A stretch of 64,000 nucleotides of DNA, taken from positions 2,480,001 to 2,544,000 of the forward strand of contig NZ_CP060398.1 of the NCBI RefSeq assembly GCF_015840915.1, read 5' to 3'. The notes beneath the pieces are model-generated. The model was given only the letters and a program-made list of their open reading frames with translations, searched no databases and had not been told where the DNA came from. Numbering within the stretch: the stretch's first letter is position 1; every line of letters begins with the position of its first letter. This document shows positions 1 through 64,000 of the stretch, in pieces. The DNA is from Synechococcus sp. CBW1002. Lineage in GTDB: Bacteria; Cyanobacteriota; Cyanobacteriia; PCC-6307; Cyanobiaceae. The position numbers and the translations under genes are program-made.

Positions 1-256
1 GCATCGCCAAGGTTGTCATGCGGCTGAGCCGGATCATCGAGCTCACCTTCAGGCCGGTATCTGAGAAGCCTGGATGATCGGCAGGGATGTCGAGCTCATC
101 GCGGCCCGGCGGCCCGCTGACGTTGGAGCTGATGAAGGCCAGCAACACATCCCCATGGCGCTCACTGGTGGTGATCACCAAGGCCGGCCGAGGCTTGGCC
201 GCAGGCCCATCCGTGAATGGGAAGGCGACCAGCACGATGTCGTAGCGGCTCAGCAT
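1..256 (-). CDS. PemK/MazF-type toxin, C-terminus outside window
   Basis: The visible 85 codons read MLSRYDIVLVAFPFTDG and continue with the PemK-typical RPALVIT stretch, so this is a CcdB/PemK-fold endoribonuclease toxin that would cut mRNA. The frame is still open at the left window edge, so the end is not seen. It starts inside the stop codon of the upstream antitoxin gene (TGATG overlap), which implies translational coupling. Bases 135-262 are nearly repeated at 43075-43202, where a shortened copy of the same gene lies. The family call rests on the N-terminal motif. Confidence 0.85.
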   Translation of the reverse strand, partial: MLSRYDIVLVAFPFTDGPAAKPRPALVITTSERHGDVLLAFISSNVSGPPGRDELDIPADHPGFSDTGLKVSSMIRLSRMTTLAM

Positions 257-474
257 CAGCCGGCGCCGATCGCTTCTCCGTCCGAGAAGCTGTAGAGGTC
301 AGGCTCAGCCGCCAGGTCGTCAAAGGCACCCCCGGCCATCGCCATCTCAGCCAGGGCCCCGTGACTCAGGTCGCTGCTGTCCTGCTCCAGCTGCCTGAGC
401 AGCCAGCGGCGATCGTCAGCCGGCAGGCTGCGGATCACCGCAAGCAGGTTCTCGGTGAGCTGGGGATTGGTCAT
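256..474 (-). CDS. Antitoxin partner of the PemK/MazF toxin
   Basis: A 72-residue acidic protein beginning MTNPQLTENLLAVIRSLP and ending in an acidic tail with DLYSFSDGEAIGAG. Its size, its position directly upstream of the toxin and the one-base stop/start overlap are those of a type II antitoxin. I do not recognise a named DNA-binding fold; the N-terminal half looks helical. It would bind and neutralise the toxin through its disordered acidic C-terminus and probably represses its own promoter (inference). The Shine-Dalgarno signal is weak. Confidence 0.7.
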   Translation of the reverse strand: MTNPQLTENLLAVIRSLPADDRRWLLRQLEQDSSDLSHGALAEMAMAGGAFDDLAAEPDLYSFSDGEAIGAG

Positions 475-523
475 CGCCCCAGGCTAAACAGCCTGAACCT
501 CAGGGTTCACCCTGCCCACAAGC

Positions 524-614
524 GACCTGGCAACAGCTGCTGTTGTCACTGGGGCCAGGCCCCTGGAGCGTGCCCTTGGGCCTGACCTTGATCGAGGCGC
601 AGAAATACGCCCGC
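524..614 (+). repeat. 91-bp copy of the capsid gene 5' end
   Basis: Nearly identical to 5062-5152; I count two mismatches near the start. It includes the GGAG ribosome site, the TTG start and about the first 13 codons of the capsid gene, then diverges, so it is a truncated duplication and not a gene. Confidence 0.9.
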
Positions 615-1001
615 AGAGCAGCTCCAGGGTGCGGGAGCTGAGGAGCTGGAAGGCGCGGATGCGGGATGCGGAAGCCATGGCAGGCGTAGCGGAGACCCCG
701 AAGCAGGCCGGGCGGGGTCAAGGGGCAGCCCCCGCTGAGATGCGGAGCGCAGCGCAGCCATCGAACAAGTCGGCTGACTCGCGTCAGCCCTTGAGGCCGC
801 CCGGACCATGAGGAGGGCTGCGCGTAGCCGATCCACAGAGCGCCGGTGGGGCAGGGACTGGATCAGCCCTGTCCGGCACTTAGCACCTGCGGCGAGAAGG
901 CCCGCATGACGATGCGTTGCAGCTGGTAACGAGGGATGTGGATCCCGCCGCTGCTCTTGCTGTCTCCAGCCGCCGGATCCATTCTGGCTGCAACGGGATT
1001 C

Positions 1002-1345
1002 GGAGGCTCCATCGATGGAAGACACCCCCCCTGAGCAGCAGCCAGGAGTGCGCTGACGATCCGGCCCCTGCTCCAACACTCTCGACGGATTTCTGACGTT
1101 CCTGGCGTGTAGCCAAGTCGCCGTCCATTGCACCGCCTGAGGTGCCCCGGACCCAACGGAACGTCCCGATTGACACCTGGCCCCAGGTGCCAGCGCCGGC
1201 AACTCCGACCACAACCGAAGACACCCTGATCTGCAAACGATCAACCGACCGCGCAGCTGCGCCCGTCCCCCTTGGGACGGCACCACGGCTGAGCAGACAA
1301 ACGCCCGGGGCCAGCACTCCGGGCTTTGTTGTTCTCTGCACCCAG
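1002..1345. repeat. Dispersed intergenic repeat, copy 1
   Basis: Matches 62085-62458 over its length with small indels. Shared anchors include GGAAGACACC, GACGATCCGGCCCCTGCTCC and ACCCAACGGAACGTCCCGAT, and both copies end in a GC-rich hairpin. A third fragment of the end is at 53210-53232. No protein frame is conserved, so it is an intergenic element; its function is unknown. Confidence 0.85.
1303..1330 (-). terminator. Rho-independent-type hairpin after the reductase gene
   Basis: On the minus strand the arms GCCCGG and CCGGGC enclose a loop and are followed by a T-rich GTTTGTCT tail. It lies about 40 bases past the stop of the reductase-like gene, so it probably ends the TetR-reductase transcript. 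Confidence 0.55.
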
Positions 1346-1371
1346 GTGGGGCCTCATTCCGACAAAGCTGC

Positions 1372-2646
1372 TCACTCGCTGCCCGTAACAGGGTGGCGGC
1401 GACCAAGCAGGGTCTTTGTGAGCTCCATACCTTTTCCGGGCTCACTCCAGGGGCACACTTCAATACAGATTCCGCAGCCACGTGTTTCAGCAAAATAGGG
1501 CGCGCACTTGTCAAAGTTGACATACCATCTCTTCTGGCCTCTCACAGTCTGCTTTTCGGAAAAAATCGCGTGAGGCGGGCAATTGGTTTCGCAAATCCGG
1601 CAGTTACGGCAAAGGTCGTCAACACCCAGGTCGCGCGGCTGATCGATCGCAAGGGGCAAATCGGTCAGCACCGTGGCCAAGCGCACGTTGGAGCCGAATT
1701 CAGCAGTGATCAAGGATCCATGTTTGCCGAGCTGGCCAAGACCAGCCTCAATGGCAATGGGAACATGAAGCACTTCAGTGCTGGAGCCTGGGGCTAGATT
1801 GGTGGACGCCTGAGCTGGGTGGCCCAGGGATCGAATGAAGTTCGCAAGCTTGATGGCTACTCGATTGACCTGCCGGTAGGCATCCATGATCTCCCGATTG
1901 GAGCGCTGGCTCGGCGTATGCAGCATCTCTTCTCGATCCATAGGCCATGCCACTGAGATCGCATACTGAAAATCGGGCGATGAGTCCCGGTAGCAAAAAC
2001 TTGCATCCATCTTGGTGATGCCCGCCAGGCTCGCGCCGAAGCGCCTCGCCGCCTCTTTGATCAGGAGGGCGGCATCTGAAGGGTCTGGAGGGGCGGTATT
2101 TCTGCGTGCCACAATTCCAACGCGACCACCGTCCTGCCAAAAGATTTGTGCAATCTGTCGGTGAATTGAGGTGGGCTCCATAACCTGGAAATACCAGTCC
2201 AGCTTTCCCCAGGCGCGCTTGTAGGAGTCACCGAAAAATACATGGTCAGGCTGGCGGGCAGCCTCCTCGCCCAAGCCATTGATCACATTGCCTGAAAGTG
2301 GCGTCTTACGGTAAGCAAATGGATAATCCGTTGCTGGGTAATCGACTTTCATGTGGCGAGCACGCCTTCGAAGTAGCCCGGCATTAGGAGTCAGATCAGC
2401 CGGTTGAAATGACAGGTGAGGGAAAGCCTGACTTTGTGGCGGCCCAGGCATGTCTTCCAGCCAGATTGTCTCGCCTTTGTCGATCTTCCGCTGCTGCAGC
2501 CAGCGAAGGAGCGGGAATATTGAGTGGGTGGCGATCCCGACAGCAATGGTGAAAGACTTGCTTTTGAAATGTACCATCAGAAGCTTGCTGTAGTCGTTCA
2601 ACCGGTCGCCAAGCGACGCCGGAGGCGCGAATTTGTGAATGCTCAT
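1372..2646 (-). CDS. Reductive-dehalogenase-like iron-sulfur protein
   Basis: A 424-residue protein whose C-terminal third carries a ferredoxin-type dicluster: CRNCRICETNCP (C-x2-C-x2-C-x3-C) and then a cysteine near CAPYF followed by CGICIEVCP. That fits two 4Fe-4S clusters. The middle resembles the corrinoid-binding reductase fold shared by reductive dehalogenases and epoxyqueuosine reductase. I see no twin-arginine signal, so it is probably cytoplasmic, unlike respiratory RdhA. It shares an ATGA overlap with the upstream TetR gene, so the two form a coupled operon. Substrate is unknown; a reductive dehalogenation or other corrinoid-dependent reduction is inferred. Confidence 0.7.
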   Translation of the reverse strand: MSIHKFAPPASLGDRLNDYSKLLMVHFKSKSFTIAVGIATHSIFPLLRWLQQRKIDKGETIWLEDMPGPPQSQAFPHLSFQPADLTPNAGLLRRRARHMKVDYPATDYPFAYRKTPLSGNVINGLGEEAARQPDHVFFGDSYKRAWGKLDWYFQVMEPTSIHRQIAQIFWQDGGRVGIVARRNTAPPDPSDAALLIKEAARRFGASLAGITKMDASFCYRDSSPDFQYAISVAWPMDREEMLHTPSQRSNREIMDAYRQVNRVAIKLANFIRSLGHPAQASTNLAPGSSTEVLHVPIAIEAGLGQLGKHGSLITAEFGSNVRLATVLTDLPLAIDQPRDLGVDDLCRNCRICETNCPPHAIFSEKQTVRGQKRWYVNFDKCAPYFAETRGCGICIEVCPWSEPGKGMELTKTLLGRRHPVTGSE

Positions 2647-3302
2647 GGCTTTCGTTCATGAATGAAAGTGTGATCGAGAAGGTTCGGGCTTCCTGTATGC
2701 CCGTGCAACAAGATGCGCACACAGGATCGGCTTCTTTCTTCGGGATTTTCAAATGGTTGGCTGGTCAAGCCAAGAAGTGCGCGCACAAATCCAAAACCCT
2801 CCAAAAGCCCGAGAAGCTGTTCAGCAAGATCATTGGCACTGTGTTTAGACTTCAGATAGCCAAGATCAACGCCTTGCTGGATCAAGCGTGATAGATCATC
2901 TTGTGTTCGACCATAGGCGCAGGAGTAAAAGTCTCCGGCGAGATCGCGGTGTGAACGCGCCTCTTCAAACATCAGCTGTGAGAATCTGATGATCTCAGGT
3001 TGATTGAGAAATCTCAGAAGCTTCGAACCAAAACTGATCAGGGCTTCAACGAATTCTTCCTCTGTCTCAACATCAGTAGGAACACCCTGCTCAAAGCTTT
3101 CAACCTCAGCTTCCACGACTGCTCGAAGGACCCCATTGAGTCCCTCGAAGTGCCGGTACAGCGTCGCCTTGGAAACCGACGCAGCCTGGGCAAGGTCATC
3201 AGTCGAGACCCTGGCGAAACCTTGGCTGAAAAACAGCTCTTTGGCCGCCAGGAGGATTCGAGACCGGGGAGGGCTTGCGGCGCGGACCATCGGACAAAGC
3301 AA
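2643..3302 (-). CDS. TetR/AcrR-family transcriptional regulator
   Basis: A 219-residue protein with the TetR helix-turn-helix at residues about 13-60 (RILLAAKELFFSQGFARVST, then SVSKATLYRHFEG) and a variable ligand-binding C-terminal half. Start choice is between codon 1 and Met5 (MVRAASPPRSR). It overlaps the reductase-like gene by ATGA and has a dyad about 40 bases upstream, so it likely represses this two-gene operon and is released by the reductase's substrate (inference). Codon use here looks less GC-biased than in most neighbours, which suits an acquired operon. Confidence 0.9.
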   Translation of the reverse strand: MLCPMVRAASPPRSRILLAAKELFFSQGFARVSTDDLAQAASVSKATLYRHFEGLNGVLRAVVEAEVESFEQGVPTDVETEEEFVEALISFGSKLLRFLNQPEIIRFSQLMFEEARSHRDLAGDFYSCAYGRTQDDLSRLIQQGVDLGYLKSKHSANDLAEQLLGLLEGFGFVRALLGLTSQPFENPEERSRSCVRILLHGHTGSPNLLDHTFIHERKP

Positions 3303-3341
3303 TCGAAGGACGACTTGGCACCAGCATCAATCAGGCCAAAC

Positions 3342-3357
3342 AGTACCGTACCGTACT
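3342..3357. promoter_or_regulatory. Likely TetR operator
   Basis: AGTACCGTACCGTACT, an AGTAC/GTACT dyad with GTACC direct repeats, lies about 40 bases upstream of the TetR start, where a repressor would cover the promoter. Binding is inferred from position. Confidence 0.5.
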
Positions 3358-3537
3358 CATGTTCACACTGTGGCTCGCTTCCGACGCTCCGGCTGGCTTG
3401 GCTGCTACGGCTGGTGTTGGTGGTCGCTTGCTGCAGGGGGGAATCGAGGGAGGGCTGTGCTTCTTGCAGCAGCTCCTCAGCCAGGGCTCGCTGTCGAGCG
3501 CGACTCGAAGACCCGGTACGCCTCTGCCCGTCGGCGC

Positions 3538-3813
3538 TCAGTTCCTCGGTGGCTCCCACTGCGGCGCACAAACCTTCCAGCCGGCCTGCAGCTTTTGGGT
3601 CCAAAGCTTGATCGCTTCCCCGCGGGTGAGCTCCTTGCGGCGCTTGAGCAGCGCCGGCTCCCCGGCAGGCATCACCTCTCCCAGCGTCACCTCCAGCGAC
3701 TGGCTCCAGCGGTCGTAGCGGAGCGGCTTGAAGTGGAGCACGTTGCGACCGTCGCTGATCCAGCCCTCCCGGGGCGAAAGTGGCGGGCGACCGGGCCGGT
3801 CGACGACGTTCAT
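3538..3813 (-). CDS. DUF1651 protein, copy 1
   Basis: A 91-residue protein with the DUF1651 core GWISDGRNVLHFKP, LRYDRWSQSLEVTLGEV and the LTRGEAIKLW helix. DUF1651 is a family of short proteins from picocyanobacteria with no known role. The closest relative here is at 31437-31721, where the same downstream-upstream arrangement with a Cys-rich gene recurs. The Cys-rich gene lies 10 bases upstream, so the two are probably one transcript under the LexA-like site at 4126-4139. The 170 bases between this stop and the TetR gene hold no gene I can support. Confidence 0.85.
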   Translation of the reverse strand: MNVVDRPGRPPLSPREGWISDGRNVLHFKPLRYDRWSQSLEVTLGEVMPAGEPALLKRRKELTRGEAIKLWTQKLQAGWKVCAPQWEPPRN

Positions 3814-3823
3814 TGAGCTCTGC

Positions 3824-4111
3824 TCAGGCCACCTCCGGTGCCCAGCCCGTCTGGCGCACCATGTCGTCGGTCCAGCCCTGGCAGCGGTTGGTGAGGTGCT
3901 CGCCCTGGGCGATCAGGCCCTGGTGCAGCTGGCAGGTGAGCAGTGGGATGCAGTTCGCTCCGGCGTGATGCCTGAACCAGTGGCAGGTCATGCAGACCTT
4001 GCGGCTGCGGGCTGGCACCAGCACCTCCTGTCCCAGGTAGGGCCACTCCTCGATCGGTGCATCAAGCCGTTGTTCCAGCGGAGAAGCCCCCCGACTCGCA
4101 GCCACTCCCAT
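3824..4111 (-). CDS. Cys/His-rich small protein, copy 1
   Basis: A 95-residue protein with the motif VCMTCHWFRHHAG, then NCIPLLTCQLHQGLI and CQGWTDDM. These Cys and His residues suggest a structural zinc site. I chose the ATG at 4111 because similarity to the copy at 31729-32013 starts there (MGVAASRG versus MGVSLSRP). It precedes the DUF1651 gene and sits just behind a LexA-like box, so DNA-damage control is plausible. The function is unknown to me. Confidence 0.75.
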   Translation of the reverse strand: MGVAASRGASPLEQRLDAPIEEWPYLGQEVLVPARSRKVCMTCHWFRHHAGANCIPLLTCQLHQGLIAQGEHLTNRCQGWTDDMVRQTGWAPEVA

Positions 4112-4125
4112 GCAACCACTCGATG

Positions 4126-4139
4126 CGTACGCCTGTACT
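4126..4139. promoter_or_regulatory. LexA-like box, one mismatch
   Basis: CGTACGCCTGTACT on the plus strand reads AGTACAGGCGTACG on the coding strand. It fits the cyanobacterial SOS box RGTACNNNDGTWCB except for C at the D position. It lies 14 bases upstream of the Cys-rich gene; the second copy at 32029 fits perfectly. Confidence 0.55.
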
Positions 4140-4185
4140 AGCACGAAAGGTCTGGGTTGGCGGCGGCTCTGGACGGCCGCAGGCT

Positions 4186-4521
4186 TCAAGCGCGCAGGGC
4201 CTCAATGGAGTCCGGCAGCTCCTCGTAGCTGATGCCTGGGCCAAAGGCCCGGATCAGCGGTTGCAGTCCGATCGATTTCCGTCCTCCATGCAGCTTTCCC
4301 GTGGGGACCACCCAAAACCGCCACTGGCTGAGGTCCTGGGGATCCGCCAGCTCGGGGTCCGGCTCTGCCAGCAGGCAGAAGACGTAGGCGCTGGCAACCC
4401 GGTGCTCTCCGGAATCGAGGCCCAACGCCCGGTGGACCAGCCACTCGGCATAGGCACCTCGGGTGCGGTTCTCCAGCAGATGGCCGGAGTTCCAACGGAG
4501 GAACGCGTCGAGGTCGCTCAT
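4186..4521 (-). CDS. Internally deleted restriction-endonuclease-like protein
   Basis: A 111-residue protein. Residues 18-34 (NRTRGAYAEWLVHRALG) match the N-terminal helix of a PD-(D/E)XK-like family common in cyanobacteria, and residues 46-51 onward (YVFCLL, later DLSQWRFWVVPT) match its C-terminal part. In the full-length relatives I remember, a catalytic stretch with an E-V-K motif lies between these blocks; here it is missing without a break in frame. The protein is therefore probably inactive. It overlaps the upstream secreted-protein gene by ATGA. Confidence 0.55.
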   Translation of the reverse strand: MSDLDAFLRWNSGHLLENRTRGAYAEWLVHRALGLDSGEHRVASAYVFCLLAEPDPELADPQDLSQWRFWVVPTGKLHGGRKSIGLQPLIRAFGPGISYEELPDSIEALRA

Positions 4522-4916
4522 GGCCGGCTGATCTCTGGGCGCAACGGCACAAAGATCCGATTGCCGTTGGCCTTGTTGGTGAAGACGGCATTGCCCTGCA
4601 CGTAGATCTCCCTCTCCCAGAGGCCGCCCAGACTGTCTCGCAGGGTGGAGAGGGGGAAGCCTTCCTGGATCAGCCGGTAGGTCATCGCCTTGCCGTCCTT
4701 CCAGACGATCCGCACGGTGCCGTCGCTGCTGTGGCTGTCGCGGCAGGGGATCGGCCGGTCGTTGTAGGCGCAGTCCTTCCAGGGTTCGGCGCGGCTGGGG
4801 GCGCTGCCGATCAGCAGGGCCGCCATCGCGGCGATCCCCCAGACCGACCGGGCACCGTGGCACCGGCCAAGCGCGGAAGGCAGGCACCGCAGCCGCTCAC
4901 GCATCAGCACCACCAT
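4518..4916 (-). CDS. Secreted hypothetical protein
   Basis: A 132-residue protein with an N-terminal hydrophobic segment (GIAAMAALLIGSAPSRA) that looks like a signal peptide cleaved before EPWKDC. The mature part has two cysteines (KDCAYNDRPIPC) and a beta-rich look. I do not recognise the family. It is the first gene of a two-gene unit with the nuclease-like remnant. Confidence 0.6.
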   Translation of the reverse strand: MVVLMRERLRCLPSALGRCHGARSVWGIAAMAALLIGSAPSRAEPWKDCAYNDRPIPCRDSHSSDGTVRIVWKDGKAMTYRLIQEGFPLSTLRDSLGGLWEREIYVQGNAVFTNKANGNRIFVPLRPEISRP

Positions 4917-5102
4917 CCACCGCTTGCACTACCCACAGGATGGAGGCGGTGGACCGTGACGGGCACTGGTTTCGATGCGGTGCTCGCCGAGGGGACGGGC
5001 CGATGTGGCGTGATCAGCAGACACCCCTCCGCAGAGTGGCGCAGAACCGGATGGCCTGCAGGACCTGGCAACAGGTGGTGTTGTCACTGGGGCCAGGCCC
5101 CT

Positions 5103-5116
5103 GGAGCGTGCCCTTG
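5103..5116 (+). promoter_or_regulatory. Ribosome site deciding the capsid start
   Basis: GGAG at 5103-5106 is seven bases ahead of a TTG at 5114. Both are kept in the duplicated fragment at 524-614, which supports TTG 5114 as the start although the frame is open further upstream. Confidence 0.7.
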
Positions 5117-6022
5117 GGCCTGACCTTGATCGAGGCGCAGAAATACGCCCGCCGCGCTGAACAGTTGGCGGTGCTCAAGACCTTCGCGGAAGGGGAGCTG
5201 CTGCGCCGCCTGCCCTTCCGCAACCTCGTGGGCGGCTCCCTGAGCTTCCCGGCAGAGACCAAGCTGCCCCGCGTCGGTTTCCGGGCCGTCAACGAGGGCT
5301 ACCGCCAGAGCTACGGCGTCATCAACTCCGATTCGGAGTTCGTGCACCTGTTCGGGGGAGACCTGGATGTGGACCGCTCGATCGTGGACCTGCAGGGTCC
5401 TGAGGCCCGCGCTGCCCAGACCGAGATGAAGGTGCGCTCGATGCGGCTGACGCTTGAGGCGGCGATCATCAACGGCGATGACACCTTCGATCCGCGGGCG
5501 TTCAACGGGCTGAGCAAGCGGCTGACACCTGGAGACGACCAGACGATCGACAACGGCGGCAGCACGCTGAACCTGCTGGCGCTGGAGGCGCTCACCGACA
5601 GCGTGATCGGCTACGGCGGCGACAAGGTGCTGATCGCCAGCAAGGCGGCCCGCCGCCAGATCAGCACCGCCTCCCGCCAGGCCGGCGGCGACCTCTATGA
5701 GGTGATCGACAGCCGGCACTACTTCGAGGGGGTGGAGATCCTGCTGGTGGAAGAGGACGCCGAGGGCAACGCGGTACTCGGCTACGACGAACCGGGGGAC
5801 ACCACCTCGATCTACTGCTGCGTGCTGGGTGATGCGGCGGTCTGCGGCCTGCAGGGGCCGTTCGAGGGTCGCTACGGCATCTCGGTGCGGGACTTCGGCG
5901 AGGTGCACGACGCACCGGTGTTCCGCACGCGGGTCGATTGGTACGTCGGCTTTGCCGTCTGCAACCGCAAGGCGGCAGCGCGCCTGTTCAACGTGGCGCC
6001 CATGCCGCTGGTGCTGCCCTGA
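5114..6022 (+). CDS. HK97-type phage major capsid protein
   Basis: A 302-residue protein. Features typical of one siphovirus capsid family are LTLIEAQKYARR at the N-terminus, LPFRNLVGG, a central FGGDLDVDRSIVDLQ and a K-rich helix, INGDDTFDPRAFNGLSKRL, and near the end VRDFGEVHDAP with RVDWYVGFAV. The length fits this family. TTG is taken as start because of the well-placed GGAG. It heads a same-strand run of structural genes to 9.5 kb, yet no terminase, portal, protease or tail-tube gene is visible anywhere in the window. The cassette may be a prophage remnant or a domesticated or satellite capsid. Confidence 0.85.
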   Translation: MGLTLIEAQKYARRAEQLAVLKTFAEGELLRRLPFRNLVGGSLSFPAETKLPRVGFRAVNEGYRQSYGVINSDSEFVHLFGGDLDVDRSIVDLQGPEARAAQTEMKVRSMRLTLEAAIINGDDTFDPRAFNGLSKRLTPGDDQTIDNGGSTLNLLALEALTDSVIGYGGDKVLIASKAARRQISTASRQAGGDLYEVIDSRHYFEGVEILLVEEDAEGNAVLGYDEPGDTTSIYCCVLGDAAVCGLQGPFEGRYGISVRDFGEVHDAPVFRTRVDWYVGFAVCNRKAAARLFNVAPMPLVLP

Positions 6023-6088
6023 ACGCCAGCACCCGCCCCGGAGGACTGCGCTGAACCACCCATCAATTGCCCCACAGGAGACCCTTCC

Positions 6089-6523
6089 ATGACTTCTCAC
6101 GCCACCCGGCTTCTCGACGCCCAGACGGTGCTCGTCGGCTGGATCAACCACTCCGCCACCGACTGCTACGAGCACACCCGCAGCAGCGGTGATGTGGTGA
6201 ACCTCGGCACCGACCTCGATGCCGCCAGCTCCTTTGTGCTCGTGGCCTCCCACTCCGGCCACAGCGAGGCGGTGACGGTGACCCTCGAGCTCGCTCCTCT
6301 GCTGGCCGATGGCACCGCCGGCAGCTGGATCACCGCGGCGGCCGTCGCCATCCCCGCCGCTGGCGGCAAGGTGGAGGCAATCATCAGCGGCGCTGCCCTG
6401 CTGATCAATCCAGCCGACAGCGCGCTGATCACGCCGCCCTGCCTGCGGCTGGCGCGGGCGACGGTGTCTCCCGCCACGCCGGTGGGGATGACTGTGGCGC
6501 TCACCGCCAACCAGGGGCTGTGA
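6089..6523 (+). CDS. Small phage structural protein (head decoration or similar)
   Basis: A 144-residue beta-rich protein with alternating hydrophobic residues (SSFVLVASHSGHSEAVTVTL). AGGAG eight bases before ATG gives a clear start. Its position right after the capsid gene suggests a head decoration or head-completion protein, but I recognise no named family. Confidence 0.6.
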   Translation: MTSHATRLLDAQTVLVGWINHSATDCYEHTRSSGDVVNLGTDLDAASSFVLVASHSGHSEAVTVTLELAPLLADGTAGSWITAAAVAIPAAGGKVEAIISGAALLINPADSALITPPCLRLARATVSPATPVGMTVALTANQGL

Positions 6524-6533
6524 GGTGAGCGCC

Positions 6534-7238
6534 ATGAGCACCCCCCTCGAGACCCTCAACCTCGCGGCCGGAGCCGAGGCCCTGCCCCTGGAGCTGCTGC
6601 AGCCCCTCGACAGCAACAACCCCTCCGCCACGCCGGTCCGTCTCTCAGGTCCGGAGCAGCGCCTCACCATCACCCCGGATCCAGGTGTGGGCGATGCGGC
6701 GTTGTTGCCGCCCAGCCAGGTGCTGATCAGCAAGGACGGTGTGACCCGCTCGATCTGGCCGGTGCACCTGGCCGGCTGGCAGGCCCTGGGCTGGCAGCTG
6801 CTCAGCCCCGCCGGTGGCGGCGATGAGCCGGTCCCGGTGGACTCCGGGGACAACGCGCCGGAACCGGAGCTGGCGGATGCGCTGGACCTCGAGCCCGAGC
6901 AACCGGAAGCGCCGGATCCCGCCCCGACACCCGATGAGCCCACTCCTACCGACGACCGGTTAGAGACCACCACCGATGGTGGCGAGGCCCTGCTTGCCTC
7001 ACAGCCCACTGACTTCCAGGCCATGACCAAGGCCCAGATCGTCGAGTTCTGCTCCACCGTCTACGGCGTGGAGCTCGATAGCAGCCAGACCAAGGCCGAG
7101 CTGGTGGAGCAGGCCATGGCGCTGGAGGCCAAGGCCAGTGCATCGGGCACTGCCAGCGGCAGCAGCGATGCCACGAATGAGAGCAGCAACGATGCCGCCG
7201 ATCTCGCGGCCCTGGAGCTGGGGGATGCCCTGCTCTGA
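6534..7238 (+). CDS. Phage structural-region protein with Pro/Glu linker and SAP/HeH-like domain
   Basis: A 234-residue protein. The first about 90 residues look globular and end in a Trp-rich segment (SIWPVHLAGWQALGWQLL). A long acidic Pro-rich linker follows (EPEQPEAPDPAPTPDEP). Then comes a helix-extension-helix segment, AMTKAQIVEFCSTVYGVELD with SSQTKAELVEQ, like SAP/HeH domains that bind DNA in phage proteins. ATG 6534 is preferred over GTG 6525 because GAGGTG sits six bases ahead of it. It ends in a Ser/Asn-rich tail. Confidence 0.65.
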   Translation: MSTPLETLNLAAGAEALPLELLQPLDSNNPSATPVRLSGPEQRLTITPDPGVGDAALLPPSQVLISKDGVTRSIWPVHLAGWQALGWQLLSPAGGGDEPVPVDSGDNAPEPELADALDLEPEQPEAPDPAPTPDEPTPTDDRLETTTDGGEALLASQPTDFQAMTKAQIVEFCSTVYGVELDSSQTKAELVEQAMALEAKASASGTASGSSDATNESSNDAADLAALELGDALL

Positions 7239-7318
7239 TCCCTGCAGCCTGCGCTGCCCCGGCCAGCGCATTCCTGGCTGGGGGCTGGCAACAGCTCAGC
7301 AGCACTGCCCTGGCGTCG

Positions 7319-7561
7319 ATGGCCACTCCCGATCCGGCTGTGCTGGCCGAGCTGACGGCCCAGTGCCGCAGCAGCAGCCGGCCCCAGGGGGTGATCTTCC
7401 TGGGCCAGGCCCAGCTGCAGGACGGCGGCACCCCTGAACCGCCGCCCACCGGCGGCATCACGGCAATGCAGGCACTGGCGCCGCTCATCAGTGCCACTGC
7501 CGGCGATGGGGTGGTGGTGATCGCGCTGGACCTGCGCCTGCTCAGCCCCTTGCCGCACTGA
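7319..7561 (+). CDS. Small hypothetical protein in the phage cassette
   Basis: An 80-residue protein (MATPDPAVLAELTAQCRSSS). The frame is open back to the stop of the previous gene and that extra part also reads protein-like, so translation may begin earlier at a non-ATG codon. No family recognised. Confidence 0.45.
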   Translation: MATPDPAVLAELTAQCRSSSRPQGVIFLGQAQLQDGGTPEPPPTGGITAMQALAPLISATAGDGVVVIALDLRLLSPLPH

Positions 7562-7601
7562 TTTCTCCCCTCCACCTCTCTCCCCTTCTGCACGGATCAC
7601 C

Positions 7602-8279
7602 ATGGCCACCACCACCGAGAGCCGCACCGCCGGCCGTTCCCTGCCCCAGCCGACCGATCTGCTGCTGGTGCAGCGCGGCAGCACGCCCTACCGGGCCACT
7701 GCTGATGAGGTCAAGGCGTTCATGCTCAGCCCGGCCACCGCGGCGGCGATCGGGGCGATCAGGCCCGGTACCAACCTCTCGGTGGATGCCGACGGCACCC
7801 TCCATGCCGCCATCCCCGGCGCGCTCACCTACAGGGGCGCGATCGACCCCACCACCACCGAGGCCCCGGCTGGGGCTGTGGCCGGAGATGTGTACCTGGC
7901 CAGCAGCGCCGGCCCTGCCCTGGCGAGCTGGAGCGGCATCGCCGGAGCGGAGATCGCCCAGGGGGATCTGTTGCTGTTTGACGGCACGAGCTGGAGCGCC
8001 AACGCCGCCCTGGGGCCCGATGGCGCCGGGGTGATCCGCATCCAGGTGGCCGTTCCGCTGGCCGTCGATGAGAGCGATCCCGCCCAACCGCTGCTCAGCG
8101 TGGTCCTGGCCACGGCCGAGGCGTCGGGGGTAGTGCAGCTGGCCGACCCATTGGCGCTGGCAGACGGCACGCCCGGGCGGGTGGTGGATGCGGCCCAGCT
8201 GCAGGCGGCGATGGCCACTGCCCAGCCGGCCGGCGACTACATGCCGCTGGACCTGAGCACCCTGCCGGCTCTGCCCTGA
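7602..8279 (+). CDS. Phage tail-fibre-like protein
   Basis: A 225-residue protein. The N-terminal LPQPTDLLLVQRGSTPYRAT stretch is like the base of short tail or neck fibres, followed by a Gly/Ala-rich beta region and a segment (ASGVVQLADPLALADGT) that resembles phage tail-fibre repeats. It is followed 12 bases later by the propeller protein, so the two may form one adhesin. Confidence 0.55.
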   Translation: MATTTESRTAGRSLPQPTDLLLVQRGSTPYRATADEVKAFMLSPATAAAIGAIRPGTNLSVDADGTLHAAIPGALTYRGAIDPTTTEAPAGAVAGDVYLASSAGPALASWSGIAGAEIAQGDLLLFDGTSWSANAALGPDGAGVIRIQVAVPLAVDESDPAQPLLSVVLATAEASGVVQLADPLALADGTPGRVVDAAQLQAAMATAQPAGDYMPLDLSTLPALP

Positions 8280-8291
8280 GCGCCGCAGCAG

Positions 8292-9341
8292 ATGACCCTC
8301 CAACCAGGCGACCTGCTGGCGATCACCCGTCCCGCTGGGCCCCAGGCCGGCACCTACCAGCTGCCGGCAGCGGCGCTGGCAGAGCTGGCTGGCCCGATAC
8401 CGGTGCTGGGCATCAGCGGCGTGCTCTGGTCGACCGTGCGCTCGGCGGCGGACAACAGCTGGCAGGCGATCTGCTGGTCGCCGGAGTTGCAGCTCTACGT
8501 CTGCGTGGCCAACAGCGGTAGCGGCAATCGGGTGATGACCTCCAGCGATGGCATTCGCTGGAGCCCCCAACCGGCGGCCGCTGATCAGAACTGGGTGGCG
8601 CTCTGCTGGGCCGCTGCGCTGGGGCTGTTTGTCGCCGTCAGCGACAGCGGCACGGGCCAGCGGGTGATGACCTCTCAGGATGGCCGCAGCTGGAACCTGC
8701 GCCAGACGCCGGCCGACAACAACTGGACCTCGATCTGCTGGGCGCCCGAGCTAGGCCTGCTGGTGGCCGTGGCCAGCAGCGGCACGGGCAACCGCGTGAT
8801 GATCAGCTCCAATGGCCTCACCTGGACGGCCGGCCCTGCTGCCGCGGATCAGGAATGGCGCTCCATCTGCTGGGCGCCTCAACTGGGGTTGTTGGTGGCG
8901 GTGAGCAGCACCGGCAGCAACCAGCGGGTGATGACCTCAAGCGATGGCCGCAACTGGACGCTGCGGACGGCCGCTGCAACCAACAACTGGATAGGACTCT
9001 GTTGGGCGGCGGAGCTCGGTTTACTGGTGGCGCTGAGCAGCAGCGGCCGGGGCAACCGAGTGATGACTTCCCCGGATGGGATCAGCTGGAGCAGCCGCAG
9101 CTCGGTGGCCGACAACGCCTGGTCCTCCCTCTGCTGGGCTCCGGAGCGGGAGCTGCTGGTGGCGGCGGCCAGCAGCGGCACCGGCAACAGGATCATGACC
9201 AGCGGCGATGGCCTCAGTTGGACGGTGCGGAGCTCCCCGGCAGATCTGGGCTGGCGCTCGCTTTGTTGGTCGCCCCAGCGGCGCCAGTTCGTGGCTGTGA
9301 GCAACAGCGGTGCTGGCAACCGGGTGATGGTGAGCCCCTGA
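8292..9341 (+). CDS. Seven-repeat Asp-box beta-propeller protein
   Basis: A 349-residue protein. After about 45 residues resembling the start of the preceding fibre protein (LLAITRPAGPQAGTYQLPAA), seven repeats of about 44 residues follow. Each has W-x-(A/S)-(I/L)-C-W near the start, then LLVAV, SGTGNRVMTSS and an Asp-box (SSDGRNW, SPDGISW, SGDGLSW). Seven such units make a complete seven-bladed propeller, closed by the strand LWSTVRSAAD before repeat 1. Asp-box propellers often bind glycans, so receptor binding is likely (inference). Confidence 0.8.
   Translation: MTLQPGDLLAITRPAGPQAGTYQLPAAALAELAGPIPVLGISGVLWSTVRSAADNSWQAICWSPELQLYVCVANSGSGNRVMTSSDGIRWSPQPAAADQNWVALCWAAALGLFVAVSDSGTGQRVMTSQDGRSWNLRQTPADNNWTSICWAPELGLLVAVASSGTGNRVMISSNGLTWTAGPAAADQEWRSICWAPQLGLLVAVSSTGSNQRVMTSSDGRNWTLRTAAATNNWIGLCWAAELGLLVALSSSGRGNRVMTSPDGISWSSRSSVADNAWSSLCWAPERELLVAAASSGTGNRIMTSGDGLSWTVRSSPADLGWRSLCWSPQRRQFVAVSNSGAGNRVMVSP
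8454..9338 (+). repeat. Seven tandem repeats of about 132 bp coding propeller blades
   Basis: The repeat unit is seen both in DNA (TCTGCTGGGC, then CAGCAGCGGCACCGGCAAC) and in protein. The copies have diverged but keep frame and length, so the selection is on the protein fold. Confidence 0.85.
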
Positions 9342-9344
9342 CCC

Positions 9345-9539
9345 ATGCCTGACACCACGACACCCCTGCCAGCGACTGGCTCGCGCTGCTGGCGCGACCT
9401 GATCAGCCCAGAGACCGGCGCCACAGTGCTCAACCTGGCGGCAGACAGCAGTGACGCCGATCCGATGGTGGAGCTGACCTACGACGAGGGCGGCAGCGGC
9501 TGGTGGCCACTCTCCACGCTGGTGTTTGAACAGAGCTGA
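9345..9539 (+). CDS. Small hypothetical protein closing the phage cassette
   Basis: A 64-residue protein (MPDTTTPLPATGSRCWRDL, ending STLVFEQS) that starts three bases after the propeller stop. It is acidic with a WW pair. No family recognised. Confidence 0.5.
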   Translation: MPDTTTPLPATGSRCWRDLISPETGATVLNLAADSSDADPMVELTYDEGGSGWWPLSTLVFEQS

Positions 9540-9550
9540 GTGAAGGGGCC

Positions 9551-10180
9551 TCAGCCCCCACCTGCCAGCTGCTGGCGCAGGGCGGCGAGGGCCTTTTTCT
9601 GGGCCCGCTGAACGGCCATCGGGCTGATCTGCAGCTGCGCCGCGGCGGCCCGCAAGGACAGCCCCTCGAGGACGGTGAGCCGCAGGGCTGTGGCCTGGGC
9701 TGCGGGCAGCTGCTCGACCAGCTGCTCCAGCCCCAGGCCATTCATGGCCTCGCTGGATGCCGGCTCGGGCTCAGGGGAGGCCAGCTGATCGAGCAGGCAG
9801 TGCTCGCTATCGGCTGTGGCATCGAGGCTGAGGTGCCCCAGTGGGCACTGGCCCTGCTCATGCAGCCGGCGTGGCACGCGCACCAGCCGCACCCGATCGC
9901 ACAGGTGGTGCTGCAGCGCCCCTTGGATGCAGCGGCGCAGATAGGGCGCTGGCGGCTCGCCCGCTCTGCAGCGGGGAGCGGAGCGAACCAGGGCCTCACG
10001 GGCCACCTGGATCAGATCCTCCCGCTCCACCAGCGGGAAGAGGCGGCGGGCGGCGGCGGAAGCGAGGGCATCAGCCAGGGGCAGGTGCTCCAGCACCAGG
10101 GCATTGCGGGCACGCAGGGCAGAACGGCTGAGAGGCGTGGACTGCTGCTGGCGACGGGAGGAGGAAGCGGGGGAAGCCAC
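9551..10180 (-). CDS. Sigma-70-family RNA polymerase sigma factor
   Basis: The C-terminal 60 residues have a clear region 4 helix-turn-helix (LVEQLPAAQATALRL, then GLSLRAAAAQLQISPMAVQR). An N-terminal region 2-like segment reads LEHLPLADALASAAARRLF followed by EREDLIQVAREALVR and YLRRCIQGALQHHL. About 210 residues from the GTG at 10180; the start is uncertain since the frame is open to 10342. It is shorter than group 1/2 sigma factors and closer to group 3. It is convergent with the phage cassette, and whether it controls it is unknown. Confidence 0.75.
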   Translation of the reverse strand: MASPASSSRRQQQSTPLSRSALRARNALVLEHLPLADALASAAARRLFPLVEREDLIQVAREALVRSAPRCRAGEPPAPYLRRCIQGALQHHLCDRVRLVRVPRRLHEQGQCPLGHLSLDATADSEHCLLDQLASPEPEPASSEAMNGLGLEQLVEQLPAAQATALRLTVLEGLSLRAAAAQLQISPMAVQRAQKKALAALRQQLAGGG

Positions 10181-10476
10181 CTGAGGGACGGCGGAGAACC
10201 CCACCCCCACCGGCCGGCCGCAGCGCCGCGGCAAGGACGCCCGACACTGGAGGGCGCCTGGCCCGATCCTTGACGCGGCGTGAGGACTGCCCGAGGGATG
10301 CGGTGGGTGTGCGCCGACCTGGGGCCAACCCCTCCCCCCCACTGCCGGTCCTGCAGGGTGCCCAGCCCAGGGACCGCCCAGTCGAACCGTCAGGCCATGG
10401 CTCCAGGAAGCCCAAGCCCACGGGCGATGCGGCGACAGCCGAAAGCCGGAGGCGGAGGGCCTCCGGCCGCGGGCGC

Positions 10477-10689
10477 TCAGAGCACCTGGACCCTGGCCTG
10501 AGGGCCGAGCACCCGCTGTTCATTGGAGGCCAGGATCAGCGCCTCATCGCGGGGCACGTAGTGCGGCTCAGCCGAGATGTGCCCCTCGCGATCGAGGAAC
10601 AGAACTCTGAGAAGCCGGCCAGCGGCATCAAGCAGATGCACCGAGACGATGCGGATCGGGCAGGTGCGGCTGAGAGGGGTGGCGGCCAT
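10477..10689 (-). CDS. Small hypothetical protein
   Basis: A 70-residue frame (MAATPLSRTCPIRIVSVHLL, ending GPQARVQVL) with plausible composition and a beta-strand-like core (LLRVLFLDREGHI). The start at 10689 is uncertain; a longer frame begins at 10797 inside a dispersed repeat. No family recognised. Confidence 0.35.
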   Translation of the reverse strand: MAATPLSRTCPIRIVSVHLLDAAGRLLRVLFLDREGHISAEPHYVPRDEALILASNEQRVLGPQARVQVL

Positions 10690-10700
10690 GGCTGTGCTGG

Positions 10701-10826
10701 CGAACGACACCGCCGTCAAGCCCCAGCGCCGCCAGCGCCGCGCAAGGGGCGCGGAGCGCAGCGCAGCGACTCGCGTCAGCCCTTGCGCGGCGCGCAAGCC
10801 GGGGCAGGCCGGGTGGCGTGATCGCC
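10701..10826. repeat. About 120-bp dispersed repeat, copy 1
   Basis: Matches 43313-43428: CGAACGACACCGCCGT, GCGACTCGCGTCAGCCCTTG and GGGGCAGGCCGGGTGGCGTG are shared. It contains the inverted CTTGCGCG/CGCGCAAG motif. Partial forms lie near 770-830 and 44590-44630. Confidence 0.75.
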
Positions 10827-10962
10827 AGACCTCAGGGGCGCCTCCCCGTTCGCTTCCCGGGGGATCAGCTCTACAAAAGGGACTGGCTGGTGGAGGTTGT
10901 ACCTATCGGCAGCGGCCGCCAGGTGCACCGGGCCTCGCCCAGGCTGCACCAAGGCGGATTCG

Positions 10963-11140
10963 GTATGGGCTGGCGTTGTTGCTGTGAGGGTCTGTGAACC
11001 TCCGTTGGCCGTCGTAGCTCCTTGCGTCAGCGCCAAAACCCCCAGTGCTGCAAGGCATCGCCGCAGGCGTATGCAATTTCTGCATTGTTCTCTGAGCCGA
11101 TGTGGTCTGGGGCAGGGTGCGGCACGAGGCAGGATTGTCT
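10963..11140 (+). promoter_or_regulatory. Conserved leader repeat, copy 1
   Basis: Shares GGGTCTGTGAACCT and, at the end, GAGGCAGGATTGTC with 46408-46640 and 59299-59531. In all three places it ends a short distance before a plus-strand gene, here 17 bases before gene A. A promoter plus 5' leader is the simplest reading. Confidence 0.55.
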
Positions 11141-11156
11141 CTGAATGGCCAGCCGC

Positions 11157-11759
11157 ATGGTTTTTCTACCCCCCACAACCGATTTTCCGCCTGATCCCGA
11201 GCCCCTGAGTCGGGAAGATCTCAACAGCGTCTACCTCGAGCTGCGCAACTGCTACAAGAGCTCCATGCGCAGTCGCGGCCAGCATCGCAGCCTGGCCACC
11301 AAGGCCCGGGAAGAAACGGCACAGCTCAAGCAGCGACTGCTCGATCTTGCGGCACGGGAGGCTTCTGTGCGCACTGACATTTATCAGATGCTGGAAATCG
11401 TCACCGCGATTGCAGGTGATCTGGAAGATGCTGGCGATGACATTGTCAACGAGTTTGGGCGCTACAAACTCGGCCGCAAGACCTATCAGGGTGGCTCCTT
11501 TCTTGGTGGATTGGTGCAGGCGGTGATCCGTTTCATCAACCGCTGGACCCACACCAAAGAGCGTGTGGTGCAGCTGGATCAGAAGCGTCAGGAGTTCATC
11601 GAAAAGACGAAGGATCTGCCGCCGCTCAACCTGGGAGGCAATGGCCATGGCGGCCCCGTGAACCAGCCAGAACTGTCTGTGCCCGCCAAGGTGGAGATCG
11701 TGGACAGCCCAGCGGCCCAGCAGGCCCAGGAGGTTAAGGCCGATGGGACAACTCACTGA
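11157..11759 (+). CDS. Coiled-coil protein A of the duplicated four-gene cassette, copy 1
   Basis: A 200-residue protein I do not recognise. It has a Pro-rich N-terminus (LPPTTDFPPDPEPLSREDLN), a long helix (residues about 20-95), a Gly-containing amphipathic or membrane-associated segment (GGSFLGGLVQAVIRFINRW) and a second coiled coil (TKERVVQLDQKRQEFIEK). ATG 11157 is chosen because the copy at 46659 starts exactly there. It overlaps gene B by 17 bases. The two copies are nearly identical through the central half, so the fold is under selection. It could be a membrane-bound sensor or effector (inference only). Confidence 0.7.
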   Translation: MVFLPPTTDFPPDPEPLSREDLNSVYLELRNCYKSSMRSRGQHRSLATKAREETAQLKQRLLDLAAREASVRTDIYQMLEIVTAIAGDLEDAGDDIVNEFGRYKLGRKTYQGGSFLGGLVQAVIRFINRWTHTKERVVQLDQKRQEFIEKTKDLPPLNLGGNGHGGPVNQPELSVPAKVEIVDSPAAQQAQEVKADGTTH

Positions 11760-12240
11760 CACCCTGCGGGCCACGTTGCGGGACCTGGCCCAGTCCGATG
11801 CCCGCCTCTACCGCGGACTGCAGGAGGAGCTTGGTGACCCCAGGCCAGCCAGCGACCAGCCCGCCGTGCTGCTGGCTGGTGACGCCCCGGCCAGCCGCGA
11901 GGAGCTGGAGCGCTTGTCCGTCGCTGTCCTCTGGAGCCTCTGCAAGGCACGCGGCATCAAGGGCCTCAGCAAGGGCCCGGCGGCGAAACAGGTGGATGCC
12001 CTGCTCAGCCACCCGGATGGCCCACCGCTGCGCAGCGCCCTGCCCAGCAAGGCCACCAAGGGCAGCAAGAGCCCTATCGGTGCTGGCAAGACCGCGTCCA
12101 AGGCAGGCACTGCTGAGCTCCAGGCCCTTGAACAGCGTCTCGAGCGGCTGGAGCAGCTGGTGCTGCTGATCGCTCAGCAGGTGGGTGTACCTGCGGTAGC
12201 AATCGAGCGGTTGCTGCCGCCGGCTGCTCCGCCAAGCTGA
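11743..12240 (+). CDS. SAP-domain protein B of the four-gene cassette, copy 1
   Basis: A 165-residue protein. Residues about 54-92 (REELERLSVAVLWSLCKARG, then IKGLSKGPAAKQVDALLSH) fit a SAP-type helix-extension-helix that binds DNA. A Lys-rich linker and a C-terminal coiled coil (LEQRLERLEQLVLLIAQQVG) suggest oligomerisation. The N-terminal 30 residues form another helix. It is coupled to gene A by a 17-bp overlap and followed after 72 bases by the winged-helix gene. A DNA-tethering or regulatory partner is inferred. Confidence 0.7.
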   Translation: MGQLTDTLRATLRDLAQSDARLYRGLQEELGDPRPASDQPAVLLAGDAPASREELERLSVAVLWSLCKARGIKGLSKGPAAKQVDALLSHPDGPPLRSALPSKATKGSKSPIGAGKTASKAGTAELQALEQRLERLEQLVLLIAQQVGVPAVAIERLLPPAAPPS

Positions 12241-12271
12241 AGCCGCGCAGAGACAGACAGGCTGGACGCTC

Positions 12272-12297
12272 TATATTCGCTATTCGCGAATGCCGAA
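12272..12297 (+). promoter_or_regulatory. Promoter and palindromic operator before the winged-helix gene
   Basis: A TATATT -10-like element (12272-12277) abuts the palindrome ATTCGCGAAT (12282-12291), extended outward by TTCG on the left and CGAA on the right. The same core is kept at 47786-47795 in the second cassette. The winged-helix product is the natural binder (autoregulation inferred). Confidence 0.6.
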
Positions 12298-12312
12298 TGA
12301 CCTGGTGCGACC

Positions 12313-12858
12313 GTGGCCCGCTCACCCTCCAATCCCCAGCTCGTCCTGCGCCCGCAGGATCTGGTGGTGCTCTTGCGTCTGGCCCTGGAGTCAGGCCCGG
12401 CGCCCACCTATGCGGCCCTCGGCGCCGAGCTGGGCCTGACGGCCTCAGAGGCCCATGCGGCGGTGGAGCGTGCCGTGGCCGCCAGGCTGGCGATCAAGGA
12501 TGAGGCTGGCAAGCCCTCCGTGGTTCGCGCTGCCCTGAAATCCTTCGTGCAGCACGGGGCCCGCTACTGCTTCCCGGCCACCCAGGGCGGGCTCAGCCGC
12601 GGTGTTCCCACCGGCTACGCCGCCTCCCCCCTTAGCGAGCAGGTCCGCCCGGGCCATGACCCACCGCCGGTATGGCCGTGGAAGAAGGGAACGGCCCGCG
12701 GCATTTCCTTCCATCCGCTGTATCCCAGCGTCCCTGAGGCGGCAGAGCGCAACCCGGCCCTGGGGGAACTGCTGGCCCTGTTCGATGCGGTGCGCGGCGG
12801 CAGCGCCCGGGAACAGGCCCTGGCGCTGGCCCTGCTGGAGGAGCGGCTGCAGCCATGA
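12313..12858 (+). CDS. Winged-helix protein, candidate antitoxin/regulator of an AbiE-like pair
   Basis: A 181-residue protein from a GTG start; the copy at 47816 uses TTG at the same place. Residues about 11-75 form a winged helix (LRPQDLVVLLRLAL, YAALGAELGLTASEAHAAVE). The C-terminal half has no obvious motif. It overlaps the nucleotidyltransferase gene by ATGA, the layout of AbiEi/AbiEii type IV toxin-antitoxin operons, although it is shorter than classical AbiEi. It probably represses from the palindrome upstream. Confidence 0.7.
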   Translation: MARSPSNPQLVLRPQDLVVLLRLALESGPAPTYAALGAELGLTASEAHAAVERAVAARLAIKDEAGKPSVVRAALKSFVQHGARYCFPATQGGLSRGVPTGYAASPLSEQVRPGHDPPPVWPWKKGTARGISFHPLYPSVPEAAERNPALGELLALFDAVRGGSAREQALALALLEERLQP

Positions 12859-13565
12859 ACCCCAACGACCCCAACGTCTCCCTGCTGGAGCGGGCGGCTG
12901 AGCAGTTGGGCGAGGCGCTGCTTGAGCAACTGGTGTTTGTCGGCGGCGCCGTGGCCGGAGTGTTGATCACGGATCCGGCGATGCCAGAGATCCGGCCCAC
13001 CCAGGATGTGGATGTGATCTGCAGCGTGATCGCCAGGTCTGACTACCACCAGCTGGGGAGGCAGTTGCGGCAGCGGGGCTTCCAGGAAGACAGCCGACAA
13101 GGGGCACCCCTGTGCCGCTGGTGCACAGACGATCTCATTCTCGATCTGATGCCTACCCAGGGCGAGATCCTGGGCTTCTCCAACCGTTGGTATCCCCTCG
13201 CCCTGGAGACCGCCCAGCTTCAAGAGCTGCCAAGTGGCTGCGCGATTCGGATCGTGACCGCACCTGTGTTCCTGGCCACCAAGCTGGAGGCCTTTCGCGG
13301 TCGCGGTCAGGGCAATTTTCTCTTCAGTCACGACCTGGAGGACCTCATGGCCGTCGTCGACGGACGTGCCTCGCTGCTGGAGGAATGCAGGCTCAGCCCG
13401 CTTGAGTTGAGGAATGATCTGGCGGCTCAGTTCCTTGAGCTGTTGAAAACCTCTGCCTTCCTGGAGGCACTGCCTGCGTTCCTGCCGCCGGATCAAGCCA
13501 GCCAGCAGCGACTACCGGATTTGCTGGGGACCCTGCGGGCGATCACCGCTCTGGCTGAGCCTTGA
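12855..13565 (+). CDS. AbiEii-type nucleotidyltransferase, candidate toxin
   Basis: A 236-residue protein with the polymerase-beta-like nucleotidyltransferase signature: GG at residues 30-31 (FVGGAVAG), D51 and D53 (TQDVDVI), a third acid D97 (ILDLMP), K143 (ATKLEAF) and the SHDLEDLMAVVDGR block. These are AbiEii/MenT features; such toxins transfer nucleotides to tRNA or protein targets. All catalytic acids are present, so it looks active. Its 3' end overlaps the convergent DUF296 gene by 23 bases. In the second cassette this gene is entirely missing. Confidence 0.8.
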   Translation: MNPNDPNVSLLERAAEQLGEALLEQLVFVGGAVAGVLITDPAMPEIRPTQDVDVICSVIARSDYHQLGRQLRQRGFQEDSRQGAPLCRWCTDDLILDLMPTQGEILGFSNRWYPLALETAQLQELPSGCAIRIVTAPVFLATKLEAFRGRGQGNFLFSHDLEDLMAVVDGRASLLEECRLSPLELRNDLAAQFLELLKTSAFLEALPAFLPPDQASQQRLPDLLGTLRAITALAEP

Positions 13566-13947
13566 TCTGCAGCTCGGCGTAGCCGGTGTCCAGATCCAGC
13601 TTCCGGCTGAACTGCCACTCCGGCAGAAGACCGATCACCAGCTCCGCGGTGGTGCGCACCAGCGAGCCCACACAGAGGTGGCCGCCGATCACAGCGCCGC
13701 TGCTGCCTGAGATGGCGATGTGCAGGTGGACGCCATCGGGCGACAGGGTGCCGGAGAGGCTGAGGATCTCCAGATCGCCGTGGATTGTCATTTCCTCAGT
13801 CGCCCCCGCGAAGCGCAGCTGGGCCACCGACAGGCTGCCGACGGCGCTGATCACACAGCCGGCCTGCTCCTGCTGCTCGGCCATCCAGGCCTCCAGCGCC
13901 CGACGCAGGTCGGCGCCAGGGGGCAGCCGCAGCGGCACCACCTTCAT
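13543..13947 (-). CDS. DUF296/PPC-domain protein, copy 1
   Basis: A 134-residue PPC (plants and prokaryotes conserved) domain protein. It has CVISAVGSLSVAQLRFAG, LEILSLSGTLS and the metal-site residues in HLHIAISG and GGHLCVGSLVRTT. The family is trimeric and binds metal through these histidines; the bacterial role is unknown. ATG 13947 overlaps the stop of the GNAT frame (ATGA). Copies are at 47970-48088 (gutted) and 59751-60155 (intact). Confidence 0.85.
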   Translation of the reverse strand: MKVVPLRLPPGADLRRALEAWMAEQQEQAGCVISAVGSLSVAQLRFAGATEEMTIHGDLEILSLSGTLSPDGVHLHIAISGSSGAVIGGHLCVGSLVRTTAELVIGLLPEWQFSRKLDLDTGYAELQIKAQPER

Positions 13948-14505
13948 GGCTTCGGCCCCTCCACCAGGCCCTGGACCATCACTAGGGCATCGACGTAACC
14001 CAGCCGCCTGTGGCGGAATGCCCCCCGGCAGGGTGCCGACCACCTGAAAGCCGTTGCGCTGCCAGCAGCGGATGCCGGCGGTGTTGGTGCTCACGACCAG
14101 GTTGAACTGCATCGCCCGGAACCCCAGCCGCCTGGCCGCCTGCAGGGAGTGCTGGCAGAGGCGGCTGCCGATCCCCAGCCGCCGCGTCTGCTCGGCAACC
14201 ACATAGCCGGCATTGACCACATGGGCGCCGAGCGCGAGGGAGTTGGGCCTCAGGTAGTAGGTGCCCACCACGGCCCCGGCCGCATCCACACCCACCATCA
14301 CCGCCTGGCTCTGCTCCACCCAGGCCAGCTGGGCCTCGGCCTCGCTGATGGCCGGGTCGTGGGGGAAGGTTTCACCAGCTCGGAACACCGGCTCCAGCAG
14401 CGCCCACAGCAACGGCCAGTCTGTTGCCTCAAAGGGGCGGATCTGCAGGTGCGATCGGGGGGAGGTTAGAGGAGCGCTGGTGTGGTCTGGTGATTGTCTC
14501 GCCAA
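13944..14505 (-). pseudogene. GNAT acetyltransferase, copy 1, frameshifted near the end
   Basis: Matches the intact copy at 48085-48663 (LQIRPFEATDW, FRAGETFPHDP, GTYYLRPNSL, RLGIGSRLCQHSL, NTAGIRCWQRNGF). After VVGTLPGG a run of six G instead of five shifts the frame. The correct ending (AFRHRRLGYVDALVMVQGL to PKP) is read one frame over and stops by ATGA overlap with DUF296. The shifted frame instead reads straight into DUF296, giving a GNAT-DUF296 fusion frame. Start is uncertain (TTG 14505 or upstream in the RNA-like repeat). Confidence 0.75.
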
Positions 14506-14963
14506 CAGGAAGGCGCCCCGTGGGGGGCGCCTTAGCACCGGTTGCGGCGGTCACCTCCTCACACCAAGGACTGCCGGTCGGGTGTCTGTGGTTCACGCAT
14601 GACCTGTCTTGGGCCTGGCAGGGAAGGGAAGGAGATCACGTCTGGGAGAAGAGATGCTCAAGGCTTGACCTTCTCGGTTGTGATCTCGACCCGGGTACTG
14701 CTGCCCGGGGTGTCAACACGCGGGAATCAGAATTGGCGTATCGCTCTCTGCGGCTACGGGATGACGCTCGCGCTGCGTCATCGAGTTCACCTGTTGTGTG
14801 TCGCATCGTTGGCGCACCTCCGCTGTGCGCACCGGCTCGGGTGCTCCCTGGCCGGACTCTGTTGGAGGGTGGGACCTTGGTTGGCTTCCGGGCCTCCCCT
14901 CAAGTTCAAAGTACGCCCCTTTTCAGCTGGCGGTGGCCTGCTGGAGTGCCTGTTCCCGTACCT
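14502..14963. ncRNA. Candidate structured RNA, repeat copy A
   Basis: A 462-bp segment repeated with equal length at 51996-52457 and not conserved as protein. It starts with a strong hairpin (GGCGCCCC/GGGGCGCC). Paired arms in this copy include GATGACG (14760-14766) with CGTCATC (14776-14782), GAGATCAC (14632-14639) with GTGATCTC (14680-14687), and GAGAAG (14646-14651) with CTTCTC (14670-14675). In copy B the first helix is GATGGCG/CGCCATC, a compensatory A-T to G-C change. The strand is not settled. It does not match tmRNA, RNase P or group II domain V as I know them. Confidence 0.55.
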
Positions 14964-15262
14964 GCAGAAACCCAGTGAGCGCAATGATTCACAGGCTTCC
15001 TCATTGCCGTTGCCATCGAGATCGGTGTGCCCCTGGCGCAGCAGTTCCTGGGCGCGGGCATAGGAGCCGATCTCCCTACAGCGGTAGCGGTGACCACCCC
15101 TGTGGTGCCATCGGGGATCACGGCGCCTCTGCGGCCCCGGCGGTAGTCCCAGGGGCGGGTGATCCCACCCGGCACCTGCCAGACCCTGTAGCGCAGCCGG
15201 CTGGCCCGAAATTCAGCGTCCAGAGACTCCTTGGTCTCGCAGCCGCTCAGATACTGCCGCTA
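14964..15262 (-). pseudogene. Remnant of a thermonuclease with C-terminal Excalibur domain
   Basis: On the minus strand the frame reads ETKESLDAEFRASRLRY and PGGITRPWDYRRGRRG, the C-terminal end of SNase-type thermonucleases. After DGTTG a one-base shift moves the frame, and the Excalibur motif follows: YRCREIGSYARAQELL and GHTDLDGNGNEEACESL. The nuclease core is absent. The end of the Excalibur part continues into the RNA-like repeat, and traces of the same junction are present at the second repeat copy near 52460-52490. Confidence 0.65.
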
Positions 15263-15263
15263 G

Positions 15264-15665
15264 CTAAGCCGCAGCGGCCTCGATGATCGCCGTTGTGGAG
15301 GCCTCCACCGCTCGTGCCAGCTCCTTCAGGGAGGGATCGGCCGAGAGGCCAGCAAGCATCGCCTCGGGGCGGATCATCCCGAGGCGGGTCTGGCCGGCTT
15401 CGGTGTAGACGGAGATCCGGCAGGGCAGAGCCATGTTGAGCGCCATCGTGGTGCTGAGCACCGCGGCGGCCTGCTGGGGGTTGCACACCTCGAAGATGCG
15501 GCACTGCTCCGGGAACGGCAGGCCCTTGCTGCGCAGAGTGTTGCCCAGATCATGGACGGCCAGCACGCCGAAGCCCTGGTTCACCACCGCCTCCTGGAGG
15601 GCGGCACTGGCCTCCTCGAAGGATTTCGGAGTGTCGAGGATGAAGAACGGATCCATGGCTGGCAT
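15264..15665 (-). CDS. DUF302 protein
   Basis: A 133-residue protein (MPAMDPFFILDTPKSFEEAS). DUF302 features are EAVVNQGFGVLAVHDL, CRIFEVCNPQQAAAVL and a core with paired cysteines (ALPCRISVY). The family is often found beside metal-resistance genes and may bind a metal or heme. It starts inside the stop of the DUF305 gene (TGATG), so both are made from one transcript. Confidence 0.85.
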   Translation of the reverse strand: MPAMDPFFILDTPKSFEEASAALQEAVVNQGFGVLAVHDLGNTLRSKGLPFPEQCRIFEVCNPQQAAAVLSTTMALNMALPCRISVYTEAGQTRLGMIRPEAMLAGLSADPSLKELARAVEASTTAIIEAAAA

Positions 15666-16399
15666 CAGGACGTTCCGTACCAGCTGCGATACCACTGCGC
15701 CATCTGTTCGATCTCCTGGCTCTGCACCCGAACCATGGTCTGCTGCAGCTCCCGCAGCTGCGGATGCTGGCTGTTGGATTGGGCCATCGAGGCCATCATC
15801 ACGCCCATGCGGTGGTGCGGAATCATCTGCTCGATGAAGGCACGATCGAAGTCGGCGGCATTCTTCAGGGCGGCCAGGCTTGTGCCCATCCCCATGCCCA
15901 TGCCGCCCATCCCCATGCCCATGCCGCCCATCCCCATGCCCATGCCGCCCATCTTCATGCCACCACCCATGCCCATCCCCATGCCGCCCATACCCATGGC
16001 TCCTCCGGTCGTCCAGCTGGGAACATCGCCGCCAAACCACTGCCGGTACCAGGTCCGCATCTGGGCGTTCTCCTGGCTCTGGCTGGCCTTGATGCTGCGG
16101 GCCAGCTCCTTGATCTCGGGCCTGCGCGCGCGGGAGAGGGCAAGATCTGCCATGGCGATCGCCCCGTCATGGTGAGGAATCATCATCACGATGAAGTGCT
16201 GATCCATCGACTGGGCCGCCATCCGCCCCGGACCGCTTAGTCCCCTTCCCATCCCGCTTCCGGCTTGGGCCACCACCTGGGGCGGCACCGAGCGCGCTGG
16301 AGCCTCCAGCGACAGAACGAGCGCTCCCAGCCCTGCAGCGGCCGCGAGCCTGAGCGCCGCCGAACGTTTCTGGTCCAACGCGGCATGGTGATGGCCCAT
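15665..16399 (-). CDS. Tandem DUF305 protein with Met-rich linker
   Basis: A 244-residue exported protein: signal-like N-terminus, then two DUF305 domains (FIVMMIPHHDGAIAMA and FIEQMIPHHRMGVMMA), each ending in a W-Y helix (MRTWYRQW, MAQWYRSWY). Between them is a GMGMGMGG-type linker that would bind Cu(I)/Ag(I) through methionines. ATG 16399 has GGGAG five bases ahead; a longer frame exists to 16459. It forms an operon with DUF302. A periplasmic copper-binding role is likely. Confidence 0.85.
   Translation of the reverse strand: MGHHHAALDQKRSAALRLAAAAGLGALVLSLEAPARSVPPQVVAQAGSGMGRGLSGPGRMAAQSMDQHFIVMMIPHHDGAIAMADLALSRARRPEIKELARSIKASQSQENAQMRTWYRQWFGGDVPSWTTGGAMGMGGMGMGMGGGMKMGGMGMGMGGMGMGMGGMGMGMGTSLAALKNAADFDRAFIEQMIPHHRMGVMMASMAQSNSQHPQLRELQQTMVRVQSQEIEQMAQWYRSWYGTS
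15886..15998. repeat. 21-bp tandem repeats coding the Met/Gly linker
   Basis: Successive units of CCCATGCCCATGCCGCCCAT type repeat about four times and encode GMGMGMG blocks. Such arrays expand and contract by slippage. Confidence 0.8.
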
Positions 16400-16531
16400 C
16401 AGTTCTCTCCCTTGCTTGTGCCTTTCTTCAGCATGGGCACTTAGCAGGGAGTCGGACACGGATTCGGGTCATGGCTTCATCGAATCGGTGTGCCCATTCG
16501 CTGCGTATGGGCCGAACGTCACGATCAGCCT

Positions 16532-16948
16532 TCAGACGTGAAGATTGGGGCAGATCACCGCGTCATCCTTGGCTGGATCGCTCTGCCAGCCCGCCAGCAG
16601 GCCCTGCAGTTCCTTGCGGAGCTGCCGCAGCTCCTTGATCTGGCCATCGATCCGCTCGATCTGGCGCCCCAGCTGGACCTGGATGTCGCCGCAGGGCAGC
16701 TCACCGGCATCGTGCACCGCCAGGCAGTCCTGGATCTCCTCCAGGCTGAGCCCGAGGGTCTTGAGCCGGCGGATGAACTCCAGGCGTTGCAGGCTCTCCT
16801 CGGCGAAGAGGCGGTACCCGCCTTCGCTGCGGCCGATCGCCGGCAGCAGACCCAAGTCTTCGTAGTAGCGCAGGGTCTTGACCGGCAAGCCGCTGCGGCC
16901 GGCCAGCGCCCCGATCTTCATGCCGGTCTTGATGCCAACAGCTGCCAT
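16532..16948 (-). CDS. MerR-family metal-responsive regulator
   Basis: About 138 residues from ATG 16948 (a start at 16921 is also possible). The winged helix is at the N-terminus (MKIGALAGRSGLPVKTLRYY and GGYRLF) and a long dimerisation helix follows. Candidate metal ligands are the Cys in LPCGDIQ and the C-terminal ICPNLH. It is divergent from two DUF3721 genes across a MerR-type promoter and likely controls the three promoters of the same design in this block (16953, 22779, 22840). Copper or silver is the best guess from the target genes. Confidence 0.85.
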   Translation of the reverse strand: MAAVGIKTGMKIGALAGRSGLPVKTLRYYEDLGLLPAIGRSEGGYRLFAEESLQRLEFIRRLKTLGLSLEEIQDCLAVHDAGELPCGDIQVQLGRQIERIDGQIKELRQLRKELQGLLAGWQSDPAKDDAVICPNLHV

Positions 16949-16952
16949 GGGC

Positions 16953-16983
16953 TTGACTCTCCTGCTATGGGGAGACTCTAAGC
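16953..16983 (+). promoter_or_regulatory. MerR-type promoter/operator
   Basis: TTGACT at 16953-16958, an over-long 18-19 bp spacer with a CTCTCC/GGGGAG dyad, and a CTAAGC -10-like element. This distorted spacing is the hallmark of MerR-activated promoters. Confidence 0.75.
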
Positions 16984-17012
16984 TGGTGTCCACCTCTTCC
17001 TCCTGGTATTCC

Positions 17013-17228
17013 GTGAACCCCTTCGCTCTGGCTCTCCTCTTCTCGGCAGGCGTTGCCCTGGCACCCGGCGCCGCCCGCGCTCAGGCCAACGACATGTTCC
17101 CGAGCAAGGCCGCTGCGGAAAAGCGAGCCAAGGAACTCAAGTGCAGCGGCGCCTTTGCAATGGGCAAGGACTGGATGCCCTGCCAGAACTTCGATGTCTA
17201 TGAGAAAGCCGTCTCCAAGGAGAAGTGA
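17013..17228 (+). CDS. DUF3721 secreted small protein 1
   Basis: A 71-residue protein from GTG 17013, the first start after the MerR-type promoter. A signal peptide (ALALLFSAGVALAPGAARA) precedes a compact domain with the motif CSGAFAMGKDWMPC and an AAAEKRAKEL helix. Four proteins in this window share C-x-G-x3-M-G-x2-W-M-P-C. The cysteine pair plus methionines suggest a small periplasmic metal-binding protein; the function of DUF3721 is not known. Confidence 0.75.
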   Translation: MNPFALALLFSAGVALAPGAARAQANDMFPSKAAAEKRAKELKCSGAFAMGKDWMPCQNFDVYEKAVSKEK

Positions 17229-17274
17229 CACCAGCAGTCCCTTTTCTGTCACTGACCATCCCCTCGCAATCTCA

Positions 17275-17529
17275 ATGACCCAGCACTCCACCGGCCCCTT
17301 CCAGCAGACCAACCGTTGGGCTCTGCTGGCGGCCCTCGTAGCGGCGACCTTCGCTCCGCTGCTCGTCAGCGCACCCGCTGCGGCGCACATGAAGGGCATG
17401 TTCAAGACCAAGCAGGAGGCGGAGAAACGCGCCGCCGAACTCAAGTGCAAGGGGGCTTTTGCGATGGGCTCCCTCTGGATGCCCTGCGCCAACATGCAGG
17501 ATCTGCACAAGGCAATGGATAAGGAGTGA
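17275..17529 (+). CDS. DUF3721 secreted small protein 2
   Basis: An 84-residue protein with a signal peptide (WALLAALVAATFAPLLVSA) and the same domain (QEAEKRAAELKCKGAFAMG, SLWMPC). It is 46 bases downstream of the first DUF3721 gene in the same direction, so the pair is an operon under the MerR-type promoter. Confidence 0.8.
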   Translation: MTQHSTGPFQQTNRWALLAALVAATFAPLLVSAPAAAHMKGMFKTKQEAEKRAAELKCKGAFAMGSLWMPCANMQDLHKAMDKE

Positions 17530-17543
17530 GGCACCATCACCTG

Positions 17544-17813
17544 ATGCGCCGGGTGCACCGCAGCCTCGTGCCCCTGGCAGCCCTGCCACTGCTGCTCACG
17601 GCGCTCTCCGGCTCCCTGTACGGCGCCCTATCGGCCCAGGGAATCGAGGCCTTCTGGCTGATGAAGCTGCACACGGGCAACTTCGGCCTCCTCAATCTGC
17701 AGCCCTGGTACTCCTCGGTCCTGGCGCTGCTCACCCTGTTCGTGATCGGCTCCGGCATGGGACTGCTGCTGGGCCGCCGCAGGGGGATGAAGCAACCGCC
17801 GCCAGCGGCCTGA
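17544..17813 (+). CDS. Small membrane protein, PepSY-associated type
   Basis: About 89 residues from ATG 17544 (GTG 17526 is an alternative). It has two transmembrane helices: one after MRRVHRSLVPLAALPLLLTA and one in SSVLALLTLFVIGSGMGLLLG. An H-x-G-N-F motif (KLHTGNFG) lies between them. The RRxHRSL start and HxG motif resemble PepSY-TM and heme- or iron-linked membrane proteins. It is probably the third gene of the DUF3721 operon. Confidence 0.65.
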   Translation: MRRVHRSLVPLAALPLLLTALSGSLYGALSAQGIEAFWLMKLHTGNFGLLNLQPWYSSVLALLTLFVIGSGMGLLLGRRRGMKQPPPAA

Positions 17814-18113
17814 TCAGGCCGCTCAGGAGGAGGGTATTAATGAGGATTCTGAGCCTGACACGCAACGACAACAAAAAGCTCAACCTCCACAACCACTTCG
17901 AAATGCATGGACTCGGTTTGAACTCATCTCCGCCAGGAATGCGGCGGATGATCTTCTGGTAATCAGGCCACAGGGTCGATGGAAATGAAGTGATGCCAAC
18001 AGCTTTCGTAGACACTGAACGACTGATGGGGAGCACGCATCATCTATGCCATCAAAGGCAATGCCACATTGAGTATCAAAAGAAGAAGCAGGAGCCGCGA
18101 ATGATGCCACGGG
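17814..18113. other. Intergenic stretch without recognised features
   Basis: Three hundred bases between convergent genes. Base composition is lower in GC than the flanks. I see no gene, repeat or clear terminator. Confidence 0.5.
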
Positions 18114-18608
18114 TTAGTGAAAGTTTTGCCCCGAATATCCCAACATGTGCCGGCGAGCCATGTAGAGGATGATGACAGGCAAGACGATCCATTGAATGAC
18201 GGCAAGTGCACTCATGCCTAGTAGGGGCACTGCCAGCATCGGCACTCCGTAGGCCTTGGAAACATTAACTCGATAGGTTTCGATCGCAAGCGTGATCAGA
18301 AGGCCGATACCGGTAAACAGGAGCGTCAGCTTCCAGGTTGGGGTCAGCACCCAGTACCGCGAACGCATCAACGCGCTCACAGTCCAACTGCTGAAGAGAA
18401 TGATGACCCCATCGCCAAAGGCGCAGTGGGTCAAGTCAATAACTTTGTCGCCCAGGGATGGACTTGCGTAGAACTCGTAAAATGGAGACTGCCAAACCTC
18501 GTAAACGAAGTTGAGCAGAAAGGCAAAGAGAAACAGATTTGTTTCTGGTGCAGCGAGAATTCGTGCACTTTTCTTGACCACAAGCCTTTGCTTCACCAGG
18601 CTATTCAT
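18114..18608 (-). CDS. Multi-pass membrane protein, unknown
   Basis: A 164-residue protein with about four hydrophobic helices (LFLFAFLLNFVYEVW, GVIILFSSWTVSALM, LLFTGIGLLITLAIE, LAVIQWIVLPVIILYMA). EVWQSPFYEF and THCAFGDG are distinctive. I do not know the family. Composition is less GC-rich than the copper genes beside it. Confidence 0.6.
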   Translation of the reverse strand: MNSLVKQRLVVKKSARILAAPETNLFLFAFLLNFVYEVWQSPFYEFYASPSLGDKVIDLTHCAFGDGVIILFSSWTVSALMRSRYWVLTPTWKLTLLFTGIGLLITLAIETYRVNVSKAYGVPMLAVPLLGMSALAVIQWIVLPVIILYMARRHMLGYSGQNFH

Positions 18609-18799
18609 TTAACCATTAAAATGTATACGAGACAACGATATGCCATTCCATGCAGCATTGATCGTCGAGGCACGCATCAATGCTTCTTCTATGGCAGGTG
18701 TCACTTGGCCACCGAATGCTTGTGTCTTTGCGGCTGGTCATCTGGATCTCCGTGGCAGCCGGGGGCAGGCCGAAATGAATCCTTCTCTGTGAAGTTCCT

Positions 18800-19438
18800 T
18801 TACCGATGCCGCCAGGGAAGAAAGCCCGGCACAGCCGAAAGATAGTCCCGATAGCGATCTCCAAACTCGCGCACAGCCTCCCGCTCCTCTTGCTTTGCAA
18901 GGCGCAGGTACATCACCACAAGCACTGGATACATCGCCAGGGTGAGCAACGTGGGCCATTGCAGAAGGAATCCTGTCATCACCAGAATGAGGCCCAGGTA
19001 CTGGGGGTGACGCAGACGCGCGTAGATGCCGGTGGTCGCCAGTTCATGCTTTTGCTGGGCGGCATAAAGCATGTCCCAGCCCCTGGCGATGAGCATGAAG
19101 CCGCCAGCGATCAGCACGAAACTGGCGATATGGAAGGGGCCGAAATGCGGATTCACCCGCCAGCCAAACAGCGTTTCCAATAGGTGTCCCGCATCATGGG
19201 AGAGCCAGTTCACGGATGGATAGCGACTCCCAAGCCAGCCGGAGAGGAGGTAAATCGTCAGTGGAAATCCATACATCTCGGCAAACAAGGCCACCAGGAA
19301 GGCGCTGAATGCCCCAAAGCTGCGCCAGTCACGCGGCGTCTTTGGCTTGAAGAAACTGAAGGCAAAGAAGATGAAAACAGCGGCATTCACCACCGCCAGT
19401 CCCCAGAGGCCATAGGCCGGGGCGTCACTTTGGTTCAT
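18800..19438 (-). CDS. Isoprenylcysteine methyltransferase-like membrane protein
   Basis: A 212-residue protein with five or so membrane helices and the ICMT/PEMT C-terminal signature (ATTGIYARLRHPQYLGLIL, then EREAVREFGDRYRDYLSAVP). These bind S-adenosylmethionine; bacterial members near copper genes have no known substrate. It starts in the stop codon of the DUF2933 gene (TGATG) and is the last gene of a four-gene operon. Confidence 0.85.
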   Translation of the reverse strand: MNQSDAPAYGLWGLAVVNAAVFIFFAFSFFKPKTPRDWRSFGAFSAFLVALFAEMYGFPLTIYLLSGWLGSRYPSVNWLSHDAGHLLETLFGWRVNPHFGPFHIASFVLIAGGFMLIARGWDMLYAAQQKHELATTGIYARLRHPQYLGLILVMTGFLLQWPTLLTLAMYPVLVVMYLRLAKQEEREAVREFGDRYRDYLSAVPGFLPWRHR

Positions 19439-19689
19439 CACGACTTGGGGGTAGGGGTCGATCGCGAGTCCGTTCCCTCCGGGGCGCTGTGATGGCCATG
19501 ACCATGGCCGCCATGCATGAAGAGGTGCATCAGCGGGCAGGCCAGGAACACCAGGAAGGGAAGGAAGGGAATGGTGTGCGCTGTGTGCTCCAGCAGCAGG
19601 TAGAAGGCCGCCACCAGGAGAAAGCCATAGAGCACCCACCGGGATCGGCGGCGTGGTGACCAGCTGGACAGGAAGTTGGGATCAGCCAT
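19438..19689 (-). CDS. DUF2933 small membrane protein
   Basis: An 83-residue protein with two helices (WVLYGFLLVAAFYLLLEH, IPFLPFLVFLACPLMHLFMH) and a His-rich tail (HGGHGHGHH). This is the DUF2933 pattern, common beside copper ATPases. The CPLMHLFMHGG motif and His tail suggest metal binding. Confidence 0.85.
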   Translation of the reverse strand: MADPNFLSSWSPRRRSRWVLYGFLLVAAFYLLLEHTAHTIPFLPFLVFLACPLMHLFMHGGHGHGHHSAPEGTDSRSTPTPKS

Positions 19690-19733
19690 CGAATCTCGCT
19701 AAAGGGGACGGACTCGGACGAAAGCACTGGTGA

Positions 19734-21935
19734 TCAAGCGGCCCGGTAGCGACGCAACAGCGACGAGTTGACGATCACCGAGAGCGAACTCAGGGCCATG
19801 GCCGCCCCGGCGATCATCGGGTTCAGCCAGCCGAGGGCAGCAATCGGGATGCCGATCCCGTTGTAGATGAAGGCCCAGAAGAGGTTCTGGCGGATCTTGC
19901 GCATGGTGGCCCGCGACAGGCCGATGGCGGTCACGACCAGCCGCACGTCGTTGCCCATCAAGATGATGTCACCGGCTTCCTTGGCCACATCCGATCCCGA
20001 GCCGATGGCGATGCCGATGTTGGCCGTGGCCAGGGCCGGGGCGTCATTGACGCCATCACCCACCATGGCCACGTTCTGCCCATCCAACTGCAGGGACTTG
20101 ATCGTTCCGGCCTTGTCGGCAGGCCGGACCTCGGCGATCACCTCGGTGATCCCCACCTGGGCGGCAATCGCCTCTGCGGTGGTGCGGTTGTCGCCGCTGA
20201 GCATGATCACCCGCACCCCACGGCGCCGCAGCAGGGCCACGGCCTGCTCGGCCTCGGGCCTGACCGTGTCAGCGACGGCGATCACCCCCAGGATCTGATC
20301 GGCGCGCCCCAGCAACATGGCCGTTTTCCCCTGGGCCTCGAGCCCAGCGAGCTGGCCTTCCACAGGCTCGGGAAGCCGAGGCAGGAAGCGGCTTGCCAGG
20401 GAACGGTTGCCGAACCAGACGACGTCCCCGCCCTCTTTGGCGGTGATGCCCTCGCCCACCTGGGCCTCAAACTGCTTCAGCGGCAGCAGCTCCAGATGGC
20501 GCGCTGCAACGGCCTCGGCAATTGCCGCTGCCAGGGGATGTTCGGAGCCGTGCTCCAGGGACCCTGCGAGCTGAAGCACCTCCTGCTCCGACTGGCTTGC
20601 CAGGGGCTCCAGATCGGTGAGCACCGGCTTGCCCAAGGTGAGCGTGCCTGTCTTGTCGAAGACCACGGTGGTGAGCTTCTCAGCCCGCTCCAGCACCTCG
20701 CCGCTGCGGATCAGGATGCCCTGCTCCGCGCCCTTGCCCACCCCCACCATCAGGGCCGCTGGGGTGGCGATGCCCAGGGCACAGGGGCAGGAAATCACCA
20801 GCACGGCGATGAAGGCCAGCAGACCACTGCTGAACTGGCCCGCCAGGGTCCAGAGGGCAAACGCCGCGAAGGCGATCAGCACCGCGGCTGGAACAAACCA
20901 GCCCGTGACCTGATCGGCCAGGCGCTGCACGCTGGCCGTGCTGGCCTGGGCCTCCTCCACGATGCGAACGATCTGGGCCAGGGCGGTGTCGGATCCCACC
21001 CGGCTGGCCTGAAAACGGAGCAGGCCATTGCCATTCACGGTGCCGCCGATGAGTTCGGCACCGGCCTGTTTGGCCACTGGCAGGGATTCACCGGTGAGCA
21101 AGGATTCGTCCACCGAGGAGCTGCCCTCCAGCACCACCCCATCGGCGGGGATCTTCTCGCCCGGGCGCACCAGCACCGTCTCGCCGGTGTCGATGGCATC
21201 GGCGGGCACGGTCATCTCCATGCCGTCGCGGATCACCGTGGCCGTGGCGGGCTGAAGATCGAGCAACTTGCGCACGGCGGCAGAGGAGCGTTTCTTGATG
21301 ATCTCCTCCATGTATTTGCCCATCAGCACGAAGGCGATCACCACCGCCGAGACTTCGAAATAGACGTCCCGTTCATTGACGCCAACCGGAAGCCAGGTGG
21401 GCGCGAAGACCACCACCACGCTGTAGAAGTAGGCGACGGAGGTGCCCAGGGCGATCAGCACATCCATGTTGAGGGCGCGGCGCTTGAGGGCCGCCCAGGC
21501 GCCGGTGTAGAACGACCAGCCACCGATGAACTGCACCGGAGTGGCAAGCACGAACAGCCACTTCCCCCAGCTCATCCAGGGCAGTGCCGGCAGCGGCACC
21601 CAGGACACCAGGCTGATGCCGGCCGCCAGGGCGATGAAGGCTCCGGCCCGGAACAGCGCCAGCGCCAGCACCCCGCCGATCACGAAGCCCACCCGGCGGC
21701 GCATGACGCGCAATTCGCGGTCGGGATTCTGGAAGGTCTGCAGGCAGGTCTGGCTGCAGAAGTAGTAGTCGCGGCCGCCGCGCTGGGCGCTGAGGGCTGT
21801 GGCCTTGGGAACCACCATGCCGCAGATCGGATCCTTGGCCATTCCCTTGCCGCCGCCGGTGGGCGGCGGGCCGTGGCTTCCGGGCTTCCCGTGGGAATGG
21901 CCAGGGGTCTGGGTGATTGTCGCCGCGTTCATCAT
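19734..21935 (-). CDS. copA: Copper/silver-exporting P1B-type ATPase with YHS domain
   Basis: A 733-residue ATPase. The N-terminus has a His-rich stretch and a YHS/TRASH metal domain ([27 protein letters not shown]) instead of an HMA domain. The core shows the CPC membrane motif ([11 protein letters not shown]), [15 protein letters not shown], the [11 protein letters not shown] motif and [14 protein letters not shown] plus YHS fits Cu(I)/Ag(I) exporters of the CopA/CopB/SilP type. Second gene of the operon DUF305-ATPase-DUF2933-ICMT, driven from a MerR-type promoter near 22779. Confidence 0.9.
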
Positions 21936-21987
21936 GGCTGCTCCTGATCGGTGGGGCTAGTTAGGAAAGATCTACCCAGGTTTTCGC

Positions 21988-22725
21988 TCAAAGACGAAAA
22001 AGAGCGTCGTATTTGCTGTACTCCGGCTTGCGCAAGCCCTCCACCGCCAGCATCCTGCGCAGTTCGATGATCTCGGCGCGCTGGGCCACGATCACCCCTC
22101 GCGCGAAGCGTCGGATCGTGGGGTTGGTGCTCTTGGCCAGGGCGTCGTGGGCCATCATCAGCGCCCCGCCGTGGTGCTCGAGCATGCCCTCCAAGAACCA
22201 CACCACCCGGTTGTCCTTGGTGGGGAGTTCGCCCATCATCCGCATGCCATCGATCTGGGCCTGGCTCATGCGGGTGAGGCCGCTGAGGCTGTTGGGATCG
22301 CCTCCGGAGGCCAGGGACACGGGGTAAACGGGTGCCTGGGGGTACCAGGCCTTGCGCCAGAGGCCCATGGCCCGGATCTCGTTGGCCTGGTCGCGCCAGA
22401 TCGTTTTGCCGAGCGCTCCCACGCCGGGCTGGCCGATGTTGAAGACGAATTCGCTCATCCGAAGGGCGCCGGTGTGGTGCTGCACCATGCCGTCGATGAA
22501 GCGCAGGTCGTAGGTGGCACCGGCCGGGCCCACGTCGTGGGCGTGGGCGGCATGGGCCGGGGCGGATCCGGCCGGAGCAGACATCCCAGGCATGTTCATC
22601 ATCCCTGGCATGCCCTGGTGCCCTTCGTGATTCATGCCACCGGGCATCTGGGCCAGGGCAGGAGCCGCAACGGTGAGGGCAGAGGCCAGACCGATCAGGG
22701 TGGCGGTGAAGCGGAATGGGTACAT
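21988..22725 (-). CDS. Exported tandem DUF305 protein
   Basis: A 245-residue protein with signal peptide (ATLIGLASALTVAAPALA), a Met/His-rich stretch (MPGGMNHEGHQGMPGMMNMP) and two DUF305 halves (FIDGMVQHHTGALRM and FLEGMLEHHGGALMM). It leads the copper-exporter operon. The first stretch would bind copper. A second DUF305 protein with a different linker lies at 15665-16399. Confidence 0.85.
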   Translation of the reverse strand: MYPFRFTATLIGLASALTVAAPALAQMPGGMNHEGHQGMPGMMNMPGMSAPAGSAPAHAAHAHDVGPAGATYDLRFIDGMVQHHTGALRMSEFVFNIGQPGVGALGKTIWRDQANEIRAMGLWRKAWYPQAPVYPVSLASGGDPNSLSGLTRMSQAQIDGMRMMGELPTKDNRVVWFLEGMLEHHGGALMMAHDALAKSTNPTIRRFARGVIVAQRAEIIELRRMLAVEGLRKPEYSKYDALFRL

Positions 22726-22749
22726 GGCGGCAAGGTGAGACCTCCTAAC

Positions 22750-22779
22750 GGTATGGTCTCCCCTTGACAGGAGAGTCAA
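22750..22779 (-). promoter_or_regulatory. MerR-type promoter of the copper-exporter operon
   Basis: On the minus strand: TTGACT (22779-22774), an 18-bp spacer with a CTCTCC/GGGGAG dyad, then CATACC. Same design as the sites at 16953 and 22840. Confidence 0.7.
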
Positions 22780-22839
22780 GGGCCAAGGGCGCAGCAAATC
22801 TGAGCCGGTCGATGCCGGTTGATGCCGGTCATCACGGGC

Positions 22840-22870
22840 TTGACTCTCCACCTGAGTGGAGGCTCTACGG
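22840..22870 (+). promoter_or_regulatory. MerR-type promoter of the DUF411/multicopper oxidase operon
   Basis: TTGACT (22840-22845), a perfect dyad CTCCAC-CTGA-GTGGAG, 19-bp spacer and CTACGG. It is back to back with the promoter at 22779. Confidence 0.75.
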
Positions 22871-22895
22871 TTGAGACATCCCCGCATCAGAGGCC

Positions 22896-23393
22896 ATGAA
22901 CTCGACATCAAGCCGCGGTCATTCGCGGTTCCTGGACCTGCTGCTGGGGGTCGGCGCTGTTGCTGCCGTTGTCTCAGGGGGCGGGTCGCTCGCGGCACGC
23001 GCCAGTGCTCCAGCCCTGATGCCGGTCACCTCCTATCGATCCGCCAGCTGCGGGTGCTGCAAGGGCTGGGTGCAGCACATGCGCGCCAATGGCTTCGCCG
23101 TGCGCGATGTCGTGGTGGCCGATGTCGCCGTGATCAAGCGACGCCTGGGGGTCCCCGCCCGCCTGGCCTCGTGCCACACCGCCGAAGTGGCCGGTTTTGC
23201 CCTTGAGGGTCACGTCCCTGCTGCTGATGTGAAACGGCTGCTGCAGAAACGGCCGCCCCTGGCGGGCCTCGCCCTTCCGGGGATGCCCCTGGGCTCCCCA
23301 GGCATGGAATCGGCCTACGGCAAAGAGGCGTTCACGGTGATGGCCTTCACGCGGACCGGAGCCATCAGCAGCTTCTCCCAGCACGCCAAATGA
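22896..23393 (+). CDS. DUF411 copper-associated secreted protein
   Basis: A 165-residue protein with a signal segment and the DUF411 signature: SCGCCKGWVQHM, ASCHTAEVAGFALEGHVPA and LALPGMPLGSPGME. These Cys, His and Met residues match the CusF/CopI-like copper-binding role proposed for the family. First gene after the MerR-type promoter and 10 bases ahead of the multicopper oxidase. Confidence 0.9.
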   Translation: MNSTSSRGHSRFLDLLLGVGAVAAVVSGGGSLAARASAPALMPVTSYRSASCGCCKGWVQHMRANGFAVRDVVVADVAVIKRRLGVPARLASCHTAEVAGFALEGHVPAADVKRLLQKRPPLAGLALPGMPLGSPGMESAYGKEAFTVMAFTRTGAISSFSQHAK

Positions 23394-23403
23394 GAACCCA
23401 ACC

Positions 23404-24888
23404 ATGACCACTCCACTTCGGCGACGGCAGGTACTCGGACTTGGGCTCGCCGGCCTCGGCACGGCCGTGGTCGGCCCACTTCTCTGGGACCGGCTGCAGC
23501 GCTCCGCCGCCCGGGCCCAGCCGGCCGGTGCGGCGCGGCTGGCCTCCCGTGGCGGCGTGGCCGATCTGGAGCTGGTGGCCCAGGCCACGCGGGGAAGCCT
23601 TCCGGGTGGCCCCGCCGAGCTGCTCACCTACAACGGCCGCTCACCCGGTCCGCTGCTGGAGGTGAACGCCGGCGATCGGGTGCGGCTGCGACTGCGCAAT
23701 GAACTCAAGCAACCCACCAATCTCCACTTCCACGGGCTCCACATCCCCCCCACCGGCACGGCCGACAACGTCTTCTTGAGCGTGCCGCCCGGTGGCTCCT
23801 TCGACTATGAGTTCACGCTCGCCAAAGACCACCCGGCCGGCCTGTTCTACGTCCACCCCCACCAGCACGGACTCTCGGCCGATCAGGTGTTTGGCGGCCT
23901 CAGCAGCGCCCTGGTGGTACGCGGCGATCTGGACAGGATTCCGGAAGTGGCGGCCGCCAAAGAAACCGTGCTGGTGCTCAAGGATTTCGCCAGCGCCTCC
24001 GGTCAGGAAGCCGCCATGGGCGTGGGGCGCATGCTCGGCCGGGAAGGCCCCCTGCTGACGGTCAACGGGGCGATCAACCCAGGCCTGGCAATTCCCAGCG
24101 GCGGCCTGCTGCGGCTGCGCCTGCTCAATGCCTCCAATGCACGGATGTACCGCCTGGCCCTCGAGGGCCACTCACTGGTTCTGATCGCCACCGATGGCGG
24201 CGCGATCGCCACCCCAGAGCCTCTCGATGAGCTGCTTCTGGCCCCCGGCGAGCGGGCCGATGTGCTGGTGCAAGGCAACCAGACCCCAGGCAGCTACAGG
24301 CTGCTCAACCTGCCCTACCAGCGCAGTGGCCACATGGGGATGGCCGCCGCTGAGGACGCTCCCCGGACCCTGGCCACCCTCAGCTACGCCGGAACGGTGC
24401 CACCACTACCTCTGCCGAAGGCCCTGATCCCTGTGCCGGCCCTGCCGAAGCCGGAGCGCACCCGCCGTTTCGTCATGGCCCATGCCATGGGAACGGGCAT
24501 GGGTGGGATGAAGCACGACATGGGCGCCATGGGCGGAGGCGGCATGGCCATGGGCGGCATGGGCATGGGATTTCAGATCAATGGCCAGGCCTTCGAACCC
24601 GATCGCATCGACACTCGGGTTGCCCTCGGGAGCACGGAAGACTGGCTGATCGTCAACGACGACGTGATGGATCACCCCTTCCACTTGCACGTCAATCCCT
24701 TCCAGGTGATCAGCCGCGCGGGTCGTCCTGAATCTCAGCGACGCTGGAAAGACACCGTGCTGGTGAAAGCGGGCGAAGAGGTGCGGATCCGCGTCACATT
24801 CAGGGATTTCCCGGGGCGCACCGTCTATCACTGTCACAACCTCGACCACGAGGATCTGGGGCTGATGGGGGTGCTGCAGATCGAGTAG
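23404..24888 (+). CDS. Multicopper oxidase, CueO/CopA type
   Basis: A 494-residue periplasmic oxidase that would turn Cu(I) into the less toxic Cu(II). A twin-arginine-like start (LRRRQVLGLGLAGLG) is followed by three cupredoxin domains. Copper ligands are visible: HFHGLHIPP, YVHPHQHG, HPFHLHVNPF and the T1/T3 block YHCHNLDHEDLGLMG. A Met-rich insertion (GTGMGGMKHDMGAMGGG) sits before the last domain, as in CueO, where it binds substrate Cu(I). All ligands are present. Confidence 0.92.
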   Translation: MTTPLRRRQVLGLGLAGLGTAVVGPLLWDRLQRSAARAQPAGAARLASRGGVADLELVAQATRGSLPGGPAELLTYNGRSPGPLLEVNAGDRVRLRLRNELKQPTNLHFHGLHIPPTGTADNVFLSVPPGGSFDYEFTLAKDHPAGLFYVHPHQHGLSADQVFGGLSSALVVRGDLDRIPEVAAAKETVLVLKDFASASGQEAAMGVGRMLGREGPLLTVNGAINPGLAIPSGGLLRLRLLNASNARMYRLALEGHSLVLIATDGGAIATPEPLDELLLAPGERADVLVQGNQTPGSYRLLNLPYQRSGHMGMAAAEDAPRTLATLSYAGTVPPLPLPKALIPVPALPKPERTRRFVMAHAMGTGMGGMKHDMGAMGGGGMAMGGMGMGFQINGQAFEPDRIDTRVALGSTEDWLIVNDDVMDHPFHLHVNPFQVISRAGRPESQRRWKDTVLVKAGEEVRIRVTFRDFPGRTVYHCHNLDHEDLGLMGVLQIE

Positions 24889-24961
24889 TGGATGGTCTGA
24901 CGCTGCCCATGATGATCACGCCCATAGCCGCCAAAGACACAGGACTCGAATTGATCCGTGA

Positions 24962-25372
24962 ATGCGCCACGTCCTGACCCTCTCGCTGGCCTGCTGCTGG
25001 CTGACAGCTCCGGTGATGGCGGCTGAAGTGGAGGCGTGCCGGAACCTGCTGGAGCAACGCAATGCCCTGGCCGAGCAGGCCATGAAGGCCGAAATCGCCC
25101 TGGTTCGCACCACCCGCGAACGGATCTGCCCTGTCCTCAGCCAGCAGGCCGATGGGGCCAATGCCAACGACCACAACGAGACGACCATCGACTACCAGGC
25201 CCTGATCGAGTGCCGCCGCAAGGCGGAAGAACAGCTGCTGCGCAGCCGGCGGGTTTTCTACGTCAACATCCAGCAGTTCAGGTTCTACACGGCGGCTGGA
25301 GCCAAGCTGGCCCGGCAAGCCGATGGGCTGATGCAGCAGATGCAGGATCAGGAGTGTCCCCAGCTGCGTTGA
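24962..25372 (+). CDS. Secreted hypothetical protein, helical with four cysteines
   Basis: A 136-residue protein with signal peptide (LTLSLACCWLTAPVMAA). The mature part is helical with cysteines at ACRNLL, RICPVL, ECRRKAEE and QECPQLR, probably two disulfides. It lies downstream of the copper oxidase, ahead of the second MerR regulon. Family unknown. Confidence 0.6.
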   Translation: MRHVLTLSLACCWLTAPVMAAEVEACRNLLEQRNALAEQAMKAEIALVRTTRERICPVLSQQADGANANDHNETTIDYQALIECRRKAEEQLLRSRRVFYVNIQQFRFYTAAGAKLARQADGLMQQMQDQECPQLR

Positions 25373-25408
25373 TCAACAGCCTGCGGGCACTAGGTGCCGC
25401 CAAGACCC

Positions 25409-25438
25409 TTGACCCTGAAGTGACTACAGGCTGTTTGC
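25409..25438 (+). promoter_or_regulatory. CadR/PbrR-type promoter of the cation ATPase
   Basis: TTGACC (25409-25414), dyad CCTGAAG-TGA-CTACAGG (25414-25430) and a weak -10. Nearly the same as the site at 28169. Confidence 0.75.
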
Positions 25439-25459
25439 TGGGGTCTGGATGACAGGACC

Positions 25460-27673
25460 ATGGCGGAACATTGCTGCAGCAGTAGAACCAGCGGGCAGAA
25501 GGCCGGAGCCACCACGGCGCCGCAGCCGGAGCCGGCAAGCGGCAGAGAAGCGCTGTTTCGGATCAGCGCGATGGATTGCGCCACGGAGGAAGGCGAGATC
25601 CGGCATGCCCTCTCAGGTGTTGACGGCATCCGCAGCCTGCGGTTCCTGCTGGCCGAGCGCGTTCTGGCGATCGATGCCGAAGCAGCAGCGCTCAACTCCG
25701 CCCTTGCCGCAATCCGCCGGCTGGGATTCACCCCGGAGCCGATCAGCCCCGATCAGCGGCCGTCCGCCGCCCAGACCCGCGCCGAACGGCGCCTTGAACG
25801 GCTCCGCCTGGCGGGCTCCCTGGCGCTGGCGATCACAGCGGAGCTGCTGCATCTGGTCGTTCCCGCCTTCCCGGGTCATGAGCTGCTTGAGATCGGGATC
25901 GCCATCGCCGCCATCGCCCTGGCGGGCTTCTCCGTGTTTCGCAAGGGCCTCGCGGCCCTGCGCCAGGGCCGGCTCAACATCAATGCGCTGATGAGCGTGG
26001 CGGTCACGGGCGCCTTCCTGATCGGCCGCTTCCCGGAAGCCGCCATGGTGATGGCGCTCTATGCCGTGGCCGAGGCGATCGAAGCGCGGGCGGTGCAGCG
26101 GGCCCGCCAGGCGATCACCAGCCTGATGGCCCTGGCTCCCGACGAGGCGGAGATCCGCCAGAGCGATGGCCGCTGGCAACGCGTCTCCGCCAGTGCTGTG
26201 GCCATCGGAGATGTGGTGCGTGTCCGCCCGGGCGAGCGCCTGCCGCTTGATGGCACGGTGCTTTCCGGCGAGAGTGCGATCAACCAGGCCCCGATCACCG
26301 GCGAAAGCCTGCCGGTCGACAAAGGCCCTGGTGATGAAGTGTTTGCGGGCACGATCAACCAGGGCGGCGCCCTGGAGATCCAGGTGACGGCACCTGCCTC
26401 GCTGAGCACCCTGGCGCGCATCATCCAGGCCGTGGAGGAAGCCCAGGCCTCCCGTGCTCCGATCCAGCGCTTCGTCGATCGCTTCGCGGCCCGCTACACC
26501 CCGGCGGTGTTCGTGGTGGCACTGGCTGTTGCCCTGCTGGCGCCGCCCTTGCTGGGGTTCACCCCCCTGCAGGCCATCTACAAGGCACTGGTGCTGCTGG
26601 TGATCGCCTGCCCCTGCGCGCTGGTGATCGCCACACCGGTCACGGTGGTGAGCGGCCTGGCCACCGCCGCCCGTCGCGGCATCATCATCAAAGGCGGCCT
26701 CTACATCGAGGAGGCCCGCAAGATCAAGGTGCTGGCGCTCGACAAGACCGGCACGATCACCCTGGGCCAGCCCCAGCTGGTGGCCTTTTCCCCTCAGCAA
26801 GAAACGGCAGACGCTGGCGTTCTCAAACAGTGGGCTAGCAGCCTGGCGGAGCGCTCCGACCATCCCGTGTCGCGGGCCATGGCCGCAGGCCTTGATGGCG
26901 AGCGGCTGGCCGTGGAGGCCTTCGAGGCCCTCCCCGGAAGGGGGGTGCGCGGCGTGATTGCGGGGCGGCCGCTGATGCTGGCCAACCACCGCTGGATCGA
27001 GGAGCTGGGGCTCTGCTCCAGCTCACTGGAAGCATCGATGCAGGTCCACGAGCGCCAAGGTCGCTCGCTCAGCCTGCTCGCGGATGACAGCGGCGTACTC
27101 GCCTTGATCGCTGTTGCCGACACCGTTCGGCCCAGCTCCGCGGCCGCCATGGCGGCCCTGAGAGCCCTGGGCGTCAAACCGGTGATGCTCACGGGTGACA
27201 ACGCAGCCACCGCCGGCGCGATTGCGGCCCTGGCCGGCATCGAGCAGGTGAAAAGCAACCTGTTGCCCCAGGACAAGCTCGATGCGGTGGCCGCTCTGCA
27301 GGCCCGCTACGGATTCACGGCCATGGTCGGCGATGGCATCAACGATGCGCCGGCCCTGGCCCAGGCTGACATCGGTTTTGCGATGGGGGCCGCGGGCACC
27401 CAAATCGCCATCGAAGCGGCCGATGTGGTGATCATGAACGACGATCTGATGCGTGTACCGGAAACGATCGCCCTCTCGCGCCGCACCTTCTCCATCCTGC
27501 GCCAGAACATTGGCCTGGCGCTGGGAATCAAGGCCCTGTTTCTGGTGCTAACCGTGGCCGGGAACGCCACGATGTGGATGGCGGTCTTCGCGGACATGGG
27601 CACCAGCTTGATCGTGATCGCCAATGGCCTGCGGCTGCTCCGCACTCCCACGCTTGGCAATATCAGGGGCTGA
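25460..27673 (+). CDS. Zn/Cd/Pb-exporting P1B-type ATPase
   Basis: A 737-residue ATPase. The N-terminus has MAEHCCSS and an HMA-like fold with MDCATEEGEIR, which keeps only the first Cys of the usual CxxC pair, a form seen in some ZntA/CadA enzymes. The core has ACPCALVIATP, GESLPVDKG, DKTGTITLGQP, SDHPVSRAM and GDGINDAPALA. It is faced by a CadR/PbrR-type regulator and preceded by its operator, so divalent Cd/Zn/Pb export is likely. Confidence 0.88.
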   Translation: MAEHCCSSRTSGQKAGATTAPQPEPASGREALFRISAMDCATEEGEIRHALSGVDGIRSLRFLLAERVLAIDAEAAALNSALAAIRRLGFTPEPISPDQRPSAAQTRAERRLERLRLAGSLALAITAELLHLVVPAFPGHELLEIGIAIAAIALAGFSVFRKGLAALRQGRLNINALMSVAVTGAFLIGRFPEAAMVMALYAVAEAIEARAVQRARQAITSLMALAPDEAEIRQSDGRWQRVSASAVAIGDVVRVRPGERLPLDGTVLSGESAINQAPITGESLPVDKGPGDEVFAGTINQGGALEIQVTAPASLSTLARIIQAVEEAQASRAPIQRFVDRFAARYTPAVFVVALAVALLAPPLLGFTPLQAIYKALVLLVIACPCALVIATPVTVVSGLATAARRGIIIKGGLYIEEARKIKVLALDKTGTITLGQPQLVAFSPQQETADAGVLKQWASSLAERSDHPVSRAMAAGLDGERLAVEAFEALPGRGVRGVIAGRPLMLANHRWIEELGLCSSSLEASMQVHERQGRSLSLLADDSGVLALIAVADTVRPSSAAAMAALRALGVKPVMLTGDNAATAGAIAALAGIEQVKSNLLPQDKLDAVAALQARYGFTAMVGDGINDAPALAQADIGFAMGAAGTQIAIEAADVVIMNDDLMRVPETIALSRRTFSILRQNIGLALGIKALFLVLTVAGNATMWMAVFADMGTSLIVIANGLRLLRTPTLGNIRG

Positions 27674-27689
27674 GCCTGGTCGGAAATGA

Positions 27690-28106
27690 TCAGATCTGAG
27701 CCTTGTCGATTCGTGCCGAACGGTTCAATTCCATGAGGATGCCGCAGGTCTTCACCTCATCCGGTTGCTGACAAAGCCCTCTGAGCTGCCGTAGCTGATC
27801 CTGGAGTTTGTGCAACTCATTCACGCGGGCATCGACCTCGGCGATCTTCTCGTCCAGCAGGGCATTCACCGTCAGACAGCTTCCGGACGGTGTGTCGAGC
27901 ACCCCGATCAGGATGCGGACCTCCTCCAGGCTCATGTCCAGGCTGCGGCAGTAGCGGATGAAGCGCAACTGCTCCACATGCTGCGGAGAATAGAGGCGAT
28001 AGTTGCCATCCGTGCGCTGCGGCACCGGCAACAAGTGCTCGCGTTCGTAATAGCGGATGGTTTCGATCGTCACTCCGGTAGACCGTGCCAACTCGCCAAT
28101 CTGCAT
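27690..28106 (-). CDS. CadR/PbrR-type MerR-family regulator
   Basis: A 138-residue regulator: MQIGELARSTGVTIETIRYY winged helix, then the metal-sensing part with GSCLTVNALLDEKI, LRGLCQQP and TCGILMEL. These cysteines align with the Cd(II)/Pb(II) ligands of CadR/PbrR. It lies between two promoters with the same CCTGAAG dyad (25409 and 28169) and probably controls both. Confidence 0.9.
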   Translation of the reverse strand: MQIGELARSTGVTIETIRYYEREHLLPVPQRTDGNYRLYSPQHVEQLRFIRYCRSLDMSLEEVRILIGVLDTPSGSCLTVNALLDEKIAEVDARVNELHKLQDQLRQLRGLCQQPDEVKTCGILMELNRSARIDKAQI

Positions 28107-28168
28107 GGATTCATCCCCTTGGGTAGGTAAGTCGGGCGGACAAGCCTCCCTGGCGCAACGCTAGGCTC

Positions 28169-28199
28169 TTGACCCTGAAGCCACTTCAGGCTTTTCAAT
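28169..28199 (+). promoter_or_regulatory. CadR/PbrR-type promoter of the VKOR-thioredoxin gene
   Basis: TTGACC (28169-28174), dyad CCTGAAG-CCA-CTTCAGG and -10-like TTCAAT (28194-28199), which overlaps the first ATG of the frame behind it. Confidence 0.75.
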
Positions 28200-28227
28200 G
28201 GCCGTATCTCAGCCGTTCTCTCCCCCT

Positions 28228-29151
28228 GTGAGCAGCGCTACGCGAACCAAGCCTCTCTCCAGCCGTCGGGTCGGCCAGGAGCCAGGCCGGCCCTGGGTGC
28301 GCCTCACCATGGCCGTGCTCGCCACGATCGGCATGATCGATACCGGCTCGATCACCGCCAAGCGCTGGGGTTGGATCGGCAGCCTGTCCTGTCCGGGCGG
28401 TAGCGATGGCTGCGACAAGGTGCTCGGCAGCGCCTGGGGCACGCTGCTGGGCCAGCCACTTTCTCTCTTTGGGTTCCTGGCCTACGCCACGGTGCTCCTG
28501 CTGGCCCTGATGCCGTTGCTGCGAGGAGGTCTGCGCGCCCCAGCCTCGGAGGGCAATCGCTGGGCTCTGTTCCTCGTCAGCTGCGGCATGGCCGTCTTCA
28601 GTTTGGTGCTGATGGGGCTCCTGGTCTTCGAGATCAAGGCCTTCTGCACCTTCTGTGTGGTCTCAGCCGCCCTCAGCCTCGCGCTGTTCCTGTTGAGTCT
28701 TGTTGGAGGTGGCTGGATCGACCGCAGCCAACTGATCTTTCGCGGAGTGATGACAGTCCTTCTTGTTGGTCTGCTGGGGCTGGGCTGGGCAGCATCGGCG
28801 GACCAGCCTGTCGCCCAAAGCGGACGGGCGGCTCCAGCTGTCATCAGCGCCAGTTCGCCGGCCAAGATTGCCCTGGCGGAGCATCTGAGCAGCGTCGGCG
28901 CCCGGGTGTTCACGGCGTACTGGTGCCCCCACTGCCATGACCAGAAGGAGGCCTTCGGCAAGGAGGCCGCCGCCAAGCTCCAGGTGATCGAATGCGCCGA
29001 AGACGGCGCCAACAGCCAGGCGCAGCTGTGCAAGCAGCAGGGGGTTCAGGGCTATCCCAGCTGGCAGATCAAGGGCGTCGTGGATTCGGGCGTCAAGCCG
29101 CTGAAAACTCTCGCTGATCTCAGTGGCTACACAGGTCCTCGCGACTTCTGA
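28228..29151 (+). CDS. VKOR-thioredoxin fusion, disulfide-forming membrane protein
   Basis: About 307 residues. A four-helix VKOR domain (GSLSCPGGSDGCDKVL, EIKAFCTFCVVSA) is fused to a periplasmic thioredoxin-like domain with YWCPHCHDQ. It takes electrons from new disulfides and passes them to quinone, as known for cyanobacterial VKORs. The frame opens at ATG 28198, but that ATG overlaps the -10 element, so the start must lie downstream; GTG 28228 is chosen and ATG 28309 is possible. Control by a Cd/Pb-type regulator is unusual and points to thiol protection. Confidence 0.85.
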   Translation: MSSATRTKPLSSRRVGQEPGRPWVRLTMAVLATIGMIDTGSITAKRWGWIGSLSCPGGSDGCDKVLGSAWGTLLGQPLSLFGFLAYATVLLLALMPLLRGGLRAPASEGNRWALFLVSCGMAVFSLVLMGLLVFEIKAFCTFCVVSAALSLALFLLSLVGGGWIDRSQLIFRGVMTVLLVGLLGLGWAASADQPVAQSGRAAPAVISASSPAKIALAEHLSSVGARVFTAYWCPHCHDQKEAFGKEAAAKLQVIECAEDGANSQAQLCKQQGVQGYPSWQIKGVVDSGVKPLKTLADLSGYTGPRDF

Positions 29152-29183
29152 GCTAGCGGTGATCCCTTCCCCAGGGTGGGCTC

Positions 29184-30563
29184 ATGCCGGCGATGCCCCA
29201 GCAGGATCGCAGCCACCCTCGCCTTACCCTCCAACTCCGCTGGCGTCGCTTCATGCCTGATGCACCGCTGGACATGGCCGCGCGCACCAATGCCCAGACG
29301 GTGGAGGTGCCTGCCGGCCTGGGCATGCTGCGCACCTTCATGCGGGTGCTGGGCCCCGGCTATCTGGTGGCCGTGGGCTACATGGATCCGGGCAATTGGG
29401 CCACGGATCTGGCGGCCGGCTCCCAGTTCGGGTACCGCCTGCTCTGGGTGATCGGGCTCTCCAGCCTGATGGCGATGGTGCTCCAGTCGCTCTGCTGCCG
29501 GTTGGGTATCGCCACAAGGCTGGACTTGGCCCAGGCCTGCAGCCGTCTGCTGCCGCGGTTCTGGCGGATCCCCCTCTGGCTGCTGGCCGAAGTGGCGATC
29601 ATTGCCTGCGACCTGGCCGAGCTGGTAGGCAGCGCCATTGCCCTGCAGCTGCTCTTCGGTCTTCCATTGCCCTGGGGGGTGGGCCTCACGGCCGCCGACA
29701 CCCTGTTGCTGCTGGCACTGCAGCGCTTCGGGATCCGGCGGCTGGAGGCCCTGGTGATCGCCCTGGTCGCCCTGGTCGGGGGTTGCTTCGCGGTGGAAAT
29801 GTTCTTGCTGCAGCCCAACTGGGGCCAGGTGGGCCAGGGCTTCCTTCCCCAGGCCGCCAGCCTTAGGGACGGGCAGCAGCTGTTTCTGGCGGCCGGCATT
29901 CTCGGTGCCACGGTGATGCCCCACAACCTCTACCTCCATTCCTCGCTGGTGCAGACCCGCCTCTGGGCGGAGGGCCAGGGGACGAGGCGCAGGGCCCTGG
30001 CTTTCAGCACCTGGGACACCCTGATCGCCCTCAGCCTTGCCTTTCTGATCAATGTCTCGATCCTGGTGCTCGCCGCCGGCAGCTTCTACGGACGGCTACC
30101 GCAGCCGGTGACGGACCTGAGCGAGGCCTACCGGCTGCTGACGCCGATGCTGGGCACCTCTCTCGCCAGCGTGCTGTTCGGGGTGGCCCTGCTGGCGGCG
30201 GGACAGAGCTCGACGCTCACCGCCACCATGGCCGGCCAGATCGTGATGGAGGGGTTCCTGCAGATCCGGCTGCCGGACTGGAAGCGGCGGCTGCTCACCC
30301 GCGGCCTCGCCCTGATCCCGGCGATGGCCACGGTGATCCTGTTCGGCGAGCGAGCCACCACGAATCTGCTGGTGCTGAGCCAGGTGGTGCTTTCGCTGCA
30401 GTTGCCCTTCGCGGTGATCCCGCTGGTGTGGTTCTGCGGCCGCCAGGGCCTGATGGGCGATCTGAAAGCACCGCTCTGGCTGCAGGCCGCGGGCTGGATC
30501 TGCGCCAGCGTGATTGTGCTGATCAACCTCTCGATGCTGAGCGCGGTGCTGCGGGGCGTCTGA
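29184..30563 (+). CDS. mntH: Nramp-family divalent metal transporter
   Basis: A 459-residue transporter with about eleven helices. The TM1 motif GYMDPGNWATDLAAG and the TM6 motif MPHNLYLHSS carry the metal-site Asp, Asn and Met of Nramp proteins, so proton-coupled Mn(II) (or Fe/Cd) uptake is likely. It follows the VKOR gene by 32 bases and may be co-transcribed, which would put Mn uptake under the Cd/Pb-type promoter. A start at 29253 is also possible. Confidence 0.88.
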   Translation: MPAMPQQDRSHPRLTLQLRWRRFMPDAPLDMAARTNAQTVEVPAGLGMLRTFMRVLGPGYLVAVGYMDPGNWATDLAAGSQFGYRLLWVIGLSSLMAMVLQSLCCRLGIATRLDLAQACSRLLPRFWRIPLWLLAEVAIIACDLAELVGSAIALQLLFGLPLPWGVGLTAADTLLLLALQRFGIRRLEALVIALVALVGGCFAVEMFLLQPNWGQVGQGFLPQAASLRDGQQLFLAAGILGATVMPHNLYLHSSLVQTRLWAEGQGTRRRALAFSTWDTLIALSLAFLINVSILVLAAGSFYGRLPQPVTDLSEAYRLLTPMLGTSLASVLFGVALLAAGQSSTLTATMAGQIVMEGFLQIRLPDWKRRLLTRGLALIPAMATVILFGERATTNLLVLSQVVLSLQLPFAVIPLVWFCGRQGLMGDLKAPLWLQAAGWICASVIVLINLSMLSAVLRGV

Positions 30564-30585
30564 ACCGTTGACAACGGCAGCCTCT

Positions 30586-30873
30586 TTAGTCCCATGACGA
30601 GCAAAAAACACTGGGACACGATCTGAGCATCCAAGGCCACTGAGTCGTTGAGCTGATGCCAGAGGCACCACGGTGACCAAGCGACTGGATGCCTGGAGCA
30701 TTTCCCACCACAAGCTGCAGCAAACCGCGCTCCAATCCCACGAGTGCGGAGACACCGATCAGGGGCAACACGCCCCAGGGGAAGCGCAGCAGCAGGGTCA
30801 GCGACATGAAGATCAGGAAGACTGCAAGGGCATCGAGCTGGCCAGTGTTTTCCCCATTTGGGCCTGCTCTGAT
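30586..30873 (-). pseudogene. Remnant of a chromate-transporter-like (ChrA) C-terminus
   Basis: The minus frame reads GENTGQLDALAVFLIFMSLT and LLLRFPWGVLPLIGVSALVG, which resembles the last two helices of ChrA. No upstream part exists; the DUF924 gene takes over on the other strand. Family call is tentative. Confidence 0.4.
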
Positions 30874-31431
30874 GGCTGGTCAGCGACACCAGGTCAGCGA
30901 GGTGCTGGACTTCTGGTTCGTGCAAAGCCGGCTGCGCCAGTGGTTCGCCAAGGACCCGGCCTTTGATGCCCTCCTGCGGGAACGATTCCTGGGCCTGACA
31001 CGGCGGGCGATCGCCGGTGAGCTCGATGCCTGGAATGAAGAGCCGTCCCGAGGCCTGGCGCTGGTGCTGCTGCTGGATCAGTTCCCGCGCCAGTTCTGGC
31101 GCGACACCGCCATGGCCTTCGCGGGCGATCTCCAGGCCCTGGCGCTGAGCCTGATGGCTGTGGAGCGCGGCCGGCTGGAGGCCGAAGACGAGCAGGCAAG
31201 GCGGCAGTTCTGGCTGATGCCGCTGATGCATTCGGAAGACCTGGCAGAGCAGGAGGCGGCACCTGCCGCTGTTCGAGCGGTTCAGCGATCCCCGCACCGC
31301 CGACTTCGCCCGCCAGCACCGGGATGTGATCGCCCGCTTTGGCCGCTTCCCCCACCGCAATGCTGCTCTGGGGCGGGTGTCGAGCGCGGAGGAGCTGGCC
31401 TTCCTGCAGACGCCGGGCTCCCGCTTCTGAA
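30872..31431 (+). pseudogene. DUF924 protein with a frameshift
   Basis: The frame from ATG 30872 reads EVLDFWFVQSRLRQWFAKD, ALVLLLDQFPRQFWRDTA and MPLMHSEDLAEQE, clear DUF924. After AEQEA a shift of one base is needed to recover LPLFERFSDPRTADFARQH, DVIARFGRFPHRN and the proper end FLQTPGSRF at 31431. Repairing the shift gives the usual length of about 185 residues. Confidence 0.75.
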
Positions 31432-31436
31432 CCGGC

Positions 31437-31721
31437 TCAGCGTTCAGCCGGGGAAGGCGGTGGCAGCCACTGGGGCGCGCAAGGCTGCCAGCCCTGCTGG
31501 CGCTTCTGGGCCCAGAGCTTGATCGCCTGCTCTCGCGTCAGCTCCCTGCGCTTTTTGAGCAGCGGCGGCTCACCGCCGGTCATCACCTCCCCGAAGGTCA
31601 CCTCCAGGCTCTGACTCCAGCGGTCGTAACGCATTGGCCTGAAGTGCAGCACCTGGCGACCGTCGCTCAGCCAGCCTTCCTGGGGCGAGAGCGGCGGTCG
31701 CTTCCGGTCACCGACGTGCAT
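31437..31721 (-). CDS. DUF1651 protein, copy 2
   Basis: A 94-residue DUF1651 protein (GWLSDGRQVLHFRPMRYDRW, LTREQAIKLWAQKR). Closely related to 3538-3813, with the same Cys-rich gene just upstream (7 bases here). Confidence 0.88.
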   Translation of the reverse strand: MHVGDRKRPPLSPQEGWLSDGRQVLHFRPMRYDRWSQSLEVTFGEVMTGGEPPLLKKRRELTREQAIKLWAQKRQQGWQPCAPQWLPPPSPAER

Positions 31722-31728
31722 GGGCCGC

Positions 31729-32013
31729 TCAGGCCACCTCCGGCGCCCAGCCCTGGCTCCGGGTCATGTCGTCGGTCCAGCCCTGACAGCGGCTGGTGAG
31801 GTGCTCACCATGGGCGATCAGACCCTGATGCAGCTGGCAAGTGAGCACCGGGATGCAGTTCACTCCCGCGTGGTGGCGAAACCAGTGGCAGGTCATGCAG
31901 ACCTTGCGGCTGCGGGTTTTGAGCAGCACCTCGCTGTCGAGGTAGGGCCACTCCTCGATCGGGGCTTCAAGCCTGGCTGCCAGGGCTGCCGGCCGGGACA
32001 AGGAGACGCCCAT
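31729..32013 (-). CDS. Cys/His-rich small protein, copy 2
   Basis: A 94-residue protein with VCMTCHWFRHHAGVNC, VLTCQLHQGLIAHGEH and RCQGWTDDM, as in copy 1 at 3824-4111. The Cys/His set suggests a zinc site. A perfect LexA box lies 16 bases ahead of its ATG, so the pair with DUF1651 is probably an SOS-induced operon. Confidence 0.8.
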   Translation of the reverse strand: MGVSLSRPAALAARLEAPIEEWPYLDSEVLLKTRSRKVCMTCHWFRHHAGVNCIPVLTCQLHQGLIAHGEHLTSRCQGWTDDMTRSQGWAPEVA

Positions 32014-32028
32014 GAACCACTCAAGATG

Positions 32029-32042
32029 CGTACACCTGTACT
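32029..32042. promoter_or_regulatory. Cyanobacterial LexA box
   Basis: The coding strand reads AGTACAGGTGTACG, a full match to RGTACNNNDGTWCB. It lies 16 bases upstream of the Cys-rich gene start. Confidence 0.7.
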
Positions 32043-32068
32043 AGCGCGGTTGTCTTGGTCTGGCTTGC

Positions 32069-32446
32069 TCAGCTCGTCCGCTTCAGGGGCAGGATGCGCA
32101 CCCGCCGCCGGCGTTCATCGGCGACCACCAGCGCCCCTTGCTCGATCTCGGCGCCATAGGTCTTGAGCAGTGACAGCACCAGCGTGCCGATCGCCTCGGG
32201 CAGGACATTCAAGCAGCGCACCTGAAGCACGCTCGGCCCATCGGCACCGCTGAGGGCCAGCATCGTGCCGAAGTCCAGGTCGTGCGTGAAGACGGCGTAG
32301 CTGTTGGCGATCGCCCACTGCATCAGGACCGTATCCGGTGCCCTTGGATCGCCCACCTCCGACCAGTGCACGGCTTCATGACCTGCGGCCCGCAACAGGG
32401 GGATCCATTCGGTCGAGAGGTTCATGTCGACCAGGAGCCTGGCCAT
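32069..32446 (-). CDS. DUF5615 PIN-like toxin
   Basis: A 125-residue protein with MARLLVDMNLSTEWIPLL, GDPRAPDTVLMQWA and FTHDLDFGTMLALSG. D7, D34-type and HDxDF acids are the PIN-like DUF5615 signature, so an RNase toxin is likely. It begins in the stop of the DUF433 gene (TGATG). Confidence 0.85.
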   Translation of the reverse strand: MARLLVDMNLSTEWIPLLRAAGHEAVHWSEVGDPRAPDTVLMQWAIANSYAVFTHDLDFGTMLALSGADGPSVLQVRCLNVLPEAIGTLVLSLLKTYGAEIEQGALVVADERRRRVRILPLKRTS

Positions 32447-32673
32447 CAGCTCAGGACCAGCGCCTCTTCTCGCTCTTCCATGCGCCAGGCGGCGTACGCC
32501 AAAGCCTCATCGATGTCTGCCGCTTCCAGCTGCGGGTAGGCCTGCAGGATCCGCTCGCGGCTGCTGCCGCTGGCGATCAACCCCACGACCGTGCCCACCG
32601 TGATGCGCAGCCCGCGGATGCAGGGCTTGCCACCCATCACGGCGGGATCGTGGCTGATGCGGGGAAACGCCAT
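32446..32673 (-). CDS. DUF433 antitoxin
   Basis: A 75-residue protein: MAFPRISHDPAVMGGKPCIR, GLRITVGTVVGLIASG and ILQAYPQLEAADIDEALAYA, the typical DUF433 helix-turn-helix antitoxin that pairs with DUF5615. Coupled to the toxin gene by the TGATG overlap. Confidence 0.9.
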   Translation of the reverse strand: MAFPRISHDPAVMGGKPCIRGLRITVGTVVGLIASGSSRERILQAYPQLEAADIDEALAYAAWRMEEREEALVLS

Positions 32674-32731
32674 GGGCCAAGCGTAGGCAGAAGCCGCCAA
32701 CTTGCCCCCTTCAGGAGAGGGGCTGGGCAGC

Positions 32732-33739
32732 TCAGCCGGACTGAAGCTGGTGTTGCACCAGGAACGTCTCAATCCAGTCGTGGTGGCACTTCTGGTTGAT
32801 CCGATCGGCGATCGTCACCGCCTCCTCGGGCACCTGGAACCGCTTGCGGAAGGCCCGGGTGAGGCTCTCCAGCTGGGGGCGGGGGAGAGCCCGCAGCGTG
32901 CTGTGGAGGTGCTGGATCGTCTCGGCATCGAGGGGGATCTGGCCGCAGTCGGCGTGGGCTGATGGCGGTGGCGTCGGGTCCGTGGCTTGGGTGCGGCGCT
33001 GAGCAGCGGAGGCAGCGGCGGCGGCGGGAGAACCAGCCTCCGGCCGGCTCAGACAAGACCGCTGCCCACCAGGCCGCTGGGCCCCATCACCCTGGCCCGC
33101 TGCACTGCTGACCTCCCGCTGGCGCTTGTCATAGAGGGCAAGGCCAAACGGGTTCCCGAAGGTCATCAGGGCCCGCTTCATGGCATCGGTCTCGGCTTCC
33201 TTGAGGGCGGATTCATGGGCCTGGCCCAGGTCCACGTCGATGCCGTGGCCGGCACCGCTGCCCTCACGGATCAGGGGTGTCAGGCCACCGGCGGTGACGG
33301 TGACGCGGACGCGGGCGGTGTAGGTGACGCCCCAACCGGGCTTCTGGTCTCGGCTCGTGCCTCTGGCACCGATCAAGCGTTCGGCCTGGGCGACGCAGCG
33401 GACGGCCACGGTCTGGCGCTGCCAGCCATCGAAGCCAAAGATGCGGTTGGCTTCCGCGATCACCTGCCACCCCTCCAGATAGCTCACGCGGCTGCGGCCT
33501 TGCTCCCGCTGGCGGACGTTGGCCCGATCGAGGGGGGCGGAAAGAGCGGCGAGCTGCTCGGGGGAGAAGCCAGGGGGCTGGACCGAGACGGCGGCCGACG
33601 CGGATTCCGGCACGGATGGAGGGAGCGCCTCGCGTCGATCAGCGGAGCGGATCAGCTCCAGGGCTGAGGGGGGCCTCTGGACGGGACGTGGAGCAGCGGG
33701 CCGGCTGGCCCCGTTGGTGGAAGGAGCGGCGACGGTCAT
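32732..33739 (-). CDS. Rad52/Rad22-type single-strand annealing protein
   Basis: About 335 residues. The central part has the Rad52 fold signature (SYLEGWQVIAEANRIFGFDG, W, then RVRVTVTAGG, ESALKEAETDAMKRALMTFG, FGLALYD). A Pro/Ala-rich linker leads to a separate C-terminal helical domain (QHLHSTLRALPRPQLESLT, RINQKCHHDWIETFL). Such proteins anneal single strands during phage or plasmid recombination. Its neighbours upstream are Gp157 and a SLOG protein. A remnant of the same C-terminal domain lies at 53405-53545. Confidence 0.85.
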   Translation of the reverse strand: MTVAAPSTNGASRPAAPRPVQRPPSALELIRSADRREALPPSVPESASAAVSVQPPGFSPEQLAALSAPLDRANVRQREQGRSRVSYLEGWQVIAEANRIFGFDGWQRQTVAVRCVAQAERLIGARGTSRDQKPGWGVTYTARVRVTVTAGGLTPLIREGSGAGHGIDVDLGQAHESALKEAETDAMKRALMTFGNPFGLALYDKRQREVSSAAGQGDGAQRPGGQRSCLSRPEAGSPAAAAASAAQRRTQATDPTPPPSAHADCGQIPLDAETIQHLHSTLRALPRPQLESLTRAFRKRFQVPEEAVTIADRINQKCHHDWIETFLVQHQLQSG

Positions 33740-33825
33740 GGCGATGGAAGCAATGGTGTGAGGAGGAAGGAGAAGGAGCCCCGGCTGCCTGGCCGGAACC
33801 CCAGTTGCATGAGGCCTGTGGCTCC

Positions 33826-34446
33826 TCAGTGGATGCGCCAGGAGCGGCGGGAGATCAGCTGGGCGCCGGTGATCTGCTGGCCTGCCTTGAGAGCCGCCTT
33901 GATGGCGGTCTTGTCGGCCGAGAAGGTGGTTTTGACGCTGAGCCACTCGGGATCGAGCAGGGCCTCGTTCTCGATCTCGACCGCCTGTGACTTGCGGCTG
34001 CTGAGCTCGTGGTTGGGAAACGAGAAGCGGGTGGCCGTGGGCTGCAGCCTGGTGAGCACCAGAACCAGCGAGTCCTCGAGGGCATCCGCCCGAGAGGCAT
34101 CAGACCGGGAAAGCTCGGTGAGCCGCTTGGCCTGCTGCTGGCGGTAGGCGGCCTGGCCGCGCAGGTGCTCGATCACCCAGCAGGTGGCATCGGCTTTGGC
34201 GGCGAGGGCCTGCTTGTTGCCTTCTTCCGCCAGCAGGGCAGCCTCCAGCTCGGCGAGGGCCTGGGCGCGGCTGTCGTCGTCATCGGCTTCCAGCTGCTCG
34301 GCGAGCTGACCGATGGCGGTGGTGAGCTCCTGGGCCTCGATGCCCAGCTGCCAGAGCGAGCCGGACCGCTGCAGGGAGCAGGAAGGCCCGGCGGTCTGCG
34401 GGAGAGCTGGGGCGAGAGGTACGGCGGGGGCGGTGAGAACGGCCAT
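33826..34446 (-). CDS. Siphovirus Gp157-family protein
   Basis: A 206-residue protein: helical N-terminal half, then the Gp157 C-terminal block (FSFPNHELSSRKSQAVEIEN, DKTAIKAALKAGQQITGAQL, SRRSWRI). Gp157 proteins are phage-borne and thought to protect against host nucleases. It sits between the Rad52-like and SLOG genes in one direction. Confidence 0.85.
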   Translation of the reverse strand: MAVLTAPAVPLAPALPQTAGPSCSLQRSGSLWQLGIEAQELTTAIGQLAEQLEADDDDSRAQALAELEAALLAEEGNKQALAAKADATCWVIEHLRGQAAYRQQQAKRLTELSRSDASRADALEDSLVLVLTRLQPTATRFSFPNHELSSRKSQAVEIENEALLDPEWLSVKTTFSADKTAIKAALKAGQQITGAQLISRRSWRIH

Positions 34447-34497
34447 GGGGATGGGGATGTGAGGAGGGAACGGGAAGAACGGCGCGGCGACTGCCGC

Positions 34498-35019
34498 TCA
34501 GGCGGCGAGCGGCTCCGGCGAGAAGGGCGGCGGCACTTCCATCACCACCACCGGCACCGGCGAGCGGGAGGAGCAGCGGCGGGCCTGCTGGACGAGCGAA
34601 GCCGTGCCCGGCCCACCGGGGAAGGCGATCACCAGCACCGAGGCGCTGAAGGCAGGGGAGGTGTGGGCCTGGGCCTCGACCAGGGCCTGCTCCAGCAGAA
34701 GGCGATTGCGGATGGGCCCGGCAGCGCGGCCATGACGGCGCCAATCAGCGGCGAGGGCCTGGACCCGCCAGCCGAGCTGCTGGGCGGCACGGCCGATGGC
34801 GCGATCAGCACCACGGGCACCGCCATGCAGCAACAGATGGACAGGCCGGCCGCCAGAGCGCTGGAGGAGAGCAGAGGCGATGCGCTCCTGGGGCCAGACG
34901 AGATCACGGCCACCAGCGGCAACGATGACGACCGAGCGATGGGCCAACGCCGGCGGCGACAGGAGGCCAAGGGAAGGCAATGCAGCGGCCTGGGCCACTG
35001 CAGCAGAGGACAAGCTCAT
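34498..35019 (-). CDS. SLOG/DUF2493-type nucleotide-binding protein
   Basis: A 173-residue Rossmann-like protein with VVIVAAGGRDLVWPQERI, LLLHGGARGADRAIGRAA and VIAFPGGPGTASLVQQAR. This is the YspA/DprA-like SLOG pattern (DUF2493), found in phages and plasmids and possibly sensing nucleotide signals. First gene of the recombination operon. A TAGAAT -10-like element lies about 85 bases upstream, near a TTTGTACT half-site that recalls a LexA box. Confidence 0.75.
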   Translation of the reverse strand: MSLSSAAVAQAAALPSLGLLSPPALAHRSVVIVAAGGRDLVWPQERIASALLQRSGGRPVHLLLHGGARGADRAIGRAAQQLGWRVQALAADWRRHGRAAGPIRNRLLLEQALVEAQAHTSPAFSASVLVIAFPGGPGTASLVQQARRCSSRSPVPVVVMEVPPPFSPEPLAA

Positions 35020-35481
35020 GGCTACAGAGCAAACGAACGGGACAAGTTGTCCGAGGATTTCGTTGCCGCAGGCGATGGGCTCGTGGCCTTTGGCGCAGCT
35101 CTTATTCTACCAGTACAAACGCACTGAGCAGCGGGCAGAGTGGCTGCGGGGCAATGGATCTACGCAAAGCAGAGCTAGCCGCTGATGGATCGGCGAGCTG
35201 ATAAGCAAGGCCACCAGATTCAGCCCTGAATGCCCAGCTGGCCGCGCAGCCGCGCGAGGAAATCAGAGGCATCACCCCAGCCCCGTGCACGGGGCAACTT
35301 CCCGGGCACCGCAGCCGCGGGAGAGTAGCCATGCCTGCCCACCCCCACACCGGCCCCGGAGCGGAGGGCGGCGGCGGCTGGCCGATGCACGCCACGGCGC
35401 AGCCGTGGCACGCTGAAGGACGGCCGCTGTCGCACCGGGAGGTGCGCTCAACGAATCCGACCGGAGCCCAGTGGCGGTTGC
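35020..35481. other. Promoter region and gene-poor stretch
   Basis: Contains the probable promoter of the SLOG-Gp157-Rad52 operon (35090-35125). A weak minus-strand frame at 35220-35435 ends WGDASDFLARLRGQLGIQG; it may be a small gene or gene tail but has no other support. Confidence 0.4.
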
Positions 35482-35868
35482 TCAGCCCCAGGGAACGTCC
35501 AGGAACTCCACCAGCAGCACGCCTCGGTGGGTGCCATGGATCGTGACCAGTCCCGCCTTGGCAGCAAGCTCCATGCCAGGACGCTCCTTGCGGACCTGTT
35601 CGGCGGTAGCCAGCACCCGCACCCAGCCGCCGGTCATGAAGTCCTCGCTGCCTGTTTCAAAGACCTGCAGCCGGCGGTGCTGGTTGCTGTTGCGCTCGTA
35701 GTACAGGCCTCCACCGGTGGGGTCGGTTCCCTCTGCCCAGACCTGATCCACCATCAGCTTCCCGATCGCCAGTGGGTCCCGTGCCGCTGCGTCAATGGCC
35801 TCACCGTCAAGCACCAGCGGGTTGCCCGGGTCCTCACGGTTGTCAGAGATGATCAATCGGTCGCCCAT
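35482..35868 (-). CDS. Hypothetical protein
   Basis: A 128-residue protein from ATG 35868 (MGDRLIISDNREDPGNPL; an ATG at 35907 is also in frame). Segments such as YYERNSNQHRRLQVFETG and GLVTIHGTHRGVLLVEFLD look like a folded beta-rich protein. Family not recognised. Confidence 0.55.
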   Translation of the reverse strand: MGDRLIISDNREDPGNPLVLDGEAIDAAARDPLAIGKLMVDQVWAEGTDPTGGGLYYERNSNQHRRLQVFETGSEDFMTGGWVRVLATAEQVRKERPGMELAAKAGLVTIHGTHRGVLLVEFLDVPWG

Positions 35869-36351
35869 GAAAGGGTTCTCCTCAGCCCCTTCCTGTCGCG
35901 TGATCACGCCGCATGGGTCAATCCAGCGATGGTGCTCGTCAGTCTGGCTGCGGATCAGCTCTCAGCCCCAACCAGCGCCGGCTCAGCCATCTCCCCTGAA
36001 CCCTCTGATCCGGGTCTCAAGCAGGTCCCACGGCCCTCGAATTCCGTCCATCCATCACAGACCGTGAATGACGGTATAAAAGACGGTACAGACGGGGGCA
36101 CCCATCGTCCCAAGTCGTCCTATAGCAGTCGATCCGGTCCGTTGCACACGGACACCCTCTCCGTTTCAGGGTCCAAAACAGGGATTCCCCAGGGTTCCCG
36201 TGATGTCCCACTGATTCCCGAGACCCACTGCGCCGCCGTGGGTTTTCCGCTATCTGGGCGTCCCATGGCATCCCGGCAAAACCCAGGCAAGCAAAAAATT
36301 GTGGTGGTGTAATTGGTGGTGTAAAACCGGTGTGGTGGTGTAAGTGGAGTC
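35869..36351. other. Gene-poor junction before the integrase stub
   Basis: No gene seen. The stretch 36300-36345 has repeated GTGGTGGTGTAA-like units, and 36060-36110 carries ACGGTATAAAAGACGGTACA direct repeats. No tRNA or clear attachment site is visible. Confidence 0.4.
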
Positions 36352-36590
36352 TTGCCTCTAACCGACAAGGAGCTTCGCTGAATACCACAGCGATCTCGGC
36401 GCTGCCGAGTCTCGAACGGCGCTGGGCTGCTCCTGGAGGTCGACCCCGCCGGGGGGGGGAAGTACTTGTTCTGGTGGCACCGCTTCCCGCCCACCAAGGA
36501 CGGCCGACGGCAGGATCTGCGCATTGGGCCCTATCCCAGGATTTCGCTCAAGGCCGCCCGCGACATCCGCAATGAGCAGACATATCGTCT
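36352..36590 (+). pseudogene. N-terminal stub of a tyrosine integrase (DUF4102)
   Basis: Pieces in shifting frames read LPLTDKELR, GAGLLLEVDPAGGGKYLFW, HRFPPTKDGRRQDLRIGPYP and RISLKAARDIRNEQ, the arm-binding domain of P4-type integrases. A TGA after the first piece and a nine-G run break it, and everything after about residue 80 is gone. It marks the edge of a former mobile element. Confidence 0.75.
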
Positions 36591-36692
36591 CCATCTCATC
36601 GAGCCAGGGCCACACTCCTCGTTCATTCACTCAAGGAGTGGCCGTAGGCTGCAGCAATGGGACAGATGTCGGTCCGACCACTCGTCACGCAA

Positions 36693-37772
36693 CTACGCTT
36701 CAAGAAGATATTGCTTGAAGAATCGGGATATCGCTGCATAAGCCACCTCGCTGTCCACGAACATGCCGTGGAAGAAATAGAAGCCATGTGGCATGTCTTC
36801 GCAGACGAGATGTTCGACATTTGGATTGCCGGCTTCCCTGAGCTTTGCGACGAACGCACAATTGTCGTCCACGAGAGGATCAGCAGTGCCCGAGAGCACC
36901 AGGGTAGGCGGGAACGCGGAGAGATCGCCCCTGATTGGACTGACTTCGGGGTGGGACCAGTTTTCGTAGCTCACCGCATAAGCGCCACGAATATATCCCA
37001 TAAACGCCGTATCGTAGACAATGCCTCGAGGGGCAAGCTTCTGGAATGATGGGTATTGCTCGAAGAAGAAGTCGGTGATGGGGCACAGTAATAGCGCTGC
37101 CTCGGGTGGCTCGACGCCTCTGTTCCGTGCAGCAAGCGGAAGAGCAGCGGCGAAATTGCCGCCAGCTGAATCCCCAACAACGGCGATGCGATTCGGATCA
37201 CCGCCAATCTCCTCGCCGTGGGTGCGCATCCACTTCAGGACTTCGAGGCAGTCGTTGAGGCCAGAAGGGAACGGCCATTCAGGGGCAAGGCGGTAGTTGA
37301 CGCTCAAGACCACAAGCCCGTTTTCCGAGGCAATTCGACTTGTGATGTAGGCGGTATCCTCTGACTGGCCGACCGTGAAGCCGCCACCGTGGATGTAGAG
37401 CAACATCGCTTGGCGACCATGCGTGGCGGCACTCTTGTAAGTCTGACAGCGGATCGAACCGTCGGGTGACGGGAGGAAGATCTCCCCGACCTCAATTTTT
37501 GGATAGAGCTCTCCGGCTGCTGGTGGTAACAGTGTGGGATCGATTGAATGATCTTGGCCGACATAACCGGTACGCACCGGCTGGATCATGAGATCGCGCA
37601 ACGCGACTGGGGTGCGCATCGCGGCGAGCAGGTGATACAAGGGTGCCGCCGGGTCATCGGAATCGATCACTGACATGCCGGGGCCATCGGTGCGTTTGTC
37701 GACAGTGATGTTGCACTGGTGCATGAGGGGATCGTCTGCTGCCAATTGATACCAGAGGCTGAATGGTGCCAA
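36693..37772 (-). CDS. HSL-type alpha/beta hydrolase
   Basis: A 359-residue esterase/lipase of the hormone-sensitive-lipase group: LYIHGGGFTVG oxyanion motif, VVGDSAGGNFA nucleophile elbow, TADPLVDD acid and EDMPHGFYFF histidine. The catalytic triad is complete. Codon use and composition are clearly less GC-rich than the cyanobacterial genes around it, suggesting transfer. Substrate unknown. Confidence 0.85.
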   Translation of the reverse strand: MAPFSLWYQLAADDPLMHQCNITVDKRTDGPGMSVIDSDDPAAPLYHLLAAMRTPVALRDLMIQPVRTGYVGQDHSIDPTLLPPAAGELYPKIEVGEIFLPSPDGSIRCQTYKSAATHGRQAMLLYIHGGGFTVGQSEDTAYITSRIASENGLVVLSVNYRLAPEWPFPSGLNDCLEVLKWMRTHGEEIGGDPNRIAVVGDSAGGNFAAALPLAARNRGVEPPEAALLLCPITDFFFEQYPSFQKLAPRGIVYDTAFMGYIRGAYAVSYENWSHPEVSPIRGDLSAFPPTLVLSGTADPLVDDNCAFVAKLREAGNPNVEHLVCEDMPHGFYFFHGMFVDSEVAYAAISRFFKQYLLEA

Positions 37773-38829
37773 GTTTAAACCGACTCATCATGAATCAGGG
37801 CTACGAGCGAACGTAGTCATTGCAGGAGTACGAGCAGGAGAAAGTTGTGGTTTTCGGTTGCGTTCGGGGATTACCGACGACCAGGGTTCGCTGGCTGTGA
37901 CTGCGTGGAGATCCAACTGGCCGCAGTCTCCATGTTGAGCCAGAGAATCACCACTGAGGATGGTCCACTCAACCGGCCAGTCGGTTGGAGGGGGAGCAGG
38001 ACGAGCTCGGCAGATGACCGGCAGCTCTCTCCTCACGACCGAGGCAAGATGAACGCACTCGTATTGAGTCGGTCATCGTAGGCACGATGGGAGATGCAAG
38101 GCACGCAATCATTCTTCCGCAGCAGCTCGACTCGGTAGCATCTGATGACGACCATCCCGCGATGCGCCCTGATCTAGCCCCTGAATCGTCGCCTTGTGCC
38201 TGAGAGCATGAGCATCGTTCGCCCACAAAGAAGGCGAAATCAAAGCCCCTCGGTAAGCTTTGTCCATTCAAGAGAGAAGAACAACATTCACAGGCAGCAC
38301 GATTTGGATCTGCAGACGATCTCTAAGAAGTGACAGGAGCTCAAGTCGCGGAAGGTCTCGCGACTCAGTCATGCTTAGCTCCTGTTGTCATCCATTTAGA
38401 CTTATACCGTTTCTATTTCATTAGCCGAGTCGTGCCCGCCGCTCATTCTGCTGTTGGTACTGATGGCTGCTCACCTGATCACAGCCTAGACCCATAGACG
38501 GAGGGGTTGGTCTGCCAGCCCCGATCGTGGAGGGCTGGTGGCCCGCAATTCACGAGCACAACACTGTTGCAATGGGATCTTGCTTGGCTTGGATTCGCGC
38601 GCGTGCATCTGGCCATGGCAGAGCATTGATGACACCGTCTGCCACCTGACCCACGCGTCTGAGCTCGTCGGACACGGGATGCGCAATCCTCAGGTAATCC
38701 GCTGGATGCTGGTCTGTCCGGCCGTGGCAACAGGCTTGCTGATCTGCGCGATCCGAAGCGATGGTGCAGGGAAGCCTCAGCAACGACCCTGACTGCATAC
38801 ACTTTGGAGACAGGCACGATAGGCAAACC
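37773..38829. other. About 1 kb without recognisable genes
   Basis: Lies between two divergently oriented hydrolase genes. Mixed composition, AT-rich near 38370-38430. Open frames are short and have no protein-like bias. No repeats shared with the rest of the window were seen. Confidence 0.5.
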
Positions 38830-38886
38830 ATGCCGTACTAGAGGATTGGAGACCTTGATTTCTACTACCGGCAAATCGGCAGTGGG

Positions 38887-39618
38887 CCCGATGTGGTGAT
38901 GATCTCTGGGCTCAGCGCCGATCACCAAATGTGGGAGACAGCGCGATTGGCGACTGATTTTCGCGTCACCGTCTTTGACAACCGAGGTTGTGGGCAAAGC
39001 AGCATTCCCGAGGGGCCCTATCGACTGGAGATGCTGGCCCGGGACACGCTCGACTTGTGCGCAAAACTCGGTATCCACAAGACCCATCTCGTGGGCCACT
39101 CGATGGGTGGGCACATTGCTCAGATCATTGCGGCGACGGCTCCCGATTTTGTTGACCGACTTGTGATTGCTTGTAGCGAGCCAACATTCTCCGTGATCTC
39201 ACGGTTAGCGACAAGCCAGCAGATCGCCCTTTACGACTGGGGAGTACCGCTCGAGGTGAGGGCTAGAAACTATCTCCCAGTGCTGTTCTACATGCCCTTC
39301 CTCAAAGACAGCGAGAGGGTCGAAAGCTACATCCGATCTGTTGTCAGTCATCCTTATCCAATGACTCAACAGGGCTATGTTGCCCAGACCGAGGCCCTGC
39401 GCGTCTTCGACACACGAGCCCTCCTGAAGGAGATCCGTTGCCCTACGCGGATCATCGCTGCGGAGCATGACCTGCTCACCCCGATGGCTGGCTCTGAATT
39501 CCTCTGCAGGGAAATCCCAGGGGCCGAGCTGAGTGTGATTCCCGAAAGCGGCCATGGTGTCTTCATTGAGCGCCCTGAGATGTTTTATGGATTGATCCTG
39601 GAGTTCTTGAATGGTTGA
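38887..39618 (+). CDS. Alpha/beta hydrolase with a premature amber codon at its natural start
   Basis: About 243 residues with VMISGLSADHQMWETAR, DNRGCGQSS, LVGHSMGGHIAQII, AEHDLLTP and ESGHGVFIERP: a complete alpha/beta-hydrolase triad. The homologous reading begins upstream at 38830 (MPY, then a TAG at 38839-38841, then RIGDLDFYYRQIGSGPD in frame). Thus either translation restarts at GTG 38887, 38890 or ATG 38893, losing the first strand, or the gene is inactive, or the TAG is a sequencing error. Confidence 0.75.
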   Translation, partial: PDVVMISGLSADHQMWETARLATDFRVTVFDNRGCGQSSIPEGPYRLEMLARDTLDLCAKLGIHKTHLVGHSMGGHIAQIIAATAPDFVDRLVIACSEPTFSVISRLATSQQIALYDWGVPLEVRARNYLPVLFYMPFLKDSERVESYIRSVVSHPYPMTQQGYVAQTEALRVFDTRALLKEIRCPTRIIAAEHDLLTPMAGSEFLCREIPGAELSVIPESGHGVFIERPEMFYGLILEFLNG

Positions 39619-39720
39619 AGCGGATCATGGTGGCGATCCATCTGAACGTCAGCCTGGGGTTCCCCCGGTTTCAAGGACAAGTCGATAAGGGTCACGCCAT
39701 GACCATCAGACTGTCCATCG

Positions 39721-40230
39721 ATGACCAATCCATCCAGAACCAGACGTCGGTTTACGGCGCTACAGAAGGCTGAGGCCGTGGAGCTTTACCTGCAAGAGAG
39801 CCTTTCCTGCAACACCGTGGCCGAGCGGCTCGGCCGTCCCACCAGCAGCCTGGCTCGCTGGGTGCGGCAGGCCCGCATTGATCGGGGCCAGGCTGGCACC
39901 CGTGACTAAGGCCTGCTCACCAGTGAGGAGCGCACCGAGCTCAACCGGCTCCGCAAGGAGGTGCGAGAGCTCAGGAGGGAGAAGGATTTTTTCAGGCTGG
40001 CGGCAGCGCACATTGCCAGAGAGCAGTTGCCGCCGAAGGGTTTCGCCTGATCGACCAGCTGGCCACACGTCCCTCGGTGGCCTGGCTGTGCCGGCAGCTG
40101 GGAGTGGCCCGTAGCGGCGACTACGCCTGGCGACAACGGCAGGAGGCGCCGGGAAAGCGGGCGGCCGAGAACGCCGTGATCACCGCTGAGATCCAGGCGG
40201 TGTTCCATGGGCACCGCGGCTTCTACGGCT
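39721..40230 (+). pseudogene. IS3-family element, left part (orfA with nonsense codon, orfB start)
   Basis: orfA starts MTNPSRTRRRFTALQKAEAV with a helix-turn-helix (NTVAERLGRPTSSLARWV). It meets TAA at 39907-39909 and continues in the same frame as GLLTSEERTELNRLRKEVRE to 40050. orfB begins one frame over near 40034 (AEGFRLIDQLATRPSVAWLC) and is cut at FYG by the IS21 insertion; the rest resumes at 42857. The element cannot make its transposase. Confidence 0.85.
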
Positions 40231-40482
40231 GTCCCGTGTCAATCAGGTTGATGGCTTGTGCCAATCAGGTTGACCGGTGAGCCGGTTGAATTTTGCTGCG
40301 GCACCAGGCCTGAAATCCTGATGGGGCCTCGATCGTGCCCATGGCTGTCGTGGCGCGTCAATCAAGTTGTGGTTCTGGCCTCAATCTCATGGCGAGAGGG
40401 CCAGTTTTCGTGTCGCCGCCTTGGTTTTGCCGGGCTGGGCCGGTGTTGCCGTTGATCGTGGCGGCCATGACGTCCGCGTCAA

Positions 40483-41286
40483 TTACGTTGGCGGGTTGCT
40501 GGAATCCTTGGAAACCCTTGCGGCAGCTGCCTTCTGCCGGTAGCTCTCGCCCTTGATCCCGATGATGTGGCAGTGGTGCACCAACCGGTCCACCGCGGCC
40601 ACGGTCATCGATCCGCTCGGGAAGATGTCGTCCCACTCCCGGAACGGCTGGTTGCTGGTCACCAGCAGGGATTTCCGCTCGTAGCGGTGGCAGATCAGCT
40701 CAAACAGCACCGAGGTCTCCAGTTCGCTGCGGCGCACGTAGGAGATGTCGTCGATCACCAGCAGGGCATAGCGATCGAGCTTCTGGAGCATCGCCGGCAG
40801 GTCGTAGGCCGCCTTGGCCTTCTGCAGCAGCTGCACCAGCGTGGTGGCCGGGAAGAAGCGGCAGGCCTGGTCCTGCGCCGCCATTGCCATCGTGATGGCA
40901 ATGGCCAGGTGGGTCTTGCCCACACCGCTGGGACCAAACAGCAGCAGGTTCTCCGCCTGCAGGAGCCAGGTGGTCTGCCGCGTCAGGCCTTGGAGCTCCT
41001 GCCAGTGGTGGGGCTCGAGGTGCTGGTGGTCAAAGCCATCGAGACCTTTCTGCCACGGGAGATGGGCACCGCGCAGCAGGCGTTGCTGGCGGGCAATCTG
41101 CCGTTGTTCCAGTTCCTGCTCACAGAGGGCGTAGAGGAACTGGCCCGGGCTCCAGCCCTGGGCATCAGCCTGATCGGCCAGCGGCTGCCAGTGACTGCGG
41201 AAGCGCGCCAGTTTCAGCTGTTTGAGCAGGAGCGGCAGCGCCGCTTCCACCGCCGCAGAGCGCGGGCATGGGGACGAGGTGGTCAT
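40483..41286 (-). CDS. istB: IS21 helper ATPase IstB
   Basis: A 267-residue AAA+ protein with FGPSGVGKTHLAIAI (Walker A), LLVIDDISYVRR (Walker B) and TSNQPFREWDDIF, the IstB signature. It assists IstA in target capture. Overlaps istA by about 120 bases in another frame. Confidence 0.95.
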   Translation of the reverse strand: MTTSSPCPRSAAVEAALPLLLKQLKLARFRSHWQPLADQADAQGWSPGQFLYALCEQELEQRQIARQQRLLRGAHLPWQKGLDGFDHQHLEPHHWQELQGLTRQTTWLLQAENLLLFGPSGVGKTHLAIAITMAMAAQDQACRFFPATTLVQLLQKAKAAYDLPAMLQKLDRYALLVIDDISYVRRSELETSVLFELICHRYERKSLLVTSNQPFREWDDIFPSGSMTVAAVDRLVHHCHIIGIKGESYRQKAAAARVSKDSSNPPT

Positions 41287-42760
41287 AGGTAGCCAGCAGG
41301 TGTTGGGGGATGGCGGGATCGGGGAGGCTCTGGCAACGGGGAGGAACGCGGAATCGCTGCTGCAGAGCCGACAGCGAAAGGGTCTGGCGGCGTTGGGCCT
41401 GCTCCAGGAAGGCGAGCACCAGCGCATAGGAGGCCACCCGCACCGCCACATACAGGGCCTCGACCATCAGCCGGGCAGCGGCGTCACGGTCACCGCCGAC
41501 CAGGAGTTGCTGCCAGAAGTCCCACCAGCGGGAATCAGGAAAGAGGTAGCGCTGGTAGCGGCAATGGAGCAGGGCCCGGGGCTTGGCCCGCAGGGCGTCG
41601 ATCAGGTGCTCCAGATCGATGCACCAGGCCCGCTTGCCACCAGAGGCGCCATAGAGGCGGGGGAGCTGGCAGACCCAGTCGCTGTCCAGGAACACCACCA
41701 GCCGGTCGTGGTGCAGCCGCACCATGACCTGGCGGCCGATCAGGGTGGGCGGCACGGAGTAGATCACCTGCCGCACCTCGATCGTGCTGGTGCTGCGCAC
41801 CCGCACTGTGAGCAGCTCGTAGTCGGCAAAGCGGAAGGCCGGCAGGGGCCCCAGGTGCTCCAGCTCCTGCTCGTAACGCCACTGGCGGGGGGCGTTGAGG
41901 GCACGGAACACCTCAGCGAGCAGCTGGGCGTATTCGGCGGGCTCCTCGAAATCGGAGCTGCCGCGCAGGATCAGCTTCTGCTCCAGCCGACGTTTCACAT
42001 GGCCGTGGGGCGCCTCGACGATGCCGTTCTCGTGAGCCACGCCGCGGTTATTGCGGCTGGCACTGAGGCCGTAGTGGGCGCAGAGCGCCTGGTGGCGGGG
42101 GGTGATGTCGAGGGCGTAGCTGCCATCCCGATTGCGGCTGGCGGCCGACAGTCGATCGGTGCGCAGCTCCTTGGGCACCCCACCGCAGGCGGCCAGGGCG
42201 TTCTGCAGCCCTTCTGAAAGGGCGACAAAGCTCTCGCCACCATGGATGAGTTGCCCATAAGCCCAGCCGCTCCAGGCCAGGCGGTAGTGGAACAGCAGGT
42301 GGGGAAATGGTTCGCCGCGCAGGGTGATCGCCACCCGTTTCAGCCGGGTGAAATCGCAGAAGCCGATCTCTCCAGGCTGGTAGGCCAGCGGGAACATCAC
42401 CTCCGGCGCTGGACCGTGCAAGGCCTTCCACTGCTGCACCCGCCGCTGCAGGGTGCGTTTGAGCGAACTCCAGTCTTGATCTGGCTTCTGCTCCTGCAGG
42501 TGCTCCAGCAGGGTGGTGGGCGTCAGGGCTGGATGGCGCTCCAGAAGCGGCAGCAACAGGGGCTCCCAGACCTCAGCCAATGGATCGGGCCGCCGCCGGC
42601 CACGGGGCTTGGCGGCTTTGGGTTGGAGGCGGCCAGCATCAATGCGGTGGGCACTGCTCACCGAAATGCCCGCCGCTGCGGCAGCCACCTCCTGGCGGCT
42701 GCCGGCTCGTCGTTTGGACATGTACAGCGCAATCTGTTGAGCGGTGAGGGGAGCAGGCAT
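41165..42760 (-). CDS. istA: IS21 transposase IstA
   Basis: A 531-residue transposase with an N-terminal helix-turn-helix (SRQEVAAAAAGISVSSAHRI), a DDE core (GEIGFCDFTRL, ELRTDRLSAA, GVAHENGIVEAPHGHVKRRL) and a C-terminal beta domain (SVPPTLIGRQVMVRLHHD). Start at ATG 42760 (MPAPLTAQQIALYM). It appears intact, so the element may still move. Confidence 0.95.
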   Translation of the reverse strand: MPAPLTAQQIALYMSKRRAGSRQEVAAAAAGISVSSAHRIDAGRLQPKAAKPRGRRRPDPLAEVWEPLLLPLLERHPALTPTTLLEHLQEQKPDQDWSSLKRTLQRRVQQWKALHGPAPEVMFPLAYQPGEIGFCDFTRLKRVAITLRGEPFPHLLFHYRLAWSGWAYGQLIHGGESFVALSEGLQNALAACGGVPKELRTDRLSAASRNRDGSYALDITPRHQALCAHYGLSASRNNRGVAHENGIVEAPHGHVKRRLEQKLILRGSSDFEEPAEYAQLLAEVFRALNAPRQWRYEQELEHLGPLPAFRFADYELLTVRVRSTSTIEVRQVIYSVPPTLIGRQVMVRLHHDRLVVFLDSDWVCQLPRLYGASGGKRAWCIDLEHLIDALRAKPRALLHCRYQRYLFPDSRWWDFWQQLLVGGDRDAAARLMVEALYVAVRVASYALVLAFLEQAQRRQTLSLSALQQRFRVPPRCQSLPDPAIPQHLLATYDHLVPMPALCGGGSGAAAPAQTAETGALPQSLAAAGRSG

Positions 42761-42856
42761 GAGCCGGTGCCCTGCGCATGGCAACCGGATTCAGCAGAGC
42801 CCCTCAGGAGCGGTCAACCTGTTTGGCGCGCCCCTCAACCAGATTGTCGCCGGATA

Positions 42857-42981
42857 TACGGCTCCCCTCGGATCCACCAGGAGGCGCGCGCAGCAGGCCA
42901 TCCGGTGGGCCGCCACCGTGTCGCCCAGCTCATGCAGAGGGCTGAGCTCAGGTTCCTGTGCCAGTCAGGTCCCTTCGTCTA
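42857..42981 (+). pseudogene. IS3-family element, right part of orfB
   Basis: Reads YGSPRIHQEARAAGHPVGRH and RVAQLMQRAELRF, then stops after QSGPFV. It is the continuation of the orfB cut at 40230. The DDE catalytic part of orfB is absent, so the IS3 copy was already truncated or was later deleted. Confidence 0.8.
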
Positions 42982-43022
42982 GCTGCCGTGCATTGCAGCT
43001 GCCATGGCCAACAGGGGAACGC

Positions 43023-43196
43023 TCAGCCTTGGCTGCAGATCACCCGCTGCAGCACCTGCTGGGATTCCGTCTGCAAGGCCAGCAACACATCCCCATGGCG
43101 CTCACGGGCTGTGATCACCAGGGCCGGTCGAGGCTTGGCCGCAGGCCCATCCGTGAATGGGAAGGCGACCAGCACGATGTCGTAGCGGCTCAGCAT
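43023..43196 (-). CDS. Truncated PemK/MazF toxin copy
   Basis: Begins MLSRYDIVLVAFPFTDG like the gene at 1-256 but ends after 57 residues (LALQTESQQVLQRVICSQG). The antitoxin is absent; the upstream frame (GSAEHQVAALLADIFKPQTP) is unrelated. Probably non-functional. Confidence 0.55.
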   Translation of the reverse strand: MLSRYDIVLVAFPFTDGPAAKPRPALVITARERHGDVLLALQTESQQVLQRVICSQG

Positions 43197-43312
43197 CAGC
43201 CGGTGCCGGTCCCGCGGCGTCTGGGGTTTGAAGATGTCCGCCAGTAAGGCAGCCACTTGGTGCTCCGCAGAACCAGCACCAACCCCGATGGCACACCAGT
43301 CGCGGTGATAGC

Positions 43313-43428
43313 CGAACGACACCGCCGTTGAGCCCCGGTGCCGCCTGCGCTGCGCAAGGGTCGCGCAGCGACTCGGGTCAGCCCTTGCGCGGTGCGCAAG
43401 CCGGGGCAGGCCGGGTGGCGTGATCGCC
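43313..43428. repeat. About 120-bp dispersed repeat, copy 2
   Basis: Partner of 10701-10826. Here it separates the truncated toxin from the ArdC gene. Confidence 0.75.
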
Positions 43429-43458
43429 GGCCCAAAGGCCCGCCTTGCCCATCTGGCC

Positions 43459-44475
43459 TCAGCTCCTGAGCACTTCTGGCGCCTCGGGGCAGATCAGATC
43501 AGCCGCCCTGCGGGCATCGCTGAGCACCTGCAGCAACACCCGGGGCGATTCGCGTAGCAGCTCGATCCAGTGGCCCAGATAGGCGGCGTGATTGGCCATG
43601 GCACTGCCGATTTCCAGGCGATCGCCCAGCAGCACCGCCCCCAGCTCGGCGACGAGCTCCTCACGGGCATAGGCCCTGCCGCCATCGCCTTCGGCGCCCA
43701 TGCCGCCGGAGAGATCCCGGGCCAGCCGGGAGCCATGGCCGGTGGAGTGAATCGCCTCATGGGCCCAGGTGGCATAGAGGGCCGCTGCTGAATGAAAGGC
43801 CACGCGCTCCGGCAGCTGGATTCGATCCGGCAGCGGCAGGTAGCAGGCCCGATCGCCGCCAAAGCGCACCCGCACCGGCCAGCTGCTGAGCACGGCCTCA
43901 GCTGACGCCAGCCGCTCAGGCTCGGGGCGCTGGATCACTCCCTCGACCTGGCGGCGCTTCAGGATGAGCCCTTCCAGGGCCTCGCCCTCCAGATCGGCGG
44001 CATTGAAGACCGGCACCGGCCGATAGCTCACCCAGCTGCGCCCAGGCCCCGCGGCTTCCTGGCCAGCACCCCCACTTCCGCCCGTGCCTGCCGCATCAAC
44101 TGGAACAGCCTCGGCCAGCTGGCCTTCGCCGCGCTGATGCACCTGGGGCCGCAGCACGTGCACGGCTTTGCTGCCCTTGCGGGGGAAGACCCCGAGCGCC
44201 TTGGCCTCGGCAAAGCCGCACCAATAGGGCAGGGCTGAACCCCGTAGGTGCATGCCCAGGGTGAGCAGCGCCGGATTGGCACCGCGGTAGCGACGGCCGG
44301 AGAGCAGATTCACGTGGTGCCCGCCAGCGGCGGCATCCCACTCGCGCCGCCAGGAAGTGGTGCCCGCCTCCAGCAGGGCGAGCAGGGAGGCGACCAGCTT
44401 CTCCTCTGGCGAGACCTTCGGGCCGGACGTGCCTTTCGGTGTGGAGGTGGATCGTGATGGGGAAGCAACAGCCAC
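43459..44475 (-). CDS. ArdC-type antirestriction protein
   Basis: About 338 residues from GTG 44475. N-terminal ssDNA-binding domain (VSPEEKLVASLLALLEAG, SGRRYRGANPALL, FPRKGSKAVHVLRP) and C-terminal zincin-like metallopeptidase domain with WAHEAIHSTGHGSRL and REELVAELGAVLLG. ArdC proteins are plasmid- and phage-borne and protect incoming DNA. It is downstream of two coiled-coil genes on the same strand. Confidence 0.88.
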   Translation of the reverse strand: MAVASPSRSTSTPKGTSGPKVSPEEKLVASLLALLEAGTTSWRREWDAAAGGHHVNLLSGRRYRGANPALLTLGMHLRGSALPYWCGFAEAKALGVFPRKGSKAVHVLRPQVHQRGEGQLAEAVPVDAAGTGGSGGAGQEAAGPGRSWVSYRPVPVFNAADLEGEALEGLILKRRQVEGVIQRPEPERLASAEAVLSSWPVRVRFGGDRACYLPLPDRIQLPERVAFHSAAALYATWAHEAIHSTGHGSRLARDLSGGMGAEGDGGRAYAREELVAELGAVLLGDRLEIGSAMANHAAYLGHWIELLRESPRVLLQVLSDARRAADLICPEAPEVLRS

Positions 44476-44855
44476 GGGTGGCAAGCGCAGGACCGCAAGC
44501 GCCAGCGCGGCCAGCGACAAGGGCCGGCCGCAGCGCTCACAGAACCCAATGCCCCCAGGCGTCTCATTTCCTGCGGCGGGCCGGCTTGGGCCAGCCCTTG
44601 CGCGGTCGCGCAGGCTGAGGACTCCTGCGCGACGACTCGACTGGGAACAGCGAAAGCCCGTCCTCCATTTCGCGGTGGGTGACTTGACCCTCACCAAAGC
44701 GAGAGCCCTTGAGCACAAGGCCCTGGAGGACCGCCCTCGTCGATGAGGAAGACAGCATGGGCCGAGAAGAGGGCTTGATTCGCACCGAACGGATTGATCG
44801 CCTCGCCCTGCGCCGCAGCGAGCGCTGGAGCTGTCGCTGCACCACTGCGGCGACC

Positions 44856-45293
44856 TCAGTTGAGCGAGCGGGCCCGGCGCTGCTTGCGGGAGGCCTTCTC
44901 GATCGCCTTCAGTTCCTCGGCCTCCTCCAGCAGCTCACCGGAGAGGGCCTCGAGATCGTCGGCGGCATGCCGCAGCTGGGCACTCAGCTTGAGCCCCTGA
45001 TCAATCGAGGCGCTGTAGGCCGCAGCCGCCTGATCAATCTCGGCGAACAACTCCCTGTACTCCTCCGGTGGATTGGTGTCCCAGTCGGGATAGGCCGCAG
45101 CGGCCTGCTGCAACACCGTCAGGGCTGAGGACCAGCTGGCCTTGAAGCGGAAATCGAGATGGCGCAGATCCACATTGGCTCGCTTGAGCTCCTTGGTGCT
45201 GGTGACTGTTGCCAGGGCAAACACCTGGCGCTTGAGGTCGGCCAGCGTCGGTTGCTTCTGCCGTGGGGAAGACTTGCGGGCCATGGTGCTCAC
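44856..45293 (-). CDS. Helical hypothetical protein
   Basis: A 145-residue mostly helical protein (LADLKRQVFALATVTSTKEL, YRELFAEIDQAAAAYSAS, LEEAEELKAIEKASRKQRRA). It starts at GTG 45293 by GTGA overlap with the upstream frame, or ATG 45284. No family known; it travels with ArdC here. Confidence 0.6.
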   Translation of the reverse strand: MSTMARKSSPRQKQPTLADLKRQVFALATVTSTKELKRANVDLRHLDFRFKASWSSALTVLQQAAAAYPDWDTNPPEEYRELFAEIDQAAAAYSASIDQGLKLSAQLRHAADDLEALSGELLEEAEELKAIEKASRKQRRARSLN

Positions 45294-46042
45294 TCAACGA
45301 GGTCCAGGCCCAGCTGCTCACCGCCCCGCAGCTGCTCCAGCTCCCGGCGCAGGGCCTGGCTGGTCTGACGTTCGATTCTGAGGGCTTCTTGCAGCTCGTC
45401 GCGCTCGCGTCGATAGCGGTTGGAGTGGGCGACACGGCCGCCGAGGCTCTGGTCGTTCTTGGCCAGTTGCTTGCGGCGCTCCACCTCAGCCCCATAGGCA
45501 CGCCGAAGAGCATCCAGCTCTTTCTGCAACTGCAGCTCCGCCTTGGATTGCTGCTGCTCGGAGCGCAGGGCCACGACGGCCTCCGCCTCCAACACCTTGA
45601 TGCGATTGCTGAGTCGATCGACCTCAACCTGCTTGCCCTGCAGGGCCTGCTTGAGCTTGTGCAGGAGCGCACCAAGACGCGAGCATTCTTTCTCCTGATC
45701 GAGAACGTTGTCTTCGCAGAGGCGGGCGTATTCCCTCAGCAGGCCCGTGCGCCGCTGCAGAACCTTGGCGGTGCACTGATACTTGATGATCGTGATGACA
45801 CGGCAGCGCTCCAGCTCATCGAGATCCTGAACCGACTTGAGTCACCTCAGCTCGTCATAATTGGTGCATTCGTGCCGCAACTCCTGGGTGGGGACATGGT
45901 TCTGGGCACCAATCAGCGGGAGGTTCCTGAGGTGAACCTGGCCGTACCAGTAGTCAAACTCGGCCTTCTGGTCCTGACCTCCGAACATCACCGGCCCTGC
46001 CTGACGAACGATCGTTAATCCGTCGATCCTAAGTAGCCCCAT
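45290..46042 (-). pseudogene. Coiled-coil protein interrupted by an in-frame TGA
   Basis: One frame of 251 codons from ATG 46042 (MGLLRIDGLTIVRQAG) to 45290 is broken only by TGA at 45844-45842, directly after NYDELR. Reading resumes as LKSVQDLDELERCRVITI and continues through a long coiled coil (KQVEVDRLSNRIKVLEAEAV, LRRELEQLRGGEQLG). A CGA to TGA change would explain it. A shorter restart at ATG 45595 would give about 100 residues. Family unknown. Confidence 0.6.
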
Positions 46043-46054
46043 CGCTCCGTACCC

Positions 46055-46363
46055 TCAGGACAGGGGTGCTGGAGGCACACCGCGACGGCGCTCCAGCCGC
46101 AGGATGCGCTGGGCGTGGAGGTCGTTCTCCGGCGTCCATCCCGTCTGCGGTGGAGCATCCAGCGGCGACTCAGGCAACGAGGTTCCGCGCTGCGGACGGT
46201 CGAGGGTGGCCAGCAGCAGCAGGACAACCACCAGTTCAGCGGCCAGGAGCAGGTCGATCTGGGCCATGGGAAAGAAGGTCTCCGCGAACAACCGATCAAG
46301 CCTCAACCGCCTCTCGAGATTTGGATCATTTCTCCTGCGAAGAAGCAGTAGAGGTGCGCACAT
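46055..46363 (-). CDS. Small single-helix membrane protein
   Basis: Up to 102 residues, or 70 from ATG 46267 (MAQIDLLLAAELVVVLLLLA). One transmembrane helix and a Pro-rich tail. It lies just ahead of the broken coiled-coil gene. Start uncertain; the first 30 residues recall the antitoxin tail at 260-300 in another frame. Function unknown. Confidence 0.4.
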   Translation of the reverse strand: MCAPLLLLRRRNDPNLERRLRLDRLFAETFFPMAQIDLLLAAELVVVLLLLATLDRPQRGTSLPESPLDAPPQTGWTPENDLHAQRILRLERRRGVPPAPLS

Positions 46364-46407
46364 CCGTCATCAAGACCATCCGCGGGTTCGGCCGAGACCC
46401 TGGTCCG

Positions 46408-46640
46408 CAGAAGGGATGCCAGAGGCGTACAGCATGGGGAGCGACCAGGGCGGCAGCGAAACGGGGGGCGCGCTGGCGTTGTCGGTGTGTGGGTCTGTGA
46501 ACCTTCCGGGAAGGCGCAGCCCATAGCCTCCGGCCCAAGAACCCAGGAATGCCAAGCCCTCACGCCAGGATTATGCAGCATGCGCATAGTTCTGCAGCCT
46601 GATTCGCTTTGGGGCTGGGTGCCGCAGGAGGCAGGATTGA
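46408..46640 (+). promoter_or_regulatory. Conserved leader repeat, copy 2
   Basis: Shares CAGAAGGGATGCCAGAGGCG and GTGTGTGGGTCTGTGAACCT with copy 3 (59299-59531) and the GGGTCTGTGAACCT and AGGCAGGATTG blocks with copy 1. It ends shortly before gene A copy 2. Confidence 0.55.
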
Positions 46641-46658
46641 CCCTGACTGGCCAGCCGT

Positions 46659-47261
46659 ATGGTTTCCCTACCCCCCACCTCTGATTTCCCGCCTGATCCC
46701 GAGCCCCTGAGCCGGGAAGATCTCAACAGCGTCTACCTCGAGCTGCGCAACTCCTATAAGAGCTTGATGATCAGCCGCGGGCAGTACAGAAGCCGCTCGA
46801 TCAAGGCGCGCGATGAAACCGCCACGCTCAGGCAGAACTTGCTGGATCTCGCTGCCCGGGAAGCTTCCGTGCGCAGCGACATCTATCAGATGCTGGAAAT
46901 CGTCACGGCGATTGCCGGAGATCTGGAAGATGCGGGTGATGACATCGTCAATGAATTCGGCCGCTACAAGCTCGGCCGTAAGAACTTTCAAGGCGGTTCC
47001 TTTCTCGGTGGCCTGGTGCAGGCGGTGATCCGCTTCATCAACCGCTGGACCCACACCAAGGAGCGGGTGGTGCAACTGGATCAGAAGCGCCAGGAGTTCA
47101 TCGAGAAGACCAAGGATCTACCCCCGCTGAGCCTTGGAGGCAATGGCCACAACGGCCCCGTGAATCAGCCGGAGCGGACCCCACTCGCCAAGGTGGAGAT
47201 CGTGGACAGCGCAGCGGCCCAGCAGGCCCGGGAGGCCAAGGCTGATGGGACAACTCACTGA
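46659..47261 (+). CDS. Coiled-coil protein A, copy 2
   Basis: A 200-residue protein nearly identical to 11157-11759 through REDLNSVYLELRN, AIAGDLEDAGDDIVNEFGRY and GGSFLGGLVQAVIRFINRW. The changes cluster at residues 31-60 and in the C-terminal tail. It overlaps gene B by 17 bases exactly as in copy 1. Confidence 0.7.
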   Translation: MVSLPPTSDFPPDPEPLSREDLNSVYLELRNSYKSLMISRGQYRSRSIKARDETATLRQNLLDLAAREASVRSDIYQMLEIVTAIAGDLEDAGDDIVNEFGRYKLGRKNFQGGSFLGGLVQAVIRFINRWTHTKERVVQLDQKRQEFIEKTKDLPPLSLGGNGHNGPVNQPERTPLAKVEIVDSAAAQQAREAKADGTTH

Positions 47262-47742
47262 CACCCTGCGGGCCACGTTGCGGGACCTGGCCCAGTCTGA
47301 CGCCCGCCTCTACCGCGGGCTGCAGCAGGAGCTGGGCGACACACCCCAGGCCACCAGCCAGCCACCACCGGTGCTGGAAGGGGACGCCCCTGCCAGTCGG
47401 GAGGAGCTGGAGCGTCTCTCGATCAAGGTGCTCTGGGAGCTGTGCAAACAGCGGGGTATCAAGGGCCTCAGCAGGGGCCCGGTGTCGAAACAGGTGGACG
47501 CCCTGCTCAGTCACCCCGATGGACCGCCCCTGCGCAGCGCCCTCCCCGTCAAGGCCGCCAAGGGCAGCAAGAGCGGTGCCGGTGCGGGCAAGCCGGGGAC
47601 CAAGGCAGCTTCCGCAGAGCTGCAGGTCTTCGAGCAACGACTCGATCGGCTGGAGCAGCTGGTGGTGCTGATCGCCCAGCAGGTAGGGGTGCCCCCGGAG
47701 GCAATCGAGCGGCTGTTGCCGCCGGCGGCTTCGGAAGCCTGA
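47245..47742 (+). CDS. SAP-domain protein B, copy 2
   Basis: A 165-residue protein with SREELERLSIKVLWELCKQR and IKGLSRGPVSKQVDALLSHP (SAP-like) and LEQLVVLIAQQVGVPPEAIE (coiled coil). Same size as copy 1. Both A and B are intact here although the following two genes are lost, so A-B may work without the AbiE-like pair. Confidence 0.7.
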   Translation: MGQLTDTLRATLRDLAQSDARLYRGLQQELGDTPQATSQPPPVLEGDAPASREELERLSIKVLWELCKQRGIKGLSRGPVSKQVDALLSHPDGPPLRSALPVKAAKGSKSGAGAGKPGTKAASAELQVFEQRLDRLEQLVVLIAQQVGVPPEAIERLLPPAASEA

Positions 47743-47785
47743 GACAGCGAGGAAGCCCAGCGGGCCTGGGGGCGCTTGATTCGCT

Positions 47786-47795
47786 ATTCGCGAAT
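47786..47795. promoter_or_regulatory. Palindrome ATTCGCGAAT before the truncated winged-helix gene
   Basis: Same core as at 12282-12291 with the same distance to the start codon region. The outer left TTCG arm is kept; the right CGAA arm is not. Confidence 0.5.
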
Positions 47796-47815
47796 GCCAC
47801 ATAGCCCCTGAGGCC

Positions 47816-47970
47816 TTGGCCCGCTCACCCTCCAATCCCCAGCTTGTGCTGCGTCCGCAGGATCTGGTGGTGCTGCTGCGCCTGGCCCTGGATCCAGGCC
47901 CCGCGCCCACCGATGCGGCCCTCGGCGCCGAGCTGGGCCTGACGGCTTCGGAGACCCATGCGGCGGTGGT
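47816..47970 (+). pseudogene. Winged-helix gene, copy 2, truncated
   Basis: From a TTG start it matches the first about 51 residues of 12313-12858 (ARSPSNPQLVLRPQDLVVLL, LGLTASETHAAV), then jumps at VRTSDPAQR into antisense DUF296 sequence. The rest of this gene and the entire nucleotidyltransferase were deleted. Confidence 0.8.
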
Positions 47971-48088
47971 GCGCACCAGCGACCCAGCGCAGAGGTGCCC
48001 GCCGATCACCGCACGCCTGCTGCCTGCCACGGCGATGTGCAGGTGGGCACCATCAGATGAATGGGTGCCGCAGAGGCACCACCTTCAT
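47970..48088 (-). pseudogene. DUF296 gene, copy 2, gutted
   Basis: Only the first codons (MKVVPLRH) and a later piece (DGAHLHIAVAGSRRAVIGGH, LCAGSLVRTTA) remain, in different frames; the middle and the C-terminus are deleted. The right end of the deletion fuses to the winged-helix remnant. Confidence 0.75.
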
Positions 48089-48663
48089 GGCTTCGGCCCC
48101 TCGACCAGCCCCTGGAACATCACCAAGGCATCGACGTAACCCAACTGCTTGTGGCGAAACGCCCCTGGCAGGGTTCCCACCAGCTGAAAGCCGTTGCGCC
48201 GCCAGCAACGGATGCCGGCGCTGTTGGTGCTCACCACCAGGTTGAACTGCATCGCCCGGAACCCCAGCCGCCGAGCCAGCTGCAGGGAGTGCTGGCAGAG
48301 GCGGCTGCCGATTCCCTGGCGGCGGCAGTGCACCGACACCACGTAGCCCGCGTTGGCGACATGGGCGCCGAGGCGCAGGGAGTTGGGCCGGAGGTAGTAC
48401 GTGCCCAGCACGGCCCCGGCCACATCCACCGCCACCATCACCGCCTTGCTCTGCCCGACCCACGCCACCTGGGCCTCTTCTTCTGTGATGCCTGGGTCGT
48501 GGGGGAAGGTTTCACCAGCGCGGAACACCGGCTCCAGCAGGGCCCACACCCCAGGCCAGTCGGCCGCCGCATAGGGGCGGATCTTCAGGGGCGAGGAGAG
48601 CGCAGCCAGGGAAGGGGGATCCAGGGGATGGTGATCCTCGTCCCCCTCCAGCTGGTGAACCAA
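48085..48663 (-). CDS. GNAT-family N-acetyltransferase, copy 2
   Basis: A 192-residue acetyltransferase with LKIRPYAAADWPGVWALLEP, GTYYLRPNSLRLG, the acetyl-CoA loop RRQGIGSRLCQHSLQLA and NSAGIRCWRRNGFQLVGTLP. This is the only intact copy of three. It lies 13 bases after HupE in a riboswitch-led operon. Substrate unknown. Confidence 0.85.
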   Translation of the reverse strand: MVHQLEGDEDHHPLDPPSLAALSSPLKIRPYAAADWPGVWALLEPVFRAGETFPHDPGITEEEAQVAWVGQSKAVMVAVDVAGAVLGTYYLRPNSLRLGAHVANAGYVVSVHCRRQGIGSRLCQHSLQLARRLGFRAMQFNLVVSTNSAGIRCWRRNGFQLVGTLPGAFRHKQLGYVDALVMFQGLVEGPKP

Positions 48664-48676
48664 CCCGCCTTTCCGA

Positions 48677-49282
48677 TCAGCGCATCAGCAAGCCGATCGG
48701 CCCCAGGGCTGCCACCCCGCCGCAGACAGCCAGCAGCACGCACACGCCACGGGTCCAGGCCAAGGGCAGACGCCGCAGCGCCAGGAAGCTGCCGCCGCTC
48801 ACCAGCACTGAGCCACTGAAGGCCCCCAGCCACCAGAGCAGGGCGGAGCCGTCGGCCGGAGCTTCCAGGCCGTGCAGCATGGCGTGTACCGCCACCGCTG
48901 CGGCCACCAGGGCGGCGCAGGCACCCAGCTGGGGGCTCTGCTGCGAGCGGAGACTGCGCAGCACCAGCACGGCCACCGCCGTAATCGCCAGAGCTGCGAG
49001 GAATTCCTGGGCCGGCAGGGTGCCGCCCATCGCTCCAAACACACCACCGCCGATCGCCCCAGCCAGAGCCCAGAGCAGCAGCTGCGCAGAAATGCAGGAG
49101 GCGGCGGCCCCGACGCCGACCAGCAGCAGCAGGTGATCGACACCGCTGATCGGGTGCAGGAAGCCGGCGGCGATGCCGCCGTGGGCGATGCCATGGGCCT
49201 GGGCGGGCTGATCCAGCAGCAATGCCAGTGCTGAGGCCGCGCCAAACAGGGCCAGAGATCGGGCAGAAGCAGAAAGGGTCAT
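48677..49282 (-). CDS. HupE/UreJ-family metal permease under a B12 riboswitch
   Basis: A 201-residue membrane protein with signal-like start, HGIAHGGIAAGFLHPISGVD (the HPxSGxDH signature) and AMLHGLEAPADGS. HupE/UreJ proteins move Ni(II) or Co(II). The cobalamin riboswitch directly upstream argues for cobalt. First gene of the HupE-GNAT-(DUF296) operon. Confidence 0.88.
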   Translation of the reverse strand: MTLSASARSLALFGAASALALLLDQPAQAHGIAHGGIAAGFLHPISGVDHLLLLVGVGAAASCISAQLLLWALAGAIGGGVFGAMGGTLPAQEFLAALAITAVAVLVLRSLRSQQSPQLGACAALVAAAVAVHAMLHGLEAPADGSALLWWLGAFSGSVLVSGGSFLALRRLPLAWTRGVCVLLAVCGGVAALGPIGLLMR

Positions 49283-49299
49283 GATGGAATCCGGTCCGC

Positions 49300-49462
49300 G
49301 CCGGCGAAGAAGGGGCTCAACACGGCGAGCGTTCTGGCTGAGAGGGCCATGGCCCCCATCACAGCTGCGGGACAGCGCCGGACTCGGCTCAGGAGAACCC
49401 TGCGCCCCACCGGACTTTCCTCGTTGCCTCCAGGGAGTGACCCACTGGAACCGTGATCTCCA
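49300..49462 (-). promoter_or_regulatory. Cobalamin riboswitch
   Basis: On the minus strand: GAGGCAACGAGGAAAGTCCG, then GAGTCCGGCGCTGTCCCGCA and GCTGTGA, the conserved core of adenosylcobalamin riboswitches, followed by AGCCAGAACGCTCGCC near the 3' side. It ends shortly before the HupE ATG. High B12 would turn the gene off. Confidence 0.85.
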
Positions 49463-49489
49463 TTGTGGGTCCGGCTGGCTGCAGAGGCA

Positions 49490-50041
49490 TCACTGTGGGT
49501 GGCGGACCAGCCAACCGAACATCAGCAACGAGGCGGCGGTGATCCAGCTGCCGCCCACCCGCAGGCCGATCGCCAGCCAGCGCGGATGCGGCGGTGCCAG
49601 AGCCTGCGCAAGCAGAAGGCTCAACACCGCGATCGCCACGGTCTCCCCCAGCAGGGCCGCCAGCGCTCCTGAATGACCGGCCAGGGCCGATCCCGCGACC
49701 AGGGCGAACAGCCCCGCCAGGCCAGCAGCGAGGGGCAGCAGCTGCGCCTGCCGCAGCCGCAGACCGAGGGCCACCAGCAAACCCAGGGCCGCCAACAGGC
49801 CTGTGCAGACGACGGCCAGCAGCAGGGGCGATGGCAGGCGCAGGCCGATCAGGCCCCCCAGCAGCCAGGCCAGCGGCAGCAGCAAGGGCAGGCGATCGCT
49901 GCAGGGCTGGCGGGCCTGCACGCCCAGCAGCACCAGGGCGATCACCAGCAGCAGCTCGGTGGGCTCCAGAAACAGCCGCGCCATGCCATCACCCCAGGGC
50001 CCGAAGCCGGTGGGGGTGAGATGGGCGAGGAGCGCGATCAC
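49490..50041 (-). CDS. UreJ-like membrane protein
   Basis: A 183-residue protein with about six hydrophobic helices (LLLVIALVLLGVQ, LLLPLAWLLGGLIGLRLPSP, AVLSLLLAQALAPP). It starts at GTG 50041 overlapping the stop of the HupE2 gene (GTGA). It lacks the HPxSGxDH motif and is likely the partner or second half of that permease. Confidence 0.65.
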   Translation of the reverse strand: MIALLAHLTPTGFGPWGDGMARLFLEPTELLLVIALVLLGVQARQPCSDRLPLLLPLAWLLGGLIGLRLPSPLLLAVVCTGLLAALGLLVALGLRLRQAQLLPLAAGLAGLFALVAGSALAGHSGALAALLGETVAIAVLSLLLAQALAPPHPRWLAIGLRVGGSWITAASLLMFGWLVRHPQ

Positions 50042-50637
50042 GTGAGGGCCTGCTCCAGGAACCACAGCCCCACCAGCGCCACCACCCCACCGGCCCCTTG
50101 CACAAAGCGCCGACCACCGGGCCAGCGGCGCGTTTCTCCCAGCAGGATCCCGAGCAGATGCAGCAGCCCCGTGGCGATCACAAAGGCCAGGCTGTAGAGC
50201 AGGGCGTTGCTGCCGGCCGGCAGTTCCGCGCCATGGGCATGGCCGTGAAACACCGCGAAGGCGGAAACGATCAGCGCCGCCAGCCACAGGGGCGGTCGGA
50301 GCTCGAACAGCACCATCAGCCCCATCACCAGACCCGAGACGGCGATGCCGATCTCCACCCCCGGAATCGGATTGCCCAGTAGACCGAGCAGCCCCCCGAG
50401 GGCCATCACCATGGGGAAGGCCACCGGCAGCACCCACAGGGCCGGTGGGCCGAGCACCGCACCCCAGAGGCCCACGGCCACCATCGCCACCACGTGATCG
50501 AGGCCCGAGATGGGGTGAAGCAAGCCGGCCACGAAACCACCACCGGTGTGTGCATCGGCATGGGCCCAGACAGACATCGGCACCAGGGCCAGGGCGACCC
50601 CGGCCAGCCAGGCCCATGGCCAGGTGGTTCGCGCCAT
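50038..50637 (-). CDS. HupE/UreJ-family permease 2
   Basis: About 199 residues with HADAHTGGGFVAGLLHPISG, LDHVVAM and FHGHAHGAELPAGSNAL, the full HupE/UreJ signature. Divergent in sequence from the copies at 48677 and 60567. No riboswitch is visible upstream. Start at 50637 or 50661. Ni or Co transport likely. Confidence 0.85.
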   Translation of the reverse strand: MARTTWPWAWLAGVALALVPMSVWAHADAHTGGGFVAGLLHPISGLDHVVAMVAVGLWGAVLGPPALWVLPVAFPMVMALGGLLGLLGNPIPGVEIGIAVSGLVMGLMVLFELRPPLWLAALIVSAFAVFHGHAHGAELPAGSNALLYSLAFVIATGLLHLLGILLGETRRWPGGRRFVQGAGGVVALVGLWFLEQALT

Positions 50638-50694
50638 CGATCTCAGGCCGTTGCCTTCCATCCTCAATCGGCTGACGGTCACCGAGGACTTCCC

Positions 50695-51132
50695 CTACTG
50701 CGGGTGCTGGGAGCAGGGCATCCAGAGGGAGCCCATGGCATGGACGCCGCTGCAGCCGAGTTTCCGGGCTTGCTCCAGGGCCTCCTCTCGGGTGGGGTAA
50801 GCCAACAGGTTGGCCGGCAACTGGCTATCGGAGCCGTGATGGTGCTGATGCAGGGCACCGGCAGGAGCCCCCAGGCGCTGCGGGCCCATGCCTTCCAGGC
50901 CTGCCCACCAGACCCCCATCACATTCACTCCCGCCACCAGCACGCCCATTCCCACCACACAGGCGTTCAGCACACCCATCCCCACCACGCCAATGCTGAT
51001 GACGCCCATCGGCACCACGCCGATGCTCACCACGCCCATCGGCACGATGCCGATCGAGATGATGCCCAGGGGCGCTACCCCGAAGGCGATCCGCTTGGGC
51101 TTGTCCCCACATTGGGCCATGGAAGTGCTCAT
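50695..51132 (-). CDS. DUF3721 protein with a glycine/valine repeat region
   Basis: A 145-residue protein. Residues about 15-75 are a ten-residue repeat of the type (I/V)-x-P-M-G-V-(V/I)-S-I-G, seen in GIISIGIVPMGVVSIGVVPM. The C-terminus is a DUF3721 domain (TREEALEQARKLGCSGVHAM, GSLWMPC). A His cluster (ALHQHHHGS) lies between. The repeat could form membrane hairpins or a beta-helix. It precedes by two bases the next DUF3721 gene in the operon. Confidence 0.7.
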   Translation of the reverse strand: MSTSMAQCGDKPKRIAFGVAPLGIISIGIVPMGVVSIGVVPMGVISIGVVGMGVLNACVVGMGVLVAGVNVMGVWWAGLEGMGPQRLGAPAGALHQHHHGSDSQLPANLLAYPTREEALEQARKLGCSGVHAMGSLWMPCSQHPQ

Positions 51133-51134
51133 CC

Positions 51135-51386
51135 TCAGTGGGAGGGCCCGGAGCCCTGGCCATCACCGTGCTCGGCACAGGGCATCCACTGGTTGCCCAT
51201 CCTGTGGGCGCCCGTGCAGTTGAAGTGCAGCTTGGCGGCTTTCTCCGCTTCTGCCTGAGTGGCGTACATCGCCGGGACGCCGCCCGAACCTGCGGCTGGA
51301 GCGGCCAGAGCGGCGGCGGAGAACAGGAGGTTGGCTCCGATCGCGGCTGCCGCCTGCACGCCCCACGGACTGAAACGGTGCGACAT
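51135..51386 (-). CDS. DUF3721 secreted small protein 4
   Basis: An 83-residue protein with a signal peptide (AAAAIGANLLFSAAALAAP) and MYATQAEAEKAAKLHFNC, TGAHRMGNQWMPC. First gene of a minus-strand operon that runs into the repeat-type DUF3721 protein, and divergent from a MerR gene. Confidence 0.8.
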   Translation of the reverse strand: MSHRFSPWGVQAAAAIGANLLFSAAALAAPAAGSGGVPAMYATQAEAEKAAKLHFNCTGAHRMGNQWMPCAEHGDGQGSGPSH

Positions 51387-51503
51387 GGGACGGGTGATGA
51401 GCGCAGAGCGCCTGCTGGACCGGCAGCCTAGCGAAAGTCTCCAGTAATCCGTGATCAGTGGACAGTTGCTGGCAGGGCTGCTGTCGCTTGCCGGTGCCTA
51501 CGC

Positions 51504-51534
51504 TTGAGCAGCTTCCATGGACTGGAGGGTTCAG
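51504..51534 (+). promoter_or_regulatory. MerR-type promoter before the third MerR gene
   Basis: TTGAGC (51504-51509), a dyad-like CTTCCA/TGGAGG in a 19-bp spacer, then GTTCAG. It would autoregulate the MerR gene and possibly the divergent DUF3721 operon. Confidence 0.5.
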
Positions 51535-51570
51535 GTTGTGCCCTTGCGGGGATCGCTGTCATCGGTGCCC

Positions 51571-51948
51571 ATGCCGGGCCTGCGCATCGGCGAGGTGGCC
51601 AGGCGAACAGGCCTCTCCGTCAAGACGATCCGCTACTACTGCGACGAGGGACTGCTCCAGCCCAAGGCTCGATCCGCAGCGGGATACAGGTTGTTTGATC
51701 AGGAGAATCTCGCTGAGCTGACGATCATTCGGGCGCTGCGAGCGATGGATGTATCGATTCCCGAGCTGGCGAAGATCCTGGAGGTCCGGCGAGCTGGTGT
51801 CTGCAACTGCTCTGTCCTGAAAGACAGCATTGCGACCAGGATGGCGTCGATTGACCAGCGGATCTCCGAGCTCAGTGCCATGAAGGATGAACTGGCTCGT
51901 CTGCTCGGCAGCTGGCAGGACTGTGGGGGCTCCAGGCTGCAACGCTGA
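51571..51948 (+). CDS. MerR-family metal-responsive regulator 3
   Basis: A 125-residue regulator from ATG 51571 (MPGLRIGEVARRTGLSVKTI, RYYCDEGLL). Possible metal ligands are VCNCSV and the C-terminal DCGG. Neighbours are two DUF3721 genes and Ni/Co permeases, so nickel, cobalt or copper sensing is possible. The start is placed after the promoter. Confidence 0.85.
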   Translation: MPGLRIGEVARRTGLSVKTIRYYCDEGLLQPKARSAAGYRLFDQENLAELTIIRALRAMDVSIPELAKILEVRRAGVCNCSVLKDSIATRMASIDQRISELSAMKDELARLLGSWQDCGGSRLQR

Positions 51949-51995
51949 GCCATGGACTTGCCCTGTCGCTCCGCTGAAGCGTGAGGACCCCATGC

Positions 51996-52457
51996 CCAAC
52001 AGGAAGGCGCCCCGTGGGGGGCGCCTTAGCACCGGTTGCGGCGGTCACGTCCTCACACCAGGAACTGCCGATCGGGTGTCTGTGGTTCACGCATGTCCTG
52101 TCTGGGGCCTGGCAGGGAAGGGAAGGAGATCACGTCTGGGAGAAGAGATGCTCGGGGCTTGACCTTCTCGGCTGTGATCCCGGCTCGGGTTATGCAGCCC
52201 GGGGGTTCATCACGCGGGAATCAGAACTGGCATATGGCTCTCTGCGGTTACGGGATGGCGTTCGCGCCGCGCCATCACGTTCACCTGTTGTGTGTCGCAT
52301 CGTTGGCGCACCTCCTTTGTGCACACCGGCTCGGGTGATCCCTGGCCGGACTCTGTTGGAGGGTGAGGGTCGGGTTGGCTACCGGGCCTCCCCTCAAGTT
52401 CAAAGTACGCCTTCTCTGCGGCTGTGGGGGGTTGCTGGAGTACCTGTTCCCGTACCT
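51996..52457. ncRNA. Candidate structured RNA, repeat copy B
   Basis: Same 462-bp length as 14502-14963. Differences often keep pairing: GATGGCG (52254-52260) with CGCCATC (52270-52276) replaces GATGACG/CGTCATC, and CTCGGG with CCCGGG replaces CCCGGG/CCCGGG by a wobble pair. One helix is weakened (GAGATCAC with GTGATCCC). The GC-rich start hairpin is identical. Confidence 0.55.
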
Positions 52458-52626
52458 TTTGCCACCCAGACAGCGCAACGCTGCTTCTGAGGCGGACCCC
52501 TCCTTCTCTGGAGTCTGCAGAGCCAACGGTTCTACGCGCGGGGTGCATGGATTTGCGGACTGCTGCATCAGCAGGGCAACCTGAAACCTGCTCCGGCACC
52601 ACCCGCGAGAACAGCCGCGGATCGCC
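52458..52626. other. Flank of RNA-like repeat B
   Basis: The minus strand keeps a trace of the Excalibur-gene end seen next to copy A (ALRCLGG-KRYGNR against LRSLGFCRYGNR), then diverges. No gene seen. Confidence 0.4.
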
Positions 52627-53090
52627 ATGGGCTTTCGCTTTCACCAGGGGCGGGTTGAGCTCGATCTCCGTTGGCGGCCGTGGCGCCGCGTTCGATGTCC
52701 CTGTGAAACCGCGGGGGCGGTCCCCGCACCACCGTGGGCCTGCCCAACAGCCGCCGGCTGCGGCCGGGCCAGCTCGATGCCCTCAAGCAATCGCTGCTGG
52801 GAGTGCTTCGCCAGGATCTGTTGGCAGCCGGCTCCGCAGGGGAGCAGCTGTGGGATCACCCACGGCCTGGTGAGCCGCCTGCTTGTGGATGGCTCCCTCT
52901 CTGCACGCCCCGCTGGCCTGCTGGCACTGATCGAAACCCCGGAGGCGCTGAAGGGTTACCTGCTGCGCGCCCAGGGCCAGGACGATGCCAAACGCCGGGC
53001 CCAGCGCTGCATCACGGCCGTGCAGGAGGCGGCACGACTGGCCGCTGGGCGGGGCCTGGCTCTCCTGACAGGGCCAAGGCAGGTGTCCGC
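52627..53090 (+). pseudogene. DUF4236-like gene broken by frameshifts
   Basis: Fragments in three frames: MGFRFHQG (DUF4236-type start), GGLSSISVGGRGAAFDVPVK, then TVGLPNSRRLRPGQLDALK, and HGLVSRLLVDGSLSARPAGL to ITAVQEAARLAAG. At least three shifts are needed to join them. Confidence 0.5.
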
Positions 53091-53404
53091 AGGGCCGGTC
53101 CCCCGTATCCGCACGCACCCGCCAGAACGACTGGGCAGGCCAAGGAGGGAGCCGGAAAGAAGGAGATCCCCCGCAGGCGAGAGACTGAAAAACAGCTGAT
53201 CTGAAAACGATCACGGCTGCGGGCTTTGTTGTGGGGATCGAGCGAGTTCAGAGCACCCCACCCAGCCGGATCAGGGCACCCACCACCACCAAGCCGATCG
53301 CCAGGGCAGTGATGCCACGGATGTGCCAGGCCAGGCGATCCTCAGATGCCGGCCATCATGCAGCAGGTGAGGGGCCCAGCAGCCCGAATGGGCTGGGCCG
53401 AATG

Positions 53405-53545
53405 GCTGAGCACACGTATCGGTGCGACGCGAAAAACGCCTCGATCCAGTCATGGTGGCGCTTCTGCACAATTCGATCGGCGATCGTCGCGGCCGCATCA
53501 GGGATGGAGAAGCGCATGCGGAAGCCCTTGGTAAGGGCTTCCAGC
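53405..53545 (-). pseudogene. Remnant of a Rad52-protein C-terminal domain
   Basis: Minus frame reads LEALTKGFRMRFSIPDAAAT and IADRIVQKRHHDWIEAFFAS, matching the last domain of the Rad52-like protein at 32732-33739 (LESLTRAFRKRF, RINQKCHHDWIETFL). Nothing else of that gene is present. A short hydrophobic minus frame just beyond (ITALAIGLVVVGALIRLGGV, ending near 53248) is another gene tail. Confidence 0.7.
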
Positions 53546-53607
53546 AGTGGACAGGAAAACTGGCGAAAGATGCCTCACAGCGGATGCAAACAACTCCTGG
53601 TCCGGGT

Positions 53608-54858
53608 TCATGCCGGCTGCAGCTGACGTGGTGGTGTGGGCAGACGCGTGCCGGAGAGGAAGGCCAGCGCCACCAGCAGGCACGAAGCCCACAGGCAGGC
53701 CTGCAGCCCGCCGACCAGGAAAAGAGCGCCCGAGAGCAGGGTGCCCACGAGGCGGCCGGCGGCATTGGCCATGTAATAGAAGCCCACATTCAGGCTCACA
53801 TCTTCGGCTTCGGTGTAGGCCAGAATCATGTAGCTGTGGATCGAGGAATTCATGGCGAACACCACCCCGAATGCCGCCAGTCCCACCACCACGGCGATGC
53901 CGGGATTGCCCACTTGCCGCCAGAGGCTGATGGCGATCAGGCCCGGGATGGCGGTGAGCACCGCACTCCAGAACTGCACCGCAGACACACCGGGTGGCGC
54001 GCTCTTTCCCCAGCTGCGGCGCAGGGCCGGCACCAATCCCTGCACGATCCCGTAGCCGATCACCCACAGGCCCATGAAGCCGCCCACCTCCCAGTATTGC
54101 CAGCCCAGGGCGGCCTGCAGGAACACCGGCAGGGCCACCACGAACCACACATCCCGGGCACCGAACAGGAAGAAGCGCGCCAGCGAGAGCATGTTGATGC
54201 CTGTGGATTTCGAGAACAGCTCGGTGAAGGCGGGTTTCTCCTTCATGCGGCCGATGTCTCCGGGCAGCACCAGCGTCATCAGAAAGGCCAGGAACAGAGC
54301 GGCAGCCATGGTGCCCACGGCGGCGTTGAAACCGATGCTGGTGAGCAACACCCCGCCCAGGAAGAAGCCCACCCCCTTGAGGGCGTTCTTGGAGCCGGTG
54401 AGGATCGCCACCCACTGGAACAACTGGGTCTCGCCGCGGCTGTGGTCGTCGGGGGTCTCGGGCACCACCGTCTTGATGGCGCTCTTGGCGCTCATCTTGT
54501 TGAGGTCCTTGGCGATGCCACTGATCGCCTGGGCCACCATCACGTAGGCCACGCTCCACCAGCGGGGCCAGCTGTCGGCCACCGGGATCAGCATCAGCAG
54601 GGCACCCACCTGCAGCAACGTGCCCGCCCAGAGGGTGAGCCGCAGCCCGAAGCGGGCCCCCAGCCAGCCGCCGTAGAGGTTGGTGACGATGCCGAAGAAT
54701 TCGTAGAACAGAAACAGAAAGGCGATCTCCAGGGTGGTGTAACCCAGCTGGTGGAAGTGGAACACCACGAGCATGCGGAGGGCACCGTCGGTGAGGGTGA
54801 AGGCCCAGTAGTTGGCCGTCACGATGCCGTACTGCTGCAGGGCGGTGAGGTTGCGCAT
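53608..54858 (-). CDS. arsJ: ArsJ organoarsenical efflux transporter (MFS)
   Basis: A 416-residue major-facilitator protein with about twelve helices (QQYGIVTANYWAFTLTDGAL, FEFFGIVTNLYGGWLGARFG-like motif, HSYMILAYTEAEDVSLNVGF). It starts in the stop of the GAPDH gene (TGATG). ArsJ exports 1-arseno-3-phosphoglycerate made by the partner GAPDH, giving arsenate resistance. The coupled gene pair strongly supports the call. Confidence 0.9.
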   Translation of the reverse strand: MRNLTALQQYGIVTANYWAFTLTDGALRMLVVFHFHQLGYTTLEIAFLFLFYEFFGIVTNLYGGWLGARFGLRLTLWAGTLLQVGALLMLIPVADSWPRWWSVAYVMVAQAISGIAKDLNKMSAKSAIKTVVPETPDDHSRGETQLFQWVAILTGSKNALKGVGFFLGGVLLTSIGFNAAVGTMAAALFLAFLMTLVLPGDIGRMKEKPAFTELFSKSTGINMLSLARFFLFGARDVWFVVALPVFLQAALGWQYWEVGGFMGLWVIGYGIVQGLVPALRRSWGKSAPPGVSAVQFWSAVLTAIPGLIAISLWRQVGNPGIAVVVGLAAFGVVFAMNSSIHSYMILAYTEAEDVSLNVGFYYMANAAGRLVGTLLSGALFLVGGLQACLWASCLLVALAFLSGTRLPTPPRQLQPA

Positions 54859-55883
54859 CAGCCTGCCTCCCGGGCAATCACGTGGCAGGCAAGATCGGCC
54901 ATGCGGCAGCTGTACCCCCACTCGTTGTCGTACCAGGCGTATACCTTCAGCTGGGTGCCGTTCACCACCAGGGTGGAGAGAGCATCCACGATCGAACTGC
55001 GGCTGTCATTGAGGAAATCGCTGGACACCAGCGGCCGGCTCTCGTAGCCGAGGATGCCCTGCAGGGGACCGTTGGCGGCGGCCTCAAAGGCGCCGTTCAC
55101 CTCCTCAGCCGTGGCGATGCGCTCCAGCTCGAACACAGCGTCGGTGATCGAGGCATTGAGCAAAGGCACCCGGATGGCGTGGCCGTTGAGGCGGCCCTGG
55201 AGGTCGGGAAAGATCAGGCCGATCGCCCGGGCCGAGCCGGTGCTGGTGGGGATCAGGTTCTGGAGACAGGATCGGGCGCGGCGCAGATCGCTGTTGAAAC
55301 CGTCTATCACCACCTGGGTGTTGGTCACATCGTGCAGGGTGGTGATCGAGCCGTGGCGGATGCCGAAGCGCTCGTGCACCACCTTCACCACCGGCGCCAG
55401 GCAGTTGGTTGTGCAGGAGGCGGCGGTGATCAGCCGGTGGCGTGTGGGGTCGTAGAGGTGGTGGTTGATGCCGAAGACGATGTTGAGCGCTTCGGCACCA
55501 GTGATTTCGCCTTTGACGGGACAGGCCACCACCACGCGTCTGAGGCCCACCTGGTCGAAATAGGGCTGCAGCGTCTCCGGTGTCTTGATCTTGCCGCTGC
55601 ACTCCAGCACCATCTCCACGCCTGCTTCGCGCCAGGGAACGGCGGTGGGGTCCTTCTCCTGGGTGTAACGCACCTCCCGGCCGCCCACGAGGAACCCCGA
55701 GGTGTTGCCCTGCACCGTCTGCTGCCAGCGGCCGTGCACGGAATCGAAGGCGAGCAGGTGGGCGGCGGTGTGGGCATCGCCGCCGCTGTCGTTGACGTGC
55801 ACCAGCTCGATGCCGGGCCGCCCCCAGAGGGCGCGGAACACCAGGCGGCCGATGCGGCCGAAGCCGTTGATGCCGATGTTCAT
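54858..55883 (-). CDS. gapdh: Arsenate-associated glyceraldehyde-3-phosphate dehydrogenase
   Basis: A 341-residue GAPDH: MNIGINGFGRIGRLVFRAL, catalytic ITAASCTTNCLAPVVKVVHE, substrate-binding HDVTNTQVVIDGF and YDNEWGYSCRMADL. In ars operons this enzyme uses arsenate in place of phosphate to make the unstable 1-arseno-3-phosphoglycerate for ArsJ. First gene of the pair; an ArsR-like dyad lies 46 bases upstream. Confidence 0.9.
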   Translation of the reverse strand: MNIGINGFGRIGRLVFRALWGRPGIELVHVNDSGGDAHTAAHLLAFDSVHGRWQQTVQGNTSGFLVGGREVRYTQEKDPTAVPWREAGVEMVLECSGKIKTPETLQPYFDQVGLRRVVVACPVKGEITGAEALNIVFGINHHLYDPTRHRLITAASCTTNCLAPVVKVVHERFGIRHGSITTLHDVTNTQVVIDGFNSDLRRARSCLQNLIPTSTGSARAIGLIFPDLQGRLNGHAIRVPLLNASITDAVFELERIATAEEVNGAFEAAANGPLQGILGYESRPLVSSDFLNDSRSSIVDALSTLVVNGTQLKVYAWYDNEWGYSCRMADLACHVIAREAG

Positions 55884-55929
55884 GGCTGCAGCAGCCCGCT
55901 TCAGGGCACAGGGTTCGCGCCAACCTTAG

Positions 55930-55945
55930 ATCAACTAGTATTGAT
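55930..55945. promoter_or_regulatory. ArsR/SmtB-like operator
   Basis: ATCAACTAGTATTGAT, a perfect ATCAA/TTGAT inverted repeat ahead of the GAPDH gene. No arsR gene is recognised in the window. Confidence 0.5.
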
Positions 55946-55962
55946 GGATCTTGTGTTGCAGG

Positions 55963-56166
55963 TCACATGCCTCCCGCCACGGCCCGAAGGTCGATGGTCC
56001 CAGGATCGCTGGGCCGCCACTTGCGCAGCCCCTCTCCGCTGATCAGGCCAGGGATCTCCTCAGGGCCAGGGCGATCGCCAACCGCAACCAGCGCCTGTTT
56101 CCCTATCGGCCAGGCTGAAACGCGGCGGCAGAGGTGGGCGGTGCGCAGCACCAGTGATGTGTCCAT
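55963..56166 (-). CDS. Small hypothetical protein
   Basis: A 67-residue frame (MDTSLVLRTAHLCRRVSAWP, ending TIDLRAVAGGM). Composition is protein-like, but no start signal or family supports it. It fills the gap between the P-type ATPase and the arsenic operator. Confidence 0.3.
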   Translation of the reverse strand: MDTSLVLRTAHLCRRVSAWPIGKQALVAVGDRPGPEEIPGLISGEGLRKWRPSDPGTIDLRAVAGGM

Positions 56167-56201
56167 GCACCCCCCGCCACTGGCCGAGCGGGAGTTGGCG
56201 C

Positions 56202-58877
<2,676 letters not shown>

Positions 58878-59021
58878 GGGGCGGCTCAGTGCTTGGGATC
58901 AAGCCCTAGCGCATTTCCCAGCGCCTGAGCCCGCTCAACACATCAGAGGGGTTGGATGGTGACGTCACTGAGCCCCACAACCAATGGGCCCCAGAGCTGA
59001 TTCCCCGCAGGACCTTCAGCA

Positions 59022-59285
59022 CCGTGTTTCACGAGCTGGCCGCGATCCTGGTGCTTGCCGGTGTGATCGGTGTGCTGGCCTTGAAGCTGCGCCAGCCACT
59101 GATCATCAGTTACATCGCCACCGGCATCGTCGCAGGGCCCGCGGTGCTCGGCTGGGCCTCCGGAGGCAGGGAGCTCAAGTTGCTCTCCAGCATCGGGATC
59201 TCAGTGCTGCTGTTTGTGGTAGGCCTCAAGCTCGGGTTTGATCCGCTCCGTGGGCCCGGTGGCCTTGGCCACGGGCCTCGGCCTT
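59022..59285 (+). pseudogene. CPA2-type cation/proton antiporter, broken after three helices
   Basis: Reads VFHELAAILVLAGVIGVLAL, LRQPLIISYIATGIVAGPAV and LLSSIGISVLLFVVGLKLG, the start of KefB-type antiporters. Then a one-base shift leads to DLIRSVGPVALATGLGLG, and the leader repeat cuts the gene at about 59285. Start taken at GTG 59022. Confidence 0.75.
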
Positions 59286-59298
59286 GGCTCTGCACCCT

Positions 59299-59531
59299 CA
59301 GAAGGGATGCCAGAGGCGGACGGCATTGTGAGCGACCAGGACGGAAGCGGATCGGCCACGGGTTGGTGTTGTTGGTGTGTGGGTCTGTGAACCTTCACGG
59401 ACTCGCTCCGCCCCTGGCGCCCTGCCCGAAGCCAAATGCTGCTGGGACATTGCCGCAGGTGTAGGCAGACAGTGAAGCGTTCTGCACCTTGATTCGTTCC
59501 GACTCAGGGTGCAGCGAGAGGCAGGATTGTC
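59299..59531 (+). promoter_or_regulatory. Conserved leader repeat, copy 3
   Basis: Third copy of the leader found before gene A at 11157 and 46659. Here it replaced the rest of the antiporter gene and precedes a different small gene, so the element can move or recombine apart from gene A. Confidence 0.55.
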
Positions 59532-59584
59532 CATGACCCCTCCCCTTCCCCCAAACTGAATCACCTCTGCGTTGGCTCCAGCCC

Positions 59585-59773
59585 ATGGCGGTGAACATGG
59601 AGAAGCTGGGCCGCTTTCTGCTGCGTGGCCTGCGCATCGGTGCCAGCACGGTGTCGATCGTGGAACTGCTGCGCAACGACTGGACCGGCGGCATCAGCGC
59701 CGGCGTGGCCTGGCTCGTCTTCCTGCAGGTGGAGCGGCGGCTGCCGCCCCTCAGTCCGAACTCCGAAGAATGA
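59585..59773 (+). CDS. Small hypothetical protein behind leader copy 3
   Basis: A 62-residue protein (MAVNMEKLGRFLLRGLRIGA, then DWTGGISAGVAWLVFLQVER) with one likely membrane helix. The VERRLPPLSPNSEE end overlaps the convergent DUF296 gene by 23 bases, as the nucleotidyltransferase does in copy 1. Family unknown. Confidence 0.5.
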   Translation: MAVNMEKLGRFLLRGLRIGASTVSIVELLRNDWTGGISAGVAWLVFLQVERRLPPLSPNSEE

Positions 59774-60155
59774 CCTGCAGCTCAGCGTGGCCGGTGGCCG
59801 GATCCAGTTCCCGCCGAAAGTCCCACTCCGGCAGGAGCCCCAGCACCACCTCCGCGGTGGTGCGCACCAGCGAGCCAACGCAGAGGTGACTGCCGATCAC
59901 CACTCCGCTGCAATCAGCGAGCGTGATGTGCAGGTGGGCGCCATCGCTTGAGAGCGTGCCGGCCAGGCTGAGGATCTCCAGATCGCAGCGGATCGTCGTG
60001 GCTTCGGCCGCTCCCGCGAAGCGCAGCTGCGCCACCGTCAGGCTGCCGATGGCGCTGATCACACAGCCCGCCTTCGTCTCCTGCTCACCCATCCAGGCTT
60101 CCAAGGCAGCGCGCAAGTCGTCTCCGGGCTGCAGCCGCAGCGGCACCACCCTCAC
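59751..60155 (-). CDS. DUF296/PPC-domain protein, copy 3
   Basis: A 134-residue protein with CVISAIGSLTVAQLRFAG, LEILSLAGTLSSDGAHLHI and GSHLCVGSLVRTTAEVVLG. GGHL of copy 1 is GSHL here; the histidines remain. It overlaps the GNAT remnant by ATGA-type contact and ends the HupE-GNAT-DUF296 operon. Confidence 0.85.
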   Translation of the reverse strand: MRVVPLRLQPGDDLRAALEAWMGEQETKAGCVISAIGSLTVAQLRFAGAAEATTIRCDLEILSLAGTLSSDGAHLHITLADCSGVVIGSHLCVGSLVRTTAEVVLGLLPEWDFRRELDPATGHAELQVILRSSD

Positions 60156-60541
60156 GGCCGCGGCTCCTCCACCAGCTGCTGAACCATCATCGGGGCACCC
60201 ACGTACCCGAGTCGCTGGTGGCGGAATGCCCCCGGCAGGGTGCTCACCACCAGGCTGAACCGCATCGCCCGGAGGCCCAGCCGCCGGGCCGCCTGATGCG
60301 AGGGCTGGCAGAGGCGGCTGCCGATGCCCTGCCTGCGGCGGTGCCCGGCCACCACGGAATGTGGCCTCAGGTCGATCGCCGGGTCATGGGGGAAGGTGTC
60401 TCCAGAGCGGAAGACCGGCTCCAGCAGCACCGACATTGCCGGACAGTGGGCCGGCTCGCAGGGCCGGATCTGCAGTGGCGTTGTGGGCGCGACCAGCGGC
60501 GAGGGGGATCGGGGGGATGGTGGTGATTCTCTTCCCCCCAT
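60152..60541 (-). pseudogene. GNAT acetyltransferase, copy 3, internally deleted
   Basis: A 129-residue open frame that keeps the N-terminus (LQIRPCEPAHC, VFRSGDTFPHDPAI), the RRQGIGSRLCQPSHQAARRL acetyl-CoA loop and the C-terminus (LPGAFRHQRLGYVGAPMMVQ). It lacks the central strand (GTYYLRPNSL) and the AGIRCWRRNGF segment. Both deletions keep the frame, but the fold is probably lost. Confidence 0.75.
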
Positions 60542-60566
60542 CGGGCGAAGCCTCTCCGCTTCCGGC

Positions 60567-61172
60567 TCAGCGCATCAGCATCCCGATTGGCCCCAGGGCT
60601 GCCACCCCACCGCAGAGCGCGAGCAGCAGGGCCACCCCTCGGGTCCAGGCCAGGGGCAGGCGCCGCAACAGCAGGAGGCTGCCGCCGCTCACCAGCACCG
60701 AACCTGCAAAGGCCCCCAGCCACCAGAGAGCGGCAGACGCGTCGACCGGGGCCTCCAGGCCGTGGAGCATGGCGTGAACAGCCACCGCTGAGGCCACCAG
60801 GGCGGCGCAGGCACCCAACTGGGGGCTCTGCTGCGAGCGGAGGCATCGCAGCACCAGCACTGCCACGGCGCTGATCGCCAGGGCTGCCAGGAACTCCTGG
60901 CCCGGCAACGTGCCGCCCATCGCCCCGAATACGGCGCCGCCCACCGCACCAGCCAGGGCCCAGAGCAACAGCTGGGAGGAGATGCAGGAGGCGGCGGCTC
61001 CCACACCGATCAGCAGCAGCAGGTGATCGGCGCCGCTGATGGGGTGCAGGAAGCCCGCAGCGATGCCGCCGTGGGCGATGCCATGGGCCTGAGCGGGTTG
61101 ATCGAGCAGCAGCGCCAGGGCTGCGGCACCGCCGAACAGGGCCAGGGTTCTGGCCGAGAAGGTCTGGGTCAT
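60567..61172 (-). CDS. HupE/UreJ-family permease, copy 3
   Basis: A 201-residue protein nearly identical to 48677-49282 (HGIAHGGIAAGFLHPISGAD, AMLHGLEAPVDAS). It begins a HupE-GNAT-DUF296 arrangement. Its leader keeps only the 3' part of the riboswitch region, so B12 control is lost. Confidence 0.88.
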   Translation of the reverse strand: MTQTFSARTLALFGGAAALALLLDQPAQAHGIAHGGIAAGFLHPISGADHLLLLIGVGAAASCISSQLLLWALAGAVGGAVFGAMGGTLPGQEFLAALAISAVAVLVLRCLRSQQSPQLGACAALVASAVAVHAMLHGLEAPVDASAALWWLGAFAGSVLVSGGSLLLLRRLPLAWTRGVALLLALCGGVAALGPIGMLMR

Positions 61173-61245
61173 CGAGAGGTCCGGTCCGCGCCGGAGATGC
61201 AGGGGTTGGGCACGGCGAGCGTGGCGGATTGAGCTGGTGCCCCGT
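61173..61245 (-). promoter_or_regulatory. Riboswitch leader without aptamer
   Basis: On the minus strand ACGCTCGCCGTG and GGCGCGGACCGGA are shared with the leader of the other HupE gene, but the aptamer core (GTCCGG and CTGTCCCGCA blocks) is absent upstream. Confidence 0.65.
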
Positions 61246-61333
61246 ATCCAGCCACACCAGCAGGATCGCCCCTGCTGACCAAGGATGCAGCTGCTCCAGA
61301 CTGGGCTCAGGCCTCAATGGGAGAGCGGAACCG

Positions 61334-61600
61334 ATGCCTGAGCCCACTGCCGCCACCCCAGGGCCGGAACCGCTGGAACTGCCCGCCGGGGTGCATCAGC
61401 TGTGCGGTTGTGGTCGCAGCCGTCAGGGCTGGTTCTGCGATGGCGCCCATCTGGGAACAGGCCGGGTGTCCTACGAGCTGCGCCTGAGCGAGGCGGCCAC
61501 GATGCTGCTGTGCCGCTGCGGCCGTTCGCACCGCTATCCCCTCTGCGACGGCCGCCATACCGCCCAGCCCCGCGGGCCCTGGTGGCGGCCATGGCGATGA
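61334..61600 (+). CDS. CDGSH iron-sulfur domain protein
   Basis: An 88-residue protein with two CDGSH-type motifs, CGCGRSRQGWFCDGAH and CRCGRSHRYPLCDGRH. Each C-x-C-x(n)-C-D-G-x-H set binds a 2Fe-2S cluster; tandem forms are typical of bacteria. It overlaps the VOC gene by ATGA. Confidence 0.9.
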   Translation: MPEPTAATPGPEPLELPAGVHQLCGCGRSRQGWFCDGAHLGTGRVSYELRLSEAATMLLCRCGRSHRYPLCDGRHTAQPRGPWWRPWR

Positions 61601-61977
61601 GCGCCTCGATCGTGCTGGCCGCCGATGATCCGGCTGGCCTGGCCCGCTTCTACGGCGCACTGCTGCAGGTGGAGCCGCAGCCGGGGCTGAGTGCCACCCA
61701 CTGGCGGGTGGCCTGGCCGGCCGGAGGTTGGCTGGAGATCTACGCGCCATCGCGCAGCCGTCCCCAGCCGCAGCAGCTGGCACGGCTGGCTCTGTGCCTG
61801 CAACGCCAGTCGGATGGCACAGGCGCCGTTGCCATGCTCAACACCTGGATCACCGCGGTGCTGGGCCTGGGCGCCTCGCTGCAGGAACCGCCACGCCTGG
61901 AACCCTTTGGCGCAGAAGCCTGGCTGCTGGATCCGGAGGGCAACCGGTTGCTGTTGCTGGTGATGCCAGCAGCGTGA
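61597..61977 (+). CDS. VOC/glyoxalase-superfamily protein
   Basis: A 126-residue protein with ADDPAGLARFYGALLQVEPQ, GGWLEIYAPS and AEAWLLDPEGNRLLLL, the VOC fold with a DPEGN end. The usual first metal His is not obvious. Coupled to the CDGSH gene. Substrate unknown. Confidence 0.8.
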   Translation: MSASIVLAADDPAGLARFYGALLQVEPQPGLSATHWRVAWPAGGWLEIYAPSRSRPQPQQLARLALCLQRQSDGTGAVAMLNTWITAVLGLGASLQEPPRLEPFGAEAWLLDPEGNRLLLLVMPAA

Positions 61978-62084
61978 AGTCCCCTTCATGAAGCCCCATT
62001 GCCCTTGGTGAAGAGCGGTTTCGTTCGCGCTCCAGCTCTTGTCCTGAGCCGCCAGCCGTCCGATCGTGACTGCATCGACACCCG

Positions 62085-62458
62085 GGAGGCTCCAGCACAT
62101 GGAAGACACCCCACCTGAGCAACCGTCAGGAGTGCGCTGACGATCCGGCCCCTGCTCCAACACTCTCAACGGATGACTGACGTTCCTGGCGTGTCGCGGC
62201 TGTTTTGCTGAAACAACCCTGGCGCCGTCCATTGCACCGCCTCAGGTGCCCCGGACCCAACGGAACGTCCCGATCGACCCCTGGCCCCAGGTGCCAGCGC
62301 CCGCAGCTCCGACCACAACTGAAAACACCCTGATCTGACAACGATCACGGCGATTGCCAAGCAAAAAACTCGCGCAGCTGCGCCCCACCCCCTCGGGTCG
62401 GCACCACGGCTGAGCAGACAAAAGCCCGGGGCCCAGGCTCCGGGCTTTGTTGTGCGGC
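62085..62458. repeat. Dispersed intergenic repeat, copy 2, in a 600-bp gene-free stretch
   Basis: Partner of 1002-1345. It has an extra 20-30 bases around 62200 and 62345. It ends in the hairpin at 62421-62448. The stretch 62459-62587 holds nothing I recognise. Confidence 0.85.
62421..62453. terminator. Bidirectional Rho-independent terminator
   Basis: Perfect nine-base arms AAAGCCCGG and CCGGGCTTT with T-rich flanks on both sides (GTTGT on plus, TTGTCT on minus). It lies 130 bases after the stop of the amidotransferase gene. Confidence 0.75.
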
Positions 62459-62587
62459 AGAAGGCTCCAACGCCGCCGCTCCACCAGACCCCGCTGCAGC
62501 CGGAAGCAGGAGGCTTCAGCAAGGCTCACGGAGCTGGGTCTCCCAGTTGACTCGGGCGAGGGATAGGCGGCCTGCATCCGGTTCACT

Positions 62588-63427
62588 TCAGGGGACTTCG
62601 TGCGCTGGTGCTGGTTGGGAACGCGCCGGGATTGGGACTGGCCTGACCCCATGACGGCTGCGGTGAATCACCTGCCCCCCGCAAAAGAGCAGCGATTCAC
62701 CGGCCTGGAACGGTTGCCAGTGCTCGTCGGTGGTGAGCGGCTCGGTACTGAGGATGGTCACCACATCGTTTGCGGTGGTGACTGCGGAGAAATCCACCTG
62801 CAACGGCAGATCAGCCAGGGTGGCCTTGCAGAAGGGGGCCCGGCGTGTGAGCCAGTGCAGCTTGCTGGTGGCGGTGGCAAACAGCCACTGGCCGTTGCTG
62901 ATCAGGGCATTGAAGGTGCCCCGCTCCGCCAGTTGGGCAGCGCAATGGTGCAGCTGATCAAACAGCGCGCCAGGATTCTGCGGATTCACCCCAGCTTGTT
63001 CCAGCTGCTCGAGAATCCAGCAGAAGGCCGTTTCACTGTCGGTGCTGCCGAATGGCCGGTGGTGATCCCCCAGAGGAATGGCGCCCTGGAGGTCGCCGTT
63101 GTGGGCAAACACCCAGGTCTGCCCGCCCCAGCAGCGGGAGAAGGGATGGCAGTTCTCCAGCGCCACCACGCCGCGGGTGGCTTTGCGGATATGGGCGATG
63201 CTCACCAGCGCCTTGGGTGAGCGCTCCGCCAGCTGATCGGCGAGGACGGAAAAGGCCGCTGGAGCCTCCTCCCGCAGCAGGGTGAGGCCATGGCCACCGG
63301 GGGTGAAGCTGGCCAGCCCCCAGCCATCGGCGTGCTCGCCGGTCGCACCACCGCGGCGACTGAGGCCCCGAAAGGAAAACCCCATGTCGGTGGGCGTGTT
63401 GGCGTTGAGGGCGAGCAGCTCACACAT
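62588..63427 (-). CDS. Class II glutamine amidotransferase (YafJ-like)
   Basis: A 279-residue protein starting MCELLALNANTPTDMGFSFR, with Cys2 as the N-terminal nucleophile, EHADGWGLASF, IAHIRKATRG and FAHNGDLQGA: the Ntn-hydrolase glutaminase fold without a synthase domain. It overlaps the HlyD gene end by eight bases. Physiological substrate unknown. Confidence 0.9.
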   Translation of the reverse strand: MCELLALNANTPTDMGFSFRGLSRRGGATGEHADGWGLASFTPGGHGLTLLREEAPAAFSVLADQLAERSPKALVSIAHIRKATRGVVALENCHPFSRCWGGQTWVFAHNGDLQGAIPLGDHHRPFGSTDSETAFCWILEQLEQAGVNPQNPGALFDQLHHCAAQLAERGTFNALISNGQWLFATATSKLHWLTRRAPFCKATLADLPLQVDFSAVTTANDVVTILSTEPLTTDEHWQPFQAGESLLFCGGQVIHRSRHGVRPVPIPARSQPAPAHEVP

Positions 63428-64000
63428 GAAGGACCGCGCAGGGGGGAGGGGGTTGCAGCGTCACCTCGTAATACCCACCAGGGATGGGGGCCGGCTGTGC
63501 CGTGCCGTTTCGGCCCGCCTCAGGATCAGCTGAACCAGGCAGGCTGGCTTCCGGCGCGATCGACACCACCCTCGCCTTGAGCGTGCCGTAGTCGGGATAG
63601 GGGCAGCCGGTGATGCGCAGGTCGGCTCGCTGATCCACTTCCACCTTGGTGATGTTCTCGGAGGGCACCAGCACCTTCACCAGCAGACCGGCCTGGCTGG
63701 GGGAAATGCGGGCCAGCTCCTCGCCGGCAGCCAGCATCTGGCCGGGATTGCGCAGTTTGAGTGAGAACAGCACCCCCGGTACCGGTGCGGTGAGCGACGT
63801 CTGGGCCAGATCCCGAGCAATCTGGCTCTTGTCGGCGCTGTTGGTGACCAGCTCCCTCTTCAGCTGCGCCTGATCACTGCTGTTACGGGAGCGCTGCTCC
63901 GCCACCGCCTGCCTGGCTTTGGCCAGCTGGGCGAGGGCCACGTTGTAGCTCTCCTCCTTCTCCTCCAGTTGGGTGACGGTGATGGAGCCGGTGCCGCCCA
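63420..64000 (-). CDS. HlyD-family membrane-fusion protein, start outside window
   Basis: Visible part: coiled coil (GSITVTQLEEKEESYNVALA, QLAKARQAVAEQRSRNSSDQ), the lipoyl half-motif TSLTAPVPGVLFSLKLRNPG and a beta barrel (KVEVDQRADLRITGCPYPDY). It ends YYEVTLQPPPPCAVLHV, shorter than usual for the family. The stop overlaps the amidotransferase start. It would be the periplasmic adaptor of an export system lying right of the window. Confidence 0.85.
   Translation of the reverse strand, partial: GGTGSITVTQLEEKEESYNVALAQLAKARQAVAEQRSRNSSDQAQLKRELVTNSADKSQIARDLAQTSLTAPVPGVLFSLKLRNPGQMLAAGEELARISPSQAGLLVKVLVPSENITKVEVDQRADLRITGCPYPDYGTLKARVVSIAPEASLPGSADPEAGRNGTAQPAPIPGGYYEVTLQPPPPCAVLHV

Follow-up and report, generated by a model that had tools for sequence, protein, structure and literature searches.

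Probable severance of a HupE gene from its cobalamin riboswitch by recombination in Synechococcus sp. CBW1002

Two HupE genes and their leaders

The window discussed here, that is, the whole stretch of 64,000 nt that was analysed, covers positions 2480001-2544000 of the genome of Synechococcus sp. CBW1002 (G000), which is assembled as one contig of 3.85 Mb at 99.74% completeness. Two of its genes, both on the minus strand, encode HupE/UreJ family proteins that are 88% identical to each other: copy 1 at 48677-49282 and copy 2 at 60567-61172. Both exceed the PF04955 cut-off of 23 bits (54.5 bits for copy 1, 49.8 bits for copy 2), and both contain the HPXXGXDH signature that PMC7689651 gives for HupE/UreJ permeases, as HPISGVDH in copy 1 and HPISGADH in copy 2. 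A more typical HupE gene lies nearby at 50038-50682 and scores 179.9 bits against the same model.

The leader of copy 1 carries a cobalamin riboswitch aptamer at 49307-49470 on the minus strand, which matches the full length of the RF00174 model (positions 1-189) at 48.1 bits. With a covariance model score above the gathering score of 31.5 bits, this leader is a member of the Rfam family, and it is the sole Rfam match in the whole window at gathering scores. Upstream B12 riboswitches of cyanobacterial hupE genes are known, as is the part that Synechocystis HupE plays in cobalt supply (PMC7689651, PMC4284471), and for these reasons copy 1 is expected to be a B12-repressed cobalt permease. By the same analogy, copy 2 is expected to be the same kind of putative permease minus the B12 control. 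Cobalt or nickel is the putative metal of these proteins, going by the B12 control of relatives; a scan of five proteins for metal specificity by NCBIfam gave no matches. The other B12 riboswitch that Rfam detects in this genome (51.3 bits; L174:2100-2956, about genome position 3203099) precedes another HupE/UreJ protein (PF04955 70.8 bits), and thus both detected B12 switches of the genome stand before HupE-type genes.

Each copy belongs to a small block of genes. In the relatives L016, L026, and L043 the order is typical HupE, an uncharacterised reading frame, HupE, GNAT, and PCC, and block 1 keeps this order. Downstream of copy 1 lie a GNAT acetyltransferase gene (48085-48663, minus strand; PF00583 40.6 bits) and a PCC gene remnant (47963-48077, minus strand; 77% DNA identity to 59854-59968), in which only short pieces of the second PCC gene are recognisable by eye, scattered over different frames. 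Block 2 includes an intact PCC-domain gene (59751-60155, minus strand; PF03479 86.9 bits) and a GNAT-type gene (60152-60541, minus strand) that partially matches its block 1 counterpart, has been shortened by an internal deletion to 129 aa from the 192 of block 1, and has no Pfam match at E<=0.001. The decay of the two blocks is therefore reciprocal, the PCC gene being the remnant in block 1 and the GNAT gene the shortened member in block 2. The divergent neighbour of copy 2 encodes a CDGSH iron-sulfur domain protein of 88 aa (61334-61600, plus strand; PF09360 56.8 bits). A 966-bp copy of this CDGSH-glyoxalase region (window 61352-62317), 94% identical, lies on the opposite strand at genome positions 3234741-3235706 (L172:1742-2707).

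The initial annotation, drawn from the letters of the window, had proposed that the gene downstream of 61173 is an intact HupE whose leader has lost the aptamer, the aptamer core being found only before 49282, and had suggested an Infernal search of both leaders with the cobalamin model. Copy 2 is indeed intact, at 201 aa, with a dN/dS of 0.17 against L015 (strain Cruz-7E5). The corresponding values are 0.23 for L015 and L014 (CZS48M), 0.42 for the MAG-type records L012 and L013, and, for copy 1, 0.26 against L012 and 0.31 against L013. The cobalamin search matched the leader of copy 1 and not that of copy 2: the latter has no covariance model match and falls outside RF00174, its locus (L003) gives no cobalamin match at E<=1, and a permissive Rfam scan of 60900-61800 on both strands gave none at E<=10. 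When 330 nt of each of the two leaders are compared, the stretch before copy 1 is the only one to contain GTCCGG and CTGTCCCGCA. The second of these motifs marks the kissing-loop partner L5 (UCCCG) of the aptamer; it is present before copy 1 and in relatives and missing in the 330 nt before copy 2.

What copy 2 retains is a leader tail of 50 nt (61173-61222, minus strand), which corresponds to the final 26 nt of the aptamer as aligned by Rfam together with the expression-platform region. Aligned to copy 1, with 61222 corresponding to 49332, about 138 of the 164 aptamer bases are gone and 26 are kept. The tail is identical at 47/50 positions to both L015 and L014, at 46/50 to L018 (WH5701), 45/50 to L064, 42/50 to L012, and 39/50 to copy 1, and for each relative and for copy 1 the alignment score exceeds all 300 shuffles. 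The leader end that the initial annotation saw conserved between the copies is thus real, but its span of 73 nt (61173-61245) was 23 nt too long, as 61223-61333 aligns with DNA that lies upstream of CDGSH genes. Aptamers are present in the nearest relatives of copy 2, scoring 44.4 bits (L057, from G035), 43.3 bits (L059, from G141), and 42.8 bits (L058, from G193). Since the nearest relatives share 46-47 of the 50 tail bases and carry the aptamer, the aptamer of copy 2 has been lost, rather than never having been present.

The junction before copy 2

The point at which the riboswitch ends can be approached from both sides. Homology on the HupE side stops at 61222 in eight relatives (L183, L184, L185, L187, L188, L189, L190, and L191), while the match on the CDGSH side begins at 61221, running over 61221-61344 in G329 and 61221-61321 in G149 at 85-87% identity. 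The two sides overlap by 2 bp (GT, 61221-61222), and by these alignments the break point is placed to within about two bases. The 111 nt that follow (61223-61333, plus strand) are the upstream region of the CDGSH gene, which now faces copy 2. No HupE was found near the CDGSH region in the 4.7 and 10 kb fetched from G329 and G149. A counterpoint is that the CDGSH genes of both genomes are themselves damaged: the one in G329 is interrupted by a gap, whereas the match to G149 ends before the CDGSH start codon and is followed by reading frames that look transposase-like. Both genomes have a 203-aa reading frame upstream of the CDGSH region, which we take to resemble a cytochrome b561-type protein.

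A 186-nt query spanning the junction was compared with 400 genomes of the family; 49 of them match some part of it, in a few cases by a short segment of 22-36 nt that crosses the break point, and all of it is found only in the genome under study. That no other genome among the 400 has the same junction would fit an artefact of assembly. Such an error is very improbable, given the single contig of the size and completeness stated above, the intact genes on both flanks, and the related arrangement in G001, one further species of the same genus. There a GNAT fragment adjoins the CDGSH gene with no HupE between them, and the riboswitch-bearing HupE is on a different contig. The simplest reading is that block 2 is older than the split of the two species and that its decay has since taken a separate course in each.

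The initial annotation had also raised the possibility of a divergent aptamer in 61245-61400. None was detected there at E<=10, and the stretch up to the CDGSH start is mostly CDGSH upstream sequence. A B12 aptamer too degenerate for Rfam, lying within 61223-61400, might still be argued for from the gapped alignments of L196 and L194, which extend past the junction to 61237 and 61243, respectively, and from the weak local similarity of 61223-61333 to the aptamers of relatives, for which the number of shuffles as good, per 1000, was 6 for L014, 15 for L064, 23 for L018, 26 for L015, 30 for L012, and 65 for copy 1. However, only 111 nt separate the tail from the start codon of CDGSH, and the stretch is 85-87% identical to CDGSH upstream DNA in two genomes that have no HupE there. 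Because the CDGSH upstream match is longer and better, the overruns and the weak aptamer similarity are read as chance, as are the short straddling matches, and the probability of a hidden aptamer is close to negligible.

The break appears to have taken more than the aptamer. A promoter-like box, CACAATGG (49460-49467, minus strand), stands at the 5' end of the leader of copy 1 and has no counterpart at copy 2. The motif CA[CG]AATG occurs just before the conserved 5' aptamer end in 39 of 41 leaders (those over 85 bits among 75 aptamer-bearing family members), the exceptions being L075 and L032, and we take it as the putative -10 element of the promoter. The 111 nt that separate the copy 2 tail from the CDGSH start codon do not contain it, and the rearrangement probably removed the promoter of copy 2 too. 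A consensus scan found no sigma-70-like site in 61100-61450, and likewise none in the copy 1 leader. With the box lost at the break, copy 2 must rely on a different promoter, or else its expression may be poor.

It is therefore conceivable, although the lesser likelihood, that copy 2 is dying: stripped of promoter and aptamer and little expressed, its frame would be intact only from selection before the break. Besides the missing box, the adjacent GNAT gene is shortened, G001 has only the GNAT fragment beside CDGSH, as if copy 2 had been deleted there, and elsewhere in the genome a hupE-like gene behind a mutated riboswitch has already become a pseudogene. Against this, the frame of copy 2 is complete and its dN/dS to L015 is below that of the compared pairs, a value to which the time before the break may contribute, and the PCC gene of the same block is intact. 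Whichever way copy 2 is expressed, its leader lacks both L5 and the ligand pocket, and for this reason it is most likely B12-insensitive. The "regulatory escape" suggested by the initial annotation is thus likely in the sense of insensitivity to B12; as a matter of expression it is putative.

Ancestry of the copies and aptamer loss in relatives

Both blocks run HupE-GNAT-PCC in the same direction about 11.9 kb apart, an arrangement that would suit a recent duplication within the genome, with the new copy born without an aptamer. The trees tell otherwise. In a tree built from 22 DNA rows, copy 1 joins L012 and L013 with support of 100/100 and is 97% identical in DNA to L012, while copy 2 falls near L014, L015, and L018, with weak support (46/88). 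Constraining the two copies as sisters is rejected by the AU test (p-AU 1.1e-52), and constraining both with L012 and L013 is rejected as well (p 0.0005). Since the sister grouping is rejected, the genome, by these trees, carries two distinct lineages of hupE rather than fresh duplicates. The GNAT remnant beside CDGSH in G001 also suggests that the second block predates the species split. A simple in-genome duplication is contradicted by the tree and the AU test, and the phrase "after duplication" in the initial annotation does not hold in its simple sense. A recent duplication could be rescued only through a strong history of gene conversion in copy 1, and is very improbable.

Copy 2 is not the only family member without an aptamer. 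The match list includes Synechococcus, Cyanobium, and Vulcanococcus as named relatives, and in a protein tree of 94 family HupE rows, mostly from a draw of 201 family genomes, the aptamer is missing in 19. Parsimony places 9 changes on this tree and its starred branches force 4, figures that belong to a quick tree with nine long end branches, which does not include L129 (80 aa) or L139 (139 aa, at a contig end). L122 and L123, whose aptamer lies about 0.6 kb upstream of HupE, count as aptamer-bearing. Twenty-four of the 94 rows (L065-L068, L070-L084, L021, L026, L030, L032, and L043) were labelled by a local nhmmer profile rather than by cmscan of the locus. The profile had been trained on 21 leaders, some of them among the labelled rows; at least 7 of the 24 (L067, L070, L071, L075, L076, L079, and L081) have a correctly placed Rfam match. 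In six relatives (L070, L073, L078, L080, L081, and L083), nhmmer finds two opposite-strand B12 aptamer matches back to back upstream of HupE, as at G006:C16, 30735-30899 minus and 30950-31108 plus; for G006 there are also two Rfam matches.

The aptamer-less leaders differ in what they have kept. L105 (G167) and L107 (G191) have in common a 42-nt deletion of the aptamer core in a leader that is otherwise conserved, and their sister L110 (G154) is intact. Little is left of the L111 leader (G030) beyond a hairpin. A further HupE-like gene of the genome under study (L005, 51-53% identical) and its G001 counterpart (L010) have no Rfam match at E<=1 and, by eye, retain a tail-like stretch; in others nothing recognisable is kept. 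The hupE pseudogene mentioned above (L141, genome positions 1076500-1079500; 1077881-1078147, minus strand) is internally deleted and out of frame with the original start codon, and its riboswitch is mutated, with none reported by Rfam at E<=1. In 19 genomes a copy lacks the aptamer, and five of these (G000, G001, G062, G170, and G086) have, in addition, one that bears it, a count made by reading the match list against the aptamer labels, which may miss more distant HupE genes. The notion that losses generally follow duplication was rejected, as an aptamer-bearing second copy occurs, among those matches, in only these five.

The copy 2 tail contains an orphan hairpin of the P13/L13 type, TCCGG-CGCGGA-CCGGA (61180-61195, minus strand), 8-23 nt before the start codon; as sequence, the leader thus has the P13/L13 motif in its expected place. 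The rule used to search for this motif demands GG and CC beside a six-base loop, so that pairs 1 and 2 are preset and prove nothing. It finds the hairpin in 68 of the 75 aptamer-bearing rows, at nearly the same distance to the start codon, and three of the seven rows missed (L075, L076, and L079) have an eight-base loop. The same rule picks 5 of the 19 aptamer-less rows: copy 2 itself, L010 (weakly paired), L105, L107, and L111. In all 68 rule-picked rows pair 3 is C-G. Of 41 distinct windows, 36 have a paired position 4, against a shuffle mean of 32.5 and with none of 2000 shuffles doing as well, a signal that rests on four T-A rows which are mutual relatives, a relatedness that the shuffles ignore. 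Paired variation is modest at pair 5, where 15 of 2000 shuffles do as well, and absent at pair 6, where 1963 of 2000 do.

In corrinoid riboswitches the L13 loop pairs with L5 (consensus UCCCG) when ligand is bound (PMC10653944), and the L5 UCCCG and L13 CGG found here are consistent with such a kissing loop. Folding of a 67-nt piece of copy 2 favours P13 by 1.0 kcal/mol, and a 98-nt piece folds into an alternative pairing. The attempt to assign an ON or OFF state from folding energies was dropped, as the copy 2 value (P13 minus alternative, -1.0 kcal/mol) is uninformative within the range of -5.3 to 7.2 (median 0.0) across the 68 aptamer-bearing rows.

A broader account can be entertained, though it is doubtful: the hupE B12 riboswitch may have been dismantled repeatedly across the family, leaving a graded series from intact leaders through the 42-nt core deletion, little but the hairpin, and the tail cut with P13 to nothing, with the remaining P13 acting as a constitutive or differently triggered element of translation. 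No report of hupE riboswitch loss in cyanobacteria was recognised in the accessible text of open-licence papers.

Probable severance from the riboswitch and comparison with known systems

On balance, it is probable that copy 2 was severed from its riboswitch by recombination and is most likely insensitive to B12. Its ancestor would have been a HupE gene under riboswitch control, as in Cruz-7E5, WH5701, and CZS48M. Recombination inside the 3' end of the aptamer would then have fused the leader to the upstream region of a CDGSH gene, which cost it about 138 of the 164 bases of the aptamer as well as the promoter-like box but left the coding sequence intact. The 50-nt remnant would be the former expression platform, with the 3' strand of the aptamer and the P13/L13 hairpin, and a leader so reduced should be unable to respond to cobalamin. 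Any transcription of copy 2 would come from a promoter within the 111 nt that it now has in common with CDGSH, and the B12-repressible role, a mechanism proposed by analogy, would stay with copy 1.

The outcome is a natural pair within one genome: like transporters, one with a B12 switch and one with only its stub. Intermediate steps can be seen in relatives, among them the natural deletion of 42 nt of the core in two genomes beside an intact sister. Such a pair could show whether a cobalt or nickel transporter that loses its riboswitch escapes B12 control or is simply silenced, and whether the expression platform left behind retains any activity.

Compared with the RF00174 switches upstream of cyanobacterial hupE, the leader of copy 1 is a full member, and the tail of copy 2 is the last part of such leaders, P13/L13 included. 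Copy 2 differs in having neither the ligand-binding core nor L5 nor most of the aptamer, and is thus not a riboswitch. Mutants of L5 and L13/P13 studied with a reporter in B. subtilis offer a second comparison: breaking the L5-L13 kissing interaction disturbs the corrinoid response (PMC10653944), and copy 2 is naturally without L5. Those mutants, however, were made, and a stabilised P13 gave very low expression whatever the ligand, so that the results of that study do not allow the level of copy 2 to be inferred.

Riboswitch loss as such is known elsewhere. In yeasts, TPP riboswitches have been lost from thiamin genes (PMC5997356), and the likeness lies in a family of metabolite genes that has lost its switch in some lineages and kept the gene. 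The yeast switches act on splicing, and the authors suggest a move to transcriptional control, whereas the switch considered here is a bacterial B12 riboswitch. Unlike the yeast case, the loss before copy 2 comes with a mapped junction, a retained part of the expression platform, and a riboswitch-bearing homologue in the same genome.
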